Shown here: positions 1-64,000 of the stretch, one piece after another
Position numbering within the stretch: position 1 is the first letter of the stretch
Layout of the letters: every line of letters starts with the position of its first letter
Virus record (IMG/VR): IMGVR_UViG_3300036834_000211
Coordinates: 50,542-114,541 of that record
Origin: a virus
Reading direction: 5' to 3' (one strand)
Length of the DNA stretch: 64,000 nt
Notes under the pieces: generated by a model
Database searches by the model: none
The model's input: the letters and a program-made list of their open reading frames with translations, nothing else
What the model was told of the DNA's origin: nothing
Translations under genes and position numbers: made by a program

Positions 1-1
1 G

Positions 2-631
2 GCGTTCTCCATGGGCTGGGCCGCGGCGCTCGACTTCCCCAGGCTGAACGGCCGACAGACGGCGGCGTTCAAGTCCTACGTCGGGGGCCTGCCGGACGTC
101 ACCAACGGCACGATCGCGCAGGTCCTCGCGGGCTCGCCGCAGAGCGGAACTTTCGGATACGGCATCAACTTCTACGGAGACTACACGACTCGCAGTCAGG
201 GGTTCCCCGAGTACCAGCGCGGCCTGGTCTCGGGCCCGTTCGTCTGGGACGACAGCTACACCAACCAGATACAGCTGAACAACGCCCTGCAGAATGCGAT
301 AATGATCGGACTGTCGGCCGCCAACTCGGTCCCCTACGCCAATCCGGGCTACGCCCAGATCGAGTCCTGGTGCCTCGATCCGATCCTCGCGGCGCTGAAC
401 TTCGGATCCATCGTGCCGGGAGTGCAGCTCAGCCAGGCGCAGACGCAGTCGGTCAACCAGTCCGCCGGCATCGACATCGCGACCACACTGTTCCAACGGG
501 GCTGGTACTTACAGATCAGCCCGGCATCTGCCGCGACGCGCTCCATCCGAGCGAGCCCGCCGTGCACGCTGTGGTACGCGGACGGGGGGAGCGTCCAGGC
601 GATCACGCTGGCGTCGATCACCGTTCAATAG
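2..631 (+). CDS. Tail sheath protein, DUF3383 family (C-terminal part)
   Basis: The frame is open from the left edge, so the N-terminus lies outside the window; the first Met at 11 is internal. The visible part matches the C-terminal half of DUF3383 proteins, the sheath-like structural protein of several small-baseplate myophages. Recognisable features are a GPFVWDDSYTNQI block, an aromatic and Gly-rich NFYGDY stretch, a FQRGWYLQI block and an ending rich in SPPCTLWYADGGSVQ-type sequence. It would form the contractile outer tail tube. Its position just before a tube-like protein and a tail chaperone supports the call. The family is recognised from memory; the sheath role is inferred from family and gene order. 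Confidence 0.8.
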   Translation, partial: AFSMGWAAALDFPRLNGRQTAAFKSYVGGLPDVTNGTIAQVLAGSPQSGTFGYGINFYGDYTTRSQGFPEYQRGLVSGPFVWDDSYTNQIQLNNALQNAIMIGLSAANSVPYANPGYAQIESWCLDPILAALNFGSIVPGVQLSQAQTQSVNQSAGIDIATTLFQRGWYLQISPASAATRSIRASPPCTLWYADGGSVQAITLASITVQ

Positions 632-845
632 GGATGGTGAAGATCTCCCAGCTGTCAACTGGGACGGCTTCTCCACTTAGAATCTTGAACCAAAACGCCA
701 TCCTCAGCTCGATGATTGCGGTCTGTCCAGTGCTCGGGTGTTGAAGCGTCATGCGCAGCTTGCCACCTTGCTGAAGTGCCTTGATCGATCCATTGTTCGC
801 ACTGATGACCTGCTTCTCGTCTACGTCCAGATCGGATATTTTCAC
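618..845 (-). CDS. Small hypothetical protein in the tail operon (antisense)
   Basis: A 75-residue protein starting at a GTG with a GGAG box about 6 nt upstream. The start overlaps the stop of the 842-1231 gene in a GTGA, so the two are translationally coupled. The sequence is polar with basic and hydrophobic alternation (KISDLDVDEKQ, then GKLRMTLQHP) and ends near FTIPIER. The last 14 nt overlap the sheath gene tail to tail. No family is recognised. It is a moron-like minus-strand insert in a plus-strand late operon. Confidence 0.6.
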   Translation of the reverse strand: MKISDLDVDEKQVISANNGSIKALQQGGKLRMTLQHPSTGQTAIIELRMAFWFKILSGEAVPVDSWEIFTIPIER

Positions 846-1231
846 GTCTGATCTCCATTGGGGAACTCCGGCTCTGTGAGGTCGACCCAGCCGCGTGGTG
901 CGAGCGGGGTCTCGAACTCCGAGTGAGCCTCGAACCACCAGTCTGGAATGACTGTCCATGGACCCCAGCCCTCACCGCTCTCGTCCTCGTACACTCCGCC
1001 TCCCCAGACGGCTACGAAGTAGCCCTTGTCCTTCGTGTATCCCAGGCCCTCGCAGTGGGCACCGTAGATGGTCAGGATGGTTCTTTCTGGCGGGGATCTG
1101 AGATCCTCCGTCTCTATGTCCACATAGATACCGTCGTCGGGACGGGATTCGTAGTACGGGTCGCTGTCGTGGTCGTGCCAGACTAGGATCGGCCGGTCCG
1201 TCGGGGCATCCTTCATCGGTCTCAGCTTCAT
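842..1231 (-). CDS. Hypothetical protein with an RPMKDAPTD-type N-terminus
   Basis: A 129-residue protein with a GGGAGA ribosome site just upstream of its ATG. The first 20 residues (MKLRPMKDAPTDRPILVW) resemble the opening of a widespread class of small phage proteins of unknown function (W-x-P-M-x-x-A-P-x-D-G-x-x-I-L). The rest is acidic and very rich in Trp and Gly (VWGGGVYEDESGEGWGPW). It is coupled to the next minus-strand gene by GTGA. The two form a short antisense unit between sheath and tube genes, suggesting a late acquisition. Function unknown. Confidence 0.65.
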   Translation of the reverse strand: MKLRPMKDAPTDRPILVWHDHDSDPYYESRPDDGIYVDIETEDLRSPPERTILTIYGAHCEGLGYTKDKGYFVAVWGGGVYEDESGEGWGPWTVIPDWWFEAHSEFETPLAPRGWVDLTEPEFPNGDQT

Positions 1232-1266
1232 TCGGATCTCCCTATCAGGTCAGGAATAAATATACC

Positions 1267-1725
1267 ATGGCGTTCAACACGATCACGTCGGCCTCCGCGA
1301 CGTTCTACCTGACCATCGCCCAGGTCTACCCGCAGGGCGTCAACCTGATCGGATTCGGCGTGGACGACGCGTTCGTCGCCGAGACGGTAGACGCTGCGGA
1401 GACCCGGGTGGGCGTCGACGCGTACGGCGTGATGGGTTACAGACCGCGCGAGGTCCCGATGTCGATCCGCTTCCTCGCGGCGTCTCCGTCCATAGTTGTG
1501 TTCGAGAACTGGTTAGCGGCCGAGGATCAGCTCAACGACAAGTTGCCGGCAACCGCTATAATCACGCAGCCCGCGGTCAACCGCAAGTACGCGTGTGCCT
1601 TCGGCGCGCTGATGCGCGTCTCGACCCTGGCTGAGGCACGTCGCGTCTTGCAGGACCGGGAGTGGCGTATCACGTGGCTGCCCCAGGGGCCCGGCCGGCC
1701 GGCGGTCAGCGCGGCGCCGATGTAG
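1267..1725 (+). CDS. Putative tail tube protein
   Basis: A 152-residue protein with an AGGA box before its ATG. The opening MAFNTITSASATFYL, the GVDAYGVMGYRPREVPMSI block and the WRITW ending resemble the small structural protein that follows the DUF3383 sheath in related phages, where it occupies the tube position. Size and position (sheath, tube, chaperone, tape measure) fit a tube subunit. The family is often labelled only as tail fibre or structural protein in databases, so the tube role is an inference from gene order. Confidence 0.65.
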   Translation: MAFNTITSASATFYLTIAQVYPQGVNLIGFGVDDAFVAETVDAAETRVGVDAYGVMGYRPREVPMSIRFLAASPSIVVFENWLAAEDQLNDKLPATAIITQPAVNRKYACAFGALMRVSTLAEARRVLQDREWRITWLPQGPGRPAVSAAPM

Positions 1726-1728
1726 CGT

Positions 1729-1956
1729 CTAGCGAGCCAGGTTCCAGGCCGGGACACTTCTCGACATGCACGCGTAGTACGGCAAGGCCGCGCCGGGTTC
1801 GACTGTCCCACCATTCGCATCGTTCATCTCCATGGCCTTCGCCTTGCAGGTACTCGCGGAGGGATGATTGGAAGTCGTCTCGTCCCACGGTATGACGCCC
1901 GTGCACGGCTGGTTGATGCCGTACCAGCATAGGAAGATCGCGTAGATCGTATTCAT
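1729..1956 (-). CDS. Small secreted Cys-containing protein
   Basis: A 75-residue protein. ATG 1956 is chosen because AGGA lies 9 nt upstream; an upstream in-frame GTG (1974) has a ribosome site only directly abutting it. The N-terminus MNTIYAIFLCWYGI is hydrophobic and could act as a signal or anchor, and four Cys follow. The style (short hydrophobic start, then a polar Cys-bearing tail) resembles the gene at 29826, though similarity is too weak to call homology. It lies antisense between tube and chaperone genes, with an operator-like palindrome in its upstream region. Function unknown. Confidence 0.5.
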   Translation of the reverse strand: MNTIYAIFLCWYGINQPCTGVIPWDETTSNHPSASTCKAKAMEMNDANGGTVEPGAALPYYACMSRSVPAWNLAR

Positions 1957-1998
1957 TTTATCAGATCCTATCACTTCTCATCCGTGATGTAAGCGCGC

Positions 1999-2014
1999 TT
2001 GCGAAAATTTGCAA
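1999..2014. promoter_or_regulatory. Operator-like palindrome, TTGC-N8-GCAA family
   Basis: TTGCGAAAATTTGCAA, in the gap between the divergent genes starting at 1956 (minus) and 2038 (plus). It matches the TTGC-N8-GCAA sites found at 19604, 53728, 60984 and 62530. A binding site for a phage repressor is inferred. Confidence 0.55.
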
Positions 2015-2037
2015 GACTCCACTGAGAGAAATGTTCA

Positions 2038-2253
2038 ATGCCACGTCGAATCTGTCCTACCTGCCACGGGCTGCGTTCCGTCCGCTACGGTGCGGGAATC
2101 TATAGGTGTCCCACGTGTCTCGGATCGGGAGGTGTTCCGCTCGGATTGGCTCCCCTAGACATCTCGCCAGTGGAGCGTCAGAGCGGTCTCAGTCGAGCCG
2201 ACACCCACGTCTCCAGGGGCCGCCCCCCGCCCATACCGGGACCTCCCAGGTAG
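2038..2253 (+). CDS. Small protein with two CPTC zinc-binding motifs
   Basis: A 71-residue protein. The first 35 residues hold two CPTCxG knuckles spaced about 19 residues apart (CPTCHG and CPTCLG), like one half of a DnaJ-type zinc domain. The C-terminal half is Pro, Arg and Gly rich and may be unstructured. A weak GAGAGA lies upstream of the ATG, and the operator-like palindrome at 1999 precedes it. Function unknown; metal binding is inferred from the motif only. Confidence 0.5.
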   Translation: MPRRICPTCHGLRSVRYGAGIYRCPTCLGSGGVPLGLAPLDISPVERQSGLSRADTHVSRGRPPPIPGPPR

Positions 2254-2265
2254 TGGAGGAGCCTA

Positions 2266-2838
2266 GTGCTCAGTTCAGATTGGACCCGCCAGTATGGCAG
2301 TCGGAAGGTCAAGATCGTGACGATCCCCGGCGTCCGGTCCGAGCAGCCCGGACAGAGGGACAACGGCAAGAGCTTCCTGCTGGTGGAGATGGCCGCGCGT
2401 CCAGCGGAGAAGTGGGCGAACCGCGCCTTCCTCGCACTGGCCCACTCCCGGGCCGACATCCCACCCGGCATCGCCGAGAGGTACGCGAGGGTCCGAGGGG
2501 ACATGCGTCAGATCGAGGCCATCGCCGGCCTGCTGGGACACATGCACTTTCCCGAGATCGAGCCCCTCATGGACGAGTTGATGGGTTGCGTCAGCTTCGT
2601 CATCAATTCCGGACCCCCTCCCGTCACCAGATTGCTGAACGATTCCGGCAGCGTGGACGACGACGTCGAAGAGATCTCCACTCGCCAGCACCTGCGCGCG
2701 GAGGTCATCGATCTCCACGTGGGTTTTTCCGTGCCCGCCGCGGTCATCCTCTTGATCTCGGTGGGCTCGACGATGACGGAGATTTCGGAGCCGACCTCGT
2801 CGAGTACCCGAACGTCCCGCCGACGATCGCGGCGATAA
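2266..2838 (+). CDS. Tail assembly chaperone, short form
   Basis: A 190-residue protein starting at GTG with GGAGGA 5 nt upstream. The pattern KIVTIPG, then GKSFLLVEM, AEKWANRAFLAL, and LHVGFS near residue 153 matches the tail assembly chaperone that precedes the tape measure in DUF3383 phages, functionally like lambda gpG. It would bind the tape measure during tail assembly and be absent from the virion. After residue about 153 the zero frame continues into a Ser, Thr and Arg rich tail, while the family-like C-terminal domain lies in the -1 frame (see 2266-2987). Confidence 0.75.
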   Translation: MLSSDWTRQYGSRKVKIVTIPGVRSEQPGQRDNGKSFLLVEMAARPAEKWANRAFLALAHSRADIPPGIAERYARVRGDMRQIEAIAGLLGHMHFPEIEPLMDELMGCVSFVINSGPPPVTRLLNDSGSVDDDVEEISTRQHLRAEVIDLHVGFSVPAAVILLISVGSTMTEISEPTSSSTRTSRRRSRR

Positions 2839-2987
2839 TCTCGTCGTCCTCTGGCAGGGCAATGGCGACCTTGCACGAATTGGATACGGTATACGGGGTC
2901 GAGGATCTCTACGACATGCTGGAGGTCCTGGAGGTGGATGCTCACAATAAGCGCATCGCGCAGGCTGCTCTGAACAAGAGAGACTAG
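2266..2987 (+). CDS. Tail assembly chaperone, long form by -1 frameshift
   Basis: The frame -1 to the short chaperone stays open to 2987. It encodes a segment with VPPTIAAIISSSSGRA, then LHELDTVYGVEDLYDMLEV and a VDAHNKR motif, the classic C-terminal domain of tail chaperone T extensions. The ribosome can reach it at GGGTTTT (2721-2727), read as G GGT TTT in the zero frame. The product would be about 240 residues, with the shared N-terminus followed by FRARRGHPLDLGG. This arrangement is the lambda G/GT logic. Frameshifting itself is inferred. Confidence 0.65.
2721..2727 (+). other. Slippery heptamer for -1 programmed frameshifting
   Basis: GGGTTTT fits X-XXY-YYZ in the zero frame (codons GGT TTT). 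It sits exactly where the chaperone similarity passes from the zero frame to the -1 frame. The GC-rich run just downstream could form a stimulatory structure. Confidence 0.6.
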
Positions 2988-2988
2988 G

Positions 2989-4716
2989 GTGGCTACGGTT
3001 ATAGATGAACTCGTGGTCCGCCTAGGCCTCGACCCGACCGACTTCGACGAGGGCGAGGCCAGGCTCATCGCATCCCTGCGCAGGATGGAGGCCGCGGCCC
3101 AGCGCGGTGGTCGCCAGGTGACCGACACGGTCGGCAGGGACACGATCGCCTTCTTCCGCGCAGTCGAGAACCCGATCTCCGGGCTGCGACGGACCTTCGA
3201 GGGCATGGTACTCCAGACCGAGCGCACCCGCGAGAGCCTGCGGAAGACCGGCGAGGAGGGCGAGGCGTCCGGCGAACGCGTGGCCCGCGGTACGTCTGCC
3301 GCGACCGCGGCGATGCGCGGCCTCGGCGTCGCCGGCCTTGCCGCCTTCGCTGCGTACGAGGCGCTGAGCAAGACGCTCGGTGCAGTCACCGACGTCGCCG
3401 GGCGAGTGTTCGCCACCGGGATAGGTGCCGGTGCTGCCGGCATGGGTATCACCCAGTTCGGTGCGATCAGCCAGGCGCTGTTCGCTGGTGGCAACGTACC
3501 CCAGGCCGAGACTCAGAACTGGCTGGCCCAGTACTCCGAAATGCAAGGGCAGGCTGCCAGGGGTATCAGCCCCGGCATTGGCTTCATAACCAACCTGAAC
3601 AAGCTCCTCAACCAGGAGACCTTCACTGGCATCGACCCATTCCGAGACTCGCCCGAGCAGATAATAACCAAGCTGGCCGCCCAGCTCTCCGCCATGCCGG
3701 AGGCCCGGGCGTACAGCGCCGGCAATGCCCTCGGGCTGAGCCGGCAGATGGTCTCGGGCCTGCGCGCGGAGGGTGAGCGACTCCCGGCCGACATCGCGGA
3801 GCAGCGACGCAGGGCCCCGACCGGCGAGGATCTGAGGGCCGCGCAGCGCCTGATTCTGGCCGAGGACAAACTGGCCACGGCGTGGGAGAAGCTCGAGCGC
3901 GACCTACTACTCAGCGGTATTGCCGAGGGCCTGACCAGGTTGGCGTCGTGGCTCGATACGCTGATAGCCCCCGGATCCAACGACCCCCGCGGGTTCCTGG
4001 GGCGCTTCTTCGGCGGATCTCGCCCGGAGTACGGAGAGGGGGCAGTGGTCAGCGGAGGCTCCGGGGGACAACTGTCGCAGGTCGTCGCCGGCGGCCAGGC
4101 CGACCAGTTGGTCGACTACATCATCAAGCACGAGGGTCACTCCCCCACCGGCGTCGTGAACAACCCGGGCAACATCAAGTTCACCGGCGCCGAGGGGCAG
4201 ACCGACTCCGGCGTCCGCGCCACCGACGGCGGCACCTTCGCGTCCTACCCGACGCCGGAGGCTGGCCGCGCCGCCATCGCCGCTCAGATCAATAGGGCCG
4301 CGAGCGGACTGTCCACTGCGTACGGTCCCAATCCTACCGTCAGCAGTTTCTTGAGCAAGTACAGCGGCGGGGGATACAGCGGCTCGGATCTGGCCATCGC
4401 ACCACCGCCACCGACGACTCCTCCTCCCGCTGGCAAGCCCAGTACGGTGCACGTACCCGACCCGCTGGACTGGATACTGGGGCCGGTCGACCCGGTGGCG
4501 AAGGCTCCCATTCCCGCCAAGCAGGCTGCCCTTCGCTCCATCCAGATGGCAAACGCGACGAATAACACGTCGACGACGCACAACTACGGTGACCAGCACG
4601 TCGACATCACCGTCAACGCCCCGACGAGAGAGGCCACCGCAATTGCCAACTCGGTCAGCGACCAGGTGAGGCAGCTTCCGCCCATGGCCGGACCGGCCAA
4701 CACGGGTCTGGCGTGA
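2989..4716 (+). CDS. Tail tape measure protein with lysozyme-like domain
   Basis: A 575-residue protein starting at GTG 2 nt after the chaperone stop. The N-terminus (DELVVRLGLDPTDFDEGEARL, then heptad-like Glu, Arg and Ala runs) is typical of tape measures. Residues about 100-160 are Ala and Gly rich and hydrophobic and probably membrane-interacting. Residues about 375-445 hold a peptidoglycan-hydrolase-like module (HEGHSPTGVVNNPGNIKF, then TFASYPTPEAGRAAI). A Pro-rich linker and Asn and Thr rich tail follow. It sets tail length; at 575 residues the tail would be short if the usual length relation holds. The embedded hydrolase would help wall penetration. Confidence 0.85.
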   Translation: MATVIDELVVRLGLDPTDFDEGEARLIASLRRMEAAAQRGGRQVTDTVGRDTIAFFRAVENPISGLRRTFEGMVLQTERTRESLRKTGEEGEASGERVARGTSAATAAMRGLGVAGLAAFAAYEALSKTLGAVTDVAGRVFATGIGAGAAGMGITQFGAISQALFAGGNVPQAETQNWLAQYSEMQGQAARGISPGIGFITNLNKLLNQETFTGIDPFRDSPEQIITKLAAQLSAMPEARAYSAGNALGLSRQMVSGLRAEGERLPADIAEQRRRAPTGEDLRAAQRLILAEDKLATAWEKLERDLLLSGIAEGLTRLASWLDTLIAPGSNDPRGFLGRFFGGSRPEYGEGAVVSGGSGGQLSQVVAGGQADQLVDYIIKHEGHSPTGVVNNPGNIKFTGAEGQTDSGVRATDGGTFASYPTPEAGRAAIAAQINRAASGLSTAYGPNPTVSSFLSKYSGGGYSGSDLAIAPPPPTTPPPAGKPSTVHVPDPLDWILGPVDPVAKAPIPAKQAALRSIQMANATNNTSTTHNYGDQHVDITVNAPTREATAIANSVSDQVRQLPPMAGPANTGLA

Positions 4717-5393
4717 GCGGATTACCTCCCCTGCTCCTGCTGACCCAGGATGATCTCAGCATACTGTCGGAGTTCGGTCCACCGCAGTGGGGCATCTTCG
4801 ACGAGGGCGGGCAGCCCGTACTAATCTCGGAGTCTGTCGGAGAACTCGGGTACCACCGTGGGTACGACGTCTCAAACTATCCCCAGGAGATGGGGGCGTT
4901 CGCCAGCTACAACAAGGTTCAGATCCCCTACGACGCGAGGGTGACGCTGCTGTCCAGCCAGACGCGGGGACAGCTCCTCTCGATACTCGAGCCGGTTGCG
5001 GCGTCGCTCCAGTTGGTGGCGGTCGTGATGCCGGAGTACGGATACCCCAGCGCCAACGTGGTGGACTACGAATTCCGGCGCACGGTCAGGAGCGGCGTTA
5101 CACTAATTGCGGTGGAGGTGAGGCTCAAGGAGATCCGGACCCCGACTACCTCCACACTCTCCAGTTCTCAAGGTAACTCCACCTCGCCCGCCGGAGCCGG
5201 AGCCGGAACCTCGAGGCCCGTCGGACAGGTGAGCAACCAGGCGCTGGGAGGTGGACTCACCTCCAGCCTGTTCCCGTCGGCGACCAGCACCAGCTCGACG
5301 AATGCCGCTTTCCCGACTCAGAGCGGACCGGTCCAGCCGACGGATCGGTCGTCCCTCACGTCGCCCTGGGTCGCCATCCAACCCCCGACCTGA
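4713..5393 (+). CDS. Baseplate protein following the tape measure
   Basis: A 226-residue protein starting at GTG that overlaps the tape measure stop (GTGA). The core WGIFDEGGQPVL, then DYEFRRTVRSGVTLI and VEVRLKEIR matches a conserved protein placed directly after the tape measure in small-baseplate myophages, where it forms part of the baseplate core at the tail tube end. Residues beyond 150 are Ser, Thr and Gly rich and low complexity. The exact structural position is inferred from gene order. Confidence 0.65.
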   Translation: MSGLPPLLLLTQDDLSILSEFGPPQWGIFDEGGQPVLISESVGELGYHRGYDVSNYPQEMGAFASYNKVQIPYDARVTLLSSQTRGQLLSILEPVAASLQLVAVVMPEYGYPSANVVDYEFRRTVRSGVTLIAVEVRLKEIRTPTTSTLSSSQGNSTSPAGAGAGTSRPVGQVSNQALGGGLTSSLFPSATSTSSTNAAFPTQSGPVQPTDRSSLTSPWVAIQPPT

Positions 5394-5404
5394 GTGTAAA
5401 GTCG

Positions 5405-6649
5405 ATGCGCAGCCGACTCGGTCTCCTCCTCACGATCCTCCTCGTGCTCTCGCCCGCCGCGGCGAGGGCCCAGACCGCGTGCACGGTTCTCCCCCAGTCG
5501 TCCCTGCTCAATCTGTTCTCCGACGCCGCGCCGGTGGCCTCGATCGTCCCTGCCTACGTGCGCAACGCGATCTGTAGCTCTCTCAATCCGACGAATAATC
5601 TCTCGGACGTGGCGTCGCAGCAAACGTCGATAAATAATCTATTCGGACCTAATACTTATTTGAAGATCCTGGGTAGTGGGGCATTATCCGTTCCGTCATA
5701 TACATCATTGTCCACGCAGGGGACTCTGTCGGGAACGCCTGCGGGATCTTCGATTGATGTCAATTATGGGTCTACGACGCCACTCTCGACCATAGCAGTA
5801 ATCAGCGATACTGCGACGAATCAGCTGTTGGGAGGAGTAATACCAGCTCTCAGCATAGCTCACACGTTTGGCGGTACTGGAGCCGGTCCAGGCGCTCGAC
5901 AGGGGATTTTTGTTGATCTTGTCCAAAATGGAAATGTCGGTTCCGGTACGGGAGCCTTTCAAACTGGGATCTTTTCGAATGTGTGGGCCAGGAGCGGAAC
6001 CGGCGGCGGCCAATTCTACGCCTATGCAGGACAAGTAATCGACGACCTAAACGTCTCTCACTATGGTACGGTCGGTGGCGAGATCGACTTGGCATTGCAC
6101 CAGCCTGGGGCTGGGATCAAAGAAGGATGGGCGGTTGCGTCCACCCCGTTGGGGAGCGGGAACGACACACAGCAAGGTACCAACTATTCGGCCGGCTATG
6201 GGCTGTGGGCCGGCGGCTCGTGCGGGAATGGTGCACTCGCCGGGGGGAGCGCCTGCGCCGGCTTCAACACAGGCATTTCGTTCGGCCGCTCCGATAGTTA
6301 CTGGCCCATTTCCAACGCCGGTACGGTGATCGCCGCAACGCAAGGGGTCGGCACGATTGGTAATATGAAGGCGGCGCAGGGCATCGACATGCACAACGTC
6401 ACCTTCAGCACTTACGCGCTGAATTTCCCTGGATTCCAAGTCACTGGCGACGGCAGCCTATTTGCCGGCGGCGCATCGGGTCTCGGCGTGGCTAAGCAGT
6501 CGAGTGGTCCGGGTGCTGGACCGGGCGCCGCGGTCGTCAGGATAATTGCATTGCCGGGCACAACGGGAGGCACCTGCAAACTGGTGGCCTATGCCGGCAC
6601 GAGCACCACGGGTGTGCTCTTGGCTGATAACATTGGTAGCGGGTGCTGA
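5405..6649 (+). CDS. Fibre-like structural protein with N-terminal signal peptide
   Basis: A 414-residue protein. Residues 1-24 read as a Sec signal peptide (basic n-region, Leu-rich core, then AAARAQ). The rest is Gly, Ser, Ala and Asn rich with no catalytic motif, typical of fibre or virion surface proteins. From about 5570 to 6000 the codon use turns more AT rich than the flanking tail genes, suggesting a mosaic insertion. It is embedded among baseplate genes between the post-tape-measure protein and the plug. A secretion leader is unexpected for a virion part assembled in the cytoplasm. Receptor binding or a secreted role are both possible. Confidence 0.6.
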   Translation: MRSRLGLLLTILLVLSPAAARAQTACTVLPQSSLLNLFSDAAPVASIVPAYVRNAICSSLNPTNNLSDVASQQTSINNLFGPNTYLKILGSGALSVPSYTSLSTQGTLSGTPAGSSIDVNYGSTTPLSTIAVISDTATNQLLGGVIPALSIAHTFGGTGAGPGARQGIFVDLVQNGNVGSGTGAFQTGIFSNVWARSGTGGGQFYAYAGQVIDDLNVSHYGTVGGEIDLALHQPGAGIKEGWAVASTPLGSGNDTQQGTNYSAGYGLWAGGSCGNGALAGGSACAGFNTGISFGRSDSYWPISNAGTVIAATQGVGTIGNMKAAQGIDMHNVTFSTYALNFPGFQVTGDGSLFAGGASGLGVAKQSSGPGAGPGAAVVRIIALPGTTGGTCKLVAYAGTSTTGVLLADNIGSGC

Positions 6650-6653
6650 GTAG

Positions 6654-7304
6654 ATGAGCGGCAGCCCGTGGGGGAGTCAATTTGGTCCCCAGTTCGGGAT
6701 CGGCATCCGTCCCGGTCCCTCGACGCTGCCGGTGCCTGGTGGGATCCCATACATACCGCCGCCGGCCGCGCCAAACCTCTCGACCGCCTACTCGATCGTC
6801 CCGACGAGCGAGGCGCCGGCCCAGCAGATCACGATAACGCTCGCCGGGCAGGCGTGCCTGATCAGACTGTACACGAAGAGCACCAACGTGCCGACGATCG
6901 ACCCGGGGGAGATCCCGACCGACCCCGAGCCGCGCTACGAGAACATCAACCCATGCTTCGTCGACGTGTATACCGGCAGCGGGGCTAACTTGATCGTGGG
7001 CGGGGTCTACGTCCGGCAGGGGACGCTGATCGTGCGCGACGTCTACCTGGGATTCGTCGGCGACCTCGTGGTCGTCGACACGACAGGCGCGGCCGAGGAC
7101 CCGCGCGGGGTGCCGGCGAGGCTGCCGCCGACCTACCTGAGGAATCAGACCCAGCTCGCCGAGTACCCACTGGCCGACGGCGACATGGCCCCACCGGCGG
7201 TGGCCGGCCGCATCCCCGGTATGGGGACTCGTTGGATACTGACGTACTGGCCGGTTGGTTCGTACGTGCCCGGATACTCCTTGCCGCGCTCGGTGGCAGC
7301 GTGA
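6654..7304 (+). CDS. Baseplate plug protein (Pam3 gp18-like)
   Basis: A 216-residue protein. Residues about 55-160 hold the pattern ITLAGQACLIRLY, then FVDVYTGSGANLIVGGVYVR and IVRDVYLGFVGDLVVVDT, which resembles the small baseplate plug fold of simple myophages. The C-terminal MGTRWILTYWPVGSYV is also characteristic. An extended Pro-rich N-terminus (about 50 residues) is unusual compared with the compact family members. It sits between the tail tube end proteins and the hub, and its stop overlaps the hub start in a GTGA. Confidence 0.65.
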   Translation: MSGSPWGSQFGPQFGIGIRPGPSTLPVPGGIPYIPPPAAPNLSTAYSIVPTSEAPAQQITITLAGQACLIRLYTKSTNVPTIDPGEIPTDPEPRYENINPCFVDVYTGSGANLIVGGVYVRQGTLIVRDVYLGFVGDLVVVDTTGAAEDPRGVPARLPPTYLRNQTQLAEYPLADGDMAPPAVAGRIPGMGTRWILTYWPVGSYVPGYSLPRSVAA

Positions 7305-8251
7305 GCAACGGCACCACTACCCTGCCGGACGTCTCGGTCACCGCCCAGGCTCCCTCGCCGGTCGTCACGACGCTCCAGGCACCCTACGCGGTCCGGAAGA
7401 TCGACCTCACGTTCCAGATCGGCACGGGGGACTTCGGTGTGTCCGGAGCGGACCAGCTCACCCTCACCGGCCTGCGCGTTTATGCCCACCTAGAGGCCGT
7501 CGTGTCTCCCCACATGGCCTCGGTCGCGTTGTTGCGCGTTTATGGTATGTCTCTCGACCACATGAACGCCGTCTCGGTGGCTGGATTGCTGTACCAGAGT
7601 CGGAAGAACCTGGTCCAGGTCAGGGCAGGAGACGACGCGTCCGGCATGACGACCGTGTTCGACGGTCTTATCACCGAGGCCTACCCGAAACTCGACGGTG
7701 GCGCTGACGATCGTCACTTCTACGTCTACGCGACGCCGGCCACTGCCATCCAGCTCAAGCCGGTCTCGCCGTCGAGCTACCCCGGCTCGGTGCCAGCGTC
7801 CCAGGTCCTCAAGACCCTGGCTCAGTCCGTCGGCTACACCCTCCAGGACAACGGCGTCACCGCCGTGCTACAGACTCCCTACCTGCCCGGCACGGTGTGG
7901 CAACAGATCCAGGCCGTCGTCGCAGCGGCGGACTGCTTCGCGTTCCTCGACAGCGTCAACAAGGTGCTGATCACCTGGTCGAAGAATAGCAAGACGACAC
8001 CTCCAGTGACGGTGATTGTGGGACCTCAGACCGGCATGATCAATTATCCGATGTTCCAGAATAAGCAGATCATCGTTCGCACGCTGTTCAGCCCGTCCAT
8101 GGCCATCTCTCCGGGCACTACCGTGCTCGTGCAGAGTGAACTGAAGGCTGCCAACAATGCTAAGCTGACCCTCAACATGGTTACCCACGAGCTGGAGTCT
8201 CAAGAGCCAGGTGGTCCCTGGGAGACTATCCTGATTGGGTCGCCGCCGTGA
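7301..8251 (+). CDS. Baseplate hub protein
   Basis: A 316-residue protein. GTG 7301 is preferred because it overlaps the plug stop (GTGA) like most starts in this operon; the frame is open further upstream. The sequence YAVRKIDLTFQIG, GLRVYAHLE, then VFDGLITEAYPKL and PASQVLKTLAQSVGYTLQ fits the hub fold of contractile tails (T4 gp27 or Mu gp44 type). It would form the ring joining tube and spike. Position between plug and spike supports this. Confidence 0.7.
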   Translation: MSNGTTTLPDVSVTAQAPSPVVTTLQAPYAVRKIDLTFQIGTGDFGVSGADQLTLTGLRVYAHLEAVVSPHMASVALLRVYGMSLDHMNAVSVAGLLYQSRKNLVQVRAGDDASGMTTVFDGLITEAYPKLDGGADDRHFYVYATPATAIQLKPVSPSSYPGSVPASQVLKTLAQSVGYTLQDNGVTAVLQTPYLPGTVWQQIQAVVAAADCFAFLDSVNKVLITWSKNSKTTPPVTVIVGPQTGMINYPMFQNKQIIVRTLFSPSMAISPGTTVLVQSELKAANNAKLTLNMVTHELESQEPGGPWETILIGSPP

Positions 8252-8991
8252 GCGACGCCGACACCTACGCCTATGTGGGGGCCCAGGATGCCGGCACCAC
8301 CGTACATCCATTCAATACTACGGACTTCCACATCGACCAGGCCATCGCCGACGTCCGTACGGCTCAGTACGCGAAGGTGATTCGGGGCGCCTACGACGCT
8401 AACGGAAACGACATCCCGCCAGGTACCATAGGACCGATAGGCTTCGTCGACGTCCAGCCGCTGGTCAACCAGGTGGACGGCAACAACGGGAACTCCACAC
8501 CACACGGGACGATCTATAAGATCCCATACTTCCGGTACCAGTCCGCGCTCGGCGCGATCATCTCGAACCCGAAGAAGGACGACATCGGGGAGATCATCAT
8601 GCACGATCGGGACACCAGCGTCGTTCGGGCTACGGGAGCCCAGGGAAACCCGGGGTCGAGAAGACGGCACGACTTTGCTGATGCCGTATTTCACGGCTCG
8701 CACATTGACACCGGGACACCAACCCAGGGAGTAGCCTTCTCAGATACTGGCGTAAAGATATTCGACAAGAACCACAATACGGTCACGCTGGCCAACAACC
8801 TGATCACGATCAAGGTCGGAAATGCAACCTACACGTTCGATCAGAACGGGCTCTTTACAGCTAGTGGGAATGTTATTGCGGGCCAGGGCGGGTCGGATCA
8901 AGTGACGTTACAAGGACATCAGCATACTCAACCTAATGATAGTCATGGAGATACAGAACAACCTACGAATGCTCCTACCGCAGGTACTTAG
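8248..8991 (+). CDS. Baseplate central spike protein (gpV/gp45-like)
   Basis: A 247-residue protein starting at GTG coupled to the hub stop. The N-terminal half carries an OB-fold-like region (GPIGFVDVQPLVNQV, then IYKIPYFRYQSALGAI). The centre switches to beta-helix-like short strands (GVKIFDKNHNTVTLANNLITIKV), and the C-terminus GHQHTQPNDSHGD followed by TNAPTAGT is the hallmark ending of phage puncturing spikes. The HxH motif may hold a metal ion at the tip. It pierces the outer membrane on contraction. Confidence 0.8.
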   Translation: MSDADTYAYVGAQDAGTTVHPFNTTDFHIDQAIADVRTAQYAKVIRGAYDANGNDIPPGTIGPIGFVDVQPLVNQVDGNNGNSTPHGTIYKIPYFRYQSALGAIISNPKKDDIGEIIMHDRDTSVVRATGAQGNPGSRRRHDFADAVFHGSHIDTGTPTQGVAFSDTGVKIFDKNHNTVTLANNLITIKVGNATYTFDQNGLFTASGNVIAGQGGSDQVTLQGHQHTQPNDSHGDTEQPTNAPTAGT

Positions 8992-9009
8992 GCGTAGCCT
9001 GCCAGCGAC

Positions 9010-9102
9010 TGCGCGTGCACTCCAGCTTGAAGAAAAGGGCGGCCGCTATGCGAGTAGCGGTCAGTGGTACCATCAGGCTGGACGAGCCTTAGAGACGATT
9101 TC
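9010..9102 (+). repeat. Intergenic repeat family, copy A
   Basis: This fills most of the 123-nt gap between spike and wedge genes. It begins TGCGCGTGCACTCCAGCTTG and ends GGACGAGCCTTAGAGACG followed by ATTTC. Inside it, GGCCGCTA (9041-9048) pairs with TAGCGGTC (9055-9062) with one G-U, and AGGCT pairs with AGCCT around GGACG. CCAGC near the start can pair with GCTGG near the end, closing the element. Copies B and C share both ends and the hairpin position but not the hairpin sequence. Confidence 0.6.
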
Positions 9103-9114
9103 TGAGACATACAC

Positions 9115-9684
9115 ATGAACACCCTCGCCCTTTCCACCCCCGACCAGGACGGCACCGGCTGGGACCTGGTCGTCGAGAACGGCACCCTCAAGGTGAACTC
9201 CGGTGGTATCGCACTCGCACAGGATGTGGCAAGCGCCGTCCGCACGTTCCGAGGTGAGTGCTGGTACGACTCGACGCTCGGCGTGCCGTACTTCCAGAAC
9301 ATCCTCGGCCTCCGCGTTAGCCTGCAGTTTCTGAAGCAGGCGCTTGTGACGGCTGGGCTGGTCGTCCCCGACGTGGCCTCGATCAAGTGCTTCCTGACCG
9401 GGCCGGGCTCGGGCCGAGAGATCGGTGGTCAGCTCCAGATCACCAGCTCGAGTGGGCAGGTCTCGGTGGTCGAGACCGGAAACCTGCTCGGCGTCGCGCC
9501 GTGGTGGGTGAGTGCGGTCTCGGGAGACATTGCCGCAACTCCTCCGATGGCCGGTGGAAGCGACTTCGGACCGCCGGACTTCGGACCGCCGGACTTCGTC
9601 CAAGGTGATGCTACTGCAACTCAGACTGTACTCACCGGAGGCGGGGTCCCACTTACGGGAGGGGGTAAGGTATTGACACAATGA
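9115..9684 (+). CDS. Baseplate wedge protein (gp25/gpW/Mu gp46-like)
   Basis: A 189-residue protein. The first 110 residues (TGWDLVVENGTLKVNSGGIALAQDVASAVRTF, split by strands, then TLGVPYFQNILG) match the small wedge protein family that contacts the hub and the J protein. Residues about 155-165 contain a short tandem repeat, FGPPDFGPPDF. The C-terminal extension is Gly and Thr rich. The start lies 13 nt after repeat copy A, and the stop overlaps the next start in ATGA. Confidence 0.7.
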   Translation: MNTLALSTPDQDGTGWDLVVENGTLKVNSGGIALAQDVASAVRTFRGECWYDSTLGVPYFQNILGLRVSLQFLKQALVTAGLVVPDVASIKCFLTGPGSGREIGGQLQITSSSGQVSVVETGNLLGVAPWWVSAVSGDIAATPPMAGGSDFGPPDFGPPDFVQGDATATQTVLTGGGVPLTGGGKVLTQ

Positions 9685-11396
9685 GGATCATCCTGCGCAT
9701 CCTCGCCGCGTTCCTGGGTGCCGTCGCGGCTAGTCACTTGGCCCACTCGCAGCAGCAGGAGATAGAGGCGTACGTGTACGGCCAGTCCCAGGCGACTCAG
9801 CCGTACTCATCGGGTCTACTCATCCCGGCAATCCCCAACCCCAATCGATTCTCCCTGCTCAGCATTCCGGCGAATGCCTTCCTGTACACCAGTGGCGTGC
9901 CCAACGCTCCCTTCCTGAGCGGATCTGGTGGCGGCTTCCAGGGATTAACGGGATCTGCGGCGACGGCCCTACTCTCCCCCTGTACCTCGACGGTCCAAGG
10001 GGTCGTCCCCACCCCGCCGAACGATGCCACCAAGTTCCTAAATGGGAAGTGCTCGTTCGCTTCCTCCGGCTCCGTAAGTCCGGACGTCATGGGCGCCCCG
10101 CACAACGGGACGTCCGACGACTCGTCAGGCTTCAGCGCAGCGCTGGCGACCGGTATTCCGGTTCAGATGGTGTGCAACGGTACTCCCTACAAGCTGACGA
10201 GTAACGTCATCATAGCCACCCCGGCGCACCTGATGGGCTGCGGGACGATCCTGGGGTCCCCGATCAATCTATCCGGTGCGTCCGCGGGAATAACCATAAC
10301 GTCGAGCGGAGTGATCGTCGAGAACGTCCACGAGGTCGGCGATCGCACTACTGGGCAAGTCGGCATAAAACTGACCGGCGGCAGCCGAGACCTCGTCCGC
10401 AATGTCCAAGTCGAGTTGGCCGACATCTGCTTCCAGCAGGGCGTGGGGGCCGGAGTAATCAACAACTGGGAGCACATCTATGGCAGGAACTGCAAGAGCA
10501 TCTTCGCGACCTTCCAGGACGGTATAGGACCGATCATCGACGAGGCACTTTACGACACCGACGTGGGCTCATACGCGGATCCCCAGGGTATAGTAGTCGA
10601 GACGGAGGGTGTATTCATGACCAGGGCCGACATCCTGGACACCACGTACCCGCTCATAATACAGTGCAACGGGGCTCACCACGCGAACGGTCCGATATGG
10701 GGGGAGTACGGGCTCAACTTCTTCGACATCTCACAGCAAGGGGTCTTGATCACCAACCAGTCCGGTGGGGGATGTTCCGTGAGGGGAGAGCACTTCCACG
10801 GGACGTGGTTTGCCACCTCCACGAACAATGGTCTGACTGTCACTACCGACTCGCTGAGCAGCATCCAGACCGTGCTGTGCGACGGGTGCCAGATTCACAA
10901 TAATGGGGCCCATGGCGTCAGTCTATCGGGTAACTCCAACGACATCATCTTCAACGGCTCCATAATCTCCGGGAACGGGAGCGCGAGCGGCAGCGCCTAC
11001 GACAACGTCAAGATAGCCACCACCGCCCCGCTGGACACCATCGTGTTCAACGGTGGTATAATTGGTAGGGCGGAGGGCGAGACCGCGCTTCCCAAGTACA
11101 ACTTGGAGATAACGACTCCGTCGTACGTCCGGATAACCGGGACGTACTTCGATGTGGGTGGGGTGACAACCGCGAACATCGTGAACCCCGGAGGTGCCAA
11201 CATACAGACGGACGGTCTCTCCGGATTCGAGACTACGGCATCGACGCTCGGTCCCTGCACAACTGGCAACGCCGGGAACAGGACGTCGATATCCGACGCG
11301 ACGTCGGGGACGTTCGGAGCCCCCGTGGGAAGTGGGGGCTCCCACCACGTACTGGCATACTGCGACGTATCGGTATCTGGTTGGGTAGTCCATTAG
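9681..11396 (+). CDS. Right-handed beta-helix tailspike with signal peptide
   Basis: A 571-residue protein. Residues 1-23 form a signal-peptide-like leader (basic start, Ala-rich core, AHSQ). Residues about 95-125 carry a Pro and Asn motif, TVQGVVPTPPNDATK, that recurs in the 11408 gene. From about residue 135 (APHNGTSDDSSGFSAAL) the sequence is a pectate-lyase-like beta-helix with many N-G-x-I and G-V-x-I turns, ending near residue 480, followed by a small C-terminal domain. It probably binds or cleaves surface polysaccharide. The leader is odd for a cytoplasmically assembled spike. Confidence 0.7.
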   Translation: MRIILRILAAFLGAVAASHLAHSQQQEIEAYVYGQSQATQPYSSGLLIPAIPNPNRFSLLSIPANAFLYTSGVPNAPFLSGSGGGFQGLTGSAATALLSPCTSTVQGVVPTPPNDATKFLNGKCSFASSGSVSPDVMGAPHNGTSDDSSGFSAALATGIPVQMVCNGTPYKLTSNVIIATPAHLMGCGTILGSPINLSGASAGITITSSGVIVENVHEVGDRTTGQVGIKLTGGSRDLVRNVQVELADICFQQGVGAGVINNWEHIYGRNCKSIFATFQDGIGPIIDEALYDTDVGSYADPQGIVVETEGVFMTRADILDTTYPLIIQCNGAHHANGPIWGEYGLNFFDISQQGVLITNQSGGGCSVRGEHFHGTWFATSTNNGLTVTTDSLSSIQTVLCDGCQIHNNGAHGVSLSGNSNDIIFNGSIISGNGSASGSAYDNVKIATTAPLDTIVFNGGIIGRAEGETALPKYNLEITTPSYVRITGTYFDVGGVTTANIVNPGGANIQTDGLSGFETTASTLGPCTTGNAGNRTSISDATSGTFGAPVGSGGSHHVLAYCDVSVSGWVVH

Positions 11397-11407
11397 TCGT
11401 GGCTTTC

Positions 11408-12688
11408 ATGGTTAGACTCCTCAAGTACTTCTGCACCATTGTCGTACTCGCCACTGCCACACAGGTGCAGGCTCAGACTATTAAGACGCAGTCGGCGCTG
11501 ATAACCGAGTGGCAGCCCTGCTCTGTGCTCGGTCAGCCAAGCGCGTGCCACGGCAGCTCGACGCAGATTCAGGACATCATTCAGTCGGTGGCTCCCTGGG
11601 CGTGGACGCTCAGTCCGAGCGGGCCGATCCCGTCGGCTCTGCTCTCCCCCTGCACTACGACGGTCCAGGGGGCCGTACCAGCGCCGCCGAACGATGCCAC
11701 CAAGTACCTCAACGGACAGTGTCAGTGGTCGGGGTTGGCGATTGAAGCTCCTAACTACACGAATCCGTCTGGAGGATTGAATGGAGGATTTCGGGTTGAA
11801 AATATCGCTACTCTAGCACCGAGTAACCCTGGGGTAAACAATGCGATTAGCATCTCGGCGTTCATCGATAATCTGAATGGCCGTGGGTCGGGGGGTACAT
11901 TGGCAAACCCTCAGCTCATCGAAGCGATAAATCCGCTCTGCAATCAGTTCGCTGTCGCCCAAGGAGGGTCGGTATCGGACGTACAGTGCGTCGAGAGTGA
12001 TGTACTTCAGAGCTTCGCGCCAACTAATGTCGATGAGCCGTTCAATGCGAACTCTCCGACAGTTTTTGCCTACTCGGCGACCGCCGAACGCAATACTACA
12101 GGAGCGACGCCACAGCGGCCAAATGGCGCCTACATGGTGGTATCGGCCAACACTGCGAACACCAACGATTGGTTTGCTTATGGACTTGTCCTCAGCCGAG
12201 TACAATATGAAGGGATTAGGATCGAGGATTTCCCACTCGACACGCTCCACGGCTTCACTCATGCAGCCATCTCCGATTATAGCAACTCTGCGCGAGTGCT
12301 GAATATTAAGGGCACGCACGCGACTGCCATTGTCGACATGAGTGGGGAGGTTGGCATACCAAATTTCATCCTAGGACCCTCTAGCGTAAGTGCGAATTTC
12401 GTGGTGGCGAATAGCGCAAATTTTAACACCGAGTGGAGTGTGGACTCCGGTGGTACCGCCGCGGAGTTCTCAATAATGGGATGGCGCGACCGCGGCGCAG
12501 AAGAGTATCAAATACTGAAGAACGCGTCCAACAACTTGCAATTTGTCGACTTTGTCCACACTGTGACGTTTATGAATTATGTACAATCGACGCAAGTATT
12601 GGAGATATCCCACATCCCCACCTCGTGCTCCGGACACCCGTCTGGGACTGAGTGGAATAATGCTGGAGTGGTGAATATCTGTCCATGA
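11408..12688 (+). CDS. Fibre protein with signal peptide, leader related to 9681
   Basis: A 426-residue protein; ATG 11408 is chosen because it places a clean signal peptide at the N-terminus (LLKYFCTIVVLATA, then QVQAQ). An in-frame TTG upstream would overlap the previous gene. Residues about 80-105 repeat the module of the 9681 protein (ALLSPCTTTVQGAVPAPPND), so the two share a leader and linker but have different distal parts. The distal 300 residues are Asn, Ser and Thr rich and encoded by more AT-rich DNA than the leader, suggesting domain swapping. Function is probably adsorption. Confidence 0.6.
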   Translation: MVRLLKYFCTIVVLATATQVQAQTIKTQSALITEWQPCSVLGQPSACHGSSTQIQDIIQSVAPWAWTLSPSGPIPSALLSPCTTTVQGAVPAPPNDATKYLNGQCQWSGLAIEAPNYTNPSGGLNGGFRVENIATLAPSNPGVNNAISISAFIDNLNGRGSGGTLANPQLIEAINPLCNQFAVAQGGSVSDVQCVESDVLQSFAPTNVDEPFNANSPTVFAYSATAERNTTGATPQRPNGAYMVVSANTANTNDWFAYGLVLSRVQYEGIRIEDFPLDTLHGFTHAAISDYSNSARVLNIKGTHATAIVDMSGEVGIPNFILGPSSVSANFVVANSANFNTEWSVDSGGTAAEFSIMGWRDRGAEEYQILKNASNNLQFVDFVHTVTFMNYVQSTQVLEISHIPTSCSGHPSGTEWNNAGVVNICP

Positions 12689-14121
12689 GCGACGGCTTCG
12701 TCACCGCCGTCCCCCAGCCGACCTTCGGTCCGAGGGGGGTCGTCCTCCCGACCGAAGACGCGGCGCTCGCCGGCGTCCAGGTCGACATCAATGCTGCACT
12801 CGGCGGGGGCATCAACCCGCAGCTGACGAATCCGACGGGACAGATTGCGGTCACCGAGACCGCGGTCATCGGCGACAGCTGGGCGCAGCTTGCGTGGTTC
12901 TTCTCTCAGATAGATCCGGCGCTCAACTCCGGTCGCGGTCAGGACGCGATCGGCCGCATCTACTTCCAGGACCGGATCTCGGCGCAGCCGACCGTCCAGC
13001 CGTGCACCTGCGTCGGCCTTAACACCACGCCGATCGGCGTCGGCTCCCAGGCGCGGGATCCCAACACGGGCCTGATCTGGCTCTGTACGCAGGCCGGCGA
13101 GATCGGGGTGTCCGGATCGGTCACGCTGGAGTTCTCCTGCGGGACGAGCGGCCCGATCGCCGCCCCGGCGAGCTTGAACATCTACCAGCAGATCTACGGG
13201 TGGGAGAGCGTCACACCGAGTGGACCGGCAGTGCTCGGGAACCTCGTCGAAACCCCCACCCAGTACGAGCTCAGGCGGCAGCTCTCGGTCGCAGCCAACG
13301 CCATTCAGATACTTGACGCGATTCAGGGGACGGTGCTCGCGCTCCCCGGCGTCCTCGACTGCTACTGCCTCGAGAACAATCTGCCCACGGTTGCGGTCGT
13401 CGGGGGTGTCACGATCGGACCAAACTCGATCTACGTCGCCGTCCTGGGTGGGAGTCAGACGGCCATCGCCGCCGCAATTTACTCGAAGAAGGGACCGGGC
13501 TGCGGCTACAACGGCAATACCTTCACGACGGTCCCGGACCCAAATCCCGCCTACAACGCGCCGCCACCGCAGTACAGCGTTGGGTACACGGTTCCGACGA
13601 TCGTTGCGTTCGTCGTACTCGTCACCCTGAGCAACAACCCGGGCGTACCGTCGAACGCGCTGGCGCTGATCCAGCAGTCAATCATCAACGCCTTCAACGG
13701 TCTTGACAACGGGCCTCGCGCTAAGATAGGCTCGCGCGTGCTCGCCAGTCGGTACTACGGTGGCGTGGCGTCCCTCGGGTCGTGGGCTCAGATCGTCGGC
13801 ATCGACCTCGGCGTGCTCGGCAACGGGGCCTCATTCACCGGGTCGATATCCGGCACCACCCTGACGGTGTCGACGGTCGCTGGCGGGACCCTGGCAGCCG
13901 GCCAGATCATCCAGGACGCTGGGGTCGTGTCGATGGGGACGTTGATCCAGTCTCAGTTGCCCGGTGGCACGCCGGGGGGCGTGGGGACGTACCAGGTTAG
14001 CATATCTCAGACCGTGACCCCCGAGTTGATGACGACGACCACCCTCGTGGACTCCACGACGATGAACATCAACCAGGTCCCGGCCGTGTCCGCTCTAAAC
14101 ATAAATTTAATATTGGTATAA
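12685..14121 (+). CDS. Baseplate J-like wedge protein with inserted beta domain
   Basis: A 478-residue protein, ATGA-coupled to the preceding fibre gene. The N-terminus (EDAALAGVQVDINAALGG, then LTNPTGQIAVTETAVIGD) and the middle (YELRRQLSVAANAIQILDAIQGTVLAL) match phage baseplate J proteins, the wedge that links hub to fibres. Residues about 385-450 contain an inserted module, FTGSISGTTLTVSTVAGGTL to GTYQVSISQTV, a self-contained beta domain seen in many unrelated phage surface proteins. It is probably an exposed decoration. Confidence 0.8.
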   Translation: MSDGFVTAVPQPTFGPRGVVLPTEDAALAGVQVDINAALGGGINPQLTNPTGQIAVTETAVIGDSWAQLAWFFSQIDPALNSGRGQDAIGRIYFQDRISAQPTVQPCTCVGLNTTPIGVGSQARDPNTGLIWLCTQAGEIGVSGSVTLEFSCGTSGPIAAPASLNIYQQIYGWESVTPSGPAVLGNLVETPTQYELRRQLSVAANAIQILDAIQGTVLALPGVLDCYCLENNLPTVAVVGGVTIGPNSIYVAVLGGSQTAIAAAIYSKKGPGCGYNGNTFTTVPDPNPAYNAPPPQYSVGYTVPTIVAFVVLVTLSNNPGVPSNALALIQQSIINAFNGLDNGPRAKIGSRVLASRYYGGVASLGSWAQIVGIDLGVLGNGASFTGSISGTTLTVSTVAGGTLAAGQIIQDAGVVSMGTLIQSQLPGGTPGGVGTYQVSISQTVTPELMTTTTLVDSTTMNINQVPAVSALNINLILV

Positions 14122-14122
14122 T
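14114..14122 (+). promoter_or_regulatory. Possible extended -10 promoter, TGGTATAAT
   Basis: TGG directly followed by TATAAT fits an extended -10; no convincing -35 is seen (TCTAAA at 17 nt). It overlaps the end of the J gene and lies in a short AT-rich patch just upstream of the 14153 gene, so it could give that gene its own expression. Confidence 0.4.
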
Positions 14123-14152
14123 TATACGAAGAATGATAGATAGGAAAGTGGA

Positions 14153-14488
14153 ATGTCCAAGCTGTCAGAAGTAATATTGAAATCCGGTCAACTGCGCACC
14201 TACCTGAGTGAGGAAGAGCGAGCCATCCTGGGACTATACGGTGCGGCCTACAAGGTGGTATTCGAGCGATTGAATCCAGACGGCTGCGGTACGGCCGAGT
14301 GGCCCGCGCTCTGTTCGACGGCGGAGGTCCTCCGCAAGTGGGCCGAGACCCAGGAGCCGCAGCTCCGCGAGGTCTACGAGCGGGCGATCGACGACAACGT
14401 GGAGCGTGCCCTCGGGCGGGTAGAGAACATGCGCCGGGCATTCCGCATGAACGAGGTCTATCCAGACCTCCCAAAACCTCCAGTATGA
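14153..14488 (+). CDS. Hypothetical protein, possible moron
   Basis: A 111-residue, helix-rich charged protein (SEEERAILGLYGAAYKVVFERL, then LRKWAETQEPQLREVYERAI) with AGGA before its ATG. It interrupts the usual J to DUF2612 order and has a possible promoter of its own at 14114. No family recognised. It lacks membrane or signal segments. It may be a non-structural passenger gene. Confidence 0.55.
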   Translation: MSKLSEVILKSGQLRTYLSEEERAILGLYGAAYKVVFERLNPDGCGTAEWPALCSTAEVLRKWAETQEPQLREVYERAIDDNVERALGRVENMRRAFRMNEVYPDLPKPPV

Positions 14489-14492
14489 GGCG

Positions 14493-14657
14493 ATGAACGA
14501 ATCCACTTGGAATAGGACGATCGCGCAGCGCGCGCTGTCTATGGGTCGCAGTGCGAGCCGTCACATTAGTTGGCATGATGGCTTCGTAGTTGGCGTGTGG
14601 ACGGGAGCTCTAGGAGTAGCGATTTTTATCGTTATCGCCAAGTTGCTTCTTGGATGA
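14493..14657 (+). CDS. Small single-pass membrane protein
   Basis: A 54-residue protein. Residues about 30-53 (DGFVVGVWTGALGVAIFIVI) form one strong transmembrane segment after a polar, basic N-terminus. The stop overlaps the next start in ATGA. A GAGG lies only 2 nt upstream of the ATG, so initiation may depend on coupling to the 14153 gene. Size and topology would also fit a holin-type or lysis-modulating protein, but nothing else supports that. Confidence 0.45.
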   Translation: MNESTWNRTIAQRALSMGRSASRHISWHDGFVVGVWTGALGVAIFIVIAKLLLG

Positions 14658-15337
14658 AGAACTGGCGGCAGACGGTCCAGTCGGAGTACGCCAGTAGCCC
14701 GCGCCTGATGTCGCTGCTGACCGCGATCGAGGCGTGGCTGTCGCCGGACGCCAACTACGAGAACTTCTACCAGCTAGTCTGGAACGTCGACCAGGCCGCC
14801 GCAAACGACTCCACCTACGGCCTCGACGTGTGGGGTAGGATCGTCAACATTCCCAGGACCGTGACGATCGCCGGCGGTGCCCCGACGTTCGGCTTCGGCG
14901 AGGCCGGCGACAGGGTCGGCTTTGGTCAGGGCCCGTTCTACGAGGCGTCCATCGGGGTCACCGAGAACTTCGTGCTCGCCAACTCGGTCTACTACCAGCT
15001 CATCCTGGCGAAGGCAGCGTACAACATTACGAACGGTTCGACGCAGGCGATAAACGCCCTATTGATGAACCTGTTCGTCGCCCGCGGTAACTGCTGGGTG
15101 ACCGACGGTCGCAACGTCCCTGGATCAACGTCGTTCGGCTTCGGCGAGGCTGGCGACCGGGTGGGCTTCGGCCAGGGGCCGTTCGGAGATCTGATCTACT
15201 CCACGCTGCCGGAAAACATGACGCTGACCTACGTGTTCACATTCCCGCTCGCGCCGTTCGAGAAGGCAATCGTCACATCTGGCGTTCTGCCCAAGCCAAC
15301 CGGCGTGCTGGCAACCTGGGCATTCCTCGGGGGTTAG
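14654..15337 (+). CDS. DUF2612 baseplate protein
   Basis: A 227-residue protein. ATG 14654 is chosen because it is coupled to the upstream stop and gives the family N-terminus. The pattern LLTAIEAWLSPDANYENFYQLVWNV, then YGLDVWGRIVNIPRTV, ILAKAAYNITNGSTQAINALL and LPKPTGV is that of DUF2612, which follows J proteins in Mu-like and DUF3383 phages and probably acts at the wedge tip. The segment FGFGEAGDRVGFGQGPF occurs twice (about residues 78-94 and 160-176), an internal duplication. Confidence 0.75.
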   Translation: MKNWRQTVQSEYASSPRLMSLLTAIEAWLSPDANYENFYQLVWNVDQAAANDSTYGLDVWGRIVNIPRTVTIAGGAPTFGFGEAGDRVGFGQGPFYEASIGVTENFVLANSVYYQLILAKAAYNITNGSTQAINALLMNLFVARGNCWVTDGRNVPGSTSFGFGEAGDRVGFGQGPFGDLIYSTLPENMTLTYVFTFPLAPFEKAIVTSGVLPKPTGVLATWAFLGG

Positions 15338-15343
15338 ACAAAA

Positions 15344-16045
15344 GTGCAGCTCAGCCAAATCCCGACCAAGTTCCCGGCCGTCTGGGCACACGGCGCCGTC
15401 GCTCCGTACATCAACACGATCCCGGCGCCCTCCCAGCAGAGCGTCAGGAGCGGCGCGGCGAGTCTCTTCGACGGCTTCCCGCCGTTGTGCTTCGTGCCGA
15501 TCGCGACCGGTGGTGCCGGGCCGTTTGGTGGGGATACCAACGGCATCCTCAACCAGATAACCGGTGGCCTGCAGTGGCAGCAGGCCGGAGCCCCGTTCAC
15601 ATTCGACCCCGCGTGGGCCGCAGCTGTCGGTGGGTACCCGCTGGGCTCGCTGATCCCGTCGGACTCGACCCCTGGGCAGTTTTGGTACAGCACGGTCGAC
15701 AACAACTCGGCCGACCCGGACACGGGCGGTGCCAACTGGCTGTCGTTCGCGATGCTGCTGGGCGGTACGACGAACGCACAGATCATCCAGACGGGACGCT
15801 CCCCCGCGATCAACCTGTCGGGTGGGGTCGGGCAGGTCACGACTCCATTCCCGAACGCCTTTCCTCACGCCTGCCTCGGAGTGATCGGCTGGGCCGATGG
15901 TATTGACCCGTTCGTAGTGGGTTCCGCGGTGGTCTTCGCAGGCAACACCTACACAGCCTCCAACTTCAACCTACTGGCGGCTACCCCAGCACAGCCCACC
16001 AGTACTGCGACGGTGCACGCCATCTTCGTAGCGGTAGGATACTAA
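15344..16045 (+). CDS. Tail fibre protein (N-terminal attachment type)
   Basis: A 233-residue protein starting at GTG. The N-terminus (IPTKFPAVWAHGAVAPYINTIP, then GAASLFDGFPPLCFVPIATGG, DTNGILNQITGGLQWQQAG) is the conserved attachment region of fibres in many Mu-like and lambdoid phages. The C-terminal third is a short beta-rich domain (VFAGNTYTASNFNLL). The protein is short for a fibre and may be an adaptor carrying other fibres. It sits after DUF2612, the usual fibre position. Confidence 0.75.
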   Translation: MQLSQIPTKFPAVWAHGAVAPYINTIPAPSQQSVRSGAASLFDGFPPLCFVPIATGGAGPFGGDTNGILNQITGGLQWQQAGAPFTFDPAWAAAVGGYPLGSLIPSDSTPGQFWYSTVDNNSADPDTGGANWLSFAMLLGGTTNAQIIQTGRSPAINLSGGVGQVTTPFPNAFPHACLGVIGWADGIDPFVVGSAVVFAGNTYTASNFNLLAATPAQPTSTATVHAIFVAVGY

Positions 16046-16047
16046 CG

Positions 16048-16584
16048 ATGACCCAGTACGCGTACTTCGACCCGACCAAGCCCGACCCCAAGCCGGTACT
16101 CGGCTGGTACGACACGACGTGGGCACACTACCCGAACCTACCCGACGCGTCGAACCTCCTGGGGATGTCTCAGCAACAGTGGGCGGCGCGCCTGGGGGGC
16201 CTCTGGGCGGTGCAGGGTGGTACGCTCGTCCCCTACTCCCCACCGGTGCCGGCTCCATCACTCGCGCAGCAGGCGGCGACGATGCTGGCCGGTGGCCTGA
16301 TGGTATCTAGCTCGGGCGACGGTGCCCTCAACGCGACCTATCCCTGCGACTCACTCACTCAGCAGCACGTGTCCGCCGAGATCGTCAGCCTACTGCTGAA
16401 CGGAACGTTCACTGACGGTGCGACGACGATCTCCTGGCTCGACGCAGCGGGGAATGCCCACGCGCTCTCGATCGATCAGTACAAGTCCTTGGCGACCGCG
16501 CTTGCGGCGTTCGTGACGAGCTGCGTGAGGTGTATCAGCGGCCAGTCGACGACCCTCCCCTCGAACCAGGCGACGATCCAGTGA
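16048..16584 (+). CDS. Tail fibre-associated protein with DUF4376-like domain
   Basis: A 178-residue protein. The N-terminal third (YFDPTKPDPKPVLGWYDT, then QWAARLGGLWAVQGGTLVPY) resembles the short proteins that accompany fibre genes. The C-terminal half (FTDGATTISWLDAAGNAHAL, then LATALAAFVTS) matches DUF4376, a domain of fibre tips or fibre-assembly proteins. It may act as a chaperone or minor fibre part. Its stop overlaps the next start (GTGA). Confidence 0.6.
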   Translation: MTQYAYFDPTKPDPKPVLGWYDTTWAHYPNLPDASNLLGMSQQQWAARLGGLWAVQGGTLVPYSPPVPAPSLAQQAATMLAGGLMVSSSGDGALNATYPCDSLTQQHVSAEIVSLLLNGTFTDGATTISWLDAAGNAHALSIDQYKSLATALAAFVTSCVRCISGQSTTLPSNQATIQ

Positions 16585-17492
16585 CGATCGTCCTGCGCGA
16601 TCCAGCCGGGGAGGACGCCAGCTTCGCGATCAACGCGGCGCTCCAGCAGGCTGCCGTGCTCGGCGGCAGCGAGGTCGTACTCTCGGCGGGGCGCTATCTG
16701 GTGCCGGCGACGTCCAGCATCAGGTGGCCGGCGAACGCCAACGGCGTTAGCCTGATCGGCGAGGGCCCTCTGGCCTCGGTGATCCAGGCCAAGGGAGGCA
16801 GGTACTCCGACCTGCTCGACCTGACCACCGGGAACCTGGCCCACGTCAGGATTGCGGGGGTCGGGATCTCGGCCCTCGGCGTCATCGGCTCCGGGGCGAT
16901 GATCCACGCGGCCAACTGCTACGACCTGCTGATCGACCGCGTGCGGCTGGACGGGCCGTTTAATGACGGCATCGTGATCGACGGCGGACAGAACCAGTAC
17001 CTCACTACGATCACTTGCGTCACGATGCCGGGGGACCCTCGCTCCTACCGCTGCCTGGTCATCGGAGAGAGCGGATACCCGCAGGATACGTACATCAACC
17101 TGTGCAAGTTCGCCGCGACTCAGTACGGGATATGGGTGCAGAACGCCGGAGGCGTCTACCCGTCCTCAACGGAGACTCTCGGCCACGTCCAGCACGGGTT
17201 CATCACCTACCCCGGCGGCGGGCAAAATGTCGACTGGGTCCAGGCGACCCAACTCCTCGCCGACTCGTGCGGGGGAACTGGGATCTACCTCGGATCGGGC
17301 GGGGGAGCCGTCCGCGGCGTCTCGCTCTCGAACTCGTGGTCGTCGTCCAACACCAACGGGGTCGAGATTGCACCGGAGTGCGACGACGTCTGCTTCGACG
17401 CCACGACCCGCTTCCTCGCTAACCGCAACCGGTCGGTGATCGACTACGGCGGGACCAACGTCAGGATCTCGGCCTGGATGGACAGGCCCTAG
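16581..17492 (+). CDS. Pectate-lyase-like beta-helix tailspike
   Basis: A 303-residue protein; GTG 16581 is chosen for its overlap with the upstream stop. The opening (EDASFAINAALQQAAVLGGSE, then VVLSAGRYLVP) is the standard start of pectate-lyase-3-like helices, followed by short repeated coils with Asn and Gly turns to the end. There is no signal peptide. It probably degrades or binds capsule or O-polysaccharide. It is the last plus-strand gene before a converging minus-strand gene and overlaps it by 4 nt. Confidence 0.7.
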   Translation: MTIVLRDPAGEDASFAINAALQQAAVLGGSEVVLSAGRYLVPATSSIRWPANANGVSLIGEGPLASVIQAKGGRYSDLLDLTTGNLAHVRIAGVGISALGVIGSGAMIHAANCYDLLIDRVRLDGPFNDGIVIDGGQNQYLTTITCVTMPGDPRSYRCLVIGESGYPQDTYINLCKFAATQYGIWVQNAGGVYPSSTETLGHVQHGFITYPGGGQNVDWVQATQLLADSCGGTGIYLGSGGGAVRGVSLSNSWSSSNTNGVEIAPECDDVCFDATTRFLANRNRSVIDYGGTNVRISAWMDRP

Positions 17493-17815
17493 TGGACCGG
17501 ATTACCACCATTCGGTTGAGAAGGCTGGGATGGTGGTGGCTGAGACTGGCCGTTAGCTAGCTCGGCCTGCTGCTTGTTGATGCCATCGACGTATTCTTTA
17601 ATCCACTTGTCCTTCGCCGTGACTTGCTCCTGTAGCACCGCCAGTTGGCCCTCGGTCTGCCCCAGCTTGAACAGTAGCTGGGCGGTGCCTATGTGCTGCT
17701 GCGCCTCCGCTGAAAGCGTACTCTGCTGAAGCGTGACCTCCGGGGCGGTCTGGGCATTGGCCGACCACGCGATGAGCGTGCCGACGCCGGCTGCTAGGAT
17801 CCTGTCGCGCATCAT
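17489..17815 (-). CDS. Secreted coiled-coil protein
   Basis: A 108-residue protein with GGAGGAG upstream of a double ATG. Residues 1-22 look like a cleavable signal peptide (DRILAAGVGTLIAWSANAQT). Residues about 40-88 form a Gln and Glu rich coiled coil (QTEGQLAVLQEQVTAKDKW), and the tail is Pro and Gln rich. It is convergent with the tail operon and lies downstream of the hairpin at 17848. A periplasmic helper in lysis or adsorption is possible, but it does not match a spanin pattern (no lipobox). Confidence 0.55.
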   Translation of the reverse strand: MMRDRILAAGVGTLIAWSANAQTAPEVTLQQSTLSAEAQQHIGTAQLLFKLGQTEGQLAVLQEQVTAKDKWIKEYVDGINKQQAELANGQSQPPPSQPSQPNGGNPVH

Positions 17816-17847
17816 TTCAAACTCCTCCTCACTTCCTGATGTAAAAT

Positions 17848-17874
17848 GAGCCCCTGCCTCGGGGCTCTTTTTTT
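17848..17874 (+). terminator. Intrinsic terminator
   Basis: GAGCCCC and GGGGCTC pair around a 6-nt loop, followed on the plus strand by seven T. It follows the tail operon on that strand. Read from the other strand the same hairpin is followed by ATTTTA, so weak two-way action after the sigma-factor operon is possible. Confidence 0.75.
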
Positions 17875-17888
17875 GACATACCCAAGCA

Positions 17889-18380
17889 TTATACCGCCAT
17901 TGACATCAACATCTCGGTCACGGCTGAGAAGGCCACGTTGACTCTCCCTTGCGACAATCCCAATCTCTTCCGAAAGTAGGCTCGGGCCTTGTGGGCAGTC
18001 AGGTCCATCGCCGCCACGTCGTTGAGTACCAAATCCACCATCACGCGCGCGTCCTCAGGCAGGTCGCGGATCAGCTCGGTCAGGAGCAGATTTCGATCTG
18101 GTGCTGGCATCGACCGATCTGGCATCCCCTCGTCGAGTTCGTGTGTAATGGGATGTACGCGCTTGTGCCGGTCGGTTATCCCACACAGGTGACGATAGAC
18201 GCAGTATGTGGCAAACGTGTTGAATGACGACTTGCGCGGGTCGTACTCGACGTTACCGAGGACGCCCTGCTCGGCATTCCAGCGGGCTATCCGAGCCTCC
18301 TGCAGCAGGTCGTCGAGGTCCATACCGCTCGTGGTGGAAAACGAGTAGGCGTACTTGAGTACCGCCGGGTGGTCTTTCAT
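17889..18380 (-). CDS. RNA polymerase sigma factor (short, phage-encoded)
   Basis: A 163-residue protein; ATG 18380 has GGAG upstream and overlaps the previous stop in ATGA. Residues about 4-70 match sigma-70 region 2 (KYAYSFSTTSGMDLDDLLQE, then SSFNTFATYCVYRHL), which binds the polymerase clamp and melts the -10 element. The C-terminal 60 residues (LPEDARVMVDLVLND to VNVAFSAVTEMLM) are helical and may be a diverged region 4. It is shorter than normal sigma factors. It would redirect host polymerase, plausibly to late promoters. The gene ends a minus-strand operon beside the tail genes. Confidence 0.75.
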   Translation of the reverse strand: MKDHPAVLKYAYSFSTTSGMDLDDLLQEARIARWNAEQGVLGNVEYDPRKSSFNTFATYCVYRHLCGITDRHKRVHPITHELDEGMPDRSMPAPDRNLLLTELIRDLPEDARVMVDLVLNDVAAMDLTAHKARAYFRKRLGLSQGRVNVAFSAVTEMLMSMAV

Positions 18381-18565
18381 TGAGATGCTCCAGAAGGCTC
18401 GGAGAATAACCATAGCGCCCACCCGCTGACGGCAATTATGCCACCGGCCTGGAATGTAGTGGGATCGTACTCGCACGCAGCTAGAGCAGCTAGGACAGCA
18501 CCTCCGCCCGACAATGCGAATAGGGCTGTCCACGCCCACCACGGACGCCTCTGTGGCTTTGTCAT
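18377..18565 (-). CDS. Small two-pass membrane protein
   Basis: A 62-residue protein with AGGAG upstream and ATGA overlaps on both sides. Two hydrophobic stretches (about residues 10-28 and 40-55) flank a short Cys and acidic loop, with a basic N-terminus. This topology and size are compatible with a class II holin, but no endolysin neighbour is visible, so function is left open. Confidence 0.55.
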   Translation of the reverse strand: MTKPQRRPWWAWTALFALSGGGAVLAALAACEYDPTTFQAGGIIAVSGWALWLFSEPSGASQ

Positions 18566-18741
18566 ATCTTTACACTCCTGATCTCAGCCTCTTTGGGGAT
18601 GTGCTCGAAGCGGACCGAGCGCTTGGCGACCGATAGGGCAATCTCCTCGGTCGTTGCCATCGTCTTGACGACCGTGGTGCGGGATAGGCTGGAGCCCGGC
18701 AGGCCCCACGTCACCTTGACGTCGAAGTTCTTGGAGGTCAT
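18562..18741 (-). CDS. Small hypothetical protein
   Basis: A 59-residue protein starting MTSKNFDVKVTWG; ATG 18741 has GAGG upstream and overlaps the previous stop. The sequence reads like a compact alpha-beta fold (VKVTWGLPGS, then MATTEEIALSVAKRSVRFEH) with two strands around one helix. No family recognised. Confidence 0.55.
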   Translation of the reverse strand: MTSKNFDVKVTWGLPGSSLSRTTVVKTMATTEEIALSVAKRSVRFEHIPKEAEIRSVKI

Positions 18742-19037
18742 TGATTCAGCCTCACACGACGTCTGAGACGCTTGAACCGTGGCAGTTTGGCACACTCGTC
18801 GCAGAGGTGCCAGTTCTCAACACGTCCAACGGACCACATCGCCGGTCGAGCACATCCCCATCTCTGGTTCGTCGACTTCTGCTCAGTTGCGGGTTCGTCC
18901 CTGAGTGGATTCCACTCACAGTCTTCGATCCTCGTCTGCGTTCCCCTAATCGCAGCGGAGTCTCGTCTCCACTGTAAGGCAAGATCCTTTTCTGTCAATC
19001 TCGATGGTGGTGTGGATTTGTTTACAGTCTTCCTCAC
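18738..19037 (-). CDS. Small hypothetical protein with Cys pairs
   Basis: A 99-residue basic protein starting at GTG, with GGAGG 6 nt upstream and a GTGA overlap with the preceding stop. The C-terminal half has CARPAMW and CDECAKLPRF, so three or four Cys could bind zinc, followed by an Arg-rich end (RFKRLRRRVRL). Function unknown; nucleic acid binding is possible. Confidence 0.55.
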   Translation of the reverse strand: MRKTVNKSTPPSRLTEKDLALQWRRDSAAIRGTQTRIEDCEWNPLRDEPATEQKSTNQRWGCARPAMWSVGRVENWHLCDECAKLPRFKRLRRRVRLNQ

Positions 19038-19213
19038 TGCTTTCCTCCCAGTCGATTGATTACTAAATCCATCGTCCGACGCAAGAAGTCAGCTGCTTCG
19101 ACGAATCCTATGCGTCTTGCGATCTGCTCCAGATCGGCCAGCTGATCGAAGGCAGATTCCTGCGTCCGCTCCCGTTGCGGAAAACTTAGAATCTCATCTT
19201 CTGATAGAATCAT
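19034..19213 (-). CDS. Small hypothetical helical protein
   Basis: A 59-residue protein; ATG 19213 has AAGGA about 7 nt upstream. It is all helical and charged (ILSEDEILSFPQRERTQESA, then DLEQIARRIGFVEAADFLRR). It overlaps the end of the upstream gene by 20 nt. No family recognised. Confidence 0.5.
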   Translation of the reverse strand: MILSEDEILSFPQRERTQESAFDQLADLEQIARRIGFVEAADFLRRTMDLVINRLGGKQ

Positions 19214-19520
19214 AGTTGTCCTTCCACCTAATGATCCACTCGTCCCACTTTTCCGGGTCGAGTAGGGTGAACCTGCCGCTTGGCGCGACCGCGTAGATGC
19301 AGATGCCGAAGGTCCAGTCTCGTTCTCTCGCATAGCGCACTGCCCAAGGGAAGATCTTGAACCGCGTCTCCTTGCGTCCGTTGCGCAATTCGAAGACCGC
19401 GAAGTACGAGGCCCGGTCGAACACGGCGGCCATCCAGTCATACTGGGACTGTCCGAAGTCGTGCTCCGACCTGCCCCTGGGGGCTGTCAGTGGCTGTTGG
19501 TGGCTGGTGGGCATGTGCAT
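19194..19520 (-). CDS. Hypothetical protein, first gene of the sigma operon
   Basis: A protein of about 108 residues. The start is uncertain: ATG 19520 has AGG 7 nt upstream, but it lies very close to a possible -10 element, so a later Met (before AAVFDRASYFAVFEL) is possible. The core AAVFDRASYFAVFELRNGRK, then YARERDWTFGICIYAV and a Trp-rich end (WDEWIIRWKDN) is a compact alpha-beta domain of unknown function. The divergent operator region lies upstream. Confidence 0.5.
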   Translation of the reverse strand: MHMPTSHQQPLTAPRGRSEHDFGQSQYDWMAAVFDRASYFAVFELRNGRKETRFKIFPWAVRYARERDWTFGICIYAVAPSGRFTLLDPEKWDEWIIRWKDNYDSIRR

Positions 19521-19533
19521 ATAAAGGCCTGCC

Positions 19534-19549
19534 CTGCAGAAAATTGCAA
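19534..19549. promoter_or_regulatory. Operator-like palindrome (minus-side copy)
   Basis: CTGCAGAAAATTGCAA is one base off TTGC-N8-GCAA. It lies upstream of the minus-strand operon that begins near 19520. On that strand TTGCAA of the site could serve as a -35 box, with an AT-rich TTTATATG about 18-20 nt further on. Confidence 0.5.
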
Positions 19550-19603
19550 GCGAAAATTGCACGTTTCCGCAAAAAAAAAATGCATCAAACCCCAAAATAG
19601 GGC

Positions 19604-19631
19604 TTGCAGTTTTCTGCAAACCTGCTACTAT
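19604..19631 (+). promoter_or_regulatory. Promoter overlapped by a perfect TTGCAG-TTTT-CTGCAA operator
   Basis: TTGCAGTTTTCTGCAA (19604-19619) is a perfect palindrome. Its first half is also a -35 box; a -10 TACTAT lies 16 nt on (19626-19631), and the first gene starts at 19657. The stretch from the palindrome through the next 8 bases is identical to the opposite-strand sequence in front of the 62493 gene. A repressor bound here would block the promoter. Confidence 0.65.
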
Positions 19632-19656
19632 GCGGAGTCGGAAGGGAATTTGAAAG

Positions 19657-20745
19657 ATGCCAAGTCGGTCGGACGCATTATGGTATCGGAGGGAGTGGCA
19701 GCGGGAGGTGCAGCGGGCTCAGCATGTCGGCTATAGCTACTTCGGTCGTCCTCAATCACCCGTCATCCCGTGGTACCAGGCAGAGATCGCATTCCTGAGG
19801 CGCCGGATCGAGAGCCTGGCCGTCAACCGCATCGCTCAGCAGCAGACAAGACCCGCACTGGATCTGCTGGCACACCCGGTTGCGGAAACGGCTCCCGTAG
19901 CACTCAATGTCCCATCGGAGCCGAGGCCGACGACGGATGTTCCGACGTTCGGGATTGAGATCGAGTGCATCATGCCACAGTCGATGACCCACTCTCGATT
20001 GGCGGGCCTTCTAAGCCAAGTTGATGGGATCCAGGCCTCTGCAGAGATGTACAACCACCAATCCAGAGATTACTGGAAGATCGTAACTGACGGGTCACTG
20101 GGAGATTATAGCAGGGGTGCTGAGTTAGTCAGCCCGATCCTGCGGGGAGAAGAGGGCTTCGAGCAGGTCCGCAAGGTGTGCGGAATTCTCAATGCCAACA
20201 ATGTCAAGGTAAATCGCCGGTGTGGCTTCCACGTCCACGTGGGCGCTCGAGATCGAGGAGTGTCGTTCTTCCGTAGTCTATTGATGCTCTATGCCCACTA
20301 CGAGCCGGTGTTAGACACGTTGGTGTCCCCCAGTCGTCGGGCGAGTGGGAACACGTACTGCCGGTCGACAAAGGTCCTGGTTGACGGCCGCAGGCAGGAG
20401 ATCGAGAGCGCGGTGGACATCGATGGGCTGACGAATGCCTATTCGAGGAGCGGACGTAATGACCGCGGGGGTGACCACGGGAGACTTGTCAAACTTAATC
20501 TGGCCGCATACTGGCGTCACGGGACGGTCGAATTCAGACACCACCAAGGGACGGTGAATGCTGAGAAGGCAGAGACGTGGATTCGGTTGTGCATTGCACT
20601 GGTGGAGGCCGCTGGTGCTGGCGTCGAACCCGGTGAGGAGACAATTGACGCACTGGCCGAGAAGGTTGGTATGGTTGAGACGCTACCGTACTGGCGGCGC
20701 CGGCAGTTGGAGCTGAGTCACATCCAAGTGACGGAGCGGACGTGA
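19657..20745 (+). CDS. Putative amidoligase (amidoligase_2 family)
   Basis: A 362-residue protein. After a basic N-terminal 100 residues, the core FGIEIECIMP, WKIVTDGSL, GAELVSPILRG, RCGFHVHVGARD and VEFRHHQGTVNAEKAETW matches the COOH-NH2 ligase fold of amidoligase_2 proteins, which are predicted to form amide bonds with ATP. The acidic and His residues in FGIEIE, HVHV and RHHQGT are the expected metal and ATP ligands. A gamma-glutamylcyclotransferase-like gene follows two genes on, a pairing known from amidoligase operons. Target (protein, peptide or metabolite) unknown. It is the first gene of the long plus-strand operon. Confidence 0.75.
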   Translation: MPSRSDALWYRREWQREVQRAQHVGYSYFGRPQSPVIPWYQAEIAFLRRRIESLAVNRIAQQQTRPALDLLAHPVAETAPVALNVPSEPRPTTDVPTFGIEIECIMPQSMTHSRLAGLLSQVDGIQASAEMYNHQSRDYWKIVTDGSLGDYSRGAELVSPILRGEEGFEQVRKVCGILNANNVKVNRRCGFHVHVGARDRGVSFFRSLLMLYAHYEPVLDTLVSPSRRASGNTYCRSTKVLVDGRRQEIESAVDIDGLTNAYSRSGRNDRGGDHGRLVKLNLAAYWRHGTVEFRHHQGTVNAEKAETWIRLCIALVEAAGAGVEPGEETIDALAEKVGMVETLPYWRRRQLELSHIQVTERT

Positions 20746-20756
20746 AGGAGAGTGAG

Positions 20757-20993
20757 ATGTACAGGACGAATGATGGTGCAGTGTTACGATCGACCGAGCA
20801 GGTGGACATCGTCCGCGAGCTCCGTGAGATGTCCAACACGCCGACCGAATCTGACTCGCAGTTCATGCGGGAGACGGCCGATCGGATTCGGGCCAAGCTG
20901 GATCGGCGCGTCCGGTACCACAACGAGGTGGTGTTCGTAGCCGACCTGTTGGAGGCCGGTCTACTAATCGACGACGACAAAGGAGAAGGTTGA
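20757..20993 (+). CDS. Small hypothetical protein
   Basis: A 78-residue charged helical protein. ATG 20757 is chosen over GTG 20742 because AGGAG lies 6 nt upstream. The sequence (TEQVDIVRELREMSNTPTES, then ADRIRAKLDRRVRYH) has no recognised family. It lies between amidoligase and cyclotransferase genes and overlaps the latter by 1 nt. Confidence 0.55.
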   Translation: MYRTNDGAVLRSTEQVDIVRELREMSNTPTESDSQFMRETADRIRAKLDRRVRYHNEVVFVADLLEAGLLIDDDKGEG

Positions 20994-21529
20994 TGTTGTA
21001 CTGGGCCTACGGATCGAATCTAAGCGTCGAGGCGATGAAGAGACGCTGCCCCCGAGCCAGGAAGATCAGCAGTCTGATCCTCCCTGACGCCCGCCTGGTG
21101 TTTAGGCACGTTGCCGATGTGGAGTACCACAAGGGGGCCTCCTGCCCGGGCGGCCTGTGGAGGATCACCGAGCAGTGCGAGGCGGTGTTGGATCGCTACG
21201 AGGGAGTGCGAGGCGATCACGGACTGTACAGTAAGATCTACATCAAGCTCCAGTACAATGGTAGGGAGCGGCGCTGTTTGATATACCAGATGAATGAAGA
21301 TGGCATTGCCCCGCCGGGCGAGGGATACTTGGGAGTGATCGCACAGGGTTACATGGACTTCGACCTGGATCTGGCGCAGCTCGACGAGGCGGTGATGAGA
21401 TCGTGGGGTGAGAAGAACAGGACGCCGGCAATCAACAGGCGCATTAGGAGGCGCAAGGACAGGCCACTGGCTCGAGACGTGTTCGAGGTGGTGCTGGGCG
21501 ACGGCTACGAGAGCCTAGGACGGGAATGA
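20993..21529 (+). CDS. Gamma-glutamylcyclotransferase-like (AIG2/GGCT fold)
   Basis: A 178-residue protein; ATG 20993 has GGAG upstream. The opening LYWAYGSNLSVEAMKRRCP is the signature of the GGCT fold (YGSNL substrate loop), with the catalytic-type Glu expected near LDRYEGV. These enzymes release 5-oxoproline from gamma-glutamyl amines. Placed beside an amidoligase, it may remove or process the amide-linked glutamyl group. The C-terminal 40 residues are basic and family-atypical. Confidence 0.75.
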   Translation: MLYWAYGSNLSVEAMKRRCPRARKISSLILPDARLVFRHVADVEYHKGASCPGGLWRITEQCEAVLDRYEGVRGDHGLYSKIYIKLQYNGRERRCLIYQMNEDGIAPPGEGYLGVIAQGYMDFDLDLAQLDEAVMRSWGEKNRTPAINRRIRRRKDRPLARDVFEVVLGDGYESLGRE

Positions 21530-21530
21530 G

Positions 21531-22250
21531 ATGTCCCAGGCAGAAGCGACCGGGAGACTTAGACTGCTCAGGGCTGTCGTTGCCTCCCGCGCCGAGCTCA
21601 CACACAAGATCCTGGATGCGCGCACACTCGATCGCGACGTCGAGTCCTTGGTCCGCCGGGGGTCTGAGCGTGGACGTCAGCGCGCCGCCGTTCGGCTCCG
21701 AGCCTTCCTCCCCGCGGTCTTCGAGTGGAGGCGGGTTACTAGTGGTCTGCTCGGGGCCTACCTGGAGGCCGCTAGATATCCGATCATCCAGACGCCGTCC
21801 GACCCAGGACAGACCCAGCCCTCAGTGGCCGTGGCGTATCTCGTGCTGGGTACCGAAGAGATGCTGACCGCGACCGGGCTGTGGACCCTGGAGGTGCCGG
21901 ACCACGCTCTCCGACGGGCGCTCGAGCGCGACCGCCCCGGCGACGTCGAGGGGAAGATCCGGGAGGCCCACGCGGCTCTCCTGAGGGCCTCGATCGACAG
22001 GAGGCCGCCAATCGGCGGCGAGTTCCTGATACCGACCTCCGGGCCTGGGGTGTTCGTGGCCGAGTGGATTCCAGGCAAGCTGAGGTCGAATGGCAAGCAC
22101 ATGGTGTACGCCCGCGCCCGAACTTGGCTGCACGACGACCAGCTCTCCTCGAGCCAGGCCCGCCAGGTGCTCTCATCCGCTGCGAGTGGGGAGGCGTCCC
22201 TGTACGACGCTGGACTGCTGACCCCGGTGGTACTTAGAAAGCAACTTTGA
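21531..22250 (+). CDS. Hypothetical protein
   Basis: A 239-residue protein beginning 1 nt after the cyclotransferase stop. It is Arg and Ala rich and mostly helical (RLLRAVVASRAELTHKIL, then VRRGSERGRQRAAVRLRAFL), with a beta-like C-terminal part (GPGVFVAEWIPGKLRSNGKH). No family or motif recognised. The position suggests it belongs to the amidoligase cassette. Confidence 0.6.
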   Translation: MSQAEATGRLRLLRAVVASRAELTHKILDARTLDRDVESLVRRGSERGRQRAAVRLRAFLPAVFEWRRVTSGLLGAYLEAARYPIIQTPSDPGQTQPSVAVAYLVLGTEEMLTATGLWTLEVPDHALRRALERDRPGDVEGKIREAHAALLRASIDRRPPIGGEFLIPTSGPGVFVAEWIPGKLRSNGKHMVYARARTWLHDDQLSSSQARQVLSSAASGEASLYDAGLLTPVVLRKQL

Positions 22251-22280
22251 GGCTCTCACATGCAGATTAGGGTCCCTGCG

Positions 22281-22340
22281 TATGCAAGGTAGCACTCGTC
22301 TTCTCAATCAAGCTGGACGGCACGCTCCGTCCAGCGCTGG
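22281..22340 (-). repeat. Intergenic repeat family, copy D
   Basis: It lies in the 113-nt gap before the GIY-YIG gene. The arm TCAAGCTGGACGGCACGC (22308-22325) is shared with copy E and is the reverse complement of the arm of B. GCTGGACGG (22312-22320) and CCGTCCAGC (22327-22335) form a perfect 9-bp stem with a 6-nt loop. With copy E it matches 41 of 45 positions from TATGCAAGGT onward. Confidence 0.6.
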
Positions 22341-22363
22341 CTCGATCGTCGAGGTATCCTAAA

Positions 22364-22777
22364 TTGGAACGTTACGTTATCTACGAAATTATCGGACGAA
22401 AAGTAGGATGCTGTAAGAATCTTAAAAAGCGTATTCGATGGTACGAGAGGATAGAAGGTAAGGCTCCTAAGACTATAGTTCTAGAAATCTTCTATGGAAA
22501 AACAGACCAAGAAGCAGGTGATCGAGAATGGTATTGGGCTGATAAACGAGGTTACTCACGCGGAAAACATTATTCAGTAAGAAATGGTCTTAATACCGGT
22601 ATAGTCGGTAGAATTGGCGCTCGCCGTCTTACGGAAATAACAACTTCCAAAGAACGATCTAAATGGGCTCGTAAAGGAGGGTTTCGACAGAAAATACAAT
22701 GTCCTAATTGCGGTAAGATAGGAGGATTAGCTCCTATGAAGCGCTGGCACTTTGACAACTGCCAGCATAAGTACTAA
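22364..22777 (+). CDS. Free-standing GIY-YIG homing endonuclease
   Basis: A 137-residue protein with a TTG start (GAGG 9 nt upstream; no useful ATG). The N-terminus YVIYEIIGRKVGCCKNLKKR is a variant GIY-YIG module, with the expected downstream REWYWADKRGY (catalytic Glu). The C-terminus IQCPNCGKIGGLAPMKRWHF followed by DNCQHK is the zinc-ribbon DNA-binding motif of phage homing enzymes. The DNA is much more AT rich than the flanking genes, indicating recent arrival. It lies just after repeat D and before primase, with a TAATG overlap. Confidence 0.8.
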   Translation: MERYVIYEIIGRKVGCCKNLKKRIRWYERIEGKAPKTIVLEIFYGKTDQEAGDREWYWADKRGYSRGKHYSVRNGLNTGIVGRIGARRLTEITTSKERSKWARKGGFRQKIQCPNCGKIGGLAPMKRWHFDNCQHKY

Positions 22778-23691
22778 TGAGTATTACAGACATCTATATT
22801 CGCTACGGTGTACCACACCGAATCGACGCAGGTCGGGGCGGGTGGGTCTCGACCCACTGTCCCTTCTGCACCGGCAGTGCCGACTACCACCTGGGATTCA
22901 GTCTCGAGCACTCGTACTTCCGCTGTTGGCGGTGCGGATGGCACGACGCTATCTCGACGTTGTCGAGCCTATGTCACGTAGACCGCAGCGCGGCGTTCGA
23001 CATCTACCAATCAATCAGATCCGGTCCCAGCGGTCCCGTCCGCGGTGCCAAGGACAAGGAAGCGCAGGTCAGGGTCAACCTGTCCCTGTACAAGCGTCCC
23101 CCGGGCGTCGACTCGATGGCGACTAACCACCGACACTACCTCGAGGGTCGAGGATTCGACCCAGATCAGATCGAGCGCGAGTGGGGGGTGATGGGGACGG
23201 GGCCGATGTCGTACCTCGACTGGATCGACTACCGATTCAGGCTCTTCATCCCCGTGCGGTGGAACGACGAGGAGGTGTCCTTCCAGACCCGCGACGTGAC
23301 GGGCAAGTCCGATCGCAAGTACATCGCCTGCCCGACCGAGCGCGAGATCAAGCACCACAAGTACGTCCTCTACGGTCGGCAGGAGTGCTGGGGCGAGACC
23401 GGGATCGTCGTCGAGGGAGTCACCGACGTCTGGCGCTTGGGACCGAGGGCCTGCGCCACATTCGGCATCCAGTACACCGCCGAGCAGGTGGCCGTCATCG
23501 CCCGGGCGTTCCGGCGCGTCGCGATAGTGTTCGATTCGGAGCGTCAGGCGCAGGCGCAGGCGAGGAAGCTCGCAGCCCAGCTGCGCCTGTGGCTTGAGAC
23601 CCCACCGATCGTGGTGGACTTGGGAGCAGGCGTTGACCCAGGATCTATGAAGCAAGATGACGCGGATCACCTGGTGAGGGAATTGACATGA
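22777..23691 (+). CDS. dnaG: DNA primase (CHC2-type zinc finger plus Toprim)
   Basis: A 304-residue protein. Residues about 27-55 hold two Cys pairs (CPFC and CWRC), a CHC2-like primase zinc finger. The central domain contains a Toprim core (IVVEGVTDVWRLG near 210 and VFDSERQAQAQA near 248, supplying the acidic metal ligands). It is shorter than cellular DnaG and lacks the helicase-binding C-terminal domain. It makes RNA primers for the replisome encoded nearby (DnaB-like at 26975). Confidence 0.8.
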   Translation: MSITDIYIRYGVPHRIDAGRGGWVSTHCPFCTGSADYHLGFSLEHSYFRCWRCGWHDAISTLSSLCHVDRSAAFDIYQSIRSGPSGPVRGAKDKEAQVRVNLSLYKRPPGVDSMATNHRHYLEGRGFDPDQIEREWGVMGTGPMSYLDWIDYRFRLFIPVRWNDEEVSFQTRDVTGKSDRKYIACPTEREIKHHKYVLYGRQECWGETGIVVEGVTDVWRLGPRACATFGIQYTAEQVAVIARAFRRVAIVFDSERQAQAQARKLAAQLRLWLETPPIVVDLGAGVDPGSMKQDDADHLVRELT

Positions 23692-23873
23692 ATGAAGATG
23701 TCTTAAAGGAGCACTTAACCAGAACTAGAGATCTGCTGTGCGAGGCGAGGCAGTATGTCGAGATCGTCTACAACGAGACGTCTCATGGCCCAGTCGGTGG
23801 CAGTGCTCGGCGGGACATGGAAATCTTATTGAGAAATATCGACGAGGCACTAGATAACCGGTACGGAGTGTGA
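23688..23873 (+). CDS. Small hypothetical helical protein
   Basis: A 61-residue acidic helical protein (DVLKEHLTRTRDLLCEARQY), ATGA-coupled to primase. No family recognised. Confidence 0.55.
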   Translation: MNEDVLKEHLTRTRDLLCEARQYVEIVYNETSHGPVGGSARRDMEILLRNIDEALDNRYGV

Positions 23874-23874
23874 G

Positions 23875-24249
23875 ATGAATGTGGGTGGCATCGTCGGCCT
23901 CGGCACCGTCAGCCTGATCGTCGGCGGACTCTGTGCCGCCGTGCTATGGCCGGCGCTGCAGCAGCGGCACCGCGCGGAAACGCTACCTCCGTCGCCTCCG
24001 TACATCACGCAGTGGAGCAGTCGGCTGACCGATCCTGTAACCGCGAGCCTCATGGCTGAGTGGGAGTCTGCACACCAGCAGGATGTTGCGGACCATCCGG
24101 CGTCTACGTCTCGTGCTGACCCCTCGACGCTGAGGATGGTCTCGCGTCCGGGTCGCCACCGCCGACATCATCCTCAGCAGTACTTCCCCCATGCCGCCCC
24201 CGGTCAGGATGCCGAGACCCGGAGACTGAACCTGGAGCAGGCAAGATGA
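23875..24249 (+). CDS. Membrane-anchored hypothetical protein
   Basis: A 124-residue protein. Residues about 3-27 form one transmembrane segment (GGIVGLGTVSLIVGGLCAAV). The rest is polar, His and Arg rich and probably disordered (RPGRHRRHHPQQYFPH). GGAG lies upstream. Function unknown. Confidence 0.5.
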   Translation: MNVGGIVGLGTVSLIVGGLCAAVLWPALQQRHRAETLPPSPPYITQWSSRLTDPVTASLMAEWESAHQQDVADHPASTSRADPSTLRMVSRPGRHRRHHPQQYFPHAAPGQDAETRRLNLEQAR

Positions 24250-24259
24250 AGAACTCTAG

Positions 24260-24379
24260 ATGCGCTGGTGGGCTATTGCAACCCACTTCGTTTTATGCTT
24301 ATCCTATACATGCGAATGGCGCGAAGGTGTGAGCCTCCACGCCATTCTGGATCGATTTACCGGACCGAACGGCGAATGA
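24260..24379 (+). CDS. Tiny ORF with hydrophobic N-terminus (tentative)
   Basis: A 39-residue frame (MRWWAIATHFVLCLSYTC then a polar tail), ending in ATGA with the next frame. A competing 28-residue frame starts at ATG 24246, which has GGAG 8 nt upstream and overlaps the previous stop in ATGA. Only one is likely translated. The hydrophobic start suggests a secreted or anchored peptide. Confidence 0.3.
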   Translation: MRWWAIATHFVLCLSYTCEWREGVSLHAILDRFTGPNGE

Positions 24380-24549
24380 TCCTGGGCAAATATAGCTTCC
24401 CCCTCCGGAAGTTGCAAGCCCCAAGGACCCCATTCAAAGTTAGGCTCGGTAGGTGGCTCCAAATCGATAGCCACTCTGGCGTGTTCAGATACGATCGTGC
24501 GAACGAATCGTTGGGGGAACGTAACGCGTGGCACCAGGCACACAAATGA
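24376..24549 (+). CDS. Small basic hypothetical protein
   Basis: A 57-residue basic protein (LGKYSFPLRKLQAPRTPFK, then RLGRWLQIDSHSGVFRYD) in an ATGA chain with its neighbours. The initiation region is weak and depends on coupling. No family recognised. Confidence 0.4.
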   Translation: MILGKYSFPLRKLQAPRTPFKVRLGRWLQIDSHSGVFRYDRANESLGERNAWHQAHK

Positions 24550-24689
24550 TCGCTCTCCTCACCCGAGAGCGGGCCGGAAGTCGTTCTGCTCGCGACGACC
24601 GGGGGACAAGCGTCATGGCGTACGTCCGGGGATCACTGCGACAGGTCCAACCTGCCAAATCCTTGGAACAGCCAGGAGGGGGTGCATAA
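24546..24689 (+). CDS. Tiny ORF, basic (tentative)
   Basis: A 47-residue Arg-rich frame (LLTRERAGSRSARDDRG) linked by ATGA to the previous gene. Supported only by the unbroken chain of overlaps from 24376 to 24690. Confidence 0.3.
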   Translation: MIALLTRERAGSRSARDDRGTSVMAYVRGSLRQVQPAKSLEQPGGGA

Positions 24690-24776
24690 ATGAGGTACAG
24701 CGTGACCGCCTCAACCGACCGGATTAAATTCGGCAACGGTGCACCTGGGAGCAGATTTGCTACTATTTTCAAATAG
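24690..24776 (+). CDS. Tiny ORF with strong ribosome site (tentative)
   Basis: A 28-residue frame (MRYSVTASTDRIKFGNGAP) directly after the previous stop, with AGGAGGGGG 7 nt upstream of its ATG, the best initiation signal in this stretch. It is followed at once by the hairpins at 24793, which close the operon. Confidence 0.35.
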   Translation: MRYSVTASTDRIKFGNGAPGSRFATIFK

Positions 24777-24792
24777 TTAGTAAAGACACCCT

Positions 24793-24826
24793 CTTCCGCC
24801 TTCGGGCGGAAGTGTGTGCTACTTTT
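24793..24826 (+). terminator. Hairpin with TTCG loop, likely terminator
   Basis: CTTCCGCC and GGCGGAAG enclose a TTCG tetraloop, and TTTT follows after a 10-nt gap. It ends the run of tiny genes. The delayed T run makes it a weaker intrinsic terminator than 17848. Confidence 0.55.
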
Positions 24827-24849
24827 CTTAGCTTTCTAAGTAAGCTAAG
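24827..24849 (+). other. Second hairpin in the 24.8 kb intergenic region
   Basis: CTTAGCTT and AAGCTAAG form an 8-bp stem with a 7-nt loop immediately after the terminator-like hairpin. CTTTTG follows at about 24856. The remaining DNA to 25003 holds an operator-like site at 24893, an isolated TATATT at 24949, and no other feature I can support. Confidence 0.4.
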
Positions 24850-24892
24850 CCTAGGCTTTTGATTGTATCACGCGCACGCGCGCGTCCTCAGT

Positions 24893-24908
24893 TTGCGAAA
24901 TTCGACAA
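24893..24908. promoter_or_regulatory. Degenerate operator-like site
   Basis: TTGCGAAATTCGACAA matches TTGC-N8-GCAA except one base in the right arm. It lies in a 227-nt non-coding stretch upstream of the 25004 gene, as expected for the regulatory family. Confidence 0.35.
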
Positions 24909-25003
24909 TTTTTTCTTCGGTAGTCGGATTTTCTGGGCCGGCCACCGGTATATTCTACTGGGAAGTGGGCTGCGGTAGCCTGATTTTCGGGTGAGGTAGT
25001 GAG

Positions 25004-25225
25004 ATGATTAGGGACCAGTTCAATCGTCGACTCTGCAGGACGATCCAGGACTACTGGGCCCGTCGGGGATACGTCGTGAGGGTCGATCCAGTGAGTGGTC
25101 CCTACCGGTGCGCCGAGGGCTTCCCGATCGGGGAGATCGTTAGCGACCTGGGGCCGACGGGGTTCCCCAGCCGTCGGGTGCATCAGGCGGGTGGTGCCAC
25201 CCTCGCGTTGAGAGCGGGTGACTGA
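25004..25225 (+). CDS. Small hypothetical protein
   Basis: A 73-residue protein (MIRDQFNRRLCRTIQDYWARRG, then YRCAEGFPIGEIVSDLG). It reads as a compact alpha-beta fold with a GLPTG-like turn (DLGPTGFP). It starts after GAGGTAGTGAG and ends just before the Dcd-like start. No family recognised. Confidence 0.5.
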   Translation: MIRDQFNRRLCRTIQDYWARRGYVVRVDPVSGPYRCAEGFPIGEIVSDLGPTGFPSRRVHQAGGATLALRAGD

Positions 25226-25226
25226 G

Positions 25227-25880
25227 ATGGTACTGTCCGACATCGAGATACTGACCAGGCGCGCGGCCGGTGAGATCGTCATCGACCCGTTCGACCCGGC
25301 CGACCTCGGTAGCGCGAGCTACGATGTCAGGTTGGGAGAGCACTACTACGAGGCGTCAACAGACGTGAGTAGGATCTACAACATCTACAGCGAGTCCGAC
25401 GTTAGGCGCGTCTGGGTCGGTCCCAAGATGGCCTGCGCGGTTCGCGATCTTAAGGACCTGTGTCCGGGCGCCGACTGGTCCAACATCCGCGACGACGATC
25501 GGATCGTCATGCTCGGACCCAGGGCCAACCTGCTGTGTCACACCCGGGAGTTCATCGGCGCGCGCCGCGGCAGTACCACGATGATGAAGGCTCGTTCGTC
25601 GATCGGGCGCAGTCTGGTTAACGTCTGCCAGTGCGCCGGGATGGGCGACGTGGGCTACTTCAACCGCTGGACGATGGAGATCCACAACCGGAGTGACTAT
25701 TGGATCCCCCTAGTGGCCGGCCGGCGCGTCGCCCAGATCGTCTTCCTGGAGACCGGAGAGACCGAGAGGGTGTATATCAGCAAGTACCAAGGGACCGACG
25801 ACCTGGAATGCCTCGTTCGATCGTGGGCACCGGAGTCGATGCTGCCAGGATTGGACAAGGATCGGGACGTCAGGTCGTGA
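25227..25880 (+). CDS. dcd: dCTP deaminase / dUTPase family protein
   Basis: A 217-residue protein; ATG 25227 gives the family start MVLSDIEILTRRAAGEIVIDPF and then SYDVRLGEHYY. The core KARSSIGRSLVNVCQCAGMGD, then WTMEIHNRSD and VAGRRVAQIVFLE follows dCTP deaminase, including the Glu in the T-x-E motif used for deamination. It would supply dUMP precursors for ThyX (51501). Length is slightly above the usual 190 residues because of an insertion around residues 45-80. A plain dUTPase role is the main alternative. Confidence 0.75.
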   Translation: MVLSDIEILTRRAAGEIVIDPFDPADLGSASYDVRLGEHYYEASTDVSRIYNIYSESDVRRVWVGPKMACAVRDLKDLCPGADWSNIRDDDRIVMLGPRANLLCHTREFIGARRGSTTMMKARSSIGRSLVNVCQCAGMGDVGYFNRWTMEIHNRSDYWIPLVAGRRVAQIVFLETGETERVYISKYQGTDDLECLVRSWAPESMLPGLDKDRDVRS

Positions 25881-25907
25881 CTAGACCAATTTAAGGGAGG
25901 AAAAGAA

Positions 25908-26246
25908 ATGAGGAGGAGGGCTGCGCCGGAGGAGTACTGGATCCAGCGCGACGGCACCAAGATTGCCGTCGGCGACATGGACATCGGTCACCTCCGTAAC
26001 ACGCTGCGCATGATCATTCGGAAGGCGCGCAAGCACCGCGAGAGACAGCAGACTGTGGACGAGATGTTCTGCTTCCCGGACCCCTCAATCTGGGACAGGC
26101 ATTGGGACTACAAGGACGCCAGCGACGCCCAGGCGTATCGGGACCTGGCCAATCCGAACGTCTTGTTCCCGCTGCTCGACGGTGGCGTTAGGGGTAGCCC
26201 TGCGCTACAGGCCAAGTACGGTAAGGGAGTGTTCGATCGCGACTGA
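25908..26246 (+). CDS. Conserved phage hypothetical protein
   Basis: A 112-residue protein with GGGAGG upstream of its ATG. The segment WIQRDGTKIAVGDMDIGHLRNTLRMI and the following basic helix (RKARKHRERQ) recall small phage proteins with a W-x-x-R-x-G-x-x-I-x-V-x-x-M pattern. Function unknown; it sits between nucleotide and replication genes. Confidence 0.6.
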   Translation: MRRRAAPEEYWIQRDGTKIAVGDMDIGHLRNTLRMIIRKARKHRERQQTVDEMFCFPDPSIWDRHWDYKDASDAQAYRDLANPNVLFPLLDGGVRGSPALQAKYGKGVFDRD

Positions 26247-26258
26247 CTGGGGCTCCTC

Positions 26259-26978
26259 GTGCGCACGATCACGTCGTTTCCGAATCATCAGGTCCGCCGA
26301 CGCGAGGAATTCCCCCGCACTGCCGACTTCGTACGCGACCGCTCGAGGATACTGGCTGCCGTGTGCGAGTCCCTCGCTCAGGCTAGACTTGCTCGTTTCA
26401 ATCGATCCACTCCACCCGAGCACTCGGCTAGTTGCGTAAAGTACCTGGAGAAGCTGAGGAGCGAGTTGGGACCTCCCCACCCGCTCCTCCGGATTCTCGA
26501 CGTGGTTCGGTGGTACGAGGCTCACTGGCACGAGGGTCTCGTGCCATGGGTGGAGGGTGGCCCATCTCTCTACTCAAAGTTTAGTCGCCTGGAGGCGATC
26601 ATGCTCGACCGTACACGTCAGGAGCCTACGACTACGGTTGACGAAGTCCTGACCAATCTGTTCAACGGTAGTAAGATTGTATCCGAGGCGTTCAAGTCGG
26701 ACATATTGGTCCGCGCTAAGAGACTGAGCCTCGGGAGCGTGAGTGAAGTCGACTTGATGACCCGGTTGGGTGAGCTCTATGGTAGCATACGTGCCGCGCG
26801 CGTACCGGAGGCAGCCGGTCCGATAGATCTCCTGCGACGGTACATCAATTGGCTGAGCGAGAAGGATTGGCAGATGACGATGCGCGTGTTGAGCACTAGT
26901 AGTCCCGCCTTCCAGCAGTTCAGGCGCGAGGAGGCCTCATTGCATCCACTCGGCGCCGATCCGCTGACTGGAAGATGA
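26259..26978 (+). CDS. Putative replication accessory protein
   Basis: A 239-residue protein starting at GTG, its stop overlapping the helicase start in ATGA. Residues about 70-112 (HPLLRILDVVRWYEAHWHEG, then LVPWVEGGPSLYSKFSRLEA) resemble a segment found in phage replication proteins that load or partner DnaB-type helicases. The remainder is helical. Helicase loading is an inference from this resemblance and from direct coupling to the helicase gene. Confidence 0.5.
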   Translation: MRTITSFPNHQVRRREEFPRTADFVRDRSRILAAVCESLAQARLARFNRSTPPEHSASCVKYLEKLRSELGPPHPLLRILDVVRWYEAHWHEGLVPWVEGGPSLYSKFSRLEAIMLDRTRQEPTTTVDEVLTNLFNGSKIVSEAFKSDILVRAKRLSLGSVSEVDLMTRLGELYGSIRAARVPEAAGPIDLLRRYINWLSEKDWQMTMRVLSTSSPAFQQFRREEASLHPLGADPLTGR

Positions 26979-28555
26979 ACCTCGAGCGTCGAATCATCAC
27001 CGGCCTGATAGTCAGTGCCGACTTCCTCCAGCGCGTCTCGCCGTTCTGGTCCGACGAGCTGATAGAGGCTCCAGAGTTTCGTCGAATCGCGCGCTGGTGC
27101 CTGTCTCACTACGAGCGGTACCAGCGCGCTCCAGATCGCGACATCGAGCAGATCTACCTGTCGGCGATCCGAGATGAGTCCATTCCCAAGGCCGAGGCCG
27201 AGCTGATCGAGGGGATCCTGAGCGCGGTCTCAGACGACTACGAGCGCGGTGATCAGTTCAACTCGGCGTACCTGTACGATCAGACGGTGAAGTTCCTCCG
27301 CGAGCGCGAGCTGGCTCAGCACAACGAGCGCGTGGGAGATCTGATCGAGCGCGGGCAACTGGAGGAGGCCGAGGCACTGGCCTCCGAGTTCCGACCCCGC
27401 AGCTGGGCAACCACCCGCGGTCTCGACCTCGGCACCGAGGCTGGCTACGCGGCGGTCCGGGCCGCGTTCGAGCAGGCTAGTGCGCCGATACTGAGGTACC
27501 CCGGTGCGCTGGGGGAGATGCTCAATCGCCACCTGATCAGGGGAGGTTTCGTCTCGCTTGAGGGGCCCGAGAAGCGCGGTAAGACGTTCTGGCTGACCGA
27601 CATGGCGTTCCGGGGACTGCGTCAGAAGTGCAACGTCGCCTTCTTCCAGGCGGGGGATCTGACCGAGAGTCAGTACCTGCGCCGCATGGCGGTGCACTTG
27701 GCCAGGTGCTCCGACGACCCCGAGTACTGCGAGGCCCACTGGCGTCCAGTGGGCGACTGCGCTCACAATCAGTTCGACCTGTGTCGCCGGTCGGACCGCA
27801 ACTGCGACTGCGGCATCTACGACGAGTCACGCTACGAGGAGTTCAAGGAGAATCCGAACGAGTTGCAGCAGTTGTCCAAGCTGGTCAAGTTGGCCCAGTT
27901 GAATCCGAGCTACTCGCCGTGCGACAGCGCGTCGTGCGACGAGCGCTGGCCCGTCGTGTGGCTCGAGTCCGTACCGTCGAGGGAGCCACTGACCGGCGAC
28001 CGCGCGGCCCGCATCGTCCGGGCGTTCTTCGAGCGGTATAGACGCCGCTTCCGGCTGGCGACGTACCCGAACGGGACGCTGACGACCGACGAGATGCGCT
28101 CGTGCTTGGACGAGTGGGAGCGGGAGGACTTCGTCCCGGACATAATTGCAGCAGACTACGCCGACATCATGTCCGCGCCCGACCGGGAGTACCGGCATCG
28201 GCAGAACGCAATCTGGATGGGGCTCCGCGGGATTAGCCAGGAGCGGCACGCGCTGGTGGTTACCGGGACCCAGACCGATGCCGCCAGCTACCGGTCGGAG
28301 CTGCTCGGGATGGGCAATTTTACCGAGGATAAGAGGAAGCGCGGACACGTTACTGCGTCGTTCGGATTGAACCAGGATCCTCAGGGCCGCGAGAAGACCT
28401 TGGGTATCATGCGGATCAACACGATCGTGGCCCGTGAGGGTGATTTCAACCCGACGCGCGTGGTCACCGTGCTGCAGCACCTAGCTGCAGGCCGTCCCTT
28501 CGTGGAGAGCTTTCGCGAGAGCAATTCGCGACTTCGCGCTGTATCTGGAAATTAG
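26975..28555 (+). CDS. dnaB: DnaB-like replicative helicase with Cys-rich insertion
   Basis: A 526-residue protein. An N-terminal helical domain (about 1-140) is followed by a RecA-type ATPase with Walker A GPEKRGKT (197-204) and Walker B IIAADYAD (near 390). Between them, residues about 245-320 carry around ten Cys (CSDDPEYC, DCAHNQFDLC, CDC, CDSASC), a likely zinc or iron-sulphur module absent from cellular DnaB. The C-terminus has the expected arginine-finger region. It unwinds the fork together with primase at 22777. Confidence 0.8.
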   Translation: MNLERRIITGLIVSADFLQRVSPFWSDELIEAPEFRRIARWCLSHYERYQRAPDRDIEQIYLSAIRDESIPKAEAELIEGILSAVSDDYERGDQFNSAYLYDQTVKFLRERELAQHNERVGDLIERGQLEEAEALASEFRPRSWATTRGLDLGTEAGYAAVRAAFEQASAPILRYPGALGEMLNRHLIRGGFVSLEGPEKRGKTFWLTDMAFRGLRQKCNVAFFQAGDLTESQYLRRMAVHLARCSDDPEYCEAHWRPVGDCAHNQFDLCRRSDRNCDCGIYDESRYEEFKENPNELQQLSKLVKLAQLNPSYSPCDSASCDERWPVVWLESVPSREPLTGDRAARIVRAFFERYRRRFRLATYPNGTLTTDEMRSCLDEWEREDFVPDIIAADYADIMSAPDREYRHRQNAIWMGLRGISQERHALVVTGTQTDAASYRSELLGMGNFTEDKRKRGHVTASFGLNQDPQGREKTLGIMRINTIVAREGDFNPTRVVTVLQHLAAGRPFVESFRESNSRLRAVSGN

Positions 28556-28558
28556 ATG

Positions 28559-28587
28559 TTGACTTTGAGCGGCAGATGTTGTATAAT
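28559..28587 (+). promoter_or_regulatory. Consensus sigma-70 promoter
   Basis: TTGACT, a 17-nt spacer and TATAAT, starting 4 nt after the helicase stop. It is the closest match to the host housekeeping consensus that I see in the window. It would start transcription near 28594 and serve the 28627 gene and perhaps the folE region. Confidence 0.75.
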
Positions 28588-28626
28588 GTTCACGTTCGAG
28601 ATTTTTCTCATTGGAAGGAGGTAGAG

Positions 28627-29094
28627 GTGTTGAAGGTCACCAGGGGCACACTCGTTGACGCGGCCAAGGATCTCAACAAGATATTGGATCCCGACCCACC
28701 GATCGACGTCAAACTTGGGGTACCCGAGCTGCAGGAGCAAGTCCTTGCGGCAGCGAACTTGTTGAAGGAGGGGGATGCCGTGAAGGGTTCCACTCGAGAG
28801 GTGGTGGATCTGCTACGCAGTGGTGGTGAAGACGGAGGTGAGGATAAGGGCGAGGCAGCCCCGACCACGGCCCGGCGTTCCGGCTCGTCGCTCCCAAATC
28901 GATACGAAGGCTCGTCTGCGCAGAGGCTCGACAACGCCCTTCTAAAGGGTGGGAAGATCGAGAAGATTGCGGATGATCTGGGTATGAACAAGGGTCAGGT
29001 CAAAGCGCACGCCAAGTTCCGCGCTAGGTCGGGCAAGTTCTCCCTGAGAGAGGACGAGGACGGTACCCTGAAGTTGACCAAGGTCGCTGCATAG
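28627..29094 (+). CDS. Conserved phage protein with C-terminal HTH-like segment
   Basis: A 155-residue protein. GTG 28627 is chosen: GGAGG lies 5 nt upstream, and the earlier ATG at 28576 falls inside the promoter. The N-terminal part (RGTLVDAAKDLNKILDPDPP, then LQEQVLAAANLLKEGD) resembles a small conserved phage domain next to helicases. Residues about 115-140 (IEKIADDLGMNKGQVKAHAK) look like a helix-turn-helix. A central acidic, Gly-rich linker joins them. DNA binding is inferred; its own consensus promoter suggests early expression. Confidence 0.6.
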   Translation: MLKVTRGTLVDAAKDLNKILDPDPPIDVKLGVPELQEQVLAAANLLKEGDAVKGSTREVVDLLRSGGEDGGEDKGEAAPTTARRSGSSLPNRYEGSSAQRLDNALLKGGKIEKIADDLGMNKGQVKAHAKFRARSGKFSLREDEDGTLKLTKVAA

Positions 29095-29106
29095 AATCGT
29101 AGGGAT

Positions 29107-29135
29107 GACGGCTTCATTTCCTAGGAGCCGTCTTT
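29107..29135 (+). terminator. Terminator-like hairpin
   Basis: GACGGCT and AGCCGTC pair around a 12-nt loop, followed by TTT. It separates the 28627 gene from the folE leader. The short T run makes efficiency uncertain. Confidence 0.5.
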
Positions 29136-29231
29136 CCCCTTATTCCAGCCTTGATTTCGTCTGATCCGGTACCGAGCGGAGTCACCAACCACGAGGCCGG
29201 GAGGTTGCGAGGTCAAGGCTGGAATAAGGGG
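29136..29231 (+). promoter_or_regulatory. Large stem-loop leader of folE (19-bp perfect inverted repeat)
   Basis: CCCCTTATTCCAGCCTTGA (29136-29154) is exactly complementary to 29213-29231, giving a 19-bp stem around a 58-nt loop. The right arm ends 11 nt before the folE ATG and abuts its ribosome site (GGGAGG). The loop has further GC-rich pairing potential. I could not match it to preQ1 or other known riboswitch classes. It is a structured leader or a palindromic mobile fragment. Confidence 0.6.
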
Positions 29232-29242
29232 AGGGAGGTTGA

Positions 29243-29812
29243 ATGGATTGGGATCGAGTTCGCACCGGCGTAGTCGACATCCTGGTGGGTCTAGGCTGCG
29301 ACTTGAGTGATCCGAACTTCCTTGGCACCCCCGATCGGGTCGTCGAGTCTTACAAGGAGATCTTCGGCGGCCTCGACGAGGTGTCTCAGAAGATTGAGGA
29401 CATCCTGAGCAGTTCGTTCCCGTGTAGTCACGATCAGCTCGTCGTCGCACGAGGTATGGAGGTGTACGGGGTCTGTCCTCATCACCTACTACCGGTTCGG
29501 TACTCGGTCGTCGCGGCCTATCTCCCCGGGTCCGCACCCGGTGGACGCGTTGTTGGGTTGAGTAAGATCTATCGGCTCGTCAAGCTGCTGGCTGGTAGGC
29601 CCGTTCTACAGGAGCAGATGGTCAACGACGTTGCCGAGGCGTTGATGCACATCCCTGGTTGTCAAGGATCGGGGGTCGTCGCCCACGGCGAGCACTTGTG
29701 TGTTCGGATGCGCGGGGTACAGCAGGTCGACAGTGTCGTGACGACGAGCAGCCTGCGCGGTGTCTTCCTCAGTGATGGTGACGTCCGAGCCGAGTTCATG
29801 TCCCTGCGTTAA
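29243..29812 (+). CDS. folE: GTP cyclohydrolase I
   Basis: A 189-residue protein. It converts GTP to 7,8-dihydroneopterin triphosphate, the first step toward 7-deazaguanines. The zinc and active-site motifs are present: YGVCPHHLLPV, then VVGLSKIYRLVKLLAGRPVLQE, GCQGSGVVAHGEHLCVRMRGV and the RG-F ending. Length is normal for the core enzyme without an N-terminal extension. It starts after GGGAGG, behind a large stem-loop. With QueD, QueE and QueC elsewhere in the window it completes the preQ0 pathway. Confidence 0.92.
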   Translation: MDWDRVRTGVVDILVGLGCDLSDPNFLGTPDRVVESYKEIFGGLDEVSQKIEDILSSSFPCSHDQLVVARGMEVYGVCPHHLLPVRYSVVAAYLPGSAPGGRVVGLSKIYRLVKLLAGRPVLQEQMVNDVAEALMHIPGCQGSGVVAHGEHLCVRMRGVQQVDSVVTTSSLRGVFLSDGDVRAEFMSLR

Positions 29813-29825
29813 TGGGGGTTTCCTG

Positions 29826-30020
29826 ATGATAGTGACCTTGATTGTTTTCGTCTGCAGCCTATATTCTGCAGGTGAGTGCAAGAACGTTGAACATTCCGAG
29901 TCGTTCCCAAGTTTTGAGGCGTGTCAGTCCAGGATTGACGAGCTTCAGGAGCAGGACTCTCCGATGCCAGACGTGAAGGTAATTGGTTACACCTGTCGGG
30001 ATGTGACTGATGAAGACTGA
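29826..30020 (+). CDS. Small secreted Cys-containing protein
   Basis: A 64-residue protein; ATG 29826 gives a signal-like start (MIVTLIVFVCSLYSAGEC). The mature part holds three more Cys and is acidic (FPSFEACQSRIDELQEQD). It overlaps the following SDR start by 11 nt. Similar in style to the gene at 1729. Function unknown. Confidence 0.5.
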   Translation: MIVTLIVFVCSLYSAGECKNVEHSESFPSFEACQSRIDELQEQDSPMPDVKVIGYTCRDVTDED

Positions 30021-30696
30021 CGAGCGTTTCGTTGTGACGGGGGCGTCTTCTGGTCTTGGCAGGGAGATCTATCAGTACCTCACCTGTCGATATCAGACTT
30101 CTCAAGTCATTGGGGTGTCCCACCACGGGCCCGACATCGTGACCGACTTGTCCAATCAGATGGGCCTCCTGTCGGTAGTTGCGGAGCTGGTGTCGTGCTC
30201 ACCGCCACATCTGTCGAGACCCATCCGCTGCCTGGTGAACTGCGCTGGTGTGCTGCACCTCGGAGATGGCGACGATGCGAATGCGGATCAGATCTTCAAC
30301 GTTAACTTCTGGGCGCCGTATCACTTGTCGATGAATCTCAGGGAGTGCTTTGTGTCCGGTGAGAGCAGCGTCATAAACGTGGCCTCGGTCTCCGGTATGA
30401 TCGCCGATCCTGACACACCCGTCTATGGATCAAGTAAGGCTGCTCTCATCTCGCTGACTAAGAGCCTGGCGATTAAGTGGGCTCCCCACGTCCGAGTGAA
30501 TTGCATCTCTCCTGGATTCTTCGATACGAATCTAGTCCCCGAGCCCACCCCGCAGCATCTGATCGATCGAGTGCCGCTGGGCTTCGAGGCCTCGACTGGG
30601 ATGATAATCTCTGCGGTCGAGATGCTATTGAGCTGTCCGTACGTGACTGGTTCGAATGTCGTGGTTGATGGAGGACTGTCGTGCAGGGCAGTGTGA
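30010..30696 (+). CDS. Short-chain dehydrogenase/reductase (SDR)
   Basis: A 228-residue classical SDR: cofactor loop TGASSGLG (residues 10-17), structural NCAG (near 77), an active-site Ser in NVASVSGM and the YGSSK catalytic pair (Tyr and Lys near 140-144), ending in VVVDGGLS. It would oxidise or reduce a hydroxyl or keto group with NAD(P)H. It lies between folE and a radical SAM gene in the DpdA cluster, so a sugar or deazapurine side chain is a plausible substrate. SDR is not a standard part of preQ0 synthesis. Confidence 0.85.
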   Translation: MKTDERFVVTGASSGLGREIYQYLTCRYQTSQVIGVSHHGPDIVTDLSNQMGLLSVVAELVSCSPPHLSRPIRCLVNCAGVLHLGDGDDANADQIFNVNFWAPYHLSMNLRECFVSGESSVINVASVSGMIADPDTPVYGSSKAALISLTKSLAIKWAPHVRVNCISPGFFDTNLVPEPTPQHLIDRVPLGFEASTGMIISAVEMLLSCPYVTGSNVVVDGGLSCRAV

Positions 30697-31739
30697 CACC
30701 TCGGTACAGTTGCATCTTCATCTCGCGTGCCTGTCCGCGTGCCTGTTCGTACTGTCTCAGCAAGGACGTCCGCGGTGCAGGATCACTGCTCACACCGAAG
30801 GGGTGGGCCGATGCCTTGCGCATACTCGAGTCCCACGGCATCGTCTTCCACCTGATACTCGGGAACGAGCTGTTCACCTACCCGGATCCGGTGGGATTAG
30901 TCGAGGCGCTGAGGCCGTTCTGGGGCCGCTACGCAATCTACTCGACCTTCCCACCCGGCTATGCGAAGCGGTACCTGGACCCTTGCATCGAGGCGGGTCT
31001 GTACAACATCTCCGGTGGAGTGGACGTCCCGGCGGGTATGAAGACTGGCGATCGTCACGTTGATCGGAAGAGCAGTGAGGTGCTGTACTGGCTCGACTAC
31101 TGTCACACCCACGGTGTGCCAGACGTCCAGGCGACCGTGACGATCCACCGGCACAACTACGATAAGCTGGAGCCACTCCTGGACTACTGCACGGAGCGAG
31201 ACATCTGGGTCGGATGCAGTCTGGTTGAGGCGAGTCCCGATGGGAAGCACGACTTCTACGGTTCGGTCGACTCGATGCGCGACTGGTTGATTCCAGAGAA
31301 CGAGCGCGGCAGGTTTAGGAGTGCGATGTCCCGACTCGCCAGCCAGGTTTCGTCGGGTCGGTGGAAGATGCAGGTTCCACCGTCGTACTTCGAGGAGATG
31401 GGAGAGCGCGAGGTCGATCGAGATCCGTGGCACTGCAGCCTCCCTTTGCTGATCCACGTGGAGGAGGACGGTGTCCTCCGCGCGTGCTCCTACCGGGGTG
31501 GACTGGACGAGCGCTACACCGTGTTCGACCTGCGCGAGGGCGGCTCCTTGTCGATGTCGCGGTATATTGAGATGCAGCAGAGGAAGACGAGACAGTGCCC
31601 GGGCTGCGGGGTCGGCGGGGGAGCGTGGAGCTACTGGTACATGGCAGAAGAATGGCAGAAGGGCCTCGTCGAGCTGGGCGACCAGGTGTTCCAGCGGCAC
31701 GTTCCCGGTTACGAATTTGAGAGGACGAGGCAGAAATGA
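30681..31739 (+). CDS. Radical SAM enzyme with C-terminal SPASM-like cluster
   Basis: A 352-residue protein starting at GTG (GGAGG 6 nt upstream), overlapping the SDR end by 16 nt. Cys18, Cys22 and Cys25 form the CxxxCxxC iron-sulphur motif, followed by a radical SAM barrel. The C-terminus has further Cys (DPWHCSLPLL, RACSYRGG, RQCPGCGVGG) like auxiliary-cluster SPASM enzymes. It is not QueE, which is at 52492 and much shorter. Coupled to queC by ATGA, so it probably acts on a 7-deazaguanine or its substituent. Substrate unknown. Confidence 0.75.
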   Translation: MQGSVTPRYSCIFISRACPRACSYCLSKDVRGAGSLLTPKGWADALRILESHGIVFHLILGNELFTYPDPVGLVEALRPFWGRYAIYSTFPPGYAKRYLDPCIEAGLYNISGGVDVPAGMKTGDRHVDRKSSEVLYWLDYCHTHGVPDVQATVTIHRHNYDKLEPLLDYCTERDIWVGCSLVEASPDGKHDFYGSVDSMRDWLIPENERGRFRSAMSRLASQVSSGRWKMQVPPSYFEEMGEREVDRDPWHCSLPLLIHVEEDGVLRACSYRGGLDERYTVFDLREGGSLSMSRYIEMQQRKTRQCPGCGVGGGAWSYWYMAEEWQKGLVELGDQVFQRHVPGYEFERTRQK

Positions 31740-32470
31740 GTGATCCTATCATCTACGTGTTGCTGAGCGGAGGGATCGACAGTGCCACCGCACTGGGCCT
31801 CGCCGTTGAGAAGGTGGACGAGGTGCGATGCGTTACGATCGACTACGGACAGCGTCACCGCCGCGAGATCGAGGCTGCCGCTGCCCTGGCTGAGATATAC
31901 GACTGCGAGTACGATCTCATCTCGATGCCGATGGGACGGACGATGCTGACCGATCCGACGATTGAGGTGCCCGACGTCGACTATAGCGAGATCATCGGCG
32001 TATCACCCACCTACGTCCCATTTCGCAATGGTCTCATGCTGTCGACGGTGGCTTCTTACATTGCGGGTCGGCATCACGACCTATCTCAAAGGTTTATCGA
32101 CCCTGGTGATGGCGGCATTGGAAAGCCACTCAATCCTGATTACGACCGAGACTGTTTGATCTACTGGGGGGCCCACGCTGAGGATGCAGCCGGCGGGGCG
32201 TATCCGGACTGCACTGCCGAGTTCGTGGGTGCGATGTCGTGCGCGATTGCCATCGCAACGTCGCATAAGGTTAGATTGGTGGCACCCTTCGTCGCGATGT
32301 CGAAGGCCGAGGTTGTCGAGCGAGGGTCCCTACTGGGCGTGTCGTATCGGTGGACGTGGAGTTGCTACAAAGGGGGTGAGAAGCACTGTGGGGTCTGTCC
32401 TACGTGTCGAGCTCGCAAGAGGGCCTTCCTCGATGCGGAGGTTGCGGATCCGACTGAGTACGCCGAGTAG
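31736..32470 (+). CDS. queC: 7-cyano-7-deazaguanine (preQ0) synthase QueC
   Basis: A 244-residue protein. The N-terminal PP-loop LLSGGIDSATAL binds ATP; the family signature DYGQRHRREIEAA follows; the C-terminus YKGGEKHCGVCPTCRARKRAF holds the zinc Cys cluster. It converts 7-carboxy-7-deazaguanine to preQ0 with ammonia. It is ATGA-coupled to the radical SAM gene. Full length, no fusion to an amidotransferase. Confidence 0.92.
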   Translation: MSDPIIYVLLSGGIDSATALGLAVEKVDEVRCVTIDYGQRHRREIEAAAALAEIYDCEYDLISMPMGRTMLTDPTIEVPDVDYSEIIGVSPTYVPFRNGLMLSTVASYIAGRHHDLSQRFIDPGDGGIGKPLNPDYDRDCLIYWGAHAEDAAGGAYPDCTAEFVGAMSCAIAIATSHKVRLVAPFVAMSKAEVVERGSLLGVSYRWTWSCYKGGEKHCGVCPTCRARKRAFLDAEVADPTEYAE

Positions 32471-32475
32471 CCGCC

Positions 32476-32568
32476 TGCGCGTGCCGTCCAGCTTGACAAA
32501 AGTATTTTGGGCTATCGCTATAGCCTCCAGGCTCCTCGCTGGGATGGACGAGCCTTAAAGACGATTTC
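32476..32568 (+). repeat. Intergenic repeat family, copy B
   Basis: It starts 5 nt after the queC stop. The first arm, 32476-32496, is followed by an internal 7-bp hairpin (GGGCTAT and ATAGCCT around CGCT, one G-U), and AGGCTC pairs with GAGCCT further on. GTCCA in the first arm can pair with TGGAC near the end. The final GGACGAGCCTT.AAGACGATTTC block, with one variable position, is shared with copy A. The first 22 nt match the reverse complement of copy E exactly. Confidence 0.6.
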
Positions 32569-32581
32569 CTAGGAGAGCAGT

Positions 32582-32953
32582 ATGACTGAGACTTTTACTC
32601 GTTTGGTGGACAAGCATCATTCTCCATTGATTTTAAGGAAATATACGAAATGGGGCTTTCCTGTTTATGTGTCGATCATTGCCGATAACGATTTGAGTGA
32701 CTTTGATGAAGTGGTAGTTGGGTATGTTGAGGAACATAAGGTTGAGGGGTGGGTTAATGATATTCAGAGATTGCGTAATCTTGCTGGTGAATTAACTGAG
32801 TATTTGTGTCGAAAATATGATAAAACTGAGGGGGTAGGTGTGATGCTCTACGTCGACAAACTGTTTGTGGTCTCTCTATTCGGGGATCATATGAATCATG
32901 GTTCGTGCAAACAAGAATTCTATGATTTAGTAAAGATATCTGCCCATATTTGA
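32582..32953 (+). CDS. Hypothetical protein in a low-GC insert
   Basis: A 123-residue protein with AGGAG upstream of its ATG. Alternating strands and helices (WGFPVYVSIIADNDLSDFDE, then LRNLAGELTEYLCRKY) suggest a compact alpha-beta fold. No family recognised. Base and codon use are clearly AT rich, like the HNH gene behind it and unlike the flanking queC. The pair probably entered together. Confidence 0.6.
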   Translation: MTETFTRLVDKHHSPLILRKYTKWGFPVYVSIIADNDLSDFDEVVVGYVEEHKVEGWVNDIQRLRNLAGELTEYLCRKYDKTEGVGVMLYVDKLFVVSLFGDHMNHGSCKQEFYDLVKISAHI

Positions 32954-32963
32954 GGTCACCAGG

Positions 32964-33623
32964 ATGAGAAAAGGGTACAAGCAGACATTAGCACATCGAA
33001 TTTCTCGATTGGCTTGGTTGAAAGATAGTGAGAAACTTAGACAAGCGATTGAGAAGTCGTCGACATCGCAGCGAGGTATTCGACGCCCTTGTATATCCGG
33101 AAGCAGACATCCAAATTATGGTAATATTGGTCATTTGTCTGATCGCAAGTGGGTGACTAATGGGATTGAGAATAAACGGATTTATATTAATGAAGAGATT
33201 CCATTGGGTTGGCGGTCTGGGATGTTATTAAAGAAGAAGAGTAGTAAAGTACACCGTTGTTTAGTTGGTTCATTTACGAATATTGAATGGGAGGGATTAA
33301 AGCGATACTACGATTTTAGATGTCATTGCTGTCGAAAACAAGAACCGGAGGTTAAACTTGAGAAGGATCATATAGTTCCGGTCAGTCTCGGGGGATTGAA
33401 TATTATTGAGAACATTCAGCCTCTTTGTGTTCGATGTAATCGGATTAAGAAAGCCCGTATTATTGCTTATAGAGTTAATAGGTTTCATAGTCTAGTTCGT
33501 ATGCGAGAACGACTAGAGTCTATTCTAAGGAAAAGAGCTGCGTTAGGTTTGCTTGATATTGAGTTTACTAGAATGCTGGCCTTCGAATTGGGGGTGCAGC
33601 TTCCGACGTCGATTGGTATTTGA
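32964..33623 (+). CDS. HNH homing endonuclease
   Basis: A 219-residue protein with GAGG and AGG before its ATG. The HNH core lies in residues about 108-155: FRCHCCRKQE, LEKDHIVPVSLGG, ENIQPLCVRCNRIKKAR, with two Cys pairs for structural zinc and the DH catalytic pair. The N-terminal half is basic and probably binds DNA. Strong AT bias marks it as a recent mobile gene inserted between queC and the deacetylase gene. Its stop overlaps the next start (TGATG). Confidence 0.85.
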   Translation: MRKGYKQTLAHRISRLAWLKDSEKLRQAIEKSSTSQRGIRRPCISGSRHPNYGNIGHLSDRKWVTNGIENKRIYINEEIPLGWRSGMLLKKKSSKVHRCLVGSFTNIEWEGLKRYYDFRCHCCRKQEPEVKLEKDHIVPVSLGGLNIIENIQPLCVRCNRIKKARIIAYRVNRFHSLVRMRERLESILRKRAALGLLDIEFTRMLAFELGVQLPTSIGI

Positions 33624-34108
33624 TGTCTTCCATCTCCATCTGGGCACCCCACCCCGACGATGAGATAATCGGATGCTGGTCCGCCCTGCATCTAAAGCAC
33701 CGAGTTGATGACATATCGGTGATCTACTTGTCGGGTGTTGGTGATCCCGGTATAGAGAGATCACAGGCGAGGTTTGGTTTTCGATATCTGTACGCAGGAT
33801 ACGCGAATATGGAGGCGGCTGGGCCATATAGTACCGTCTTGGCACCCGATCCTGCGTCGGATTGGCACCCGCTGCATCAGCGGGTCGGTCAGGTGGCCCA
33901 GCATATGTTCCGCGACGGTAAGATCAGGCGTTTGATCATGTACACGACGAGGATGTTGGCTCCGTACGTATTCGAGGTGGCGAACCCAGCGGCGAAGCGA
34001 GCGGCGTTGAACGATTGCTATCCCGAGAAGAGCAGCCTTTGGGAGTCCGATCACAGGTTCTTCCTGTTCGAGGGCTACTGCTCCTGGTTGCGCCCCGGTG
34101 AAATATGA
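33623..34108 (+). CDS. PIG-L family deacetylase
   Basis: A 161-residue protein; ATG 33623 gives MSSISIWAPHPDDEIIGC, containing the zinc-binding and catalytic HPDDE motif of GlcNAc deacetylases (PIG-L, MshB, BshB). A second His occurs in PASDWHPLHQRV, as expected for the third zinc ligand. It is short for the family (usually about 220) but has both motifs. Next to a glycosyltransferase and DpdA, it could deacetylate an amino sugar attached to a modified base. Confidence 0.8.
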   Translation: MSSISIWAPHPDDEIIGCWSALHLKHRVDDISVIYLSGVGDPGIERSQARFGFRYLYAGYANMEAAGPYSTVLAPDPASDWHPLHQRVGQVAQHMFRDGKIRRLIMYTTRMLAPYVFEVANPAAKRAALNDCYPEKSSLWESDHRFFLFEGYCSWLRPGEI

Positions 34109-34145
34109 TTACGTAAGAAACGGCCAATGATCAGGAGAACATAAA

Positions 34146-35081
34146 ATGGGAAGACTAATAGTCGTACCTCAGTATCCCGCCAGACTTAGGTATCAAGAGT
34201 GGTATCCGCAGCGGATGCGAGAGTATGCCAATCACTTTGACGAGGTCATCTTCCTCAAGCCCGACACTGAAGCCCTGCTTCCACCATTGGGTGGATTCTC
34301 TCCCGTCGACTTGGCATTAGACTACGAGCTCTGTCAGATCAGGACGTACCTCGATCTGACACTCGAAGATGAAAACGTGCTGTTGCTGTGCGACCTCAGC
34401 TTCCCCGGGCTGTTCGCCTCCGTCCTGTACCACAAGCGCCCCAGTCGTTGCTTTACCATCTGCCACGGGACGTCGAGGAACAAGCACGACTACTTTGCCG
34501 ACTGTCGATCCAGTAAGTGGAGCGTCGAGGGCGGGCACAGTGAGCTGTTCGAAGGGGTATTCGTCGCGACTGAGTACCACCGCCGGAAGTTGGGTTGGTC
34601 CAACTGCCACGTCGTCTCCTTCCCACTCCCTCGAATTAGCGAACTGGGGGATCTTCACCCTTCCATCGTACGTGCGTACCGACCGAGTCGTATCGTCAGC
34701 GTTGCCCGACCCGGCCTGCAGAAGGTGAATCTGGAGGTCGAGCAGGAGATCGAGGAGATGACGGGCAGTCGGATCGTCAGGTTCCACGAGACGGGTGGAC
34801 GGACTTGGTCCGACTATTACTCGTTCCTGCGGGACGCTGACTTCCTGCTGGTCTCGTCGAGGGAGGAGACCTACGGCTACCAGGTAATTGACGCGCTATC
34901 GGTGGGTACGGTTCCCATTGCCCCCCGCGCGTTGTCGTACCCCGAGTTGCTGCCAGCTCGCTGTCTGTACGAACCCGGCAGTGCAGTGGATGCGGTCGCT
35001 GTGATGGAGCGGTATCCCACTTGTCCGGCCTTGTGGGAAGATACATTCATCAGGGACACTGCTCGTATAATGCAAGCATGA
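34146..35081 (+). CDS. Glycosyltransferase, GT-B fold
   Basis: A 311-residue protein with AGGAG upstream. The C-terminal domain carries DADFLLVSSREETYGYQVID, then ALSVGTVPIAPRALSYPELLP, the donor-binding pattern of GT1/GT4-type enzymes (Glu near 245). The N-terminal domain reads as a Rossmann-like acceptor domain. ATGA-coupled to dpdA and preceded by a PIG-L deacetylase, the order seen in GlcNAc transferase plus deacetylase pairs. It probably transfers a sugar to the deazaguanine or to DNA carrying it. Confidence 0.75.
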   Translation: MGRLIVVPQYPARLRYQEWYPQRMREYANHFDEVIFLKPDTEALLPPLGGFSPVDLALDYELCQIRTYLDLTLEDENVLLLCDLSFPGLFASVLYHKRPSRCFTICHGTSRNKHDYFADCRSSKWSVEGGHSELFEGVFVATEYHRRKLGWSNCHVVSFPLPRISELGDLHPSIVRAYRPSRIVSVARPGLQKVNLEVEQEIEEMTGSRIVRFHETGGRTWSDYYSFLRDADFLLVSSREETYGYQVIDALSVGTVPIAPRALSYPELLPARCLYEPGSAVDAVAVMERYPTCPALWEDTFIRDTARIMQA

Positions 35082-36409
35082 CGAAGAGATTCATCTTCAT
35101 GCTCGACAGTGGTGCCTACTCGGTGTGGGCTCGATCCAATTCGAACCCGCATCGATTGGAACTGCGTCGTCGAGTGCTCGAGGCGTTGAAGGTCCACGGG
35201 AGCAAGAAGAGAGCGGCTGAAGAATTGGGTATCCCTCTAGGTCTGGTCCAGACCGTATCCAGTGACGAGGTCGAGCGCAGAGTGACGCTTGAGAACTATG
35301 CCGAATTCGTGAGTGGACACAGACACCTGTTCCGCGGTGGTGTGTGGAATTTTGACGTCATCGGGTCCGACAAGGGCAGTTATGAGAACTGGCTCGAGTT
35401 GCGGCGTCTCGGTGTGGACACCATCCCCGTGCACCACGTCGGCGATGACGTATCGTACTTGACGAAGTATCTCGACGAGTGCGAATTCGTCGGGATTGGT
35501 GCCATTGCCAAGATGGATACGAACAGTAGGATACACGGTCTCGATGACGTGTGGAAGTCTCACTTGTTGACGGGCGACGGATCCCCCCGCTGTCGAGTCC
35601 ACGGACTCGGCTTGACTGACACTTCGATCGTCTTGAGGTACCCTTGGTACTCCGTCGACAGTACGAAGACCATTGCTGCGGCTGCGTACGGTTCGGTCCT
35701 GATCCCAAACTTGAGTAGATCCGAGATCTCATACGACGACCTCATCCCCGTCTCGATAAGTAATCAGTCGAGGAGGGTCGAGTTGCCGAAGGGCAGGTCA
35801 TCGTCGAGTTCAAATTTCTACTTCCTTCCCCAGCGTACTCAAGAGGTACTGTACAAACTGACTGCGGATCTTGGATTTGGGATTAGTCGGACTCTAGAGG
35901 GTCGGGTCCTGCGATCGAAGATGACTTCTCGTAAGAGGCAAGATTCGGTATGGGTCAATGGATTGGGTATCGAAGCTGCTGTCGAAGTGCAGGAATCTGA
36001 GGTTTCGAACAACTTGTCGTCGAGTTGGCGGGCTAGGTATGCTTTTAATCTGCTGATGGTTGATCGGTTTGTCGAGCATTGGCGTCAACTCGGTCGAGCA
36101 ATTCGGATCTACAACGTGGCGGGCGGATCTCACGTGCTCGACGTCTTTACTTCTGTGTCGGACAGTCACCCGGCAAACAGGTCACTCGTCAGTTTCGCTA
36201 AGATGTCCGACAACCTGGTAACCAGATTGGAATGTGCGATCAATGGAGATACAGAGAGAAGTACTATTGTCGGCAATCAAGCTCGTACTGCCGGCGATGG
36301 CTCAGAAGGAACTCTTCGACCAGTCAAACAAGATCGCGTTCGCCGGCGGGAAGGTGGTGGCGTTCAACGACGCCGTCGCAATACTGCATCCCCTTCCTGG
36401 CGGCCTTGA
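35078..36409 (+). CDS. dpdA: DpdA, DNA 7-deazaguanine transglycosylase, with HTH insertion
   Basis: A 443-residue protein; ATG 35078 overlaps the glycosyltransferase stop. It belongs to the phage TGT-like family that swaps guanine in DNA for a 7-deazaguanine. Motifs: MLDSGAYSVW (residues 8-17, Asp for base recognition), VWNFDVIG, FVGIGAIAKM, and RVHGLGLTD followed by RYPWYSVDST with the presumed nucleophile Asp. Residues about 22-68 are an extra helix-turn-helix-like insert (KKRAAEELGIPLGLVQTV). The last 55 residues overlap dnaN out of frame and look non-native. Confidence 0.85.
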   Translation: MTKRFIFMLDSGAYSVWARSNSNPHRLELRRRVLEALKVHGSKKRAAEELGIPLGLVQTVSSDEVERRVTLENYAEFVSGHRHLFRGGVWNFDVIGSDKGSYENWLELRRLGVDTIPVHHVGDDVSYLTKYLDECEFVGIGAIAKMDTNSRIHGLDDVWKSHLLTGDGSPRCRVHGLGLTDTSIVLRYPWYSVDSTKTIAAAAYGSVLIPNLSRSEISYDDLIPVSISNQSRRVELPKGRSSSSSNFYFLPQRTQEVLYKLTADLGFGISRTLEGRVLRSKMTSRKRQDSVWVNGLGIEAAVEVQESEVSNNLSSSWRARYAFNLLMVDRFVEHWRQLGRAIRIYNVAGGSHVLDVFTSVSDSHPANRSLVSFAKMSDNLVTRLECAINGDTERSTIVGNQARTAGDGSEGTLRPVKQDRVRRREGGGVQRRRRNTASPSWRP

Positions 36410-37271
36410 CCTCGAGGGGGCAGTTGATGGTCAGCATCTGTATCGTCTCCTCAACAAGCTGTCTGCCGAAGTTGTCAATCTGACTGTTGACAACGACAAG
36501 ATCCACCTGCGCGCCGGTCGGAGTACGGCATCGTTCAACATACTGCCAGTGACACTACCCATCGACTCGGTCGACATGACGGGGCAGATGGTCGAGTTAC
36601 CCAAGACCTTCGTCGATCAATTGAAATGGGTCAGTTCGAGTTGTGCCCGCGACATGAGCCGACCTGCACTGACCTGCGTCCTGGTCGAGGGTGGATGGAT
36701 GCAGGCCAGCGATTCGTACCGAATCAGTCGAGTCCACCACGGTGACAGCACCACCGGTGCTTGGGACCTCCCTCGATTGATGCTTCCAATTACGCAGATC
36801 GAAGTGCTGGTGGACTATCCGGTCAAGCGCGTGGCACTGTCAGACGGAGGTGAATGGGCTCGATTTGAGACCGAGTCTGGGACCACGTTGTGCGCCAGGT
36901 CGCGGTCCGGTGAATTTCCGAACTTGGCGTCGATGTACGACGTTGAGGGGCATGAGATCCAGTTGACCACCGCACTGGCTCAGGTGATCGAGCGGGCTCA
37001 GATCTTCTCTCGGCGCGAACACTCGATCGACGAGGAGATTCGGATCTCCATGAGGCCCAACCAGATTACGATATCGGCGCAGTACGATGGTGGCAAGTTC
37101 TCCGAGGTGGCTAGATGCGAGGGAGCGGTCGACGGGATCGAGTTCGTGATCCACCCAAAATTCTTATCCGCCGCCCTCGAGTCCGGGACACGATGCGTAT
37201 TGGGTGAGAATAGAGTGAAGTTCAGTGGGACGGATTGGGACCACGTCGTCGCGTTGAAGGTAATGAAATGA
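36243..37271 (+). CDS. dnaN: DNA polymerase sliding clamp (DnaN-like)
   Basis: A 342-residue protein, close to cellular beta-clamp length. ATG 36243 is preferred over GTG 36234. The three-domain pattern is visible: N-terminal LLSAIKLVLPAM, central VDMTGQMVELPKTFVDQLK and TDSYR-type ASDSYRISRVH, C-terminal FVIHPKFLSAALES and VKFSGTDWDHVVALKVMK. It tethers the polymerase to DNA and is loaded by the ATPase at 40676. It overlaps the dpdA 3' end by 167 nt. Confidence 0.85.
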   Translation: MEIQREVLLSAIKLVLPAMAQKELFDQSNKIAFAGGKVVAFNDAVAILHPLPGGLDLEGAVDGQHLYRLLNKLSAEVVNLTVDNDKIHLRAGRSTASFNILPVTLPIDSVDMTGQMVELPKTFVDQLKWVSSSCARDMSRPALTCVLVEGGWMQASDSYRISRVHHGDSTTGAWDLPRLMLPITQIEVLVDYPVKRVALSDGGEWARFETESGTTLCARSRSGEFPNLASMYDVEGHEIQLTTALAQVIERAQIFSRREHSIDEEIRISMRPNQITISAQYDGGKFSEVARCEGAVDGIEFVIHPKFLSAALESGTRCVLGENRVKFSGTDWDHVVALKVMK

Positions 37272-37293
37272 AATCGGATCGGAGGTAGGATGA

Positions 37294-37479
37294 ATGTACT
37301 TCCATTGCGTAGGTCCAGTACACTGCGCGGAGCAGGGTTTGGTGCAGTGCGAATACTGTGAGTGGAGTGATCGAGAGAAGGGTGATCTGCTTCGTCTGTC
37401 GTCTTTAATTCCGACACTGATTAGTCTGGGTATCTTTGCTTGTCTTTGTGGCGCTCGTCTGGTTAACCCGCTGATTTAG
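37294..37479 (+). CDS. Small membrane protein with Cys pair
   Basis: A 61-residue protein. ATG 37294 is used (GGAGG 8 nt upstream); a shorter 23-residue frame starts at ATG 37290. It has HC-x8-C and QCEYC near the start, then one transmembrane segment (LSSLIPTLISLGIFACLCG). No family recognised. Confidence 0.5.
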   Translation: MYFHCVGPVHCAEQGLVQCEYCEWSDREKGDLLRLSSLIPTLISLGIFACLCGARLVNPLI

Positions 37480-37484
37480 TATCG

Positions 37485-38882
37485 ATGTCCGTTCGACCAC
37501 TCTTCGACCTGACTCCGGTTCTCGACGTGCCCGAGCGCGGGCGCACGCTGTCGTGCGTCAGCTGTGGCCTCTACCGGGATGTATTGACGCCGAGGATGCC
37601 GCCCCACGGCGAGAACCGTCGCTCCGTCATGGTCGTTGGCGAGGGACCCGGTGAGACTGAGGACGAGAGGGGCAGGCCCTGGGTCGGCCGCGCTGGTCGA
37701 CTACTGCGGATGGCGCTCGACGACTTCGGACTCGACCTGGATCGCGATTGCGTCTCGCTCAACAGCGTGAATTGCCGACCACCGTCCAACCGCGCGCCGA
37801 CCGGCCACGAGGTTGCCTGCTGCCGATCGAAGGTGGTGTCCCCCGCCGTCGAGCGGTACACTCCCCGAGTCATCCTGTTGATGGGTGGATCGGCCGTCAC
37901 CAGCGTGCTGGGGCCGCTGTGCCCCGAGGCGCTCGGGGCGTCCTCCGGCAAGAAGAAGGCGCCCTCCATTGGCAAGTGGCGCGGGATGACCATCCCCGTC
38001 CCGGAGTGGGGGGCCTGGGTGTGCCCCACGCACCACCCGTCCTACGTCCTGCGAGAGGAGAAGCGCCCCGAGGTCGACACCGTGTGGCGCCAGGATGTCC
38101 GCCGAGCGCTCAAGCTCCTCGATACTCCCGTCCCTCCTCCGGAGGACCTCAGGAGTGAGGTCGAGGTGCTTCGCGTCGAGGTCGACATCCTGCGTGCGAT
38201 CTACCACGCCCACGATGCTCAGTTACTGTCGTACGACTATGAGACGACCGGGCTGCGAGCCTCCCTCCACAAGATCGTGTGCGTCTCGTTTGCGACCTCG
38301 GCCGACAAGGCTTATGCGTTCATGATGCCCGAGTCGGGGCCGATCCGAGGAGCCTGGTCGAAGCTGATGGTCAGGCACCGGGTGGGCAAGATCTCGCACC
38401 ACATGAAGTTTGAGAACGAGTGGACGATCGAGCACTTCGAGGTCGAGGAGATCAACTGGGCGTGGGACTCGATGCTCGCGGCGCACGTCGTCGACAACCG
38501 GGTTGGGATCTGCGGTCTTAAGCACCAGGCATTCTTGAACTTTGGGATCCGGAGCTGGGACGGTCTGATCGCCCCGTACCTGGAATCCGTCGACGAGAAG
38601 GACCCGACCGCGCCCAATCGAATCTGGGAGTTCATTGAGCGCTATGGCGAGGAGGAGTGCCTGATCTACTGTGGGATCGACTCGCTCGTGGCCTTCCGAC
38701 TGGCGATGAGGCAGAGGGAGATTATCGGTGTTGAAGCTCACCATGAAGGGGCTGATCAATCTGCTCAATCTAGGTTATCACATCGAGGTGGAGAAGCCAT
38801 CGGAGGAGGACAAGGTGGAGCGTCGCTCCCCTCGGATGACCATGTGGTATCTAGACGGGGAGACGGGGCTCGGCTCGATTAG
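37485..38882 (+). CDS. Uracil-DNA glycosylase (family 4 type) fused to 3'-5' exonuclease
   Basis: A 465-residue protein. Residues about 24-205 form a family-4 UDG domain: CGLYRD, MVVGEGPGETEDERGRPWVG, LNSVNCRPPSNR and HHPSYVLRE. Residues about 245-410 are the proofreading exonuclease of family A polymerases: Exo I SYDYETTGL, Exo II ISHHMKFENEW, Exo III YCGIDSLVAF. The polymerase domain is on a separate gene (38915). The last 50 residues overlap the 38728 gene out of frame and look non-native. Uracil removal coupled to proofreading is plausible. Confidence 0.8.
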   Translation: MSVRPLFDLTPVLDVPERGRTLSCVSCGLYRDVLTPRMPPHGENRRSVMVVGEGPGETEDERGRPWVGRAGRLLRMALDDFGLDLDRDCVSLNSVNCRPPSNRAPTGHEVACCRSKVVSPAVERYTPRVILLMGGSAVTSVLGPLCPEALGASSGKKKAPSIGKWRGMTIPVPEWGAWVCPTHHPSYVLREEKRPEVDTVWRQDVRRALKLLDTPVPPPEDLRSEVEVLRVEVDILRAIYHAHDAQLLSYDYETTGLRASLHKIVCVSFATSADKAYAFMMPESGPIRGAWSKLMVRHRVGKISHHMKFENEWTIEHFEVEEINWAWDSMLAAHVVDNRVGICGLKHQAFLNFGIRSWDGLIAPYLESVDEKDPTAPNRIWEFIERYGEEECLIYCGIDSLVAFRLAMRQREIIGVEAHHEGADQSAQSRLSHRGGEAIGGGQGGASLPSDDHVVSRRGDGARLD

Positions 38883-38922
38883 TATCAAATCGATCGACGT
38901 GACGCCTGAGAAGGATGGATAG
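38728..38922 (+). CDS. Small hypothetical protein between exonuclease and polymerase
   Basis: A 64-residue protein starting at GTG with GAGGGAG 7 nt upstream. Sequence LTMKGLINLLNLGYHIEVEK, then SIKSIDVTPEKDG, probably a small beta-rich fold. It overlaps the upstream gene by 155 nt and the polymerase gene by 8 nt. No family recognised. Confidence 0.55.
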   Translation: MLKLTMKGLINLLNLGYHIEVEKPSEEDKVERRSPRMTMWYLDGETGLGSISIKSIDVTPEKDG

Positions 38923-40300
38923 CCTCCTCGACGCCTACCAACTGTTTCACGACGGTGCGCTGGCACTCGCCGAGGTCGAGCGTGCTGGTATTAGAATTGA
39001 TACTGAATATTGTCGTGAGAAGCTCGCCTGGTTGGACGAGCAGAGCAGCCGGTATGAACGACGCCTGAGATTGAGCGAGCTGGGCCGGGCCTGGTTGGCT
39101 CGCTTTGGCAGCGCCGCGAGCTTCGGCAGTGGGCCCCAGCTCCAGGCCGTCCTCTACGCCGACCTGGGGGTCAAGCCGTTCAAGCAGACTGCGAGCGGCC
39201 AGGACAGCGTGGATGAGGAGTCTCTCAGGCAGACCGGGGTGGACGGGATCAACCACCTGCTCCGGTTGCGTAGCCTCAAGAAGATGAGTGACGTCCTCGG
39301 GGGGTTTCTCAGGTATCAGATCGCCGGGTATCTCTACCCCACGTTCTGCCTGCACACGGTGGTGACCTACCGGTCGTCCAGCCTCAAGCCAAACCTTCAG
39401 AACGTTCCAGTACGCGACAAGGAGCAGATGGACATCTGCCGGCGTGCGATCGTGCCGTCGCCCGGCAACGTGATACTGGAGATCGACAAGAGCGGCATCG
39501 AGGTATGCGTGGCGGCTTGCTACCACAAGGACCCGACGATGCTGGAATATCTCCATGATCCTGCGTCGGATATGCACTCTGATGCAGCCAAGAAGTTGTT
39601 CTTTCTCGACGGTGCGGTCAGCGACCTGAAGAAGCTGGATGGGTTCTCGCCCGTGCTGCGTCAGGCCGGTAAGAATGCGTTCATATTCCCGGAGTTCTAC
39701 GGTGACTACTACGAGTCGTGCGCCCCCGGCATCGCCTGCGGTTGGTGCAAGCTGCCCCGCATCGGCGACTGGACGGACTACGACGGAGCCTTGCTCGATG
39801 GGGTACCGATAGCTCGGCACCTGCGTCGGCACGACGTCTCCGGCTTGGTGGACTTCACCGAACACGTGAGGAAGGTCGAGGACTGGCTGTGGAACGAGCG
39901 CTTCCCCGTATATTCTAGGTGGCGGAAGGATTGGTACGCCAGGTATCAACGGAGGGGTAGCTTTCGGATGAAGACCGGGTTCGAGTGCAGCGGCGTCATG
40001 GGGAGGAACGAGGCGGTGAACTATCCCGTCCAAGGGCCCGCGTTCCACCTGCTGCTGAAGACATTGATCCTGGTCGTGCAACGCATCCGGAGTTGGCCGT
40101 CCAAGGTAGTCAGTCAGGTACACGACTCGTTGCTCATCGACACACCGCTCGACCGGGTTCCGGCGCTGGTGGAGATGGTCAGGCGCATCGATGCGGAGGA
40201 GCTGCCGCGGATCTGGCCGTGGATCATCGTGCCGCTGCGTGATGAGGCGAAGGTGAGCGAGGTGGACGGGAGCTGGGCAAATATGAGGGTGGTGGAATGA
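38915..40300 (+). CDS. polA: DNA polymerase, family A (polymerase domain only)
   Basis: A 461-residue protein. Motif A is LEIDKSGIEVCV (variant of DYSQIELR, keeping the metal Asp and the Ile-Glu pair). Motif B is RQAGKNAFIFPEFYG with the Lys and YG, and motif C is VHDSLLIDT. Thumb and palm start at the first residue (SLLDAYQLFHDGALALAEVE), so there is no exonuclease domain; that lies on the 37485 gene. A CAPGIACGWCKL insert near 270 adds Cys residues. It is the replicative polymerase candidate of this phage. Confidence 0.85.
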   Translation: MDSLLDAYQLFHDGALALAEVERAGIRIDTEYCREKLAWLDEQSSRYERRLRLSELGRAWLARFGSAASFGSGPQLQAVLYADLGVKPFKQTASGQDSVDEESLRQTGVDGINHLLRLRSLKKMSDVLGGFLRYQIAGYLYPTFCLHTVVTYRSSSLKPNLQNVPVRDKEQMDICRRAIVPSPGNVILEIDKSGIEVCVAACYHKDPTMLEYLHDPASDMHSDAAKKLFFLDGAVSDLKKLDGFSPVLRQAGKNAFIFPEFYGDYYESCAPGIACGWCKLPRIGDWTDYDGALLDGVPIARHLRRHDVSGLVDFTEHVRKVEDWLWNERFPVYSRWRKDWYARYQRRGSFRMKTGFECSGVMGRNEAVNYPVQGPAFHLLLKTLILVVQRIRSWPSKVVSQVHDSLLIDTPLDRVPALVEMVRRIDAEELPRIWPWIIVPLRDEAKVSEVDGSWANMRVVE

Positions 40301-40506
40301 AAGAGCTGCGAACTGTCTTGACGTTCGAGTGCGAGGATTCCGTGTCGGCTATCGAGCTGAGGAGGTTCATCAAGGATGCGCTGGAGTCCTGGGGAGGCCA
40401 GCGACATCCCGACGATCACCTATTTGGATCGTTAGACAAGGTCCGGGTCGGTAAGTTCGAGCGCGCGGAGGTAGCTCGTACCGGTAATTACGTGCCCGTC
40501 GAATGA
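40297..40506 (+). CDS. Small hypothetical protein
   Basis: A 69-residue protein, ATGA-coupled on both sides. The fold reads as a strand, a helix (VSAIELRRFIKDALESWGG) and two more strands. No family recognised. Confidence 0.55.
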   Translation: MKELRTVLTFECEDSVSAIELRRFIKDALESWGGQRHPDDHLFGSLDKVRVGKFERAEVARTGNYVPVE

Positions 40507-40679
40507 TCGGTCCTTACAAGACCGAGAGAGAGTTCGTTACTGCGGTGTCCGATATGGCCAGGCGCGTGTGGAAGTCCACGGAGGAATTTGGATCGAGTGT
40601 CGTCATTCGGGAGTCTTACGCGATAGATGATAGATGCGTGCAGATTGTTTGTGGCGTTGAGGAGATTGAAGAGCAATGA
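40503..40679 (+). CDS. Small hypothetical protein
   Basis: A 58-residue protein (PYKTEREFVTAVSDMARRVW, then FGSSVVIRESYAIDDRCV), ATGA-coupled to the genes on either side, which is the main evidence that it is real. No family recognised. Confidence 0.5.
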   Translation: MIGPYKTEREFVTAVSDMARRVWKSTEEFGSSVVIRESYAIDDRCVQIVCGVEEIEEQ

Positions 40680-41605
40680 ACCTCTACGAGCGCGTCCGAC
40701 CAGCTAGTTTCGACGAGGTCGCTGGCAACGACGACGTTGTCAAGGTACTGACGGTCCTGACGGCCAAGGAGCAGCCTCCCCACGCGTTCCTGCTGACCGG
40801 CCCGCCGGGCTGTGGCAAGACGACCTTGGGTCGGATCGTCGCGCAGGCCATCGGCATCCGCCGTGAGGACGTCCTGACGCAGACTGGTGACTACCGAGAG
40901 TTGAATAATGCCAGCTTCCGGGGCATCGACACGATCCGGGAGATCATGGACGGTGCCGGCTACGTCGGTCTTCACGGGGCCAGGAGGGTCTGGCTGCTCG
41001 ACGAGGTCCACGGCCTCCCCAAACTGTCCCAGGAGGCCCTGCTCAAGTTACTGGAGGATCCGCCGCCCCACGCTTACTTCGTTCTGTGTACGACCGCTCC
41101 CGAGGTCCTACTGGAGACGATCAGGAGTCGGTGCTCGACTCACAAGGTGACCCCGCTCTCCGAGCAGCACATGGTTGCCTTACTCAACCGGGTCGCCAGG
41201 GGAGAGGGCGAGCGCCTGTCCCGTCCGCTTCTCGCGATGGTCTACGAGAAGACCGAGGGCAAGCCGCGCGCTGCCATAAACCTGCTTGAGAAGGTCCTTG
41301 CCGCCGCTCCTGATGATAGGGATGCGATCGTCAAGTCTGCCGAGGCAGTTAAGGAGAAGGTGGATGGTCTCGCACGAGAGCTGATGCGCAGGACCGGCTG
41401 GAGGGCCATTGCGCAGATCCTGGCCCAGGTCGAGGAGGAAGACGTGGAGTCGATACGACGGGGCGTGGTAGGGTACTGCTCGGCAGCTCTGCTGCGCGAG
41501 GAGAACGACCACGCGATGGTCATCCTGGACCAGATGATCGAGCCGTTCTTCAGCTCGGGAAGGGCCGGACTGGTCCACGCGTGCTACACGATCTTGAGGT
41601 CTTAA
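40676..41605 (+). CDS. dnaX: Clamp loader ATPase (DnaX/RFC-like)
   Basis: A 309-residue AAA+ protein. Opening MNLYERVRPASFDEVAGND is typical of clamp loaders. Walker A is GPPGCGKTT (residues 43-51), Walker B LLDEVHGL, sensor and arginine finger RSRCSTHKV. The C-terminal helical domain is complete. The zinc finger of bacterial DnaX is absent, closer to T4 gp44 or RFC-small. It loads the clamp at 36243. A single loader gene is seen, so it probably forms a homo-oligomer. Confidence 0.85.
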   Translation: MNLYERVRPASFDEVAGNDDVVKVLTVLTAKEQPPHAFLLTGPPGCGKTTLGRIVAQAIGIRREDVLTQTGDYRELNNASFRGIDTIREIMDGAGYVGLHGARRVWLLDEVHGLPKLSQEALLKLLEDPPPHAYFVLCTTAPEVLLETIRSRCSTHKVTPLSEQHMVALLNRVARGEGERLSRPLLAMVYEKTEGKPRAAINLLEKVLAAAPDDRDAIVKSAEAVKEKVDGLARELMRRTGWRAIAQILAQVEEEDVESIRRGVVGYCSAALLREENDHAMVILDQMIEPFFSSGRAGLVHACYTILRS

Positions 41606-41606
41606 C

Positions 41607-41840
41607 GTGAGCGATCGTATGACGAGTATTGACCTTCCTGGGGTCCAGGGATCGGCGATCGCCGATTGGGGCCAAAAGCCCATCTCCGCGATGATTAAGC
41701 TGATCCGTGCCAAGGCTCGGCACGACAAGGAGATCGCCGATGCCGTGCTCGCGGCGCCCGACCGCGCGTTTAGAGTAGAGACCCACCGCGGGATCCACGT
41801 CCGTCGCGGCCTCGTCGTTCTTCAGCAAGGCTTCGACTGA
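41607..41840 (+). CDS. Small hypothetical protein
   Basis: A 77-residue protein starting at GTG. A basic middle helix (AMIKLIRAKARHDKEIADAV) and a beta-like end (THRGIHVRRGLVVLQQGFD). Overlaps the next start by 1 nt. No family recognised. Confidence 0.55.
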   Translation: MSDRMTSIDLPGVQGSAIADWGQKPISAMIKLIRAKARHDKEIADAVLAAPDRAFRVETHRGIHVRRGLVVLQQGFD

Positions 41841-42103
41841 TGCCTCGTCCCAGCATCCTCGACGATCCCGATGCGATCCGCTCTCGCCAAGCCGAGATCG
41901 CCATTGAAGAGAGACGCGGGTGTGAGCGCTGTGGATCTGCGGCTGGCGTGTCGCGCGGCCCCCGCGGATGTGCTTACCACTACGAGGGTACAGAGGGCGA
42001 CGCGAACGATCCGAACTACGCCAATCTGTGCCCGCCGTGCTGGGTAGAAGAGCGCGAATACTGGGACGAGATGTGGAAAGAATACTACAGTGGAAGGCTA
42101 TGA
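41840..42103 (+). CDS. Small Cys-rich (zinc ribbon-like) protein
   Basis: An 87-residue protein with GCERCGSAAG and NLCPPCWVEE, two Cys pairs about 38 residues apart, typical of a treble-clef or ribbon. The rest is acidic and aromatic (YWDEMWKEYY). The TGATG overlap supports the start. Function unknown. Confidence 0.55.
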   Translation: MPRPSILDDPDAIRSRQAEIAIEERRGCERCGSAAGVSRGPRGCAYHYEGTEGDANDPNYANLCPPCWVEEREYWDEMWKEYYSGRL

Positions 42104-42106
42104 GAG

Positions 42107-42475
42107 ATGGGCACGAAGAACAATCCCGGGAAGTACGACTGCTACGCCAAGGCCGACCCCGACGAGGAGATATTCACGCTGAGGGCCAAGGACAGGCACG
42201 CGCCGACCTTAGTGTGGTTATGGTCGGCCCTTCGCGAGCTGGACGGCGAGGATGCGGAGTGCGTCGCGGAGGCACGAGCCTCCGTGGTCAAGATGCTTCA
42301 GTGGCAGGCGGATCACGAGCGGAAGGCGGTCGGCCTCGGGCAGGCCACCCTGGCCGGCGTCCTGGAGCTCATTCGCGCCGTTAACGGTCTGATGAAGTTG
42401 GAGGACTCTCTTACTCAGGCTACGGATCTGGAGGTCGTGAGGCGCTTCCTGGCTCAGACGGAATTTGAGAAGTGA
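42107..42475 (+). CDS. Conserved phage hypothetical protein
   Basis: A 122-residue protein with the pattern NNPGKYDCYAKADPDEEIFTL, then RAKDRHAPTLVWLWSALREL found in many phages near replication genes, of unknown function. The C-terminal half is helical. Coupled to the next gene by a GTGA overlap. Confidence 0.65.
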   Translation: MGTKNNPGKYDCYAKADPDEEIFTLRAKDRHAPTLVWLWSALRELDGEDAECVAEARASVVKMLQWQADHERKAVGLGQATLAGVLELIRAVNGLMKLEDSLTQATDLEVVRRFLAQTEFEK

Positions 42476-43053
42476 ACTACGAGGACGATATTGAGATTGA
42501 TGAGCAGGCGTTGGATTGTGAGTGGCTCGACCAGCCGAAGCGGATGCGCGAGTACTGTAAGGTCGCTGCCGAGGCACACAGGCAGATGGACCTGGCGAAG
42601 GAGAACGTCGACTTCGTCAGGGCGACCGTCGAGAGGGCGGTCCGGTCTCGCCCCGCCGAGTACGGCGTCGCCCCGGGCGTCCGCGGTGCTGTCACGGAGG
42701 ACTCGGTGAAGGCCGCCGTCCAGGTGCACGAGCAGTATCAGCTCGCCGTCCGGGAGTATATCGATGCGAAGTATGAGAACGACGTTGCCAATGGTACCAT
42801 CCGTGCTTTTGATCACCGCAAGAGTTCTCTGGAAAGGTTGGTGCAGCTCCACGGTCAGTCGTACTTTGCCGGCCCCGCCGTGCCGAGGGATCTCGCCGCC
42901 GAGCGCTCTCGTCGAGACCAAGCAGTGCAGGCTCGTGTTAGGATAGGGTCTGTTGGGGCCATTGGAAGATCATTCAACGTGCCGGTTGGTCCGGAGCACG
43001 TGGACTTGGACGAGCAACGCCGACGAGAGCCGATGGTGAGACGCAGGAGTTGA
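42472..43053 (+). CDS. Conserved coiled-coil phage protein upstream of SSB
   Basis: A 193-residue protein starting at GTG. Long charged helices (PKRMREYCKVAAEAHRQMDL, then AKENVDFVRATVERAVRSR) are followed by AFDHRKSSLERLVQLHGQSYFAGP and PRDL, a conserved ending of a family seen beside phage SSB and recombinase genes. It may assist recombination or SSB loading; this is inference from position. Confidence 0.6.
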   Translation: MNYEDDIEIDEQALDCEWLDQPKRMREYCKVAAEAHRQMDLAKENVDFVRATVERAVRSRPAEYGVAPGVRGAVTEDSVKAAVQVHEQYQLAVREYIDAKYENDVANGTIRAFDHRKSSLERLVQLHGQSYFAGPAVPRDLAAERSRRDQAVQARVRIGSVGAIGRSFNVPVGPEHVDLDEQRRREPMVRRRS

Positions 43054-43055
43054 GT

Positions 43056-43184
43056 GTGCACTGGTTGTGGATCATTGTACCTGTGGTGGGTCCACTCTAC
43101 GTGTACTACGTCTGCAAGCTCGCAGGAGCAGGGTGGATTGCTGGAGTTCAATTGTATATTAAACGGCAGAAGGAGAGAAGGTAA
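43056..43184 (+). CDS. Small single-pass membrane protein
   Basis: A 42-residue protein starting at GTG with GGAG 6 nt upstream. The first 33 residues are hydrophobic (LWIIVPVVGPLYVYYVCKL) with a basic tail (IKRQKERR), and the stop abuts the SSB ATG. Membrane peptide of unknown role. Confidence 0.45.
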   Translation: MHWLWIIVPVVGPLYVYYVCKLAGAGWIAGVQLYIKRQKERR

Positions 43185-44336
43185 ATGAATAAGTCTCGTC
43201 GGGGCAGCTTCCGAGGTAAGGTGTCCTACAACTCTACGCAACAGCGGTCCAAGGCCGCCAACTATGGGCACTTGTTGCTACCTCGAGGCATCAACATGTT
43301 TAAGGAGGAACCTGGTGGTCGAATTGCACTCGACTTCTTGCCGTACTTCGTAACCGATGCTCACCATCCCGATCGGGACGTCGAGCGCGAGATCGCGATC
43401 CAGGGATCGCTGTGGTATCGGCGTCCCTACAAGCTCCACCGATCAATCGGTGTGCAGAATGCCTCTGTCATTTGTCCGAGCAGTGTTGGTAAGAAGTGTC
43501 CGATCTGTGAGTATCGTGCCAAGCAGTTAAGTGAGGGTGCGAAGTGGCAGGACGAGCAAATTAAGGCAATGCGGCCGTCGGACCGCAACTTGTACTACGT
43601 GGTGCCCAAGGGGGACAGTAAGAAGTACGACGAGAAGCCGTACTTCTGGGACATTGCTCAGTTCCTCTTCCAGGAGGCCCTAAATAACGAGCTCGAGGAG
43701 AACGAAGATTTCGGTGAGTTTCCCGATCTCGAGGCCGGGTTGACACTGCGGATCAGGTTTAGTGAGGAGAAGTTTGAGAGGACTTCGTTCGCCAAGACCA
43801 GCCGCATCGACTTCGAGGAGCGCGACTACGCCTACGACGAGGCAGTGGTGCGAGAGCTTACCTCTCTCGACGAGGTGCTTGACATTAAGGATTACCGAGA
43901 GGTAGAGCGCTTGTTCTTTGAGACCGACGGTGGGGATGAGGAGGGTGCGGATCAGCCTACCGATCAACCAAAGACCGGAAGTGGTGGTTCTAGTGTATCA
44001 CTAACTCGGCCAAAATCTGAAACGACCACCACCTCACCGCGTCAATCAAGTACTATTGAATCCACTACTAGATCGACCATCACGCGCCCTCGCCAAGCTG
44101 CGGAACCTAGCCCAGGTGAGAGTCCTGGTGAGGCAACCCCCTCCACTGTCATCCGGCGGCGCTCCCTATCCTCGCCGACGCAGTCGGTGGAATCGAATAA
44201 GAACCAGAATGGCGAGGCTGACAAGTGCCCCTCGGGTTATCGGTTTGGGGTGGACACCGATGCGAAGGACGAGTGCGAGAGGTGCCAGGTGTGGAATGAG
44301 TGCATGGACGCTCGCGAAGCCGCTGCTGCGCGGTAG
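43185..44336 (+). CDS. Single-stranded DNA-binding protein (gp32-like)
   Basis: A 383-residue protein with AAGGAG upstream. Residues about 45-115 follow the T4 gp32-like core: DFLPYFVTDAHHPD, WYRRPYKLHRSIG and CPSSVGKKCPICEYR, with a zinc-binding Cys set inside the OB fold. Residues about 255-345 are a Ser, Thr and Pro rich linker. The C-terminus adds a second Cys cluster, KCPSGYRFGVDTDAKDECER then CQVWNEC, resembling the gp32-type C-terminal motif of cyano- and other phages. It protects the fork and nucleates the recombinase encoded next. Confidence 0.75.
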   Translation: MNKSRRGSFRGKVSYNSTQQRSKAANYGHLLLPRGINMFKEEPGGRIALDFLPYFVTDAHHPDRDVEREIAIQGSLWYRRPYKLHRSIGVQNASVICPSSVGKKCPICEYRAKQLSEGAKWQDEQIKAMRPSDRNLYYVVPKGDSKKYDEKPYFWDIAQFLFQEALNNELEENEDFGEFPDLEAGLTLRIRFSEEKFERTSFAKTSRIDFEERDYAYDEAVVRELTSLDEVLDIKDYREVERLFFETDGGDEEGADQPTDQPKTGSGGSSVSLTRPKSETTTTSPRQSSTIESTTRSTITRPRQAAEPSPGESPGEATPSTVIRRRSLSSPTQSVESNKNQNGEADKCPSGYRFGVDTDAKDECERCQVWNECMDAREAAAAR

Positions 44337-44351
44337 TAAGCGAATTCGGGT

Positions 44352-44400
44352 TATGCAAGGTATCACCCGACCTCTCAATCAAGCTGGACGGCACGCGCAG
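44352..44400 (-). repeat. Intergenic repeat family, copy E
   Basis: It occupies the gap between SSB and RecA genes. The arm from 44379 to 44400 is the exact reverse complement of the first 22 nt of copy B. From TATGCAAGGT (44352) it matches copy D at 41 of 45 positions. The opposite arm that forms the 9-bp stem in D is missing here. The recA ATG follows 17 nt later, so any structure could affect its translation. Confidence 0.55.
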
Positions 44401-44417
44401 ACTGACGCAGGCTTGAT

Positions 44418-45497
44418 ATGATGGTGCGGCGCTCCTCCGCTCCTGCCGAGACCCTGTCCGATCAGGTGGCAACTAGGCTGTCCAGGGGACGGACTCGAGA
44501 GGCCATCGAGGCCGATCCCAGAGACAAGCTCGGGTATTCCACTGGGAAGGTGATCACCACCGGCTCCACGCTCCTCGACCTGGCCATCTCTGGTGGCATC
44601 TACCCCGAGGGCGGGATCCCGCCCGGAATCATGGTTGAGATCTTCGGTCCGAGTGGATGTGGCAAGACAGTCTTGCTGTGCGAGATCGCTGGCGGTGTGG
44701 AGCGCCAGCACGGCGAGATCATGTTCCGCGATCCCGAGGGACGACTGAACAATCAGTTTGCCGCGCTGTTTGGATTTCACGTTGAGAACGCTGACTACAG
44801 TCGACCCGACACAGTTCCCGAGCTGTTCGAGCCGATCCGGAATTGGAATCCCAGAGCCAACGGCATCAACGGAGTCTTCGCCGACAGCCTCGCTGCCTTG
44901 TCCACAAAGATGGAGATGGAGGGGGACGACAAGTATGGGACAAGGAGGGCGAAGGAGTTCTCCGAGGAGTGTCGGAAGACCTGTCGTGTACTGGCGAACC
45001 GTGGATTCCTCATGGTTTGTTCGAATCAAGTGCGGCAGAACATCGACGCTGGTCCGTTCGAGGAGAAGTACAAATCGCCCGGTGGCGAGGCAGTTGGCTT
45101 CTACGCGTCGCTGCGTCTGCGCTGTCACTCCCCGGTGAAGACCCCACGCGAGATCTCGGTGGGTGGGAAGAAGCACAAGAGGACCGTCGGGGTCCACACC
45201 AAGATCGAGGTGTACAAGAGCTCCATCTGGGAGCCATACCACACGGCTCCAGTCCACATCCTCTACGATTACGGAATAGACGACATCCGGGCCAACTTGG
45301 AGTTTGTGAAGTCGGTGGTTGGAGGTACATTCTACATGCTCGACGAGACCTCTCGTCTCGATGCCGGGCTCGAGCGCAGTATAAAGATGGTCGAGGAGGG
45401 GGATTTGGATCTCAGGGTGAAGCGCTACACGATCCAGTTGTGGCACGAATTGGAGGAGAAGTTCAAGGTGTCGCGCCTCGTCAAGAGGCGCGAGTGA
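44418..45497 (+). CDS. recA: RecA/UvsX-type recombinase
   Basis: A 359-residue protein. Walker A is GPSGCGKT (about residues 76-83), preceded by GSTLLDLAISGG and PGIMVEIF, a RecA-like N-terminal arrangement. Walker B INGVFADSLAAL follows, and the L2-type region SNQVRQNID with PGGEAVGFYASLR matches RecA and phage UvsX proteins. The double ATG leaves the exact start open by one codon. It catalyses strand exchange for recombination-dependent replication with the SSB and SbcCD genes around it. Confidence 0.85.
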   Translation: MMVRRSSAPAETLSDQVATRLSRGRTREAIEADPRDKLGYSTGKVITTGSTLLDLAISGGIYPEGGIPPGIMVEIFGPSGCGKTVLLCEIAGGVERQHGEIMFRDPEGRLNNQFAALFGFHVENADYSRPDTVPELFEPIRNWNPRANGINGVFADSLAALSTKMEMEGDDKYGTRRAKEFSEECRKTCRVLANRGFLMVCSNQVRQNIDAGPFEEKYKSPGGEAVGFYASLRLRCHSPVKTPREISVGGKKHKRTVGVHTKIEVYKSSIWEPYHTAPVHILYDYGIDDIRANLEFVKSVVGGTFYMLDETSRLDAGLERSIKMVEEGDLDLRVKRYTIQLWHELEEKFKVSRLVKRRE

Positions 45498-45820
45498 CCG
45501 ACTGGCACCGCGAGTACCTCGACCTGGTCAAGTATCTCTGGAGGGGATACTCGGTTTACGTGTCGAATGGGGCGACGAACGCGACCTTCGAGCGACACAT
45601 CTGGCCAGTCATCAGGGATGCTAGGAAGAGGCTCAGGGACAATCCGCAGACCAAAGTCCTCTCCACGAATCGTGACAAGTTGGCGAGATCTTTGTACGAA
45701 ATGTTCGAGATGCGCACCAGCCAGGATTGGCAGAACGTTGGGGACGAGGGTAACTATCCCGACATGCACAAGGAGTGGTTGGAAGCGGCGGACGAACTTG
45801 TTGAGAAACTCTCGAAATGA
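45494..45820 (+). CDS. Hypothetical protein
   Basis: A 108-residue protein starting at GTG that overlaps the recA stop (GTGA). Helical and charged (VTDWHREYLDLVKYLWRGY, then RDARKRLRDNPQTKVLSTN). No family recognised. Its position suggests a role in recombination. Confidence 0.55.
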   Translation: MTDWHREYLDLVKYLWRGYSVYVSNGATNATFERHIWPVIRDARKRLRDNPQTKVLSTNRDKLARSLYEMFEMRTSQDWQNVGDEGNYPDMHKEWLEAADELVEKLSK

Positions 45821-46335
45821 AGGCCGGCGGAGGAAGCCCGAAGGGCGGGGAGCGCGAGCGAGGGGTGTGCAAGCGCCTGTCCCTGTGGGTGTCAAATGGT
45901 GCGAGCACCGACTTGTTCTGGCGCAGTGCGATGAGCGGCGGTCGAGCGACCGTCCAGCTGAAGTCCGGCAGGGTGAACGTCAGGCAATCAGGCGACATTT
46001 GCGCGATCGATCCGCTGGGCTACCCGTTCGTGGAGGCCAACTTCACAGAGGTAAAGCACTACAAGGACCTCAACATTGCCCGTGGGTTCGTGTGCCAGAC
46101 CGGTGTTCTGATCAGCTTCTGGCGCCACGCCCGCCGCGAGGCTGCGAAGTACGGCAAGCGACCGCTGCTGGTGGCTCAACAAAATCGATATCCGACCTTG
46201 GCGATTACCGATTGGGGCGCCGGTATATTCGAGGGTGATCCGGTGATCGAGCTGTACCGATGGGAGGCCTGGGTCTACCTGTTCGACGAGGTTACTAGGG
46301 TGAGGACGAGATTGATGAGGAGGAGGGCGAGTTGA
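45817..46335 (+). CDS. PD-(D/E)XK-like endonuclease / putative Holliday junction resolvase
   Basis: A 172-residue protein. The core GGERERGVCKRLSLWVSNGAS, then LFWRSAMSGGRATVQ, GDICAID and FTEVKHYKDL reads as a PD-(D/E)XK nuclease: Glu in the first helix, Asp in GDI, and the E-x-K pair in TEVK. Related phage genes next to recombinases are annotated as resolvases. It would cut branched intermediates before packaging. Confidence 0.6.
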   Translation: MKAGGGSPKGGERERGVCKRLSLWVSNGASTDLFWRSAMSGGRATVQLKSGRVNVRQSGDICAIDPLGYPFVEANFTEVKHYKDLNIARGFVCQTGVLISFWRHARREAAKYGKRPLLVAQQNRYPTLAITDWGAGIFEGDPVIELYRWEAWVYLFDEVTRVRTRLMRRRAS

Positions 46336-46724
46336 TGTCGAATAATCCGCTTGAGGATCTTCTGGGCAGCAGGTCGAGACGCAAGCCTCGACCGTACATC
46401 GACCCGGACGTCGAGGAGACACGCCTCCGCGACGCCTGCGCCGTGTTCCTCCGTGAGTACGGTTTCGTGGTGGGTGACCTCGTGGTTCTCAAGCGGGGCA
46501 TCCGGATCGAGAGCGCCCTCGAAGGGAGAGGGAGCGAGCCCGTCTACGTCGTGTTGGACTTAATCGACGACGCCGAGATGGTACTCGACGTGACTCATTT
46601 GGAGCACTATGGCATCCGCTACGACGTCATCATCGGACACTACGACGAGGACGGGGATTTCATCACGAGCCCGATGGATTCGCGCCGTCTTCAGCCGTGG
46701 GTGCGCCAGGGAACCGAGATGTGA
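46335..46724 (+). CDS. Hypothetical protein with SH3-like segment
   Basis: A 129-residue protein; ATG 46335 overlaps the upstream stop (TGATG). After a basic N-terminus, residues about 35-105 (FVVGDLVVLKRGIRIESALE, then EPVYVVLDLIDDAEMVLD) suggest a small beta barrel found in other phage hypotheticals. GTGA-coupled to the next gene. Confidence 0.55.
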   Translation: MSNNPLEDLLGSRSRRKPRPYIDPDVEETRLRDACAVFLREYGFVVGDLVVLKRGIRIESALEGRGSEPVYVVLDLIDDAEMVLDVTHLEHYGIRYDVIIGHYDEDGDFITSPMDSRRLQPWVRQGTEM

Positions 46725-47161
46725 GCAAGCCGATCCTCTGCGTCGACTTCGACGGCGTGATTCATTCGTACTCCAGTGGATGGCAGGGAGCGACCGCGAT
46801 CCCCGATCCGCCTGTACCCGGTGCGCTGCGCTGGCTCCTCAGGGCGTCGGAGTGGTGGGACGTTCAGGTCTACTCCAGCCGGACCAAGGAACCCGGTGCC
46901 GTCCCGGCCATGCGCGAATGGATGCGGATGTGGGCCGTCGCCGAGTTCTGTACTGGGGTTTATGACGAGAAGCTCCGCGGATACCCGACTGTAGCTTGGG
47001 TTGATACAGAGTTTATGCCGTTGATCAAATTCCCCGAGCAGAAGCCGGCGGCTAACCTGACTATCGACGACCGAGCGATCTGCTTCGACGGCGTGTGGGA
47101 TACGCTCGACCCTCAGGCCTTGCTTGGCTTTAAGCCCTGGAACAAGCGATGCAGTGGCTGA
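46721..47161 (+). CDS. HAD-superfamily phosphatase-like protein
   Basis: A 146-residue protein; GTG 46721 overlaps the previous stop. Motif I is CVDFDGVIHSYSSGW, with the nucleophile Asp and second Asp. Motif II-like VQVYSSRTKEP and motif III-like LTIDDRAICFDG are present. Small HAD proteins of this size in phages may act on nucleotides or as polynucleotide phosphatases. Substrate unknown. Confidence 0.7.
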   Translation: MSKPILCVDFDGVIHSYSSGWQGATAIPDPPVPGALRWLLRASEWWDVQVYSSRTKEPGAVPAMREWMRMWAVAEFCTGVYDEKLRGYPTVAWVDTEFMPLIKFPEQKPAANLTIDDRAICFDGVWDTLDPQALLGFKPWNKRCSG

Positions 47162-47167
47162 CAATTT

Positions 47168-48154
47168 ATGTACCTCCTCTGCACCGACCTCCATCTGGAC
47201 GATCAGAAAGCCAACGAGTACCGCTGGCAGGTATTCGACGAGATCACTCACACTTGCCGGCGTCGCCCCATCTCACGCGTGTACTGCCTGGGGGACATGA
47301 CCGACAAGCGCGACCGGTTCTCGGCCGAGATGCTCAATCGACTCGTGCGATGCTGGTTGGAGATTATGCAGTATGCGAATAGACCGGATCGGATCAGTAT
47401 CATCCGCGGGAATCACGACACGACGGTGGCCGGCCCGGCGTTCTGGGAATTCCTGTCTCAGATTCCGGGCATCGAGTACGTGACGAGACCGACTACCCAC
47501 GGTGATCTGATCTTGCTTCCGTTCTCGCCCAACCCGAGGGTCGAATGGGCCGACATAGTGTGGCGGGACTACGCGGCCGCATTCCTCCACGCCACGCCGC
47601 GGGGCGCCCTCGCCGAGAATGGCTTCGAGCTGTCTGGAACGGACCTGCCCGTACTGCCCGGCTCGCTCAAGATCTACAGCGGCGACGTCCACACTCAGCA
47701 GCGGGTGCGCAACTGGACGATGGTGGGTGCGCCCCACCCGGTCAAGTTCGGTGACCACTATCCGTGTCGATTCCTGCTCCTCGACGAGGACACGTACGAC
47801 GTGGTCGAGGAGATTCCACTAAATCCTATCGGCAAGCGTGTGGTCGAGATCAATTCGATGGACGACTTGTGGCTCGCCGAGACCAGGCCGGGCGACCAGG
47901 TGAAGTTCCGTGCCGTGCTGCCCCCGGGCGAGGTCGACTGGGGCTCGCTGGAAGCCGCGGTCGAGGAGTTCGCCCGCGAGCGCCGCGTCGAGGTCGCGTC
48001 GATCGAGGGGTCGTACGACCTGCCGGCCCAGTCAGGTCAGCCTAGCGAGGAGATGGAGCCCGAGGAGCTCCTCCGCGCATTCGCGAGAGAGGAGGAGGTG
48101 TCCGGCGAGCTGCTGGACGTGGGTATGGGATTGTTGAGGGAGGTGAGGGGATGA
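47168..48154 (+). CDS. sbcD: SbcD/Mre11-like nuclease subunit
   Basis: A 328-residue protein with all metallophosphoesterase motifs: DLHLDD, GDMTDKRD, GNHD, FLHATPRG and the final GDVHTQ (variant of GHxH). A capping region and acidic C-terminus follow, the latter likely contacting the ATPase subunit. With the SbcC-like gene at 49018 it would process DNA ends and hairpins during recombination and replication. Confidence 0.85.
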   Translation: MYLLCTDLHLDDQKANEYRWQVFDEITHTCRRRPISRVYCLGDMTDKRDRFSAEMLNRLVRCWLEIMQYANRPDRISIIRGNHDTTVAGPAFWEFLSQIPGIEYVTRPTTHGDLILLPFSPNPRVEWADIVWRDYAAAFLHATPRGALAENGFELSGTDLPVLPGSLKIYSGDVHTQQRVRNWTMVGAPHPVKFGDHYPCRFLLLDEDTYDVVEEIPLNPIGKRVVEINSMDDLWLAETRPGDQVKFRAVLPPGEVDWGSLEAAVEEFARERRVEVASIEGSYDLPAQSGQPSEEMEPEELLRAFAREEEVSGELLDVGMGLLREVRG

Positions 48155-48765
48155 GTATGAAACTCTATCAGATCGAGCTGACCCACCTGAAGACCACACC
48201 ACATCCCAACGTCGATCCTGGGTCGTGGGCCAGGCTGTCAGAGTCCTTCAAGGACGACCCGGCCACCGCCTGGAGAGTGGTTGAGCGCGGATACCAGTCT
48301 CGCGAGGCCGCTGCCGAGCGCCTGCGCCGACTGACCCACCGCGAGGAGTTCTATCCCACCAGGAGGTCGATCGAGACCGGCGACTACGCCGGTGCCATTT
48401 CCGAGTACGAGCCCCCCGAAGGTCTGCCCTTCATCATTCGGAACGAGAGACTTGAGATTGTCCGCAACGTCGACCCACCGAGGTATCTGATGGCGACTGC
48501 GGCCGCTCACCTGATGGGTGACCTCTCCGAGGATGCCCCGCACCCGTGCGTCATCTACGCCGAGGATTGGGACGTGTACTACGGAACGTGGGTGCTCGGA
48601 GCTGGCTTCGTCGACGTCAGGTTCCCCAAGGAGACGACCAGGCTGCCGACCCCCGGTGAGAAGGAATACTGGGAGAGCAGGACGATTGGTGGCATCGGCC
48701 TGCCGTATCGCATCAGTTTCGACGAGAACAAGCGGATCGTGGATCCGCGCATCCTGGGCGGGTGA
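48151..48765 (+). CDS. Hypothetical protein between sbcD and sbcC
   Basis: A 204-residue protein, ATGA-coupled to sbcD. N-terminal helical part (AWRVVERGYQSREAAAERLR) and C-terminal beta-rich part (HPCVIYAEDWDVYYGTWVLG). No family recognised. Confidence 0.6.
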   Translation: MSMKLYQIELTHLKTTPHPNVDPGSWARLSESFKDDPATAWRVVERGYQSREAAAERLRRLTHREEFYPTRRSIETGDYAGAISEYEPPEGLPFIIRNERLEIVRNVDPPRYLMATAAAHLMGDLSEDAPHPCVIYAEDWDVYYGTWVLGAGFVDVRFPKETTRLPTPGEKEYWESRTIGGIGLPYRISFDENKRIVDPRILGG

Positions 48766-49007
48766 TGTCGAAGCTCGAGATAGACGGCGTGGAGATCGCC
48801 CAGATCGAAGACGGTTGTGCGAGAGCACTCATTCAGATGGCTGAGCGCACGGGGAAGGGACTCGTGGCCAGTGTCGAGCCCTTTCAGGTTCGACGAGATG
48901 ACTTTGACGTCAAGGCGTTAGAATTGGGATTGAGTGGGCACCACGCAGTTTACAGGCATCATCAAGAATGGGAAACTAACTTGAAGATCTGGTTTCGCGA
49001 CAGGTGA
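48765..49007 (+). CDS. Small hypothetical protein
   Basis: An 80-residue protein; ATG 48765 overlaps the previous stop. It reads as a small alpha-beta fold (LEIDGVEIAQIEDGCARALI). No family recognised. Confidence 0.5.
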   Translation: MSKLEIDGVEIAQIEDGCARALIQMAERTGKGLVASVEPFQVRRDDFDVKALELGLSGHHAVYRHHQEWETNLKIWFRDR

Positions 49008-49017
49008 GAATCGGACC

Positions 49018-50862
49018 GTGAGACACATCTCCCTCCAGTCTGTTAGCATGACTAACTTCAAGTCGTTCGCCTCGGCCAGCGTAGACCTGAGGCGGGGACC
49101 CGGCCTGCGGATGATCTTCGGCGAGAACCGGAAGAAGCCGCGCCTCGGCGCGAACGGTGCTGGTAAGTCAACAATCTGGGATGCGGTCGAGTTCAGTCTG
49201 AGTGGGCGGTCCGTGCGCGGCAAGCGCGCGTCCGAGTTGGTGACTACCGGTTGTAAGAAGACCATCGTGGAGACGACCTGGCTGATTGACGGCGAAGTCC
49301 GGACCGTCGTGCGCTCATATCCACCTGAGCGCGTATACGTCGACGGCGAGCAGTCCGATCAGCGCGCTGTGGACGAGCTGATGGGCATGACCCGCGACCG
49401 CCGTCTGGCGTCGGTGATCTTCGGTCAAGCTAAGCCACTGTTCATCGATCTCCCCGTCCCCGAGCGCGGTGACCTGCTCGACGAGGTGCTGGGCCTCGGG
49501 TTCTGGATGCGCGCGGCGGACTTAGCGACGTCGAGGTGGAATGCCGCCGGCGTCGAGATGCAGAAGTTGCAGCGCGAACTGGCCAGGCTGGACGGTGCCC
49601 TGGCCGAGCTACCAAGCGAGGAGAGTCTATCGGCATCCGTCTCGGCCTACGAGGAGGACCGCGATCGGCAGCTCGTCGAACTCCGAGAGCGACGTCGTTC
49701 GCTCGACGCCGAGTACCGGAAGCTGCGTCGCGAGCTGGTAGCTACCCAGGTTGACGTCGATAGGGAGGAGGAAGTTAGTAGGTTGCGCGACGATCTGCGC
49801 GACCTGGCGTCGAAGCAGTCGGCAGAGGTTGCGGTGCTCCAGTCAGAGATCGCCGGCCTGGACGGAGACATCAAGTTCTTCGGCGATACGGGGGAGTGCC
49901 CCACCTGCGGCCAGGAGATATCCGAGAGGCATGCCGAGACGTGTATTAATGAGATGACTGGTGAGCGGGGTGAGAAGTTCGATCTTCTGTGTACGATCCA
50001 GTCTTCCCTGGCTGCGACGCACGAGCGCCTGGACGTCCAGGCGAACGACCTGCGCGCCCTCGTCGACAAGAACCGCGACCGGCACCGGCTGGTACTGGCC
50101 GTGGCTAACAAGAAGTCTGATGTAAGTATCGTCGACAACAGGATCCAGCTGATACTCGACCAGGTCAATCCCCACGAGGAGCAGCTTCGGACGATTGCGG
50201 ATCGTCGCATCGTTCTCGACGGTCAGCTCAAATCCAAGCGAGCGGACGAGGCAGCGCTGTCCATGCGGATCGACCGCCTGGACTTCTGGAGGCAGGGCTT
50301 CCGTCGCGTCCGCGTGTTCTGCCTGGCGCGGGTGCTGGCCGAGCTGGAGGTCGCGACGATGAGTGAGGCGCGCAGCCTGGGCCTGGTGGGCTGGCGTATT
50401 AGGTTTAGCGGTGAGACCGAGACCAAGTCCGGCACCGTCCGGCTGGGCGTCCAGGCCGTCGTCGAGGAGGACGGTGTCCGCCGCGACTTCGACGCCTGGA
50501 GTCCTGGCGAAGGTCAGCGCATACGGTGCGCCTGCGCGCTCGGCCTGGGATCCCTCGTGCAGCGACACTCGGGGGTCTGGTACGACCTGGAGGCGTGGGA
50601 CGAGCCCACCGCCTGGCTGGCGGCCGAGGGCATCGATGATCTGTTCGAGAGCCTGAGGGAGCGCGCCTACTCCCGCAGCAAGTCCATCTGGGTCGTCGAC
50701 CCGCGGGCCGGGCTGTCACACGGCGGTTTCGACGAGGTGTGGAACGTCGTGAAGTATGCCAGCGGATCCCGGATTGACGTCGCGCGGTCGGATCAGGCGA
50801 TGCGCGCCGGGATTGCTCACGCGAAGTCGCAAGGTCGTATAATTAGGCATGGCTCTTGCTAG
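49018..50862 (+). CDS. sbcC: SbcC/Rad50-like ATPase subunit
   Basis: A 614-residue protein starting at GTG. Walker A is GANGAGKST (about residues 44-52), followed by the Q-loop region VIFGQAKPLF. Two coiled-coil arms (about 180-300 and 320-430) flank a zinc hook, CPTCGQEI. The C-terminal lobe has the signature AWSPGEGQRIRCACALGLGS and the Walker B and D-loop EAWDEPTAWL. It is shorter than bacterial SbcC because the coils are short. Partner of the nuclease at 47168. Confidence 0.85.
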   Translation: MRHISLQSVSMTNFKSFASASVDLRRGPGLRMIFGENRKKPRLGANGAGKSTIWDAVEFSLSGRSVRGKRASELVTTGCKKTIVETTWLIDGEVRTVVRSYPPERVYVDGEQSDQRAVDELMGMTRDRRLASVIFGQAKPLFIDLPVPERGDLLDEVLGLGFWMRAADLATSRWNAAGVEMQKLQRELARLDGALAELPSEESLSASVSAYEEDRDRQLVELRERRRSLDAEYRKLRRELVATQVDVDREEEVSRLRDDLRDLASKQSAEVAVLQSEIAGLDGDIKFFGDTGECPTCGQEISERHAETCINEMTGERGEKFDLLCTIQSSLAATHERLDVQANDLRALVDKNRDRHRLVLAVANKKSDVSIVDNRIQLILDQVNPHEEQLRTIADRRIVLDGQLKSKRADEAALSMRIDRLDFWRQGFRRVRVFCLARVLAELEVATMSEARSLGLVGWRIRFSGETETKSGTVRLGVQAVVEEDGVRRDFDAWSPGEGQRIRCACALGLGSLVQRHSGVWYDLEAWDEPTAWLAAEGIDDLFESLRERAYSRSKSIWVVDPRAGLSHGGFDEVWNVVKYASGSRIDVARSDQAMRAGIAHAKSQGRIIRHGSC

Positions 50863-51055
50863 GTACTACCCGCGCCAAAAGGCGGAGATACTCGAGAAGA
50901 TTGCTGCTGTCGAGGAGCAGGGTGATCTTGAGGCTCGCATTCGAATTATGACTGAGCACGAACTGAGCGAGGATGAGCTCCTCGAGTGGCGACGTCGGTT
51001 TGCGATTCGTGGTGTGTCGGCCCTCCGTACGACCAGGACTCAGAATTTTAGGTGA
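50849..51055 (+). CDS. SciP-like DUF1153 transcription regulator
   Basis: A 68-residue protein overlapping sbcC by 14 nt. Residues about 5-68 follow the DUF1153 pattern: YYPRQKAEILEKIAAVEEQG, a second helix, then LSEDELLEWRRRFAIRGVSA and LRTTRTQNFR, close to the SciP ending (GL-R-x-TR-x-Q-x-YR). SciP in alphaproteobacteria blocks CtrA-activated genes during the cell cycle. A TATAAT sits 5 nt before the ATG, so a leaderless message is possible. It would let the phage interfere with host cell-cycle transcription, or regulate its own genes. Confidence 0.7.
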   Translation: MALARYYPRQKAEILEKIAAVEEQGDLEARIRIMTEHELSEDELLEWRRRFAIRGVSALRTTRTQNFR

Positions 51056-51061
51056 CCCCTA

Positions 51062-51496
51062 ATGATTGTCGTGACCGCCAGTCGTTTCCACGATTTTTCT
51101 TATGGACATCGGGTATTTGGGCACGAGAACAAGTGTGCTCACCCCCACGGCCACAATGCCAGGGCCCACTTCAGCTGCTCTGCTCCAGAGCAGGACAGCA
51201 TCGGTCGAATCATTGACTTTGGTGTGATGAAGAGCCTCCTGTGCCAGTGGCTCGAGGACAACTGGGACCACAAGTTCTTGATTTGGGTGAGTGATCCCTC
51301 GTCCTGGGATCTGATCAAGTTGTATCCCGGAGGGGTGGTGAGCGTCCCTTTCAATCCCACCGCTGAGAACATGGCTCGGCACCTGTTGGAAGTCGTTGGT
51401 CCGCGGTGCCTGGTCGGTACGGGTGTCGAGTTGATTGAGGTCGAGGTCGAAGAGACTAGGAAGTGCAGTGCATCTGCCAGGATAGAGAAGGAGTAG
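51062..51496 (+). CDS. queD: 6-carboxy-tetrahydropterin synthase QueD
   Basis: A 144-residue protein. It converts dihydroneopterin triphosphate to 6-carboxy-tetrahydropterin. Motifs: FSYGHRVFG (first zinc His), CAHPHGHNARAHF (catalytic Cys, then two zinc His), IIDFGVMKSLL, NWDHKFLI, and PTAENMARHLLE. Length is slightly above the usual 120 residues. It lies 15 kb from queC and dpdA but close to queE. Confidence 0.9.
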   Translation: MIVVTASRFHDFSYGHRVFGHENKCAHPHGHNARAHFSCSAPEQDSIGRIIDFGVMKSLLCQWLEDNWDHKFLIWVSDPSSWDLIKLYPGGVVSVPFNPTAENMARHLLEVVGPRCLVGTGVELIEVEVEETRKCSASARIEKE

Positions 51497-51500
51497 ATTG

Positions 51501-52478
51501 ATGAGCCATCGTACGTCTGCCAAGGTCGTCCTCGACTCGATCACCCCTCACGGTTCCGAGACGCGCCTGATGTCGATGTATGTCATCTTCCCCAAGATGA
51601 TCATTGGGGAACGCAACCGACATCGGGCGTTTAGCCTCTCCGATCGCTCCTCGCGCGCCGTACCACCCGAGAAGCTGATCGACGAGGTAGTTCTCGATCC
51701 GGCGATGCCGGCGAAGTTTCGCCGCCGATCTAAGGGGATGGGTGGTGGGGAGGAGTTGGTCGGTGACGAACTGGTCGAGGCTCAGGAGCGCTGGAGGAGG
51801 GCTGCCTTCACGGCGGCGGGATGGGCGGGCATTGCGGCGAAGGCTGGTGAGGCCAAGGAGACTGCGAACCGACCGATAGATCCGTACATTCGAATGCACT
51901 CGCTGATGACTGCGACTCGCGACTGCTGGCTGAACTTCTTCGGCCTGCGCCTCGACGAGGGAGCCGACCCGACGATCCAGGTACTGGCTCAGCGGTGCTT
52001 CGAGGTGTACAAAGACTCGACGCCAAAACTCCTGGAGCCGGGCGAGTGGCACCTGCCGTTCGTGGATGACGATGAGGTGTTTCAGAACTCGATGGGACCG
52101 GATGTCTGGACTATCGACGATAGACCTGGGAAGGGGCTGACCGTGATCGAGGTCGCGAAGCGTCTATCCGCCGCACGCTGCGCCCATCTGTCTTACAACG
52201 ATCTGGAGACCGGTAAGCGGATGACGGTCGATCGTGCTCTCTTGATCTACGATAAGCTGGTCACATCTCGTCCGCTTCACGCTAGTCCGTGCGAGCACCA
52301 GGCCACACCGGACGAATGGCGATCTTATGCTATGAAGCGCGAAGAGGTTGATGCGGGAACGCAGTATGGTGAGTGGGTACATCGGTCGGAGCACGGTAAT
52401 CTCCTCGGCTGGCGCCAGGCTCGCAAGATGTTGCCTGGCGAGGCCGTCGCCCCGCTCCCGGAGGGGTATGAATTGTGA
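51501..52478 (+). CDS. thyX: Flavin-dependent thymidylate synthase ThyX
   Basis: A 325-residue protein; ATG 51501 has GGAG upstream. The ThyX signature is present as ERNRHRAFSLSDRSSRAVP (RHR-x7-S-type motif binding FAD and dUMP). The C-terminal half contains AARCAHLSYNDLETGK and PLHASPCEHQATPD, matching phage ThyX proteins that carry extra C-terminal sequence. It makes dTMP from dUMP supplied by the Dcd-like enzyme at 25227. Confidence 0.85.
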   Translation: MSHRTSAKVVLDSITPHGSETRLMSMYVIFPKMIIGERNRHRAFSLSDRSSRAVPPEKLIDEVVLDPAMPAKFRRRSKGMGGGEELVGDELVEAQERWRRAAFTAAGWAGIAAKAGEAKETANRPIDPYIRMHSLMTATRDCWLNFFGLRLDEGADPTIQVLAQRCFEVYKDSTPKLLEPGEWHLPFVDDDEVFQNSMGPDVWTIDDRPGKGLTVIEVAKRLSAARCAHLSYNDLETGKRMTVDRALLIYDKLVTSRPLHASPCEHQATPDEWRSYAMKREEVDAGTQYGEWVHRSEHGNLLGWRQARKMLPGEAVAPLPEGYEL

Positions 52479-52491
52479 TGGAGGAGATTCG

Positions 52492-53313
52492 ATGTTTGGT
52501 CTAAATCAAATTACTACGGCTAAGGATTTTGTGGGTCAGACTCCCTACACGTTGAAGGTTACTTCGATCTTCTATACATTGCAGGGTGAGGGCCCCTTTT
52601 CGGGACATCCTTGCGTATTCGTGCGCTTGTCCCACTGTCACCTCCAGTGCAAGTTCTGCGACACGTGGTTCGACAGTGGTGATGTGATGTCCTTCCCTGG
52701 TATCGTCGGAGCGGCTCGAGGATCCGTGCGACGATTTAATGAGATGCACGGTGGGTCAATTGACGAACTACCGGACTTGTTCGTCATTACGGGCGGTGAA
52801 CCGCTGCTCCAGCCCAATCTAGTGCGGTTTATTGATTACTTATCATTGAGTGGTATCCGAGTGCAGATTGAGACGACTGGGACGATCGATGTTGATGTCC
52901 CGCGCGATGTGGGTGCGTACGTGGTGTGCAGTCCGAAGCTCAATGCTCGTGGATTGCCGTTGCACATCTCACTGTCGATGCTCGAACGTGTTGACTGCAT
53001 GAAGTGCGTCGTGTCCAAGACTGATCTACTTTACAATGACATCCCATTCTTGGTACTGTATTGGCGAGATCAGCATCCCGATCGGCCAGTCTACGTGTCA
53101 CCAATGAACACCTACCTCAAGCCACCAGTCAAGCTGGGGGTTGATGGGTCGCTCGAGGGTCGAAGTGAGACGGACGAGCGCATTTCATTCTGGACGCCCG
53201 GACTGCTTGATCTTGAGGCAAATCGGGTGAACCACGAGTACGCAGCCGAATTGGCACTGCGCCATCGAGTGCGACTGACCCTGCAGACGCACCTGTACGC
53301 GAGTCTGCCGTGA
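52492..53313 (+). CDS. queE: 7-carboxy-7-deazaguanine synthase QueE
   Basis: A 273-residue protein; ATG 52492 has GGAGG upstream. Radical SAM motif CHLQCKFCDTWF (CxxxCxxC) lies near residue 45, preceded by FYTLQGEGPFSGHPCVFVRL, the QueE-specific substrate and SAM region, and followed by ITGGEPLLQPNL and IETTGTID. It converts 6-carboxy-tetrahydropterin to 7-carboxy-7-deazaguanine, the QueC substrate. Longer than minimal QueE (about 220). Confidence 0.92.
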   Translation: MFGLNQITTAKDFVGQTPYTLKVTSIFYTLQGEGPFSGHPCVFVRLSHCHLQCKFCDTWFDSGDVMSFPGIVGAARGSVRRFNEMHGGSIDELPDLFVITGGEPLLQPNLVRFIDYLSLSGIRVQIETTGTIDVDVPRDVGAYVVCSPKLNARGLPLHISLSMLERVDCMKCVVSKTDLLYNDIPFLVLYWRDQHPDRPVYVSPMNTYLKPPVKLGVDGSLEGRSETDERISFWTPGLLDLEANRVNHEYAAELALRHRVRLTLQTHLYASLP

Positions 53314-53720
53314 ACCGGATCGTATTGACTTGGGAGCAGATCGACGATGCGTGTGGTAGATTGGCGCGCCTGCTGAGGAATCCGAAGCCATCGGCCATCG
53401 TCGCGGTCCTGCGTGGGGGACTGGTGCCGGCTACGATACTGTCGTATGCCCTCGGTGCCCCGATCGTCGACGTCGTCGATCCCAGGCGATCCTCGACCTA
53501 TCGTCCCGGTCGCGACCTTCTCGTTGTTGATGACGTGTGCGATACGGGTGCTACACTCGAGCATCTGCGTTCGTACTTCCCCAATGCGCGATTTGCAGCG
53601 TTGTACACAAAGCCAATTGGCGAGGCTTTGTGCAGTTTTGTCGTCCATCCCTTCATCATCCCCGTGCCTCAGGATACGTGGATCACGTTCCCGTGGAGCC
53701 CGAATGACCATCTCGAGTGA
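53310..53720 (+). CDS. Phosphoribosyltransferase
   Basis: A 136-residue type I PRTase starting at GTG overlapping the queE stop. The PRPP-binding loop is LLVVDDVCDTGATLEHL, and an upstream AVLRGGLVPATILS supplies the PPi loop. Closest in pattern to small purine or xanthine-guanine PRTases. Coupling to queE makes a 7-deazaguanine or purine base a plausible substrate, for instance to make a deazaguanine nucleotide, but this is inference. Confidence 0.75.
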   Translation: MNRIVLTWEQIDDACGRLARLLRNPKPSAIVAVLRGGLVPATILSYALGAPIVDVVDPRRSSTYRPGRDLLVVDDVCDTGATLEHLRSYFPNARFAALYTKPIGEALCSFVVHPFIIPVPQDTWITFPWSPNDHLE

Positions 53721-53727
53721 GGAGCCC

Positions 53728-53743
53728 TTGCAATTTCTCGCAA
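53728..53743. promoter_or_regulatory. Operator-like palindrome upstream of the HTH gene
   Basis: TTGCAATTTCTCGCAA fits TTGC-N8-GCAA and lies 55 nt before the HTH regulator start, in the only gap of this region. TTGCAA could act as a -35 box with AATATT 17 nt later. This suggests autoregulation by the downstream gene. Confidence 0.55.
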
Positions 53744-53797
53744 GAACTGCAATATTTTATGCGAACGATTTGTAGGACTTACTGAGGTAATTTGGGA

Positions 53798-54097
53798 ATG
53801 AGAATTCACTCGAGTAACTCCATTGGCAGAGTTCTCAGAGAAGCTCGAGAGGGTCTGAGACTTAGTCAGGGAGATCTAGCGGCACTGCTTGGTATCTCAC
53901 CTTCGTGCCTGAATCGGGTTGAGCATGGTAAGCGAGCATTCGACACGGATTGGATGGTGCGGATGCCTTCCATCATGTGCTCCGCTGTGAGGAGTGCACT
54001 CCTCTTGGAGTTCGAGGATGTTCGGGGACCCCGCGTCGTCCCTCGATTCCGCAGGAGATCGTGTCCTCTTGGTGAGGGCGTACAGATTAGTGAGTGA
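53798..54097 (+). CDS. XRE/Cro-family HTH regulator
   Basis: A 99-residue protein; ATG 53798 is used (GAGG about 10 nt upstream), with TTG 53792 as alternative. Residues about 9-45 (IGRVLREAREGLRLSQGDLA, then LLGISPSCLNRVEHGKRAF) are a canonical Cro/CI-type helix-turn-helix. The C-terminal part is basic and short, without a CI-like protease domain. A TTGC-N8-GCAA operator lies directly upstream, so it is the best candidate for the repressor that reads this site family. Confidence 0.8.
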   Translation: MRIHSSNSIGRVLREAREGLRLSQGDLAALLGISPSCLNRVEHGKRAFDTDWMVRMPSIMCSAVRSALLLEFEDVRGPRVVPRFRRRSCPLGEGVQISE

Positions 54098-54620
54098 TCC
54101 GAGGCCTCTCATCGTCGGGATGAACAATCCGCTGTCGCTGGACCCCTGGTACGCCTTGTACCCGCTTCCCGAGGGGTGCGCCGGTCACCGGCTGTACTCG
54201 ATGCTTGCCGAGGTGCTTCCTACCGTTACAATGCGCGACTACGTCCGTCGCTTCGAGCGCGTTAATCTGGTCTCCGGTCCGTGGGACGCGACGGCCGCTC
54301 GATCCCGCGCTGAGGAGCTCAGGCCGTCTCTCGCTGGCCGCCACGTGATCCTGCTCGGCCAGGAGGTTGCCAAGGCGTTCGGCATCGACCCCCATTATTC
54401 TTGGGTGTGCGACGAGGAGGATGATGCGACCTTCTACTTGCTGCCTCACCCCAGCGGACGCAACCTGCTCTACAACGATCCGGGACGCCGCGCCCACGCT
54501 GGTAAGATCCTAGCGAATCTGTACGAGGGAAGAGATGGCCTCAGTTCTGCAGGACTGGACACACGACCTGTCGTGGAAGAAGCAGACGGTGATGCTCGGG
54601 GCGATAAGATCCCCGGATAG
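54090..54620 (+). CDS. UDG-superfamily protein
   Basis: About 176 residues. GTG 54090 is the likely start, overlapping the HTH gene end. The order PLIVGMNNPLSLDPWYALYP, RLYSMLAEV, FERVNLVSGPWD, HVILLGQEVAKAFG and LPHPSGRNLLYND follows the uracil-DNA glycosylase fold, with the C-terminal HPSG motif. The usual catalytic Asp or Asn of family 1 or 4 is not obvious. It is distinct from the UDG domain at 37485. The final 30 residues overlap the next gene. Confidence 0.65.
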   Translation: MSDPRPLIVGMNNPLSLDPWYALYPLPEGCAGHRLYSMLAEVLPTVTMRDYVRRFERVNLVSGPWDATAARSRAEELRPSLAGRHVILLGQEVAKAFGIDPHYSWVCDEEDDATFYLLPHPSGRNLLYNDPGRRAHAGKILANLYEGRDGLSSAGLDTRPVVEEADGDARGDKIPG

Positions 54621-54963
54621 CCTGACTACCCTGAAGATAAAGGCCATCACGACCTGGATCAGGACTAAGGTCCTGAACAATGCCGACCCCATGACGGGGT
54701 TCATGCACAGCAACTTGACGACGCTCCCGCTGTTCGAGCACATCGATCGGGAGTACGAGAGGCTGCCCCTCCACACGGCTCACCACGTGATGCTGGCCAT
54801 GGAGGTGATCGGATTCGAGCACCCGGATAAGGACATCCGGGAGACCGCCTGGAAGTTCTACAGCGACAGCGTGGATGCCCAGCATCTCAATCCGGAGACT
54901 AGGGATCAGTACGAGTCTCGCTATCAGGACAACGTCGCGCGCCTCGAGACCGGAACATCTTGA
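54535..54963 (+). CDS. Conserved phage protein upstream of ribonucleotide reductase
   Basis: A 142-residue protein. VLQDWTHDLSWKKQTVMLGAI, then RTKVLNNADPMTGFM matches a family found in many phages near nucleotide or replication genes, of unknown function. The C-terminal half is helical (HTAHHVMLAMEVIGFEHPD). It overlaps the UDG-like gene by 86 nt and ends 16 nt before nrdJ. Confidence 0.65.
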   Translation: MASVLQDWTHDLSWKKQTVMLGAIRSPDSLTTLKIKAITTWIRTKVLNNADPMTGFMHSNLTTLPLFEHIDREYERLPLHTAHHVMLAMEVIGFEHPDKDIRETAWKFYSDSVDAQHLNPETRDQYESRYQDNVARLETGTS

Positions 54964-54979
54964 AGGGGAGTAGAAACAT

Positions 54980-57900
54980 ATGAAGTTCACTCGGGTGTTG
55001 ACTGCCGACCAGCCGTTCGACTTCGGCGTTACAGCGTGGATCAGGTGGAAGACCGTCGACACCGTGATCGCCGCTACCGACGGGAGTGTGATTTTCGAAC
55101 AGCGCGGTGTCGAGGTGCCCGAGCAGTGGTCGCAGAACGCGGCGAACATCCTAGCCCAGAAATACTTCCGCAAGGCTGGCGTGCCGGCAGACGGCGAGGC
55201 GATGGCCAGGCATCGGGAGAATGGGATGCCAGACTGGCTCTGGGCGTCCACTCCGCTTCGCGCGTCGGCTGCGATGACTGGTCCGGAGACCTCGGCGAGA
55301 CAGGTGTTCCACCGCATGGCCGGGTGCTGGACCTACTGGGGCTGGCGCGAGGGGATGATCACGGTCGAGGAGGACGCCCGCGTCTTCTACGACGAGGTCT
55401 ACGCTAGCCTGGCCTTTCAGTACGCGGCTCCCAACTCACCGCAGTGGTTCAACACCGGCTTGCACTGGGCCTACGGCATCGAGGGGCCGGACTCCGGTCA
55501 GTGGTACGTCGACGACGTTGACGCCCGTCTTGGTCACTTTCCCGTGCGCCGAATCCACAATAGCTACGAGCGTCCCCAGCCCCACGCCTGCTTCATCCAG
55601 ACCGTCGAGGACGACCTGGTCAACCCGGGAGGCATGATGGATCTGTGGACGAGAGAGGCGCGGCTGTTCAAGCACGGCTCCGGCACTGGGTCTAACTTCA
55701 GCAAGATCAGGGGGAAGGGTGAGCTGCTGTCGGGAGGTGGAGTCAGCAGCGGTCTGATGTCGTTCCTGCGCGTCGGCGACCGCTCAGCTGGCTCGATCAA
55801 GAGCGGTGGCACGACCCGACGCGCCGCCAAGATGGTCGTGCTCGATGCGGACCACCCCGAGATCGAGGACTTCATAGATTGGAAGGCTTCCGAGGAGTAC
55901 AAGGCCGCGTGCATCGCAGTCGGGAGTCGAGTCATTCACGATCGGCTGGTAGGCGTGCCGAGGTTACAAGCTCGGCGTGTTCCTAGATACGATGATGTAC
56001 TGGGTGATGAATTTGGTTGCATACCCCAGTCGCTGATCGAACGAGCGAGGGTTGGCGAGGATAACTGGCCCGTTTATGAGGCGAACTCGTTCGAGGGTGA
56101 GGCCATCGAGACCGTATCGGGTCAGAACTCTAACAACTCGGTGCGCGTTTCGAATGAGTTCCTCCGACGTGTCGATGCAGATGAGAGTCATTGGCTTACG
56201 GCTCGTACTACAGGAGACGTAGTAAGGAGTATTATGGCTCGCGACCTGTGGCTTCGACTGTGCCACGCCGCGTGGGCTAGCGGGGACCCGGGCGTCCAGT
56301 TCGATGATACGATCAACGAGTGGCATACGTGTCCCACCGACGGTCGCATCAATGCGAGCAACCCATGCGCGGAATATCTCTTCCTCGACGACACCGCGTG
56401 TAATCTAGCCTCCCTCCGCCTGACGAGGTTCCTGCCTCTCGATGACGACGCCCTGACAAAGTTCGAGCACGTCGTCCGCTTGTGGACCGTCGTGTTGGAG
56501 ATCTCGGTCCACATGGCGTCGTTCCCATCCGAGGCCATCGCCCGCAACTCCCACTTGTACCGCACATTGGGGCTCGGCTATGCCGACCTCGGTGGCCTGC
56601 TGATGCGGTTGGCCATTCCCTACGCCTCCGACGAGGGCCGCGCCCTGGCCGCGGGTCTGACCGCTCTGATGACGGGCGTCGCCTACCGGACCAGCGCAGA
56701 GATGGCTCAGGAGGTTGGTACATTCCCGCGGTGGGAGGCGAACGAGGAGTGCATGAGGCGGGTGCTGTGCAAGCACGCGAATGGTCTCCGATCCGACGGT
56801 ACTCAGAATATCCGGGATAGGTGCATGTCGGCCTGGGTTAGTGTGATTCATGCCCCGTCCTTCCGCAACGCCCAGGTGACCAACCTCGCACCGACCGGCA
56901 CCATCTCGTTCGTGATGGACTGCGACACCACCGGGGTCGAGCCGGACTTCGCGCTGGTCAAGGAGAAGAAGCTGGCTGGTGGCGGTTCTATGCGGATCGT
57001 CAACCAGGCGGTACCCGAGGCACTCGGCAGGCTTGGCTATACCGACGGGATAAGCAAAGTTATTGTGGATAATATCGAGAAGGGACTGGGTTGGGGTCCG
57101 CCGTTCGGTGTTTCTAAACCTCATATGTCGGTCTTCGCCTGCGCCGGCGACATCAGCGCGGATGACCACGTCAGGATGGTCGCCACGGTGCAGCCCTTCC
57201 TATCCGGCGCGGCGAGTAAGACGGTCAACCTGCCCCGCGACGCGACCATCGACGATGTAGATCGGGTGTTCCGCCTCGCCGCGAGCCTGGGCGTCAAGAC
57301 GATCTCGATCTACCGGGACGGCAGCAAGCTGTCCCAGCCGCTCAGTGCTGGCAATGTATTGCAAGCGATTCGACCGGAATTAGACGTACTTGCGGATTTG
57401 GATCCGGATGAATTCGAAGAAGAGCGTGAGGAGAAACAGGCGGGGGCAAGACCGGACCCGCCTGGGGGCAGGATTGCCGGTCCCTCCCCCGAGCGTGTGG
57501 CCCCGAGCGACGGAGTGTCGGGGCACTCCCTGCACCGCGGCGCCCGCGAGTACCTCCCGTGGAGACGCGAGCACGGCTGGACCCAGAAGATCAAGATAGG
57601 ACAGGACAGGCAGAGCGTGTTCCTGCGCGTATCCGAGTATCCCGACGGCCGTCCCGGCGAGGTATTCCTGGAGATAGCGGGCGAGGGAAGTACGCTCCGC
57701 GCCCTGGCCAACTGCCTCGCCATCTCGATATCGGTGGGGCTCCAGCGCGGCGTCCCAGTGTCCGAGTATGTGGACCAGCTCGTCGGGCTCAAGTTCGAAC
57801 CGGCCGGCTACGTCGAGGGCCATGATCGCATCAGGTTCGCCAGCTCGATCGCCGACTACATCGGGCGCGAACTGGGGATATCCTATCTGGCCCGCGACGA

Positions 57901-58138
57901 TCTGGCCAACGCACCAGCTTCGATCGAGGAGTCCATCGAGCGCATAGCTGAGGCGTCCGAGATGGCGGACCGGGAGTGGCAGGCAGTTCGTCCCGATGAT
58001 CTACTGGTGGCCTATTCCGAGGCTAAGGTCTGGCAACCGACCGGGGATCCGTGCCCTCGGTGCGGCTCGCTACTGCGACGGAGCGGGACCTGCCGCTCGT
58101 GCTCGAACTGCTCGTACGACGAGGGGTGCAGTGGCTAG
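54980..58138 (+). CDS. nrdJ: Class II (adenosylcobalamin-dependent) ribonucleotide reductase
   Basis: A 1052-residue protein with GGGGAG upstream of its ATG. It reduces ribonucleotides to deoxyribonucleotides using vitamin B12. Visible motifs: substrate Cys in PHACFIQTVED, GSGTGSNFSKIRGKGE, the GQNSNNSVRVSNEF stretch, the thiyl-radical NPCAEYLFLDD region, and APTGTISFVMDCDTTGVEP. A C-terminal domain (about 900-1050) ends with CPRCGSLLRRSGTCRSCSNC, the Cys-rich tail that recycles the active site. No separate beta subunit is present or needed. It supplies dNTPs when the host is resting. Confidence 0.9.
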   Translation: MKFTRVLTADQPFDFGVTAWIRWKTVDTVIAATDGSVIFEQRGVEVPEQWSQNAANILAQKYFRKAGVPADGEAMARHRENGMPDWLWASTPLRASAAMTGPETSARQVFHRMAGCWTYWGWREGMITVEEDARVFYDEVYASLAFQYAAPNSPQWFNTGLHWAYGIEGPDSGQWYVDDVDARLGHFPVRRIHNSYERPQPHACFIQTVEDDLVNPGGMMDLWTREARLFKHGSGTGSNFSKIRGKGELLSGGGVSSGLMSFLRVGDRSAGSIKSGGTTRRAAKMVVLDADHPEIEDFIDWKASEEYKAACIAVGSRVIHDRLVGVPRLQARRVPRYDDVLGDEFGCIPQSLIERARVGEDNWPVYEANSFEGEAIETVSGQNSNNSVRVSNEFLRRVDADESHWLTARTTGDVVRSIMARDLWLRLCHAAWASGDPGVQFDDTINEWHTCPTDGRINASNPCAEYLFLDDTACNLASLRLTRFLPLDDDALTKFEHVVRLWTVVLEISVHMASFPSEAIARNSHLYRTLGLGYADLGGLLMRLAIPYASDEGRALAAGLTALMTGVAYRTSAEMAQEVGTFPRWEANEECMRRVLCKHANGLRSDGTQNIRDRCMSAWVSVIHAPSFRNAQVTNLAPTGTISFVMDCDTTGVEPDFALVKEKKLAGGGSMRIVNQAVPEALGRLGYTDGISKVIVDNIEKGLGWGPPFGVSKPHMSVFACAGDISADDHVRMVATVQPFLSGAASKTVNLPRDATIDDVDRVFRLAASLGVKTISIYRDGSKLSQPLSAGNVLQAIRPELDVLADLDPDEFEEEREEKQAGARPDPPGGRIAGPSPERVAPSDGVSGHSLHRGAREYLPWRREHGWTQKIKIGQDRQSVFLRVSEYPDGRPGEVFLEIAGEGSTLRALANCLAISISVGLQRGVPVSEYVDQLVGLKFEPAGYVEGHDRIRFASSIADYIGRELGISYLARDDLANAPASIEESIERIAEASEMADREWQAVRPDDLLVAYSEAKVWQPTGDPCPRCGSLLRRSGTCRSCSNCSYDEGCSG

Positions 58139-58141
58139 ATG

Positions 58142-58232
58142 GAAATCGTCTACAAGGCTCGTCCAGCCCGATGAGAGCAGGGGCCGCCATATGGGTAGCT
58201 CCCAAGCCTTTTGTCAAGCTGGATGGCACGCA
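58142..58232 (-). repeat. Intergenic repeat family, copy C
   Basis: It starts 3 nt after the nrdJ stop, in reverse orientation to A and B. GAAATCGTC at 58142 is the complement of the A/B end block, and TCAAGCTGGATGGCACGCA (58214-58232) is the complement of their start arm. The interior can pair imperfectly (GGGGC with GCTCC), at the place where A and B have hairpins of different sequence. The outer arm extends to CCAGCGCTGG, shared with copy D. Confidence 0.6.
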
Positions 58233-58266
58233 TCTTCCAGCGCTGGGCTGATTGAGGGGGTCTAGT

Positions 58267-58617
58267 ATGTCCCACCGAGTGGGTCGCATGTCTCGCGGGA
58301 AGAATTGGGGCCCGACTCGCTTGATCTCGCCCCCACCGCTGGACCCCAAGATCGCTCGCCTGCGCGCGGCACGATTGGCTCGCGACGCCGACCGACCGAA
58401 GGTCTACCTAAACGAGCACCACCGCGTGTTCGGTCTGGAGGATGAGATCCCGTTCGGCAAGCACAAGGGGATGAAGATCGCTGACATCCTCGACGTCGAG
58501 TACAGTTACGTGACTTGGTTGTTGGAGAACACCGACTTTGAGATGAGCCCCGATGCCGAGGCCGAGTATCAGTCCCGGCTGGATCCGAGGAGGCCGGGAG
58601 GCGTGTGGGTCGATTAG
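58267..58617 (+). CDS. DUF3820-like protein
   Basis: A 116-residue protein; ATG 58267 has GAGGGGG upstream. The second half, EDEIPFGKHKGMKIADILDV then YSYVTWLLENTDFEM, is a DUF3820-like module, also found at the C-terminus of exonuclease X-like proteins. The N-terminus is basic. It has no nuclease domain. Last plus-strand gene before the converging minus-strand operon. Confidence 0.65.
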   Translation: MSHRVGRMSRGKNWGPTRLISPPPLDPKIARLRAARLARDADRPKVYLNEHHRVFGLEDEIPFGKHKGMKIADILDVEYSYVTWLLENTDFEMSPDAEAEYQSRLDPRRPGGVWVD

Positions 58618-58623
58618 AGTTTT

Positions 58624-58647
58624 CGTCCTCTAGTACCTCGGAGGACG
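58624..58647. terminator. Hairpin between convergent genes
   Basis: CGTCCTC and GAGGACG pair around a 10-nt loop, with TT(A)T after it on the plus strand and a run of T just before it. It lies between convergent transcription units, where a bidirectional terminator is expected. Confidence 0.4.
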
Positions 58648-58661
58648 TTATCGAGTGGGAA

Positions 58662-58766
58662 TCAGTTAGCGCCTAGTGCCTTCAGTGTCAATTCCACCGT
58701 AACTGCCAGTCCCAAGGCTATGAAGACGTACAGCGCGGTGATGAAGACTTCGCGCAGTTGGTTCAT
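58662..58766 (-). CDS. Small single-pass membrane protein
   Basis: A 34-residue protein, ATGA-coupled to the zinc-finger gene upstream. Residues about 8-26 (FITALYVFIALGLAVTVEL) form a transmembrane helix. Last gene of the minus-strand operon. Function unknown. Confidence 0.5.
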   Translation of the reverse strand: MNQLREVFITALYVFIALGLAVTVELTLKALGAN

Positions 58767-58945
58767 TCCGTCTCCTCTTCCTCATCTGAAAGATGATGTT
58801 CGTCATAGTGCATGTAGTTCCAGTGCCTCGCGACGTCTTGCTTCTTGGTCTTCCACTTCCTGTACGGAGTGATGTAGTTGCAGTCGCGGCAGCCGTGCTT
58901 TCCGTCCCCCTTGTAGACGATCAGATGTGCGGGCGAGTTGTTCAT
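58763..58945 (-). CDS. Small C2H2 zinc-finger-like protein
   Basis: A 60-residue protein. CRDCNYITPYRKWKTKKQ, then DVARHWNYMHYDEH contains a Cys pair and a His pair with C2H2-like spacing and a basic helix, as in zinc fingers. The C-terminus is very acidic (SDEEEETE). TAATG overlap with the helicase stop. DNA binding is inferred. Confidence 0.6.
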   Translation of the reverse strand: MNNSPAHLIVYKGDGKHGCRDCNYITPYRKWKTKKQDVARHWNYMHYDEHHLSDEEEETE

Positions 58946-60759
58946 TAGAATGGTACCTCGTCCTCGACTAGATCGTTGATCTGCTCGACGACCTCCTTCC
59001 TCCTCTCCTCCAGCGCCCGAAGCGCCTCCGACGTCGCGTCGATCGCTGCTAGTAGCGGATCGGGTTGTGGTGCCTCGATCGTCGGCGTCCTCGCGTCCAT
59101 TGCCGTCGTGATCGTCTCCTGCTTGTCGATGGTCATGTTGGCCATCCAGGAGTCTACGCTGTTGACGAACACCAAGTGCTGGACTAGGACACTGCCGACC
59201 TGACCAATCCGGTGGAGTCGGTCCTCGCACTGGCTCATGTTGCCCGGGACCAGGTCCTCCTCGGCGAAGATCGCGAGCTGTGATGCCGTCAGTGTCAATC
59301 CCACACCCGCCGCTCGGATCGACCCGATGAATAGACGGCAGAACGGGTCGTGCTGGAACCGGTCGACCTCGTCCGTCCTCGCCGCCGCCGGGGTCTCGCC
59401 GGTGACCACGGCTGCGGTCGGGAACGCTTCGCGCAGCGCGTGGGCCACGTCGTGATGATAGATGAAGACGACCACCTTGTCGACGTTTTCTAGGCACTCC
59501 GTCACGTGGCTGATGACGTGCGGTATCTTGGCAACGGCGGTGGCGTGCCTGAGGGCTGCTATCTCCGCGAAGCCCACCTTCAGGTGTCCGTGCAGCTCGC
59601 GCATCGCCGCGACGTAGGCCTCTCGGTCGCCGACCCTCTTCGCCTCCTTGGCGGCCTCCTCGGCCCGATCGATCATCTGCTTGTGACGCTGGAAGGCGGA
59701 CCACTCGCGCTGGACTGTGCTCGAGGCCCCGTTGGTCGGAATGACGATGATCTGGCGTTGCTTGGGCGGCAGCTCGGTCAGGACGTCGGCCTTCAGGCGC
59801 CGGATCATGAACTTGGAGCGCAACTTGGTCTGCAGCTCCTCCAGGTTGGAGGCACCCGAGAAGTCCCAGCCGTAGCCGTTGTGCGTCGCGCCGCAGTAGC
59901 GCATGGCGAATTTGAAGAACGACTTCCCCAGATCGCCCGGGTCGACCTCGTGAACCAGCGTCCACAGTTCCTTTGGTCGGTTGACGATCGGAGTGCCGGT
60001 CATGTACACTCGGCGCCGTGCCTTGACGGGGGTCTCCATCGGTGGGCGGATGCCCCGCTCCACCTCAGCCTTGGTTGGCTTGCGCCGGCCGCCGTATAGT
60101 GCCCGGACGCGCCGGACCACCGCCGGCTCACCCTTGGCGAGGTGGCACTCGTCGACCGCTAGCAGGTCCCAATTGACTTGATCGATCGCCTCGCGATGTC
60201 GGTGGAGGATGTCGTAGTTGATGATGACGATGTCATCATCTGGGAACTGGTCGCCCTCGACGATACCGATCGTCATCGGGACGACGAGCCACTTCGTCAG
60301 CTCGCGTGCCCAGTTGATCTTGAGCGATGCGGGGCAGATGACCAGAACGCGACGGATCGTCCGATCGGCGTTGATTAATCCGCCGACCTCTATTGTTTTT
60401 CCTAATCCCATCTCGTCTCCGAGCAAGGCGTCGTTGTGATCGACGATCCACTCGATCCCGGCGAGCTGGAATGGTTTGTACGCAAGCCCCTCGGGCGCCG
60501 GCACCCGGATGGCTGCGCTCGTCGCCCTGCTGGCTTCGATGCTCGCGTTGACCCTCGCCACCTGCTCCTGAGCCTGCTGCATGGCGCTGGGGTCCAGCCG
60601 AGCGGCGGCGACTGGATCCCGCGTGTACCACAGTTTCTCGGTTGGTGAGAAGAACCAGCCGGCCTTCTTCACGACCTCCTTGGTCTCGTGGGACCACTTG
60701 AATCGAGCGAGCCAGCGCTCGCCCTCCTTGGTTATCGCGATGTGGTTGATCTGGCTCAT
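58945..60759 (-). CDS. SNF2-family helicase (SMARCAL1-like)
   Basis: A 604-residue protein with GGGAGAGGA upstream of its ATG. Motif I is GDEMGLGKTIE, Ia VICPASLKINW, II LLAVDECHLAKG (DECH), III YMTGTPIVNRP, and the C-terminal lobe ends with QCEDRLHRIGQVGSV (motif VI). An N-terminal segment WLARFKWSHETKEVVKKAGW resembles the substrate-recognition extension of annealing helicases. It would remodel forks or displace proteins. The acidic C-terminal 60 residues are helical. Confidence 0.85.
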   Translation of the reverse strand: MSQINHIAITKEGERWLARFKWSHETKEVVKKAGWFFSPTEKLWYTRDPVAAARLDPSAMQQAQEQVARVNASIEASRATSAAIRVPAPEGLAYKPFQLAGIEWIVDHNDALLGDEMGLGKTIEVGGLINADRTIRRVLVICPASLKINWARELTKWLVVPMTIGIVEGDQFPDDDIVIINYDILHRHREAIDQVNWDLLAVDECHLAKGEPAVVRRVRALYGGRRKPTKAEVERGIRPPMETPVKARRRVYMTGTPIVNRPKELWTLVHEVDPGDLGKSFFKFAMRYCGATHNGYGWDFSGASNLEELQTKLRSKFMIRRLKADVLTELPPKQRQIIVIPTNGASSTVQREWSAFQRHKQMIDRAEEAAKEAKRVGDREAYVAAMRELHGHLKVGFAEIAALRHATAVAKIPHVISHVTECLENVDKVVVFIYHHDVAHALREAFPTAAVVTGETPAAARTDEVDRFQHDPFCRLFIGSIRAAGVGLTLTASQLAIFAEEDLVPGNMSQCEDRLHRIGQVGSVLVQHLVFVNSVDSWMANMTIDKQETITTAMDARTPTIEAPQPDPLLAAIDATSEALRALEERRKEVVEQINDLVEDEVPF

Positions 60760-60771
60760 GGTCCTCTCCCT

Positions 60772-60921
60772 CTAGGCGAATTTTTGAGCAAAGGTACGTG
60801 CGTCGTCTAACGATCGGAAATACCAGAAGCTCGCACGATATTGGACTGCATATGGTCGTCGGTTGCGCCTGGTTGCGCCGATGAAGATTTTGGTGGGGCC
60901 GATGCTGTCAATTTGGATCAT
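60772..60921 (-). CDS. Small basic hypothetical protein
   Basis: A 49-residue protein with a strong AGGAGG 6 nt upstream of its ATG. Sequence pattern IQIDSIGPTKIFIGATRR, then PYAVQYRASFWYFRSLDDA, a basic strand-rich fold ending in a short helix, like an Arc/AP2-type mini-domain. It is the first gene after the 60984 operator region. Function unknown. Confidence 0.6.
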   Translation of the reverse strand: MIQIDSIGPTKIFIGATRRNRRPYAVQYRASFWYFRSLDDARTFAQKFA

Positions 60922-60983
60922 TGGAACCTCCTGTTATCTCGCTTTACAATATGCGCTTCTGAGCAGGCGTTCGCAAGCCCTTT

Positions 60984-60999
60984 TTGCAGAAAATCGCAA
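60984..60999. promoter_or_regulatory. Operator-like palindrome upstream of the helicase unit
   Basis: TTGCAGAAAATCGCAA fits TTGC-N8-GCAA. On the minus strand a further TTGCGA lies 9 nt downstream of the palindrome, with CATATT 17 nt beyond it, leading into the 60921 gene. A second promoter inside the minus-strand operon is inferred. Confidence 0.55.
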
Positions 61000-61007
61000 A
61001 AATCTAC

Positions 61008-61079
61008 TTAGCTGACTGCCCAGCAGAGGATCGCCGCGAGCAGGATTGCCCACGGCGCGAGCGCGCCGAGCCAGGTCAC
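61008..61079 (-). CDS. Tiny membrane peptide (tentative)
   Basis: A 23-residue frame starting at GTG that overlaps the alpha-CTD gene stop (GTGA). Almost entirely hydrophobic (WLGALAPWAILLAAILCWAV). The coupling is the only support for translation. Confidence 0.35.
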   Translation of the reverse strand: MTWLGALAPWAILLAAILCWAVS

Positions 61080-61546
61080 GGCACCCTCCGCAGTTCGAGA
61101 CCTACATTGTCGAGGACCTCGACGACCTCGCGGAGCGAGCGCCGGCCGAAGTGCCTCAGTGAGAGCAGCTCCTCCCTCGACTTGGACGCGAGGTCTCCAA
61201 TCGTGGTGATGCCGGCAATGCGCAGGCAGTTGATGGATCGTACCGACAGCTCTAGATCGTCGATGCTCCGGTCTGATACCCTGGCGATCCGTATTGCTTC
61301 GGTACCGCCGAACAGGGCCTCCTCCATCGAGGTGAGGTTCCCGAGTTCCCTGATTAGCTCACCGCGCCGCCGCAGGATCTCCGGGTAGGCCTGTCCCTGG
61401 TAGATCTTGCGCTCCCGCTCGGGGTCCACCTTCCGATCGGTGAAGATGCCGGCCGTAGATATGCGATCGGTGTAGCCTGCTGCCTTGGGGCGGAACCACG
61501 CCTGGTGGTAGTTGGACCAGATGAGGTATGGTAGGTCGGCCATCAC
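61076..61546 (-). CDS. Protein with RNA polymerase alpha C-terminal domain
   Basis: A 156-residue protein with GGAG upstream. Residues about 95-150 (IDDLELSVRSINCLRIAGI, then IGDLASKSREELLSLRHFGR and SLREVVEVLDNVGLELR) match the bacterial alpha-CTD. The residues that bind UP-element DNA in E. coli alpha (R265, N268, C269, G296, S299, E302) have identical counterparts, and K298 is Arg. The N-terminal part starts with a short phage domain (YLIWSNYHQAWFRPKAAGYT). It could recruit or titrate host polymerase at phage or host promoters. Confidence 0.8.
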   Translation of the reverse strand: MMADLPYLIWSNYHQAWFRPKAAGYTDRISTAGIFTDRKVDPERERKIYQGQAYPEILRRRGELIRELGNLTSMEEALFGGTEAIRIARVSDRSIDDLELSVRSINCLRIAGITTIGDLASKSREELLSLRHFGRRSLREVVEVLDNVGLELRRVP

Positions 61547-61734
61547 TCGTGCTCCTCGTATGGATGTAGAACCTTGTCGATGAAATCGCCGAGCGTCAGC
61601 TCCACGCGCACGTCGGCGACTACGACTCCGGTGACTAGGACGTGCTCGTTCTCGCCGAGGTTCTTCCTGGCGAGGCGGAGGGTCTTCAGGAGTCGCAGTG
61701 CGTCCTCTGCGTTCAGGTCACCATTGAAGTTCAT
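61543..61734 (-). CDS. Small hypothetical protein
   Basis: A 63-residue protein; ATG 61734 is chosen for AGGAG 7 nt upstream. An in-frame ATG 61782 overlapping the DUF6011 stop would add 16 residues. Pattern NAEDALRLLKTLRLARKNLG, then VTGVVVADVRVELTLGDFID. ATGA-coupled to the alpha-CTD gene. No family recognised. Confidence 0.5.
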   Translation of the reverse strand: MNFNGDLNAEDALRLLKTLRLARKNLGENEHVLVTGVVVADVRVELTLGDFIDKVLHPYEEHE

Positions 61735-61778
61735 TTGGATTCTCCTGTCCCAGTGTGTCCCTACCTTGTCGGACATTT

Positions 61779-62207
61779 TCATATTCCCATCTTGCCGATG
61801 CACTCGGGGCCGAAGCCCCGGTCGATCGACTCGTCGACGGTCAGCTTGCGACCGCACCGCCCGCAGGTGCCGGCGTGCCTGACCTCGACCTCGGGGGGCA
61901 TTCGCCCCGCGTCGACGTGCTGCCAGAAGTAGCGGAACGCCCGGACCGGCACCGAGTCTTCCTTGTAGCGGGACTTGCCGGTGAGTTTGAACGTCCCGTT
62001 GATCACTCCCACGTAGCTGTAGTCCGATTCGTTGTCCGGGCCGGTCAGGAGCCCGACGAACCACAGATCCTTGTACTGCTCTCGCGGTCCGTCCTTGGCT
62101 CGGCTGACCTTGTAGGTGTACCGCGCGCCGGTGCGCTGGCTCGTGAGTGTCAGGGTCGCGTGCCCGGCCAGAGTGTAGGTCTTGACGTCTGCTGCGTTGT
62201 CGAACAT
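61779..62207 (-). CDS. DUF6011-type zinc-finger protein
   Basis: A 142-residue protein with GGGGG upstream. The C-terminus CGRCGRKLTVDESIDRGFGP followed by EC is the DUF6011 motif, a four-Cys zinc knuckle common in phage proteins. The N-terminal 110 residues (ATLTLTSQRTGARYTYKVSR) are beta rich and include YSYVGVING. Function unknown; often near phage regulatory genes. Confidence 0.7.
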   Translation of the reverse strand: MFDNAADVKTYTLAGHATLTLTSQRTGARYTYKVSRAKDGPREQYKDLWFVGLLTGPDNESDYSYVGVINGTFKLTGKSRYKEDSVPVRAFRYFWQHVDAGRMPPEVEVRHAGTCGRCGRKLTVDESIDRGFGPECIGKMGI

Positions 62208-62220
62208 CTCAAACCCCCTT

Positions 62221-62493
62221 TTATAGCGTCACGTCGGTGCGGCGGATGCAACTCGGATGCTTCTTCGAGTAAACCCGCTTGAGTGTGAATCCGAGGGCTT
62301 CGAAGCAGGATTCGGCGTCGACCATCATGGTCGGAAAGCGCAGCCTCGTGTCCATCCTGATGCAGCTTACTAGGTATGAGACAGACTGGCTCCCGTCCGG
62401 GCACTTTGCCAGGTGCTCCAGGATGTAGGTTTGAAGGGTCTCGACCTGCTTTGGGCTGAATCGGATCGTCGAGTTCCAGAGATCTATGTCCAT
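62221..62493 (-). CDS. Small hypothetical protein, first of the right minus operon
   Basis: A 90-residue protein with GAGG upstream of its ATG. Helical N-terminus (SPKQVETLQTYILEHLAKCP) and a basic C-terminus (LKRVYSKKHPSCIRRTD). It lies directly behind the operator and promoter at 62530. Function unknown. Confidence 0.55.
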   Translation of the reverse strand: MDIDLWNSTIRFSPKQVETLQTYILEHLAKCPDGSQSVSYLVSCIRMDTRLRFPTMMVDAESCFEALGFTLKRVYSKKHPSCIRRTDVTL

Positions 62494-62517
62494 TTCATCT
62501 TCCTCTTCAACGCTACG

Positions 62518-62545
62518 AATTTAGCAGGTTTGCAGAAAACTGCAA
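62518..62545 (-). promoter_or_regulatory. Minus-strand promoter overlapped by a perfect operator
   Basis: TTGCAGAAAACTGCAA (62530-62545) is a perfect palindrome. On the minus strand TTGCAG is a -35, with TAAATT 16 nt later as -10. From the palindrome through the next 8 bases the sequence is identical to the plus-strand promoter at 19604. It drives the 62493 to 58662 operon and would be shut by the operator-binding protein. Confidence 0.6.
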
Positions 62546-62582
62546 GCGAAAAATGCATCAACCTGGAAAAAAAAAATGCCTC

Positions 62583-62611
62583 TTGCAGGAGTGGAGCCTC
62601 TGCTTTATACT
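62583..62611 (+). promoter_or_regulatory. Plus-strand promoter of the late operon
   Basis: TTGCAG, a 17-nt spacer and TATACT. It drives the NusG-like gene at 62675 and the fibre gene behind it. The A-rich run just upstream (62566-62577) could be a UP element for an alpha-CTD. The palindrome at 62530 lies about 40 nt further up. Confidence 0.65.
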
Positions 62612-62674
62612 GCCCGGTAGCGTTCTGCGGGGATCCCAGGGTTTTGAGCCACATGGGAAAGCGGTAGCTACCAG

Positions 62675-63166
62675 ATGGGTTGGTCGGTCGTATTGACTTA
62701 TGGTACCTGCGAGCGCAAGGCCGTTGAGAACCTCAAACGTCAAGATTACGAATCTTTCTGTCCGCTCTTCGAGCGTCCCAGTAAGTCCAATCTGACGCAG
62801 ACGGTTGAGACCCCACTGTTCCCGTGCTACATATTCGTGAGTATCGAACCGGAACAGCCGTGGCATAGTATTAACAGCACGCCCGGTGTCGTTCGATTGC
62901 TGACCGATCGGAATCGATTAAATCCGAAGCCACTCTTCGTACGCGACGAGAAGGTCGATGAGATCCTAGCCTGGTCCAGGACCGCCGAGGATCCGCTCCC
63001 CGCCGGCACCTTGGTGCGAGTGCGCGGTCGGACTAATCCATTCTACGACATGACTGGCACTGTCGTGGGAATGGACAAGCTGATGCGCGTCTCGGTGTTG
63101 ATGAGCGTGTTCAATCGCGACGTGATAGTCGAGTTTGTGCATCCCGCCGAGCTCGAGAAGCTGTAG
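62675..63166 (+). CDS. NusG/RfaH-like transcription factor
   Basis: A 163-residue protein with the NGN domain (WSVVLTYGTCERKAVENLKR, QDYESFCPLFE, TPLFPCYIFVSIEP, TPGVVRLL) and a C-terminal KOW-like part (RVRGRTNPFYDMTGTVVGMD). It would bind the clamp of RNA polymerase and prevent pausing or termination. Placed first behind a strong promoter and ahead of structural genes, it probably works as an operon-specific antiterminator like RfaH. No specific recruitment site (ops) was identified. Confidence 0.85.
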   Translation: MGWSVVLTYGTCERKAVENLKRQDYESFCPLFERPSKSNLTQTVETPLFPCYIFVSIEPEQPWHSINSTPGVVRLLTDRNRLNPKPLFVRDEKVDEILAWSRTAEDPLPAGTLVRVRGRTNPFYDMTGTVVGMDKLMRVSVLMSVFNRDVIVEFVHPAELEKL

Positions 63167-63180
63167 GACTTCCTACCCAA

Positions 63181-64000
63181 ATGAACAGGTTGTTGCGACT
63201 CTCGATCGCCGCGGCTGTCCTCGCGCTCGGGTGGATCCCCATGGCCCACTCTGATCCAGTCTCCCAGCAACTCAGCGTCGCCGGGTACAAGTCCGTCAGT
63301 CTCCCCTGCGCGACGGACGTCCTCATCCCGGTCGTCCCGAGCGGGTCAGCCCTGACGTCGCAGTACCTCTCGTGCGCCAATCTCTTGACGTTCGGTCTCA
63401 TCGGCTCCACACTGCCGGGAACGCCCACGCGGTACCTCGGCCTCGACGCCGGTAACAATCTAGTGACCGGGATACCAGCCGGCGGAGGTGGCGGGGGAAG
63501 TGGCAACGTGTCGGGACCAGGCTTCTCCTCCAACCTGTTCGTCCCGCAGTGGGTTGGGACGACCGGATCGCTCCTCGGTACCGGGCTTCCGGTGAGCCAG
63601 GCCGGCGGCTCCGGTAATGCGATCGTCGAGTCCACGGCGGGCGGTACCATCGCCAACTCGTGGATCTCGGGCCTGCCCAACTCGAACCTGGCCAACTCGA
63701 CGATCGGGGTATCGGTCCCGTCTTGGCTCGTCGCACCCTCGTCGGTTGCACTTGGTGGAACCTTGACGATCGCTGGTGCCTCGCTCCCCTCCAACCAGTT
63801 CCTCGCCACTCCGAACGGTACCTCCGGGGCTCTGGCACCGAGGGCGATCGTATCGGCCGACCTGCCGCTCGGGTCCAGTTCCCAGTCCGGAGTCCTGGAG
63901 TGCGGGACCGGTACGGCCTGCAGTGCCGGCGTGATAACCGCGTACGTCAACCCGACGCTCAATAACGCCCAGTTCCTGGGTTACGGCGCCGGGTCGGGGT
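63181..64000 (+). CDS. Fibre-like protein with signal peptide (cut by window edge)
   Basis: Open to the right edge; 273 residues visible. Residues 1-24 form a signal peptide (LLRLSIAAAVLALGWIPMAH). The following region is Gly, Ser and Thr rich with fibre-type repeats (NLANSTIGVSVPSW, VALGGTLTIAGASLP, then LAPRAIVSADLPLG), common in tail fibres. It is the fourth secreted-looking fibre in the window. The ribosome site is weak. The C-terminal half is missing. Confidence 0.65.
   Translation, partial: MNRLLRLSIAAAVLALGWIPMAHSDPVSQQLSVAGYKSVSLPCATDVLIPVVPSGSALTSQYLSCANLLTFGLIGSTLPGTPTRYLGLDAGNNLVTGIPAGGGGGGSGNVSGPGFSSNLFVPQWVGTTGSLLGTGLPVSQAGGSGNAIVESTAGGTIANSWISGLPNSNLANSTIGVSVPSWLVAPSSVALGGTLTIAGASLPSNQFLATPNGTSGALAPRAIVSADLPLGSSSQSGVLECGTGTACSAGVITAYVNPTLNNAQFLGYGAGSG

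What the first reader, a model, noticed from the sequence alone, without database searches (positions are those of the whole stretch)
29243..36409. A deazaguanine DNA-modification cluster with glycosyltransferase, PIG-L deacetylase, SDR and radical SAM: candidate new DNA hypermodification
Seen: FolE, SDR, radical SAM/SPASM, QueC, PIG-L deacetylase, GT-B glycosyltransferase and DpdA lie in one run, mostly coupled by stop/start overlaps, and QueD, QueE and a PRTase lie at 51-53.7 kb. Known: FolE, QueD, QueE and QueC make preQ0, and phage DpdA inserts 7-deazaguanines into DNA. Glycosyltransferase plus PIG-L deacetylase pairs attach GlcNAc and then deacetylate it in GPI-anchor, mycothiol and bacillithiol synthesis. 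Inference: this phage decorates DNA with a glycosylated, possibly amino-sugar-bearing 7-deazaguanine. I know of no described 7-deazaguanine DNA modification carrying a sugar. No QueF is visible in the window.
Basis: partly seen in the sequence, partly recalled or inferred. Interest (0 to 1): 0.95.

Follow-up and report, generated by a model that had tools for sequence, protein, structure and literature searches.

The report
Phage cluster for sugar-bearing deazaguanine DNA
This virus, like dozens of unrelated ones, keeps genes that make the unusual DNA letter 7-deazaguanine next to a pair of sugar enzymes (a glycosyltransferase and a sugar deacetylase), which suggests that it coats its DNA with an amino sugar, a kind of DNA decoration that I found described nowhere and that can be tested in phages already in culture.

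Summary
The cluster is real and complete: FolE, SDR, radical SAM, canonical QueC, PIG-L, glycosyltransferase (GT) and DpdA at 29.2-36.4 kb, with QueD, QueE and a PRTase at 51-53.7 kb. GT plus PIG-L is no accident of this contig. Of 64 viral contigs holding the GT (50 clusters at 90% identity), 57 have PIG-L and 61 a deazaguanine gene nearby. 41 of 46 whole records tested have a DpdA-type transglycosylase, from four sequence types. The GT is nearly absent from 84,980 cellular genomes. Its predicted fold is closest to BshA, the GlcNAc transferase whose natural partner is a PIG-L deacetylase; catalytic residues of both are conserved. No hydroxymethylpyrimidine maker and no QueF were found. Best reading: DNA 7-deazaguanine carrying a (probably deacetylated) amino sugar; the chemistry is inferred. 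Radical SAM-SDR is a separable module: 16 related records carry the radical SAM (most with SDR and DpdA) but no GT or PIG-L, so it need not act on the sugar. Xanthomonas phage X1 carries the GT/PIG-L/transglycosylase set; the PA5oct/Paride group carries GT plus transglycosylase-like gene without PIG-L. Both make it testable now.

The parts
29243..29812 (+). FolE, GTP cyclohydrolase I: first step from GTP
   Evidence: PF01227 E=1.3e-45; conserved in relatives
30010..30696 (+). SDR oxidoreductase; always with the radical SAM in relatives, separable from the sugar genes
   Evidence: PF00106 E=5e-26; 13 of 13 SDR contigs also hold the radical SAM; also in GT-free relatives
30681..31739 (+). radical SAM enzyme with a C-terminal auxiliary-cluster-like domain (C252-x11-G-x4-C269 ... 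C306-x2-C309), role unknown
   Evidence: PF04055 E=1.2e-9; invariant CPRxCxxC and four further Cys in alignment A4
31736..32470 (+). QueC, with the canonical motifs SGGxDS, YxQxHxxE, VPxRN, YPDC and zinc cysteines
   Evidence: PF06508 E=1.7e-50; motifs read, signature from PMC13329287
32582..32953 (+). orf123: new small T-fold protein, FolE-like without FolE zinc/catalytic residues; conserved next to PIG-L and GT
   Evidence: no Pfam/PDB sequence match; AF2 model pLDDT 88, best PDB fold GTP cyclohydrolase I, prob 1.00, TM 0.63, E=2.4e-3; profile-profile match to FolE E=3.6e-5
32964..33623 (+). HNH endonuclease inserted between orf123 and PIG-L; probably not part of the pathway
   Evidence: PF14279 E=1.5e-13; no HNH found at this place in relatives
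33623..34108 (+). PIG-L-type deacetylase: predicted to remove N-acetyl from the transferred sugar
   Evidence: PF02585 E=1e-4; H10, D12, D13, H85 in 42 of 42 and H82 in 41 of 42 homologues; nearest solved relatives diacetylchitobiose deacetylases, weak
34146..35081 (+). GT-B/GT4-type glycosyltransferase: predicted UDP-GlcNAc-type transferase
   Evidence: AF2 model pLDDT 91; best PDB fold BshA, E=2e-8, TM 0.61; R188, K193 and E-x7-D/E motif conserved
35078..36409 (+). DpdA, DNA guanine transglycosylase; core ends about 36230; a 46-residue insert carries an HTH_8-like stretch
   Evidence: phrog_887 E=2.2e-32; invariant D10 and D194; HTH_8 E=0.0095
51062..51496 (+). QueD, 6-carboxytetrahydropterin synthase
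   Evidence: TIGR03367 E=1.1e-16
52468..53313 (+). QueE, 7-carboxy-7-deazaguanine synthase (start uncertain; open frame from 52348)
   Evidence: TIGR04322 E=9.4e-22
53310..53720 (+). phosphoribosyltransferase; possible salvage of the guanine that DpdA releases
   Evidence: PF00156 E=6.4e-14; PRTase domain fused to FolE in L013

Best explanation
The cluster makes a 7-deazaguanine base and places it, decorated with a hexosamine, in the phage's own DNA. FolE, QueD and QueE make 7-carboxy-7-deazaguanine (CDG) and QueC takes it to the amide/nitrile (7-amido-7-deazaguanine, preQ0): established chemistry of these families. DpdA exchanges guanine in DNA for the deazaguanine: established for the family. 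The BshA-like GT transfers a sugar, most likely GlcNAc, to the deazaguanine (free base or already in DNA), and the PIG-L enzyme removes the acetyl group, leaving a cationic amino sugar: inferred. The likely purpose is protection from restriction and CRISPR nucleases: inferred. orf123, a FolE-like fold without FolE's catalytic residues, probably binds the deazaguanine or assists its tailoring: inferred. The SDR-radical SAM pair is an additional, separable tailoring step of unknown chemistry.
For: 64 viral contigs with the GT: 57 with PIG-L, 61 with a deazaguanine gene in the fetched stretch; 51 GT sequences, 50 clusters at 90% identity. DpdA-type transglycosylase in 41 of 46 whole records (26 by phrog_887, then 8, 4 and 3 by three further types), against 171 of 50,697 sequenced phages matched by a single DpdA query (a lower bound). 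GT and DpdA overlap or abut in 17 of 26 loci and overlap by 4 bases in the window. GT family found in 1 of 84,980 cellular genomes, on a contig with the same virus-like cluster. GT fold nearest to BshA; catalytic residues of GT and PIG-L conserved. No PF00303 hydroxymethylase in the 114.5-kb record or in the 200-kb X1 genome. Isolated phage X1 has FolE, PP-loop ATPase, PIG-L, GT, transglycosylase, QueD and QueE in one run.
Against: No chemical data exist. preQ0 has no hydroxyl or amine side chain for an ordinary GT, and no QueF was found to make preQ1; the acceptor is therefore unclear. Donor specificity cannot be read from a fold match at 12% identity. Some related GTs lack PIG-L. Phage DLP3 carries PIG-L and a BshA-annotated GT with WcaG/WecE and no annotated deazaguanine gene in the 46 kb viewed, so such pairs can serve other acceptors. 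Five of 46 records show no transglycosylase (all may be fragments).
Confidence: 0.7

Rival explanations
1. GT and PIG-L modify a host surface glycan or virion protein and merely sit beside the deazaguanine genes as morons.
For: Phage GTs and PIG-L proteins have been read this way, e.g. in DLP3 with WcaG and WecE nearby.
Against: The association holds across about 50 GT lineages and four transglycosylase types; GT overlaps or abuts DpdA in 17 of 26 loci; no nucleotide-sugar gene was identified in the cluster. DLP3 DNA itself resisted 15 restriction enzymes (PMC7326821).
Confidence: 0.1
2. The GT-PIG-L pair glycosylates a pterin or other small molecule made by FolE/QueD-like enzymes and SDR (as in tetrahydrobiopterin glucoside), not DNA.
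For: FolE, SDR and a QueD-family gene are present; a tetrahydrobiopterin glucosyltransferase (PsBGluT) is among the fold matches.
Against: QueE, QueC and DpdA commit the pathway to deazaguanine in DNA; the SDR pairs with the radical SAM, not with FolE or GT (13 of 13), and occurs without GT.
Confidence: 0.05
3. PIG-L is not a sugar deacetylase but an amidohydrolase acting on an acylated deazaguanine side chain; GT adds a plain hexose.
For: Acylated deazaguanines (formyl-dPreQ1) are reported in phages (Cui 2023, from memory; paper not held); GT-only relatives exist.
Against: PIG-L and GT are near-obligate partners in the main set (57 of 64) and the GT folds like BshA, whose pathway uses a PIG-L deacetylase on the GlcNAc product.
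Confidence: 0.1
4. Radical SAM and SDR deoxygenate or epimerise the added amino sugar, as in aminoglycoside pathways (AprD4/AprD3-like). This is an add-on to the best explanation, not an alternative to it.
For: SDR always accompanies the radical SAM; the Cys pattern resembles twitch/SPASM enzymes; GT, PIG-L, radical SAM and SDR together match aminoglycoside logic (family knowledge).
Against: The radical SAM occurs in 16 records without GT or PIG-L, most with SDR, FolE/QueC genes and DpdA; several GT/PIG-L contigs show no SDR in the fetched stretch.
Confidence: 0.1

Closest known systems
Phage 7-deazaguanine DNA modification (DpdA systems, e.g. phage 9g, Queuovirinae)
   Same: FolE, QueD, QueE, QueC and a DpdA transglycosylase with the conserved aspartates
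   Different: Adds GT, PIG-L, orf123, radical SAM and SDR; the known derivatives that I could check or recall (preQ0, amido, archaeosine, carboxy, preQ1 and its methyl/formyl forms, plain deaza) carry no sugar
Bacillithiol and mycothiol GT-deacetylase pairs (BshA/BshB, MshA/MshB)
   Same: GT4-type fold nearest to BshA, MshA also among the matches, paired with a PIG-L protein with intact catalytic residues
   Different: Acceptor is presumably not malate or inositol; genes sit with DpdA; sequence identity about 12%
T4-type glucosylation of hydroxymethylcytosine DNA
   Same: Phage glycosyltransferase presumed to decorate phage DNA
   Different: No PF00303 hydroxymethylase in the record; modified base is presumably a deazapurine; T4 GTs not among the best fold matches listed
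QueC-family deazaguanylating ligases Cap9 and QatC
   Same: An N-type ATP pyrophosphatase activating CDG may be used for conjugation rather than preQ0 synthesis
   Different: The window QueC is canonical; most GT-set relatives have a shortened QueC without zinc cysteines, unlike Cap9

Membership tests
DpdA-type 7-deazaguanine DNA modification | CDG/preQ0 synthesis genes FolE, QueD, QueE, QueC | tested here: met
   QueC motifs
DpdA-type 7-deazaguanine DNA modification | Transglycosylase of the DpdA/TGT family with catalytic aspartates | tested here: met
   phrog_887 E=2e-32; D10 and D194 invariant
DpdA-type 7-deazaguanine DNA modification | Deazaguanine present in virion DNA | not testable with these tools
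   needs LC-MS/MS
BshA/MshA-like GT with PIG-L partner | GT4-like GT-B fold with R-x4-K and E-x7-E/D | tested here: met
BshA/MshA-like GT with PIG-L partner | PIG-L catalytic residues (PHPDDE and HPxH) | tested here: met
BshA/MshA-like GT with PIG-L partner | UDP-GlcNAc donor and N-acetyl product | not testable with these tools
   needs enzyme assay
Hydroxymethylpyrimidine DNA glucosylation (T4 type) | Phage hydroxymethylase of the thymidylate-synthase family | tested here: not met
   PF00303 absent from the 114.5-kb record (record may be incomplete) and from X1
preQ1 branch | QueF nitrile reductase | tested here: not met
   PF14489 absent; orf123 is FolE-like
dG+ (archaeosine) branch | Glutamine amidotransferase domain fused to QueC | tested here: not met
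   Window QueC is 244 aa without GATase; GATase-QueC-like fusions seen in the GT-free group
AprD4/AprD3-type sugar deoxygenation | Radical SAM-SDR pair tied to the amino-sugar genes | tested here: not met
   Occurs without GT or PIG-L in 16 records

The most novel reading that the evidence does not exclude
The system joins thiol-cofactor logic to DNA modification: the GT makes a GlcNAc-bearing intermediate, PIG-L frees its amine, and an N-type ATP pyrophosphatase (shortened zinc-less QueC in most relatives, a PAPS-reductase-like ATPase overlapping PIG-L in the X1 group, which shows no Pfam QueC above cut-off) adenylates CDG and couples its carboxylate to that amine, as MshC couples cysteine in mycothiol synthesis and as Cap9/QatC are proposed to do with proteins. 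DpdA then inserts an amide-linked amino sugar-deazaguanine conjugate into DNA.
Probability: 0.15. Interest if true: 0.95.

Novelty: new variant of a known kind. Interest (0 to 1): 0.82.

Why it matters
It would be, as far as I could find, the first sugar-bearing 7-deazaguanine in DNA, widening purine-side DNA hypermodification to glycans, until now described for pyrimidines. It is widespread but overlooked, appears with four transglycosylase types, and occurs in cultured phages, including Xanthomonas phage X1 and (as GT without PIG-L) the PA5oct/Paride group of P. aeruginosa PAO1, so one mass-spectrometry experiment can settle it. A positively charged amino sugar in the major groove would be a strong candidate for broad restriction and CRISPR resistance and a handle for DNA chemistry.

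Tried and rejected
AprD4/AprD3-like aminosugar deoxygenation for SDR and radical SAM: attractive until the same module turned up without GT or PIG-L. orf123 as a hidden QueF: rejected, since its best fold and profile match is FolE, it has no Pfam QueF match, and QueF is absent from the record. Frameshift in DpdA: rejected, since the frame agrees with relative L002 to the natural end and only the stop is missing. hmC/hmU glycosylation: PF00303 absent. Direct viral-contig search with DpdA found nothing confirmed; the PIG-L alignment A1 was too variable to scan. tblastn of window GT and radical SAM against 50,697 phage records found nothing; the X1 GT found 16. Searching orf123 against viral structures gave no reliable match. 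Literature: Cui 2023 is not held.
Full report
WHAT IS THERE. The window is bases 50542-114541 of a 114,541-base IMG/VR record. On the + strand lie FolE (29243-29812), SDR (30010-30696), a radical SAM enzyme (30681-31739), QueC (31736-32470), orf123 (32582-32953), an HNH endonuclease (32964-33623), PIG-L (33623-34108), GT (34146-35081), DpdA (35078-36409) and then a DNA polymerase sliding clamp (36243-37271). QueD (51062-51496), a ThyX-like gene, QueE (about 52468-53313) and a PRTase (53310-53720) follow at 51-53.7 kb. Four of the eight junctions from FolE to DpdA overlap. The DpdA frame matches relative L002 up to its natural end and then runs on into the clamp gene.

CONSERVATION. The GT found 13 related viral contigs directly and 56 loci by alignment; orf123 found 33 loci. 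Profiles of each family were run over all fetched stretches. 64 contigs carry the GT: 57 have PIG-L, 61 at least one deazaguanine gene, 34 orf123, 30 FolE, 36 QueE; of the three without a deazaguanine gene two are contigs under 6 kb. The 51 GT sequences form 50 clusters at 90% identity, so these are not copies of one virus. Window-like contigs share the order FolE-(SDR)-radical SAM-(methyltransferase)-QueC-orf123-PIG-L-GT-DpdA-clamp. In 46 whole records a DpdA-type transglycosylase was found in 41: 26 with phrog_887 and 15 with three further sequence types. Two of these types match phrog_887 only weakly; the X1 type matches a PHROG of unknown function and is annotated as queuine tRNA-ribosyltransferase in X1. 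A single DpdA query matches 171 of 50,697 sequenced phages; this is a lower bound for the base rate. In 84,980 cellular genomes the GT pattern search found one confirmed relative, on a metagenome-assembled contig that carries the same complete cluster.

THE SUGAR PAIR. The GT has no Pfam match and only a weak PHROG glycosyltransferase match, but its AlphaFold2 model is confident (pLDDT 91), and the best solved folds are BshA with GlcNAc-malate and UMP, then sucrose-phosphate synthase, PglA and others including MshA. Catalytic features of GT4 enzymes (R188, K193, E241-x7-D/E) are conserved across 41 homologues, and PIG-L's H10, D12, D13, H82 and H85 across 42 with one exception at H82. BshA makes GlcNAc-malate, which a PIG-L protein deacetylates in bacillithiol synthesis (established). 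The same division of labour is the most economical reading here. Donor and acceptor are inferred.

ORF123. It has no match in Pfam or by sequence in the PDB. Its model (pLDDT 88) is a beta-beta-alpha-alpha-beta-beta-alpha T-fold, closest to GTP cyclohydrolase I (probability 1.00, TM 0.63, E 2.4e-3), and its profile aligns to the FolE set with E 3.6e-5, HHalign probability 71%. It lacks FolE's zinc and catalytic residues. I read it as a FolE-derived protein recruited for binding or tailoring a deazaguanine.

WHAT THE RADICAL SAM AND SDR DO NOT SHOW. They were the attractive part of an aminoglycoside analogy. A search with the radical SAM found 33 loci. 16 records contain it, most with SDR, FolE, QueD, QueC-family genes and DpdA, but neither GT nor PIG-L anywhere in the record, while the positive control G003 was found. 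Many of these carry a QueC-like protein with an amidotransferase-like N-terminus, the type linked with archaeosine-like bases. So GT-PIG-L and radical SAM-SDR are two separable modules on one chassis; the window has both.

QUEC VARIANTS. The window QueC has the canonical motifs as defined in PMC13329287. About 20 of 24 distinct QueC proteins of the GT set stop before the zinc motif. In the X1 group a PAPS-reductase-like ATPase overlaps PIG-L, and no Pfam QueC above cut-off is found in the X1 genome or five large relatives. This is the basis of the novel case (CDG coupled to an amine freed by PIG-L). It is a hypothesis only; host QueC could also supply preQ0.

CULTURED RELATIVES. Xanthomonas phage X1 carries FolE, PAPS-reductase-like ATPase, PIG-L, a small protein, GT, transglycosylase, QueD and QueE in one run. 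The PA5oct/MIJ3/Paride group of P. aeruginosa, Acidovorax phage ACP17, Synechococcus phage BUCT-ZZ01 and Sinorhizobium phage Phosso carry a distant GT (24-27% identity) among QueD-, QueE- and mostly transglycosylase-like genes; the PIG-L profile does not match them. In PA5oct the gene before GT has no family match, and I call it transglycosylase-like only from its DSGGFQ motif. I found no report of their DNA nucleosides.

LIMITS. No chemical data exist. Viral records are fragments. Contigs were found through GT or orf123, so the 41 of 46 figure describes GT-bearing viruses, not all DpdA viruses. The literature search covers open-licence papers only; the list of known derivatives partly rests on my memory of Cui et al. 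2023, which was not held.

VERDICT. Observation confirmed; interpretation partly supported and strengthened by wide conservation; the sugar on deazaguanine is the best explanation at about 0.7.

Noticed in passing
window 35159-35297 (DpdA residues 28-73): 46-residue insert absent from related DpdA proteins, with a weak Fis-type helix-turn-helix match (HTH_8, E=0.0095); might give sequence specificity.
   Followed up: partly
window 36230-36409: DpdA frame lacks its natural stop and overlaps the sliding-clamp gene by about 166 bases; mutation or sequencing error.
   Followed up: partly
window 53310-53720; L013:10911-11864: PRTase beside QueE; a PRTase domain is fused to FolE in L013 (and by eye in L011, L131, L133). 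May recycle the guanine released by DpdA into GTP for FolE.
   Followed up: partly
L131-L135, L141-L146, L149, L152, L153, L155: Deazaguanine clusters with radical SAM, mostly with SDR and GATase-QueC plus a second QueC-like gene, no GT or PIG-L; some show no QueE within 10 kb. Possibly another undescribed deazaguanine derivative.
   Followed up: partly
L002:6498-7175 and the same place in L008, L010, L021, L023, L045: SAM methyltransferase between radical SAM and QueC in six contigs, not seen in the window.
   Followed up: no
L144:6389-8008: QueE open frame of 539 aa interrupted by an intein-like stretch.
   Followed up: no
L119 (Pseudomonas phage PA5oct) 6373-9056: Transglycosylase-like gene overlapping a GT, followed by a QueD paralogue, PRTase and QueE; no PIG-L. 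The group includes phage Paride.
   Followed up: partly
L123 (Xanthomonas phage PhiXhv-12) 345-9602: GATase-QueC, PIG-L and GT in a row beside acyltransferase-like genes; no DpdA seen in the stretch. Function unclear.
   Followed up: partly
L017:12668-13099 and 12 related loci: Small protein (about 143 aa, no family match) between PIG-L and GT in the X1 group.
   Followed up: no
L015:10492-11258: Cytidylyltransferase-like and MazG-like genes between PIG-L and GT in a 244-kb phage record.
   Followed up: no
L158 (Stenotrophomonas phage DLP3) 20671-26096: PIG-L, WcaG, WecE, methyltransferase and a BshA-annotated GT in a phage whose DNA resisted 15 restriction enzymes; no deazaguanine gene annotated in the 46 kb viewed.
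   Followed up: partly
window 29760-30020: Small open frame (86 aa, signal-peptide-like start) between FolE and SDR.
   Followed up: no

Follow-up and report, generated by a model that had tools for sequence, protein, structure and literature searches.

SciP is a small protein of alphaproteobacterial cell-cycle control, and GcrA, which belongs to a protein family other than DUF1153, is a sigma-70 cofactor that is active at methylated promoters. SciP of Caulobacter binds DNA, interacts with CtrA and represses CtrA-activated promoters (PMC4287350), and it blocks the recruitment of RNA polymerase while leaving CtrA in place (PMC6169604). SciP function is relieved by the alleles sciP(T24I) and sciP(T65A), and T24I relieves SciP-dependent repression (PMC4241560). 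Phages carry versions of host regulators as well. GcrA is encoded by phiCbK and its relatives, CtrA sites have been found in phages and GcrA in those of the phiCbK type (PMC9437464), and a gcrA-bearing phage has been tied to a Rhizobiales host (PMC11309003). TgrL, an XRE factor of phiCbK, acts on hfiA and alters holdfast development of the host (PMC10688885). From phage GcrA and the XRE factor it is already evident that Caulobacter phages act on host development.

The protein described here resembles phage GcrA in being a phage-borne copy of a cell-cycle regulator of Alphaproteobacteria, and TgrL in being a phage version of a host transcription-factor family, although it belongs to DUF1153 and not to the XRE proteins. 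It is encoded in a window of 64,000 nucleotides, i.e., the whole stretch of DNA that was analysed, which forms the right part (positions 50542-114541) of a 114,541-base IMG/VR record. Short DUF1153 proteins of this kind recur across viral types, which is the larger finding. In the openly licensed literature no paper on phage DUF1153 or SciP was found, and a full-text search for DUF1153 was likewise empty.

A DUF1153 protein without the N-terminal segment

The open reading frame (50849..51055, plus strand) is complete from ATG to TGA and specifies 68 amino acids. Residues 5-68 match positions 29-87 of the 87 positions of the Pfam profile PF06627 (DUF1153) with an E-value of 2.4e-8 and 34.4 bits, which exceeds the gathering threshold (23.5 bits) and is similar to the 33-35 bits that some non-canonical cellular helix-turn-helix ORFs obtain. 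The first-pass annotation had recognized a DUF1153 pattern and had named a search against this profile as its check, and the significant match bears it out. The LR-x-TR-x-Q-x-(Y/F)R ending that it described is present as LRTTRTQNFR (51023..51052, plus strand), a basic C-terminal family motif found in both the PF06627 match and the alignments, and the Trp of the recognition helix is W47. On the antisense strand of the ORF no Pfam family was matched.

That the protein would be SciP itself is not supported. The NCBIfam SciP model NF051866 gives an E-value of 1.1e-7 and 31.9 bits, with the equivalog cut-off at 100, and the N-terminal segment that precedes Arg-Trp in SciP (profile positions 1-28) is missing. 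The in-frame codons 5′ of the ATG are TAA (50840-50842), TTA and GGC; since this stop makes an earlier start impossible, the protein truly lacks the first 28 of the 87 profile positions. The ORF product is therefore a member of DUF1153 and not a SciP ortholog. With SciP it shares the helix-turn-helix core, the LRxTRxQxYR motif, the Trp of the recognition helix and a small basic C-terminus, while it differs by the loss of the PxGxPLTxxDLPP stretch, by an insert of five residues and by being phage-encoded. The solved structures 2jrt (95 amino acids) and 2oa4 (SiR5) are of the DUF1153 type as well, but they are full-length, with the DLPP segment. Both are matched, at the level of sequence, by the PF06627 family profile (E-values of 3.7e-28 and 1.2e-24, respectively), whereas the window protein as sole query reaches 2jrt at an E-value of 0.11.

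The insert lies approximately at 50903..50917 (plus strand), at the junction of helix 1 and the helix-turn-helix, and is confined to the window copy in alignments that include 10 other viral short forms along with more than 60 cellular homologs. Six positions that are invariant across 27 aligned homologs are intact: K11, E43, W47, G55, L59 and T62. The invariant Trp stands in the stretch SEDELLEWRRRF (50966..51001, plus strand), which, going by the family, is the predicted recognition helix. The last 22 residues contain seven Lys or Arg and no Asp or Glu. Close relatives of the protein were absent from the phages, plasmids and viral contigs searched, and PHROGs holds no family that matches it.

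Recurrence of the short form in viruses

A search with the SbcC-like neighbour of the gene led to two related contigs, G001 and G002 (38% identity), which both encode DUF1153, G002 even twice (81 and 69 bits). The window protein is 47% and 39% identical to these two G002 copies over 64 amino acids. Further viral copies were located with a nucleotide pattern that represents the C-terminal motif, followed by translation. They comprise the types L097 (eight contigs of up to 176 kb) and L103 (four contigs of up to 151 kb) and the single-contig types L109, L114, L115 and L119. Counted by protein type and contig, at least six viral types beyond G001 and G002 thus carry a short DUF1153, and one of these is also present in Erythrobacter phage XM05. 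This phage has a complete genome and a cultured host, Erythrobacter sp. JL475; its DUF1153 protein XM05_97 (65 bits; L094, 8010-8204) is annotated as hypothetical. Viral origin is backed by terminase matches, several of them below the curated cut-off, in G055, G058, G060, G061, G062, G064 and G353, and the viral status of the remaining short-form contigs is the IMG/VR classification. The copies L096 and L100 were left out of the count: both still have the N-terminal segment of cellular-type SciP and may stem from host DNA at the end of a prophage.

The N-terminal segment of the cellular homologs reads PxGxPLTxxDLPPxxTxRW. Apart from the cellular-looking L096 and L100, the part of it before Arg-Trp is missing from the viral set under any choice of start. 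In searches of whole genomes, matches of the short viral form start at profile positions 19-29 (13 in the divergent contig G065) and score 32-81 bits, whereas most matches in the alphaproteobacterial class begin at positions 1-24 and score 98-146 bits. Shortness or divergence is also seen in a few cellular matches (G109, G098 and G075), so that the form, though typical of phages, is not proven to be exclusive to them. Within one viral type the short form is under strong purifying selection. L097 and L099 differ by 13 synonymous and 2 nonsynonymous changes, a dN/dS of about 0.04, which indicates that the protein is kept by selection in this lineage.

In a tree of 66 columns with long branches, the window copy falls into a weak group with the G002 copies, L114 and L115; the copies of XM05, L097 and L103 are closer to sphingomonad sequences. 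The 69.6-kb contig G065 holds a variant (L093, 5986-6306) in which the N-terminal half of DUF1153 is recognized with 37.9 bits and a Lys/Arg-rich tail replaces LRxTRxQxYR.

GcrA was found above its cut-off in 3 of the 13 short-form records (G002, G058 and G059) and in none of 48 other viral records; as these controls were chosen by QueD and not by host class, the link may merely mirror alphaproteobacterial hosts. A cell-cycle module in phages is hinted at most clearly by G058 (IMGVR_UViG_3300006104_000065), where the DUF1153 gene is followed 2 bp later by the GcrA gene on the same strand (L212, 4351-4130 and 4127-3681). The window phage gave no GcrA match, in a record that may be incomplete.

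Host and genomic surroundings of the window phage

The phage origin that the first-pass annotation had assumed is supported by the large and small terminase, head maturation protease, major head protein, tail and baseplate proteins encoded on the record. It also encodes DNA polymerase A, RecA, a clamp-loader-like ATPase and proteins of the sigma-70 region 2, NusG-like and Xre types. The sigma-70 region 2 protein (17889-18380, minus strand; 162 amino acids, 27.1 bits against a cut-off of 24) is a possible phage sigma factor and the NusG-like protein (62675-63166, plus strand; 64 bits) a possible processive antiterminator.

The host is most likely alphaproteobacterial, as had been deduced earlier, judging from the distribution of DUF1153 and from the relatives of two other phage proteins. 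TerL is closest to that of Acetobacter phage phiAO1 (41%), with Bradyrhizobium phage BDU-MI-1 among the further matches. The class II (B12-dependent) ribonucleotide reductase (54980-58138, plus strand) is closest to that of BDU-MI-1 (43%), a phage in which no DUF1153 was found. The nearest relatives of the major head protein are spread widely over phages of Pseudomonas and other Gammaproteobacteria, and the host class therefore rests on DUF1153, TerL and the reductase. Among 80 DUF1153 loci listed from genome collections nearly all are alphaproteobacterial by title, the exceptions being one record each of Enemella and Micavibrio and several MAGs whose title gives merely Proteobacteria. The Enemella locus (L193, Enemella evansiae TN21-6) resembles a typical Roseobacteraceae SciP, although the record carries an actinobacterial title, and probably reflects contamination or a mislabelled genome. 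DUF1153 was present in 56 of 142 alphaproteobacterial genomes, a sample that includes many small genomes. Across a phylum sample of 150, strong full-length matches were obtained in about 35, and beyond these the matches were weaker and HTH-like.

GANTC has the lowest observed/expected ratio of 16 comparable palindromic motifs in the whole record (0.81 under a third-order model), a mild depletion that would fit, if weakly, a host with CcrM methylation. The window phage gave no N6/N4 methyltransferase match in a search for the CcrM-type family PF01555, and CtrA boxes of the form TTAA-N7-TTAA were observed 0 times in the phage against 0.2 expected, a number too low to be informative.

The DUF1153 gene lies within a co-directional block of phage genes. 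Upstream, its start is overlapped by 14 nt by the 3′ end of a gene for an SbcC/Rad50-like ATPase (49018..50862, plus strand; NCBIfam Rad50 models, E-values down to 2.5e-13), an overlap through which the two genes are probably translationally coupled. Downstream, a gene for a QueD-like 6-carboxytetrahydropterin synthase (51062..51496, plus strand) starts about 6-7 nt past its end, in agreement with the first-pass annotation, which had placed queD directly after it; the protein matches TIGR03367 with an E-value of 1.1e-16, below the equivalog cut-off of that model. Considering the overlap and the short gap, co-transcription is the simplest arrangement. QueD-like aside, FolE (29243-29812), QueC (31736-32470) and a QueE-like protein (52492-53313) are encoded in the window. 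Together, the four make a 7-deazaguanine pathway likely, and the phage probably synthesizes a 7-deazaguanine, likely for DNA modification.

A TATAAT had been reported just ahead of the DUF1153 start. The hexamer is indeed there (50838..50843, plus strand), 5 nt before the ATG, and contains the in-frame stop mentioned above, but a promoter role was rejected: the motif lies within the SbcC-like coding sequence, no −35 match accompanies it and its distance from the ATG would force a leaderless transcript. A sigma-70 scan of 8 kb gave 2 sites against 2.2 by chance, none of them at the DUF1153 start. A conserved sbcC/queD neighbourhood was likewise discarded, as the DUF1153 genes of G001 and G002 lie elsewhere and do not adjoin sbcC, and none of 48 queD-bearing viral records searched contains DUF1153. 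In other viral lineages the neighbours are different again.

Proposed role and competing readings

We give about an even chance to the reading that the window protein is a host-directed, DNA-binding regulator acting in the CtrA/SciP/GcrA network. Speaking for it are the family membership, the phage context, the recurrence of the short form, the selection on it in one viral type, its co-occurrence with GcrA and the published precedents; the modest score, the loss of the N-terminal segment and the lack of GcrA and N6/N4 methyltransferase matches in the window phage speak against it. The phage protein would derive from the alphaproteobacterial SciP (DUF1153) family, having retained the helix-turn-helix together with the basic C-terminal motif and lost the N-terminal segment. 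We infer its DNA binding, promoter targets, timing and direction of effect as follows. Made during infection, the protein would bind host promoters of the SciP/CtrA type, possibly contacting CtrA or RNA polymerase there. As a consequence, the host CtrA/SciP/GcrA programme, which comprises division, motility, pili and replication timing, would be biased toward a state that favours the phage. Phages may thus borrow the SciP switch repeatedly. More tentatively, SciP could have been captured again and again, always without its N-terminus, as a phage tool that, sometimes in an operon with GcrA, overrides the CtrA/SciP/GcrA network as a portable two-gene module. If a trimmed SciP, in one case next to GcrA, is indeed recurrent in phages, they would carry both activating and restraining pieces of the alphaproteobacterial cell-cycle circuit.

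The main rival is regulation of phage genes. Small helix-turn-helix autoregulators are common in phages, and the protein could time the replication and modification block (SbcC, QueD, ThyX, QueE and the ribonucleotide reductase), DUF1153 being a mere DNA-binding module. Its position in the co-directional block with the 14-nt sbcC overlap and the other transcription genes of the phage (sigma-70 region 2, NusG-like and Xre) are in line with this, but the neighbourhood is not conserved, neither in G001 and G002 nor in the other lineages. Moreover, a host target fits better with the resemblance to the SciP family and with the GcrA gene beside DUF1153 in G058, and we consider regulation of phage genes rather unlikely.

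The missing segment bears on the direction of a host-directed effect. The full-length L096 has two Thr residues 41 positions apart, one in the PLT of the N-terminal segment and one where the recognition helix starts. By this spacing, T24 of SciP is probably located in the segment and T65 at the helix start. Should this mapping be correct, the phage forms have retained the second of the two sites (Ser40 in the window protein) and are without the first. As the N-terminal segment is absent and probably contains T24, CtrA-dependent repression might be lost. The protein could then be an antagonist of SciP or CtrA, i.e., a decoy or dominant negative that would occupy SciP sites or a CtrA surface with partial repression and thereby release CtrA-activated genes. 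The loss of the segment from all viral short forms and the relieving effect of sciP(T24I) (PMC4241560) speak for such an antagonist, which we nevertheless regard as improbable, the position of T24 having been mapped through spacing alone. As natural truncations, in one lineage demonstrably under selection, the phage forms make it testable which parts of SciP serve CtrA contact and which DNA binding, and the cultured phage XM05 is a ready experimental system.

Lastly, a transposase-type helix-turn-helix like that of IS3 OrfA, with a function unrelated to SciP and a DUF1153 match due to generic similarity, is already disfavoured and very improbable: HTH_Tnp_1 (PF01527) is the next-best Pfam family (16.6 bits, E-value of 0.0095) and DUF1153 searches weakly match some non-canonical cellular HTH ORFs and, at a loose limit, the E. 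coli control, but PF01527 falls short of the 24.1 bits of its gathering threshold, a catalytic transposase ORF was not recognized next to the gene, DUF1153 outscores HTH_Tnp_1 by 18 bits with a match that reaches through the C-terminal motif, and the copy with which the window protein shares 47% identity scores 81 bits against DUF1153.
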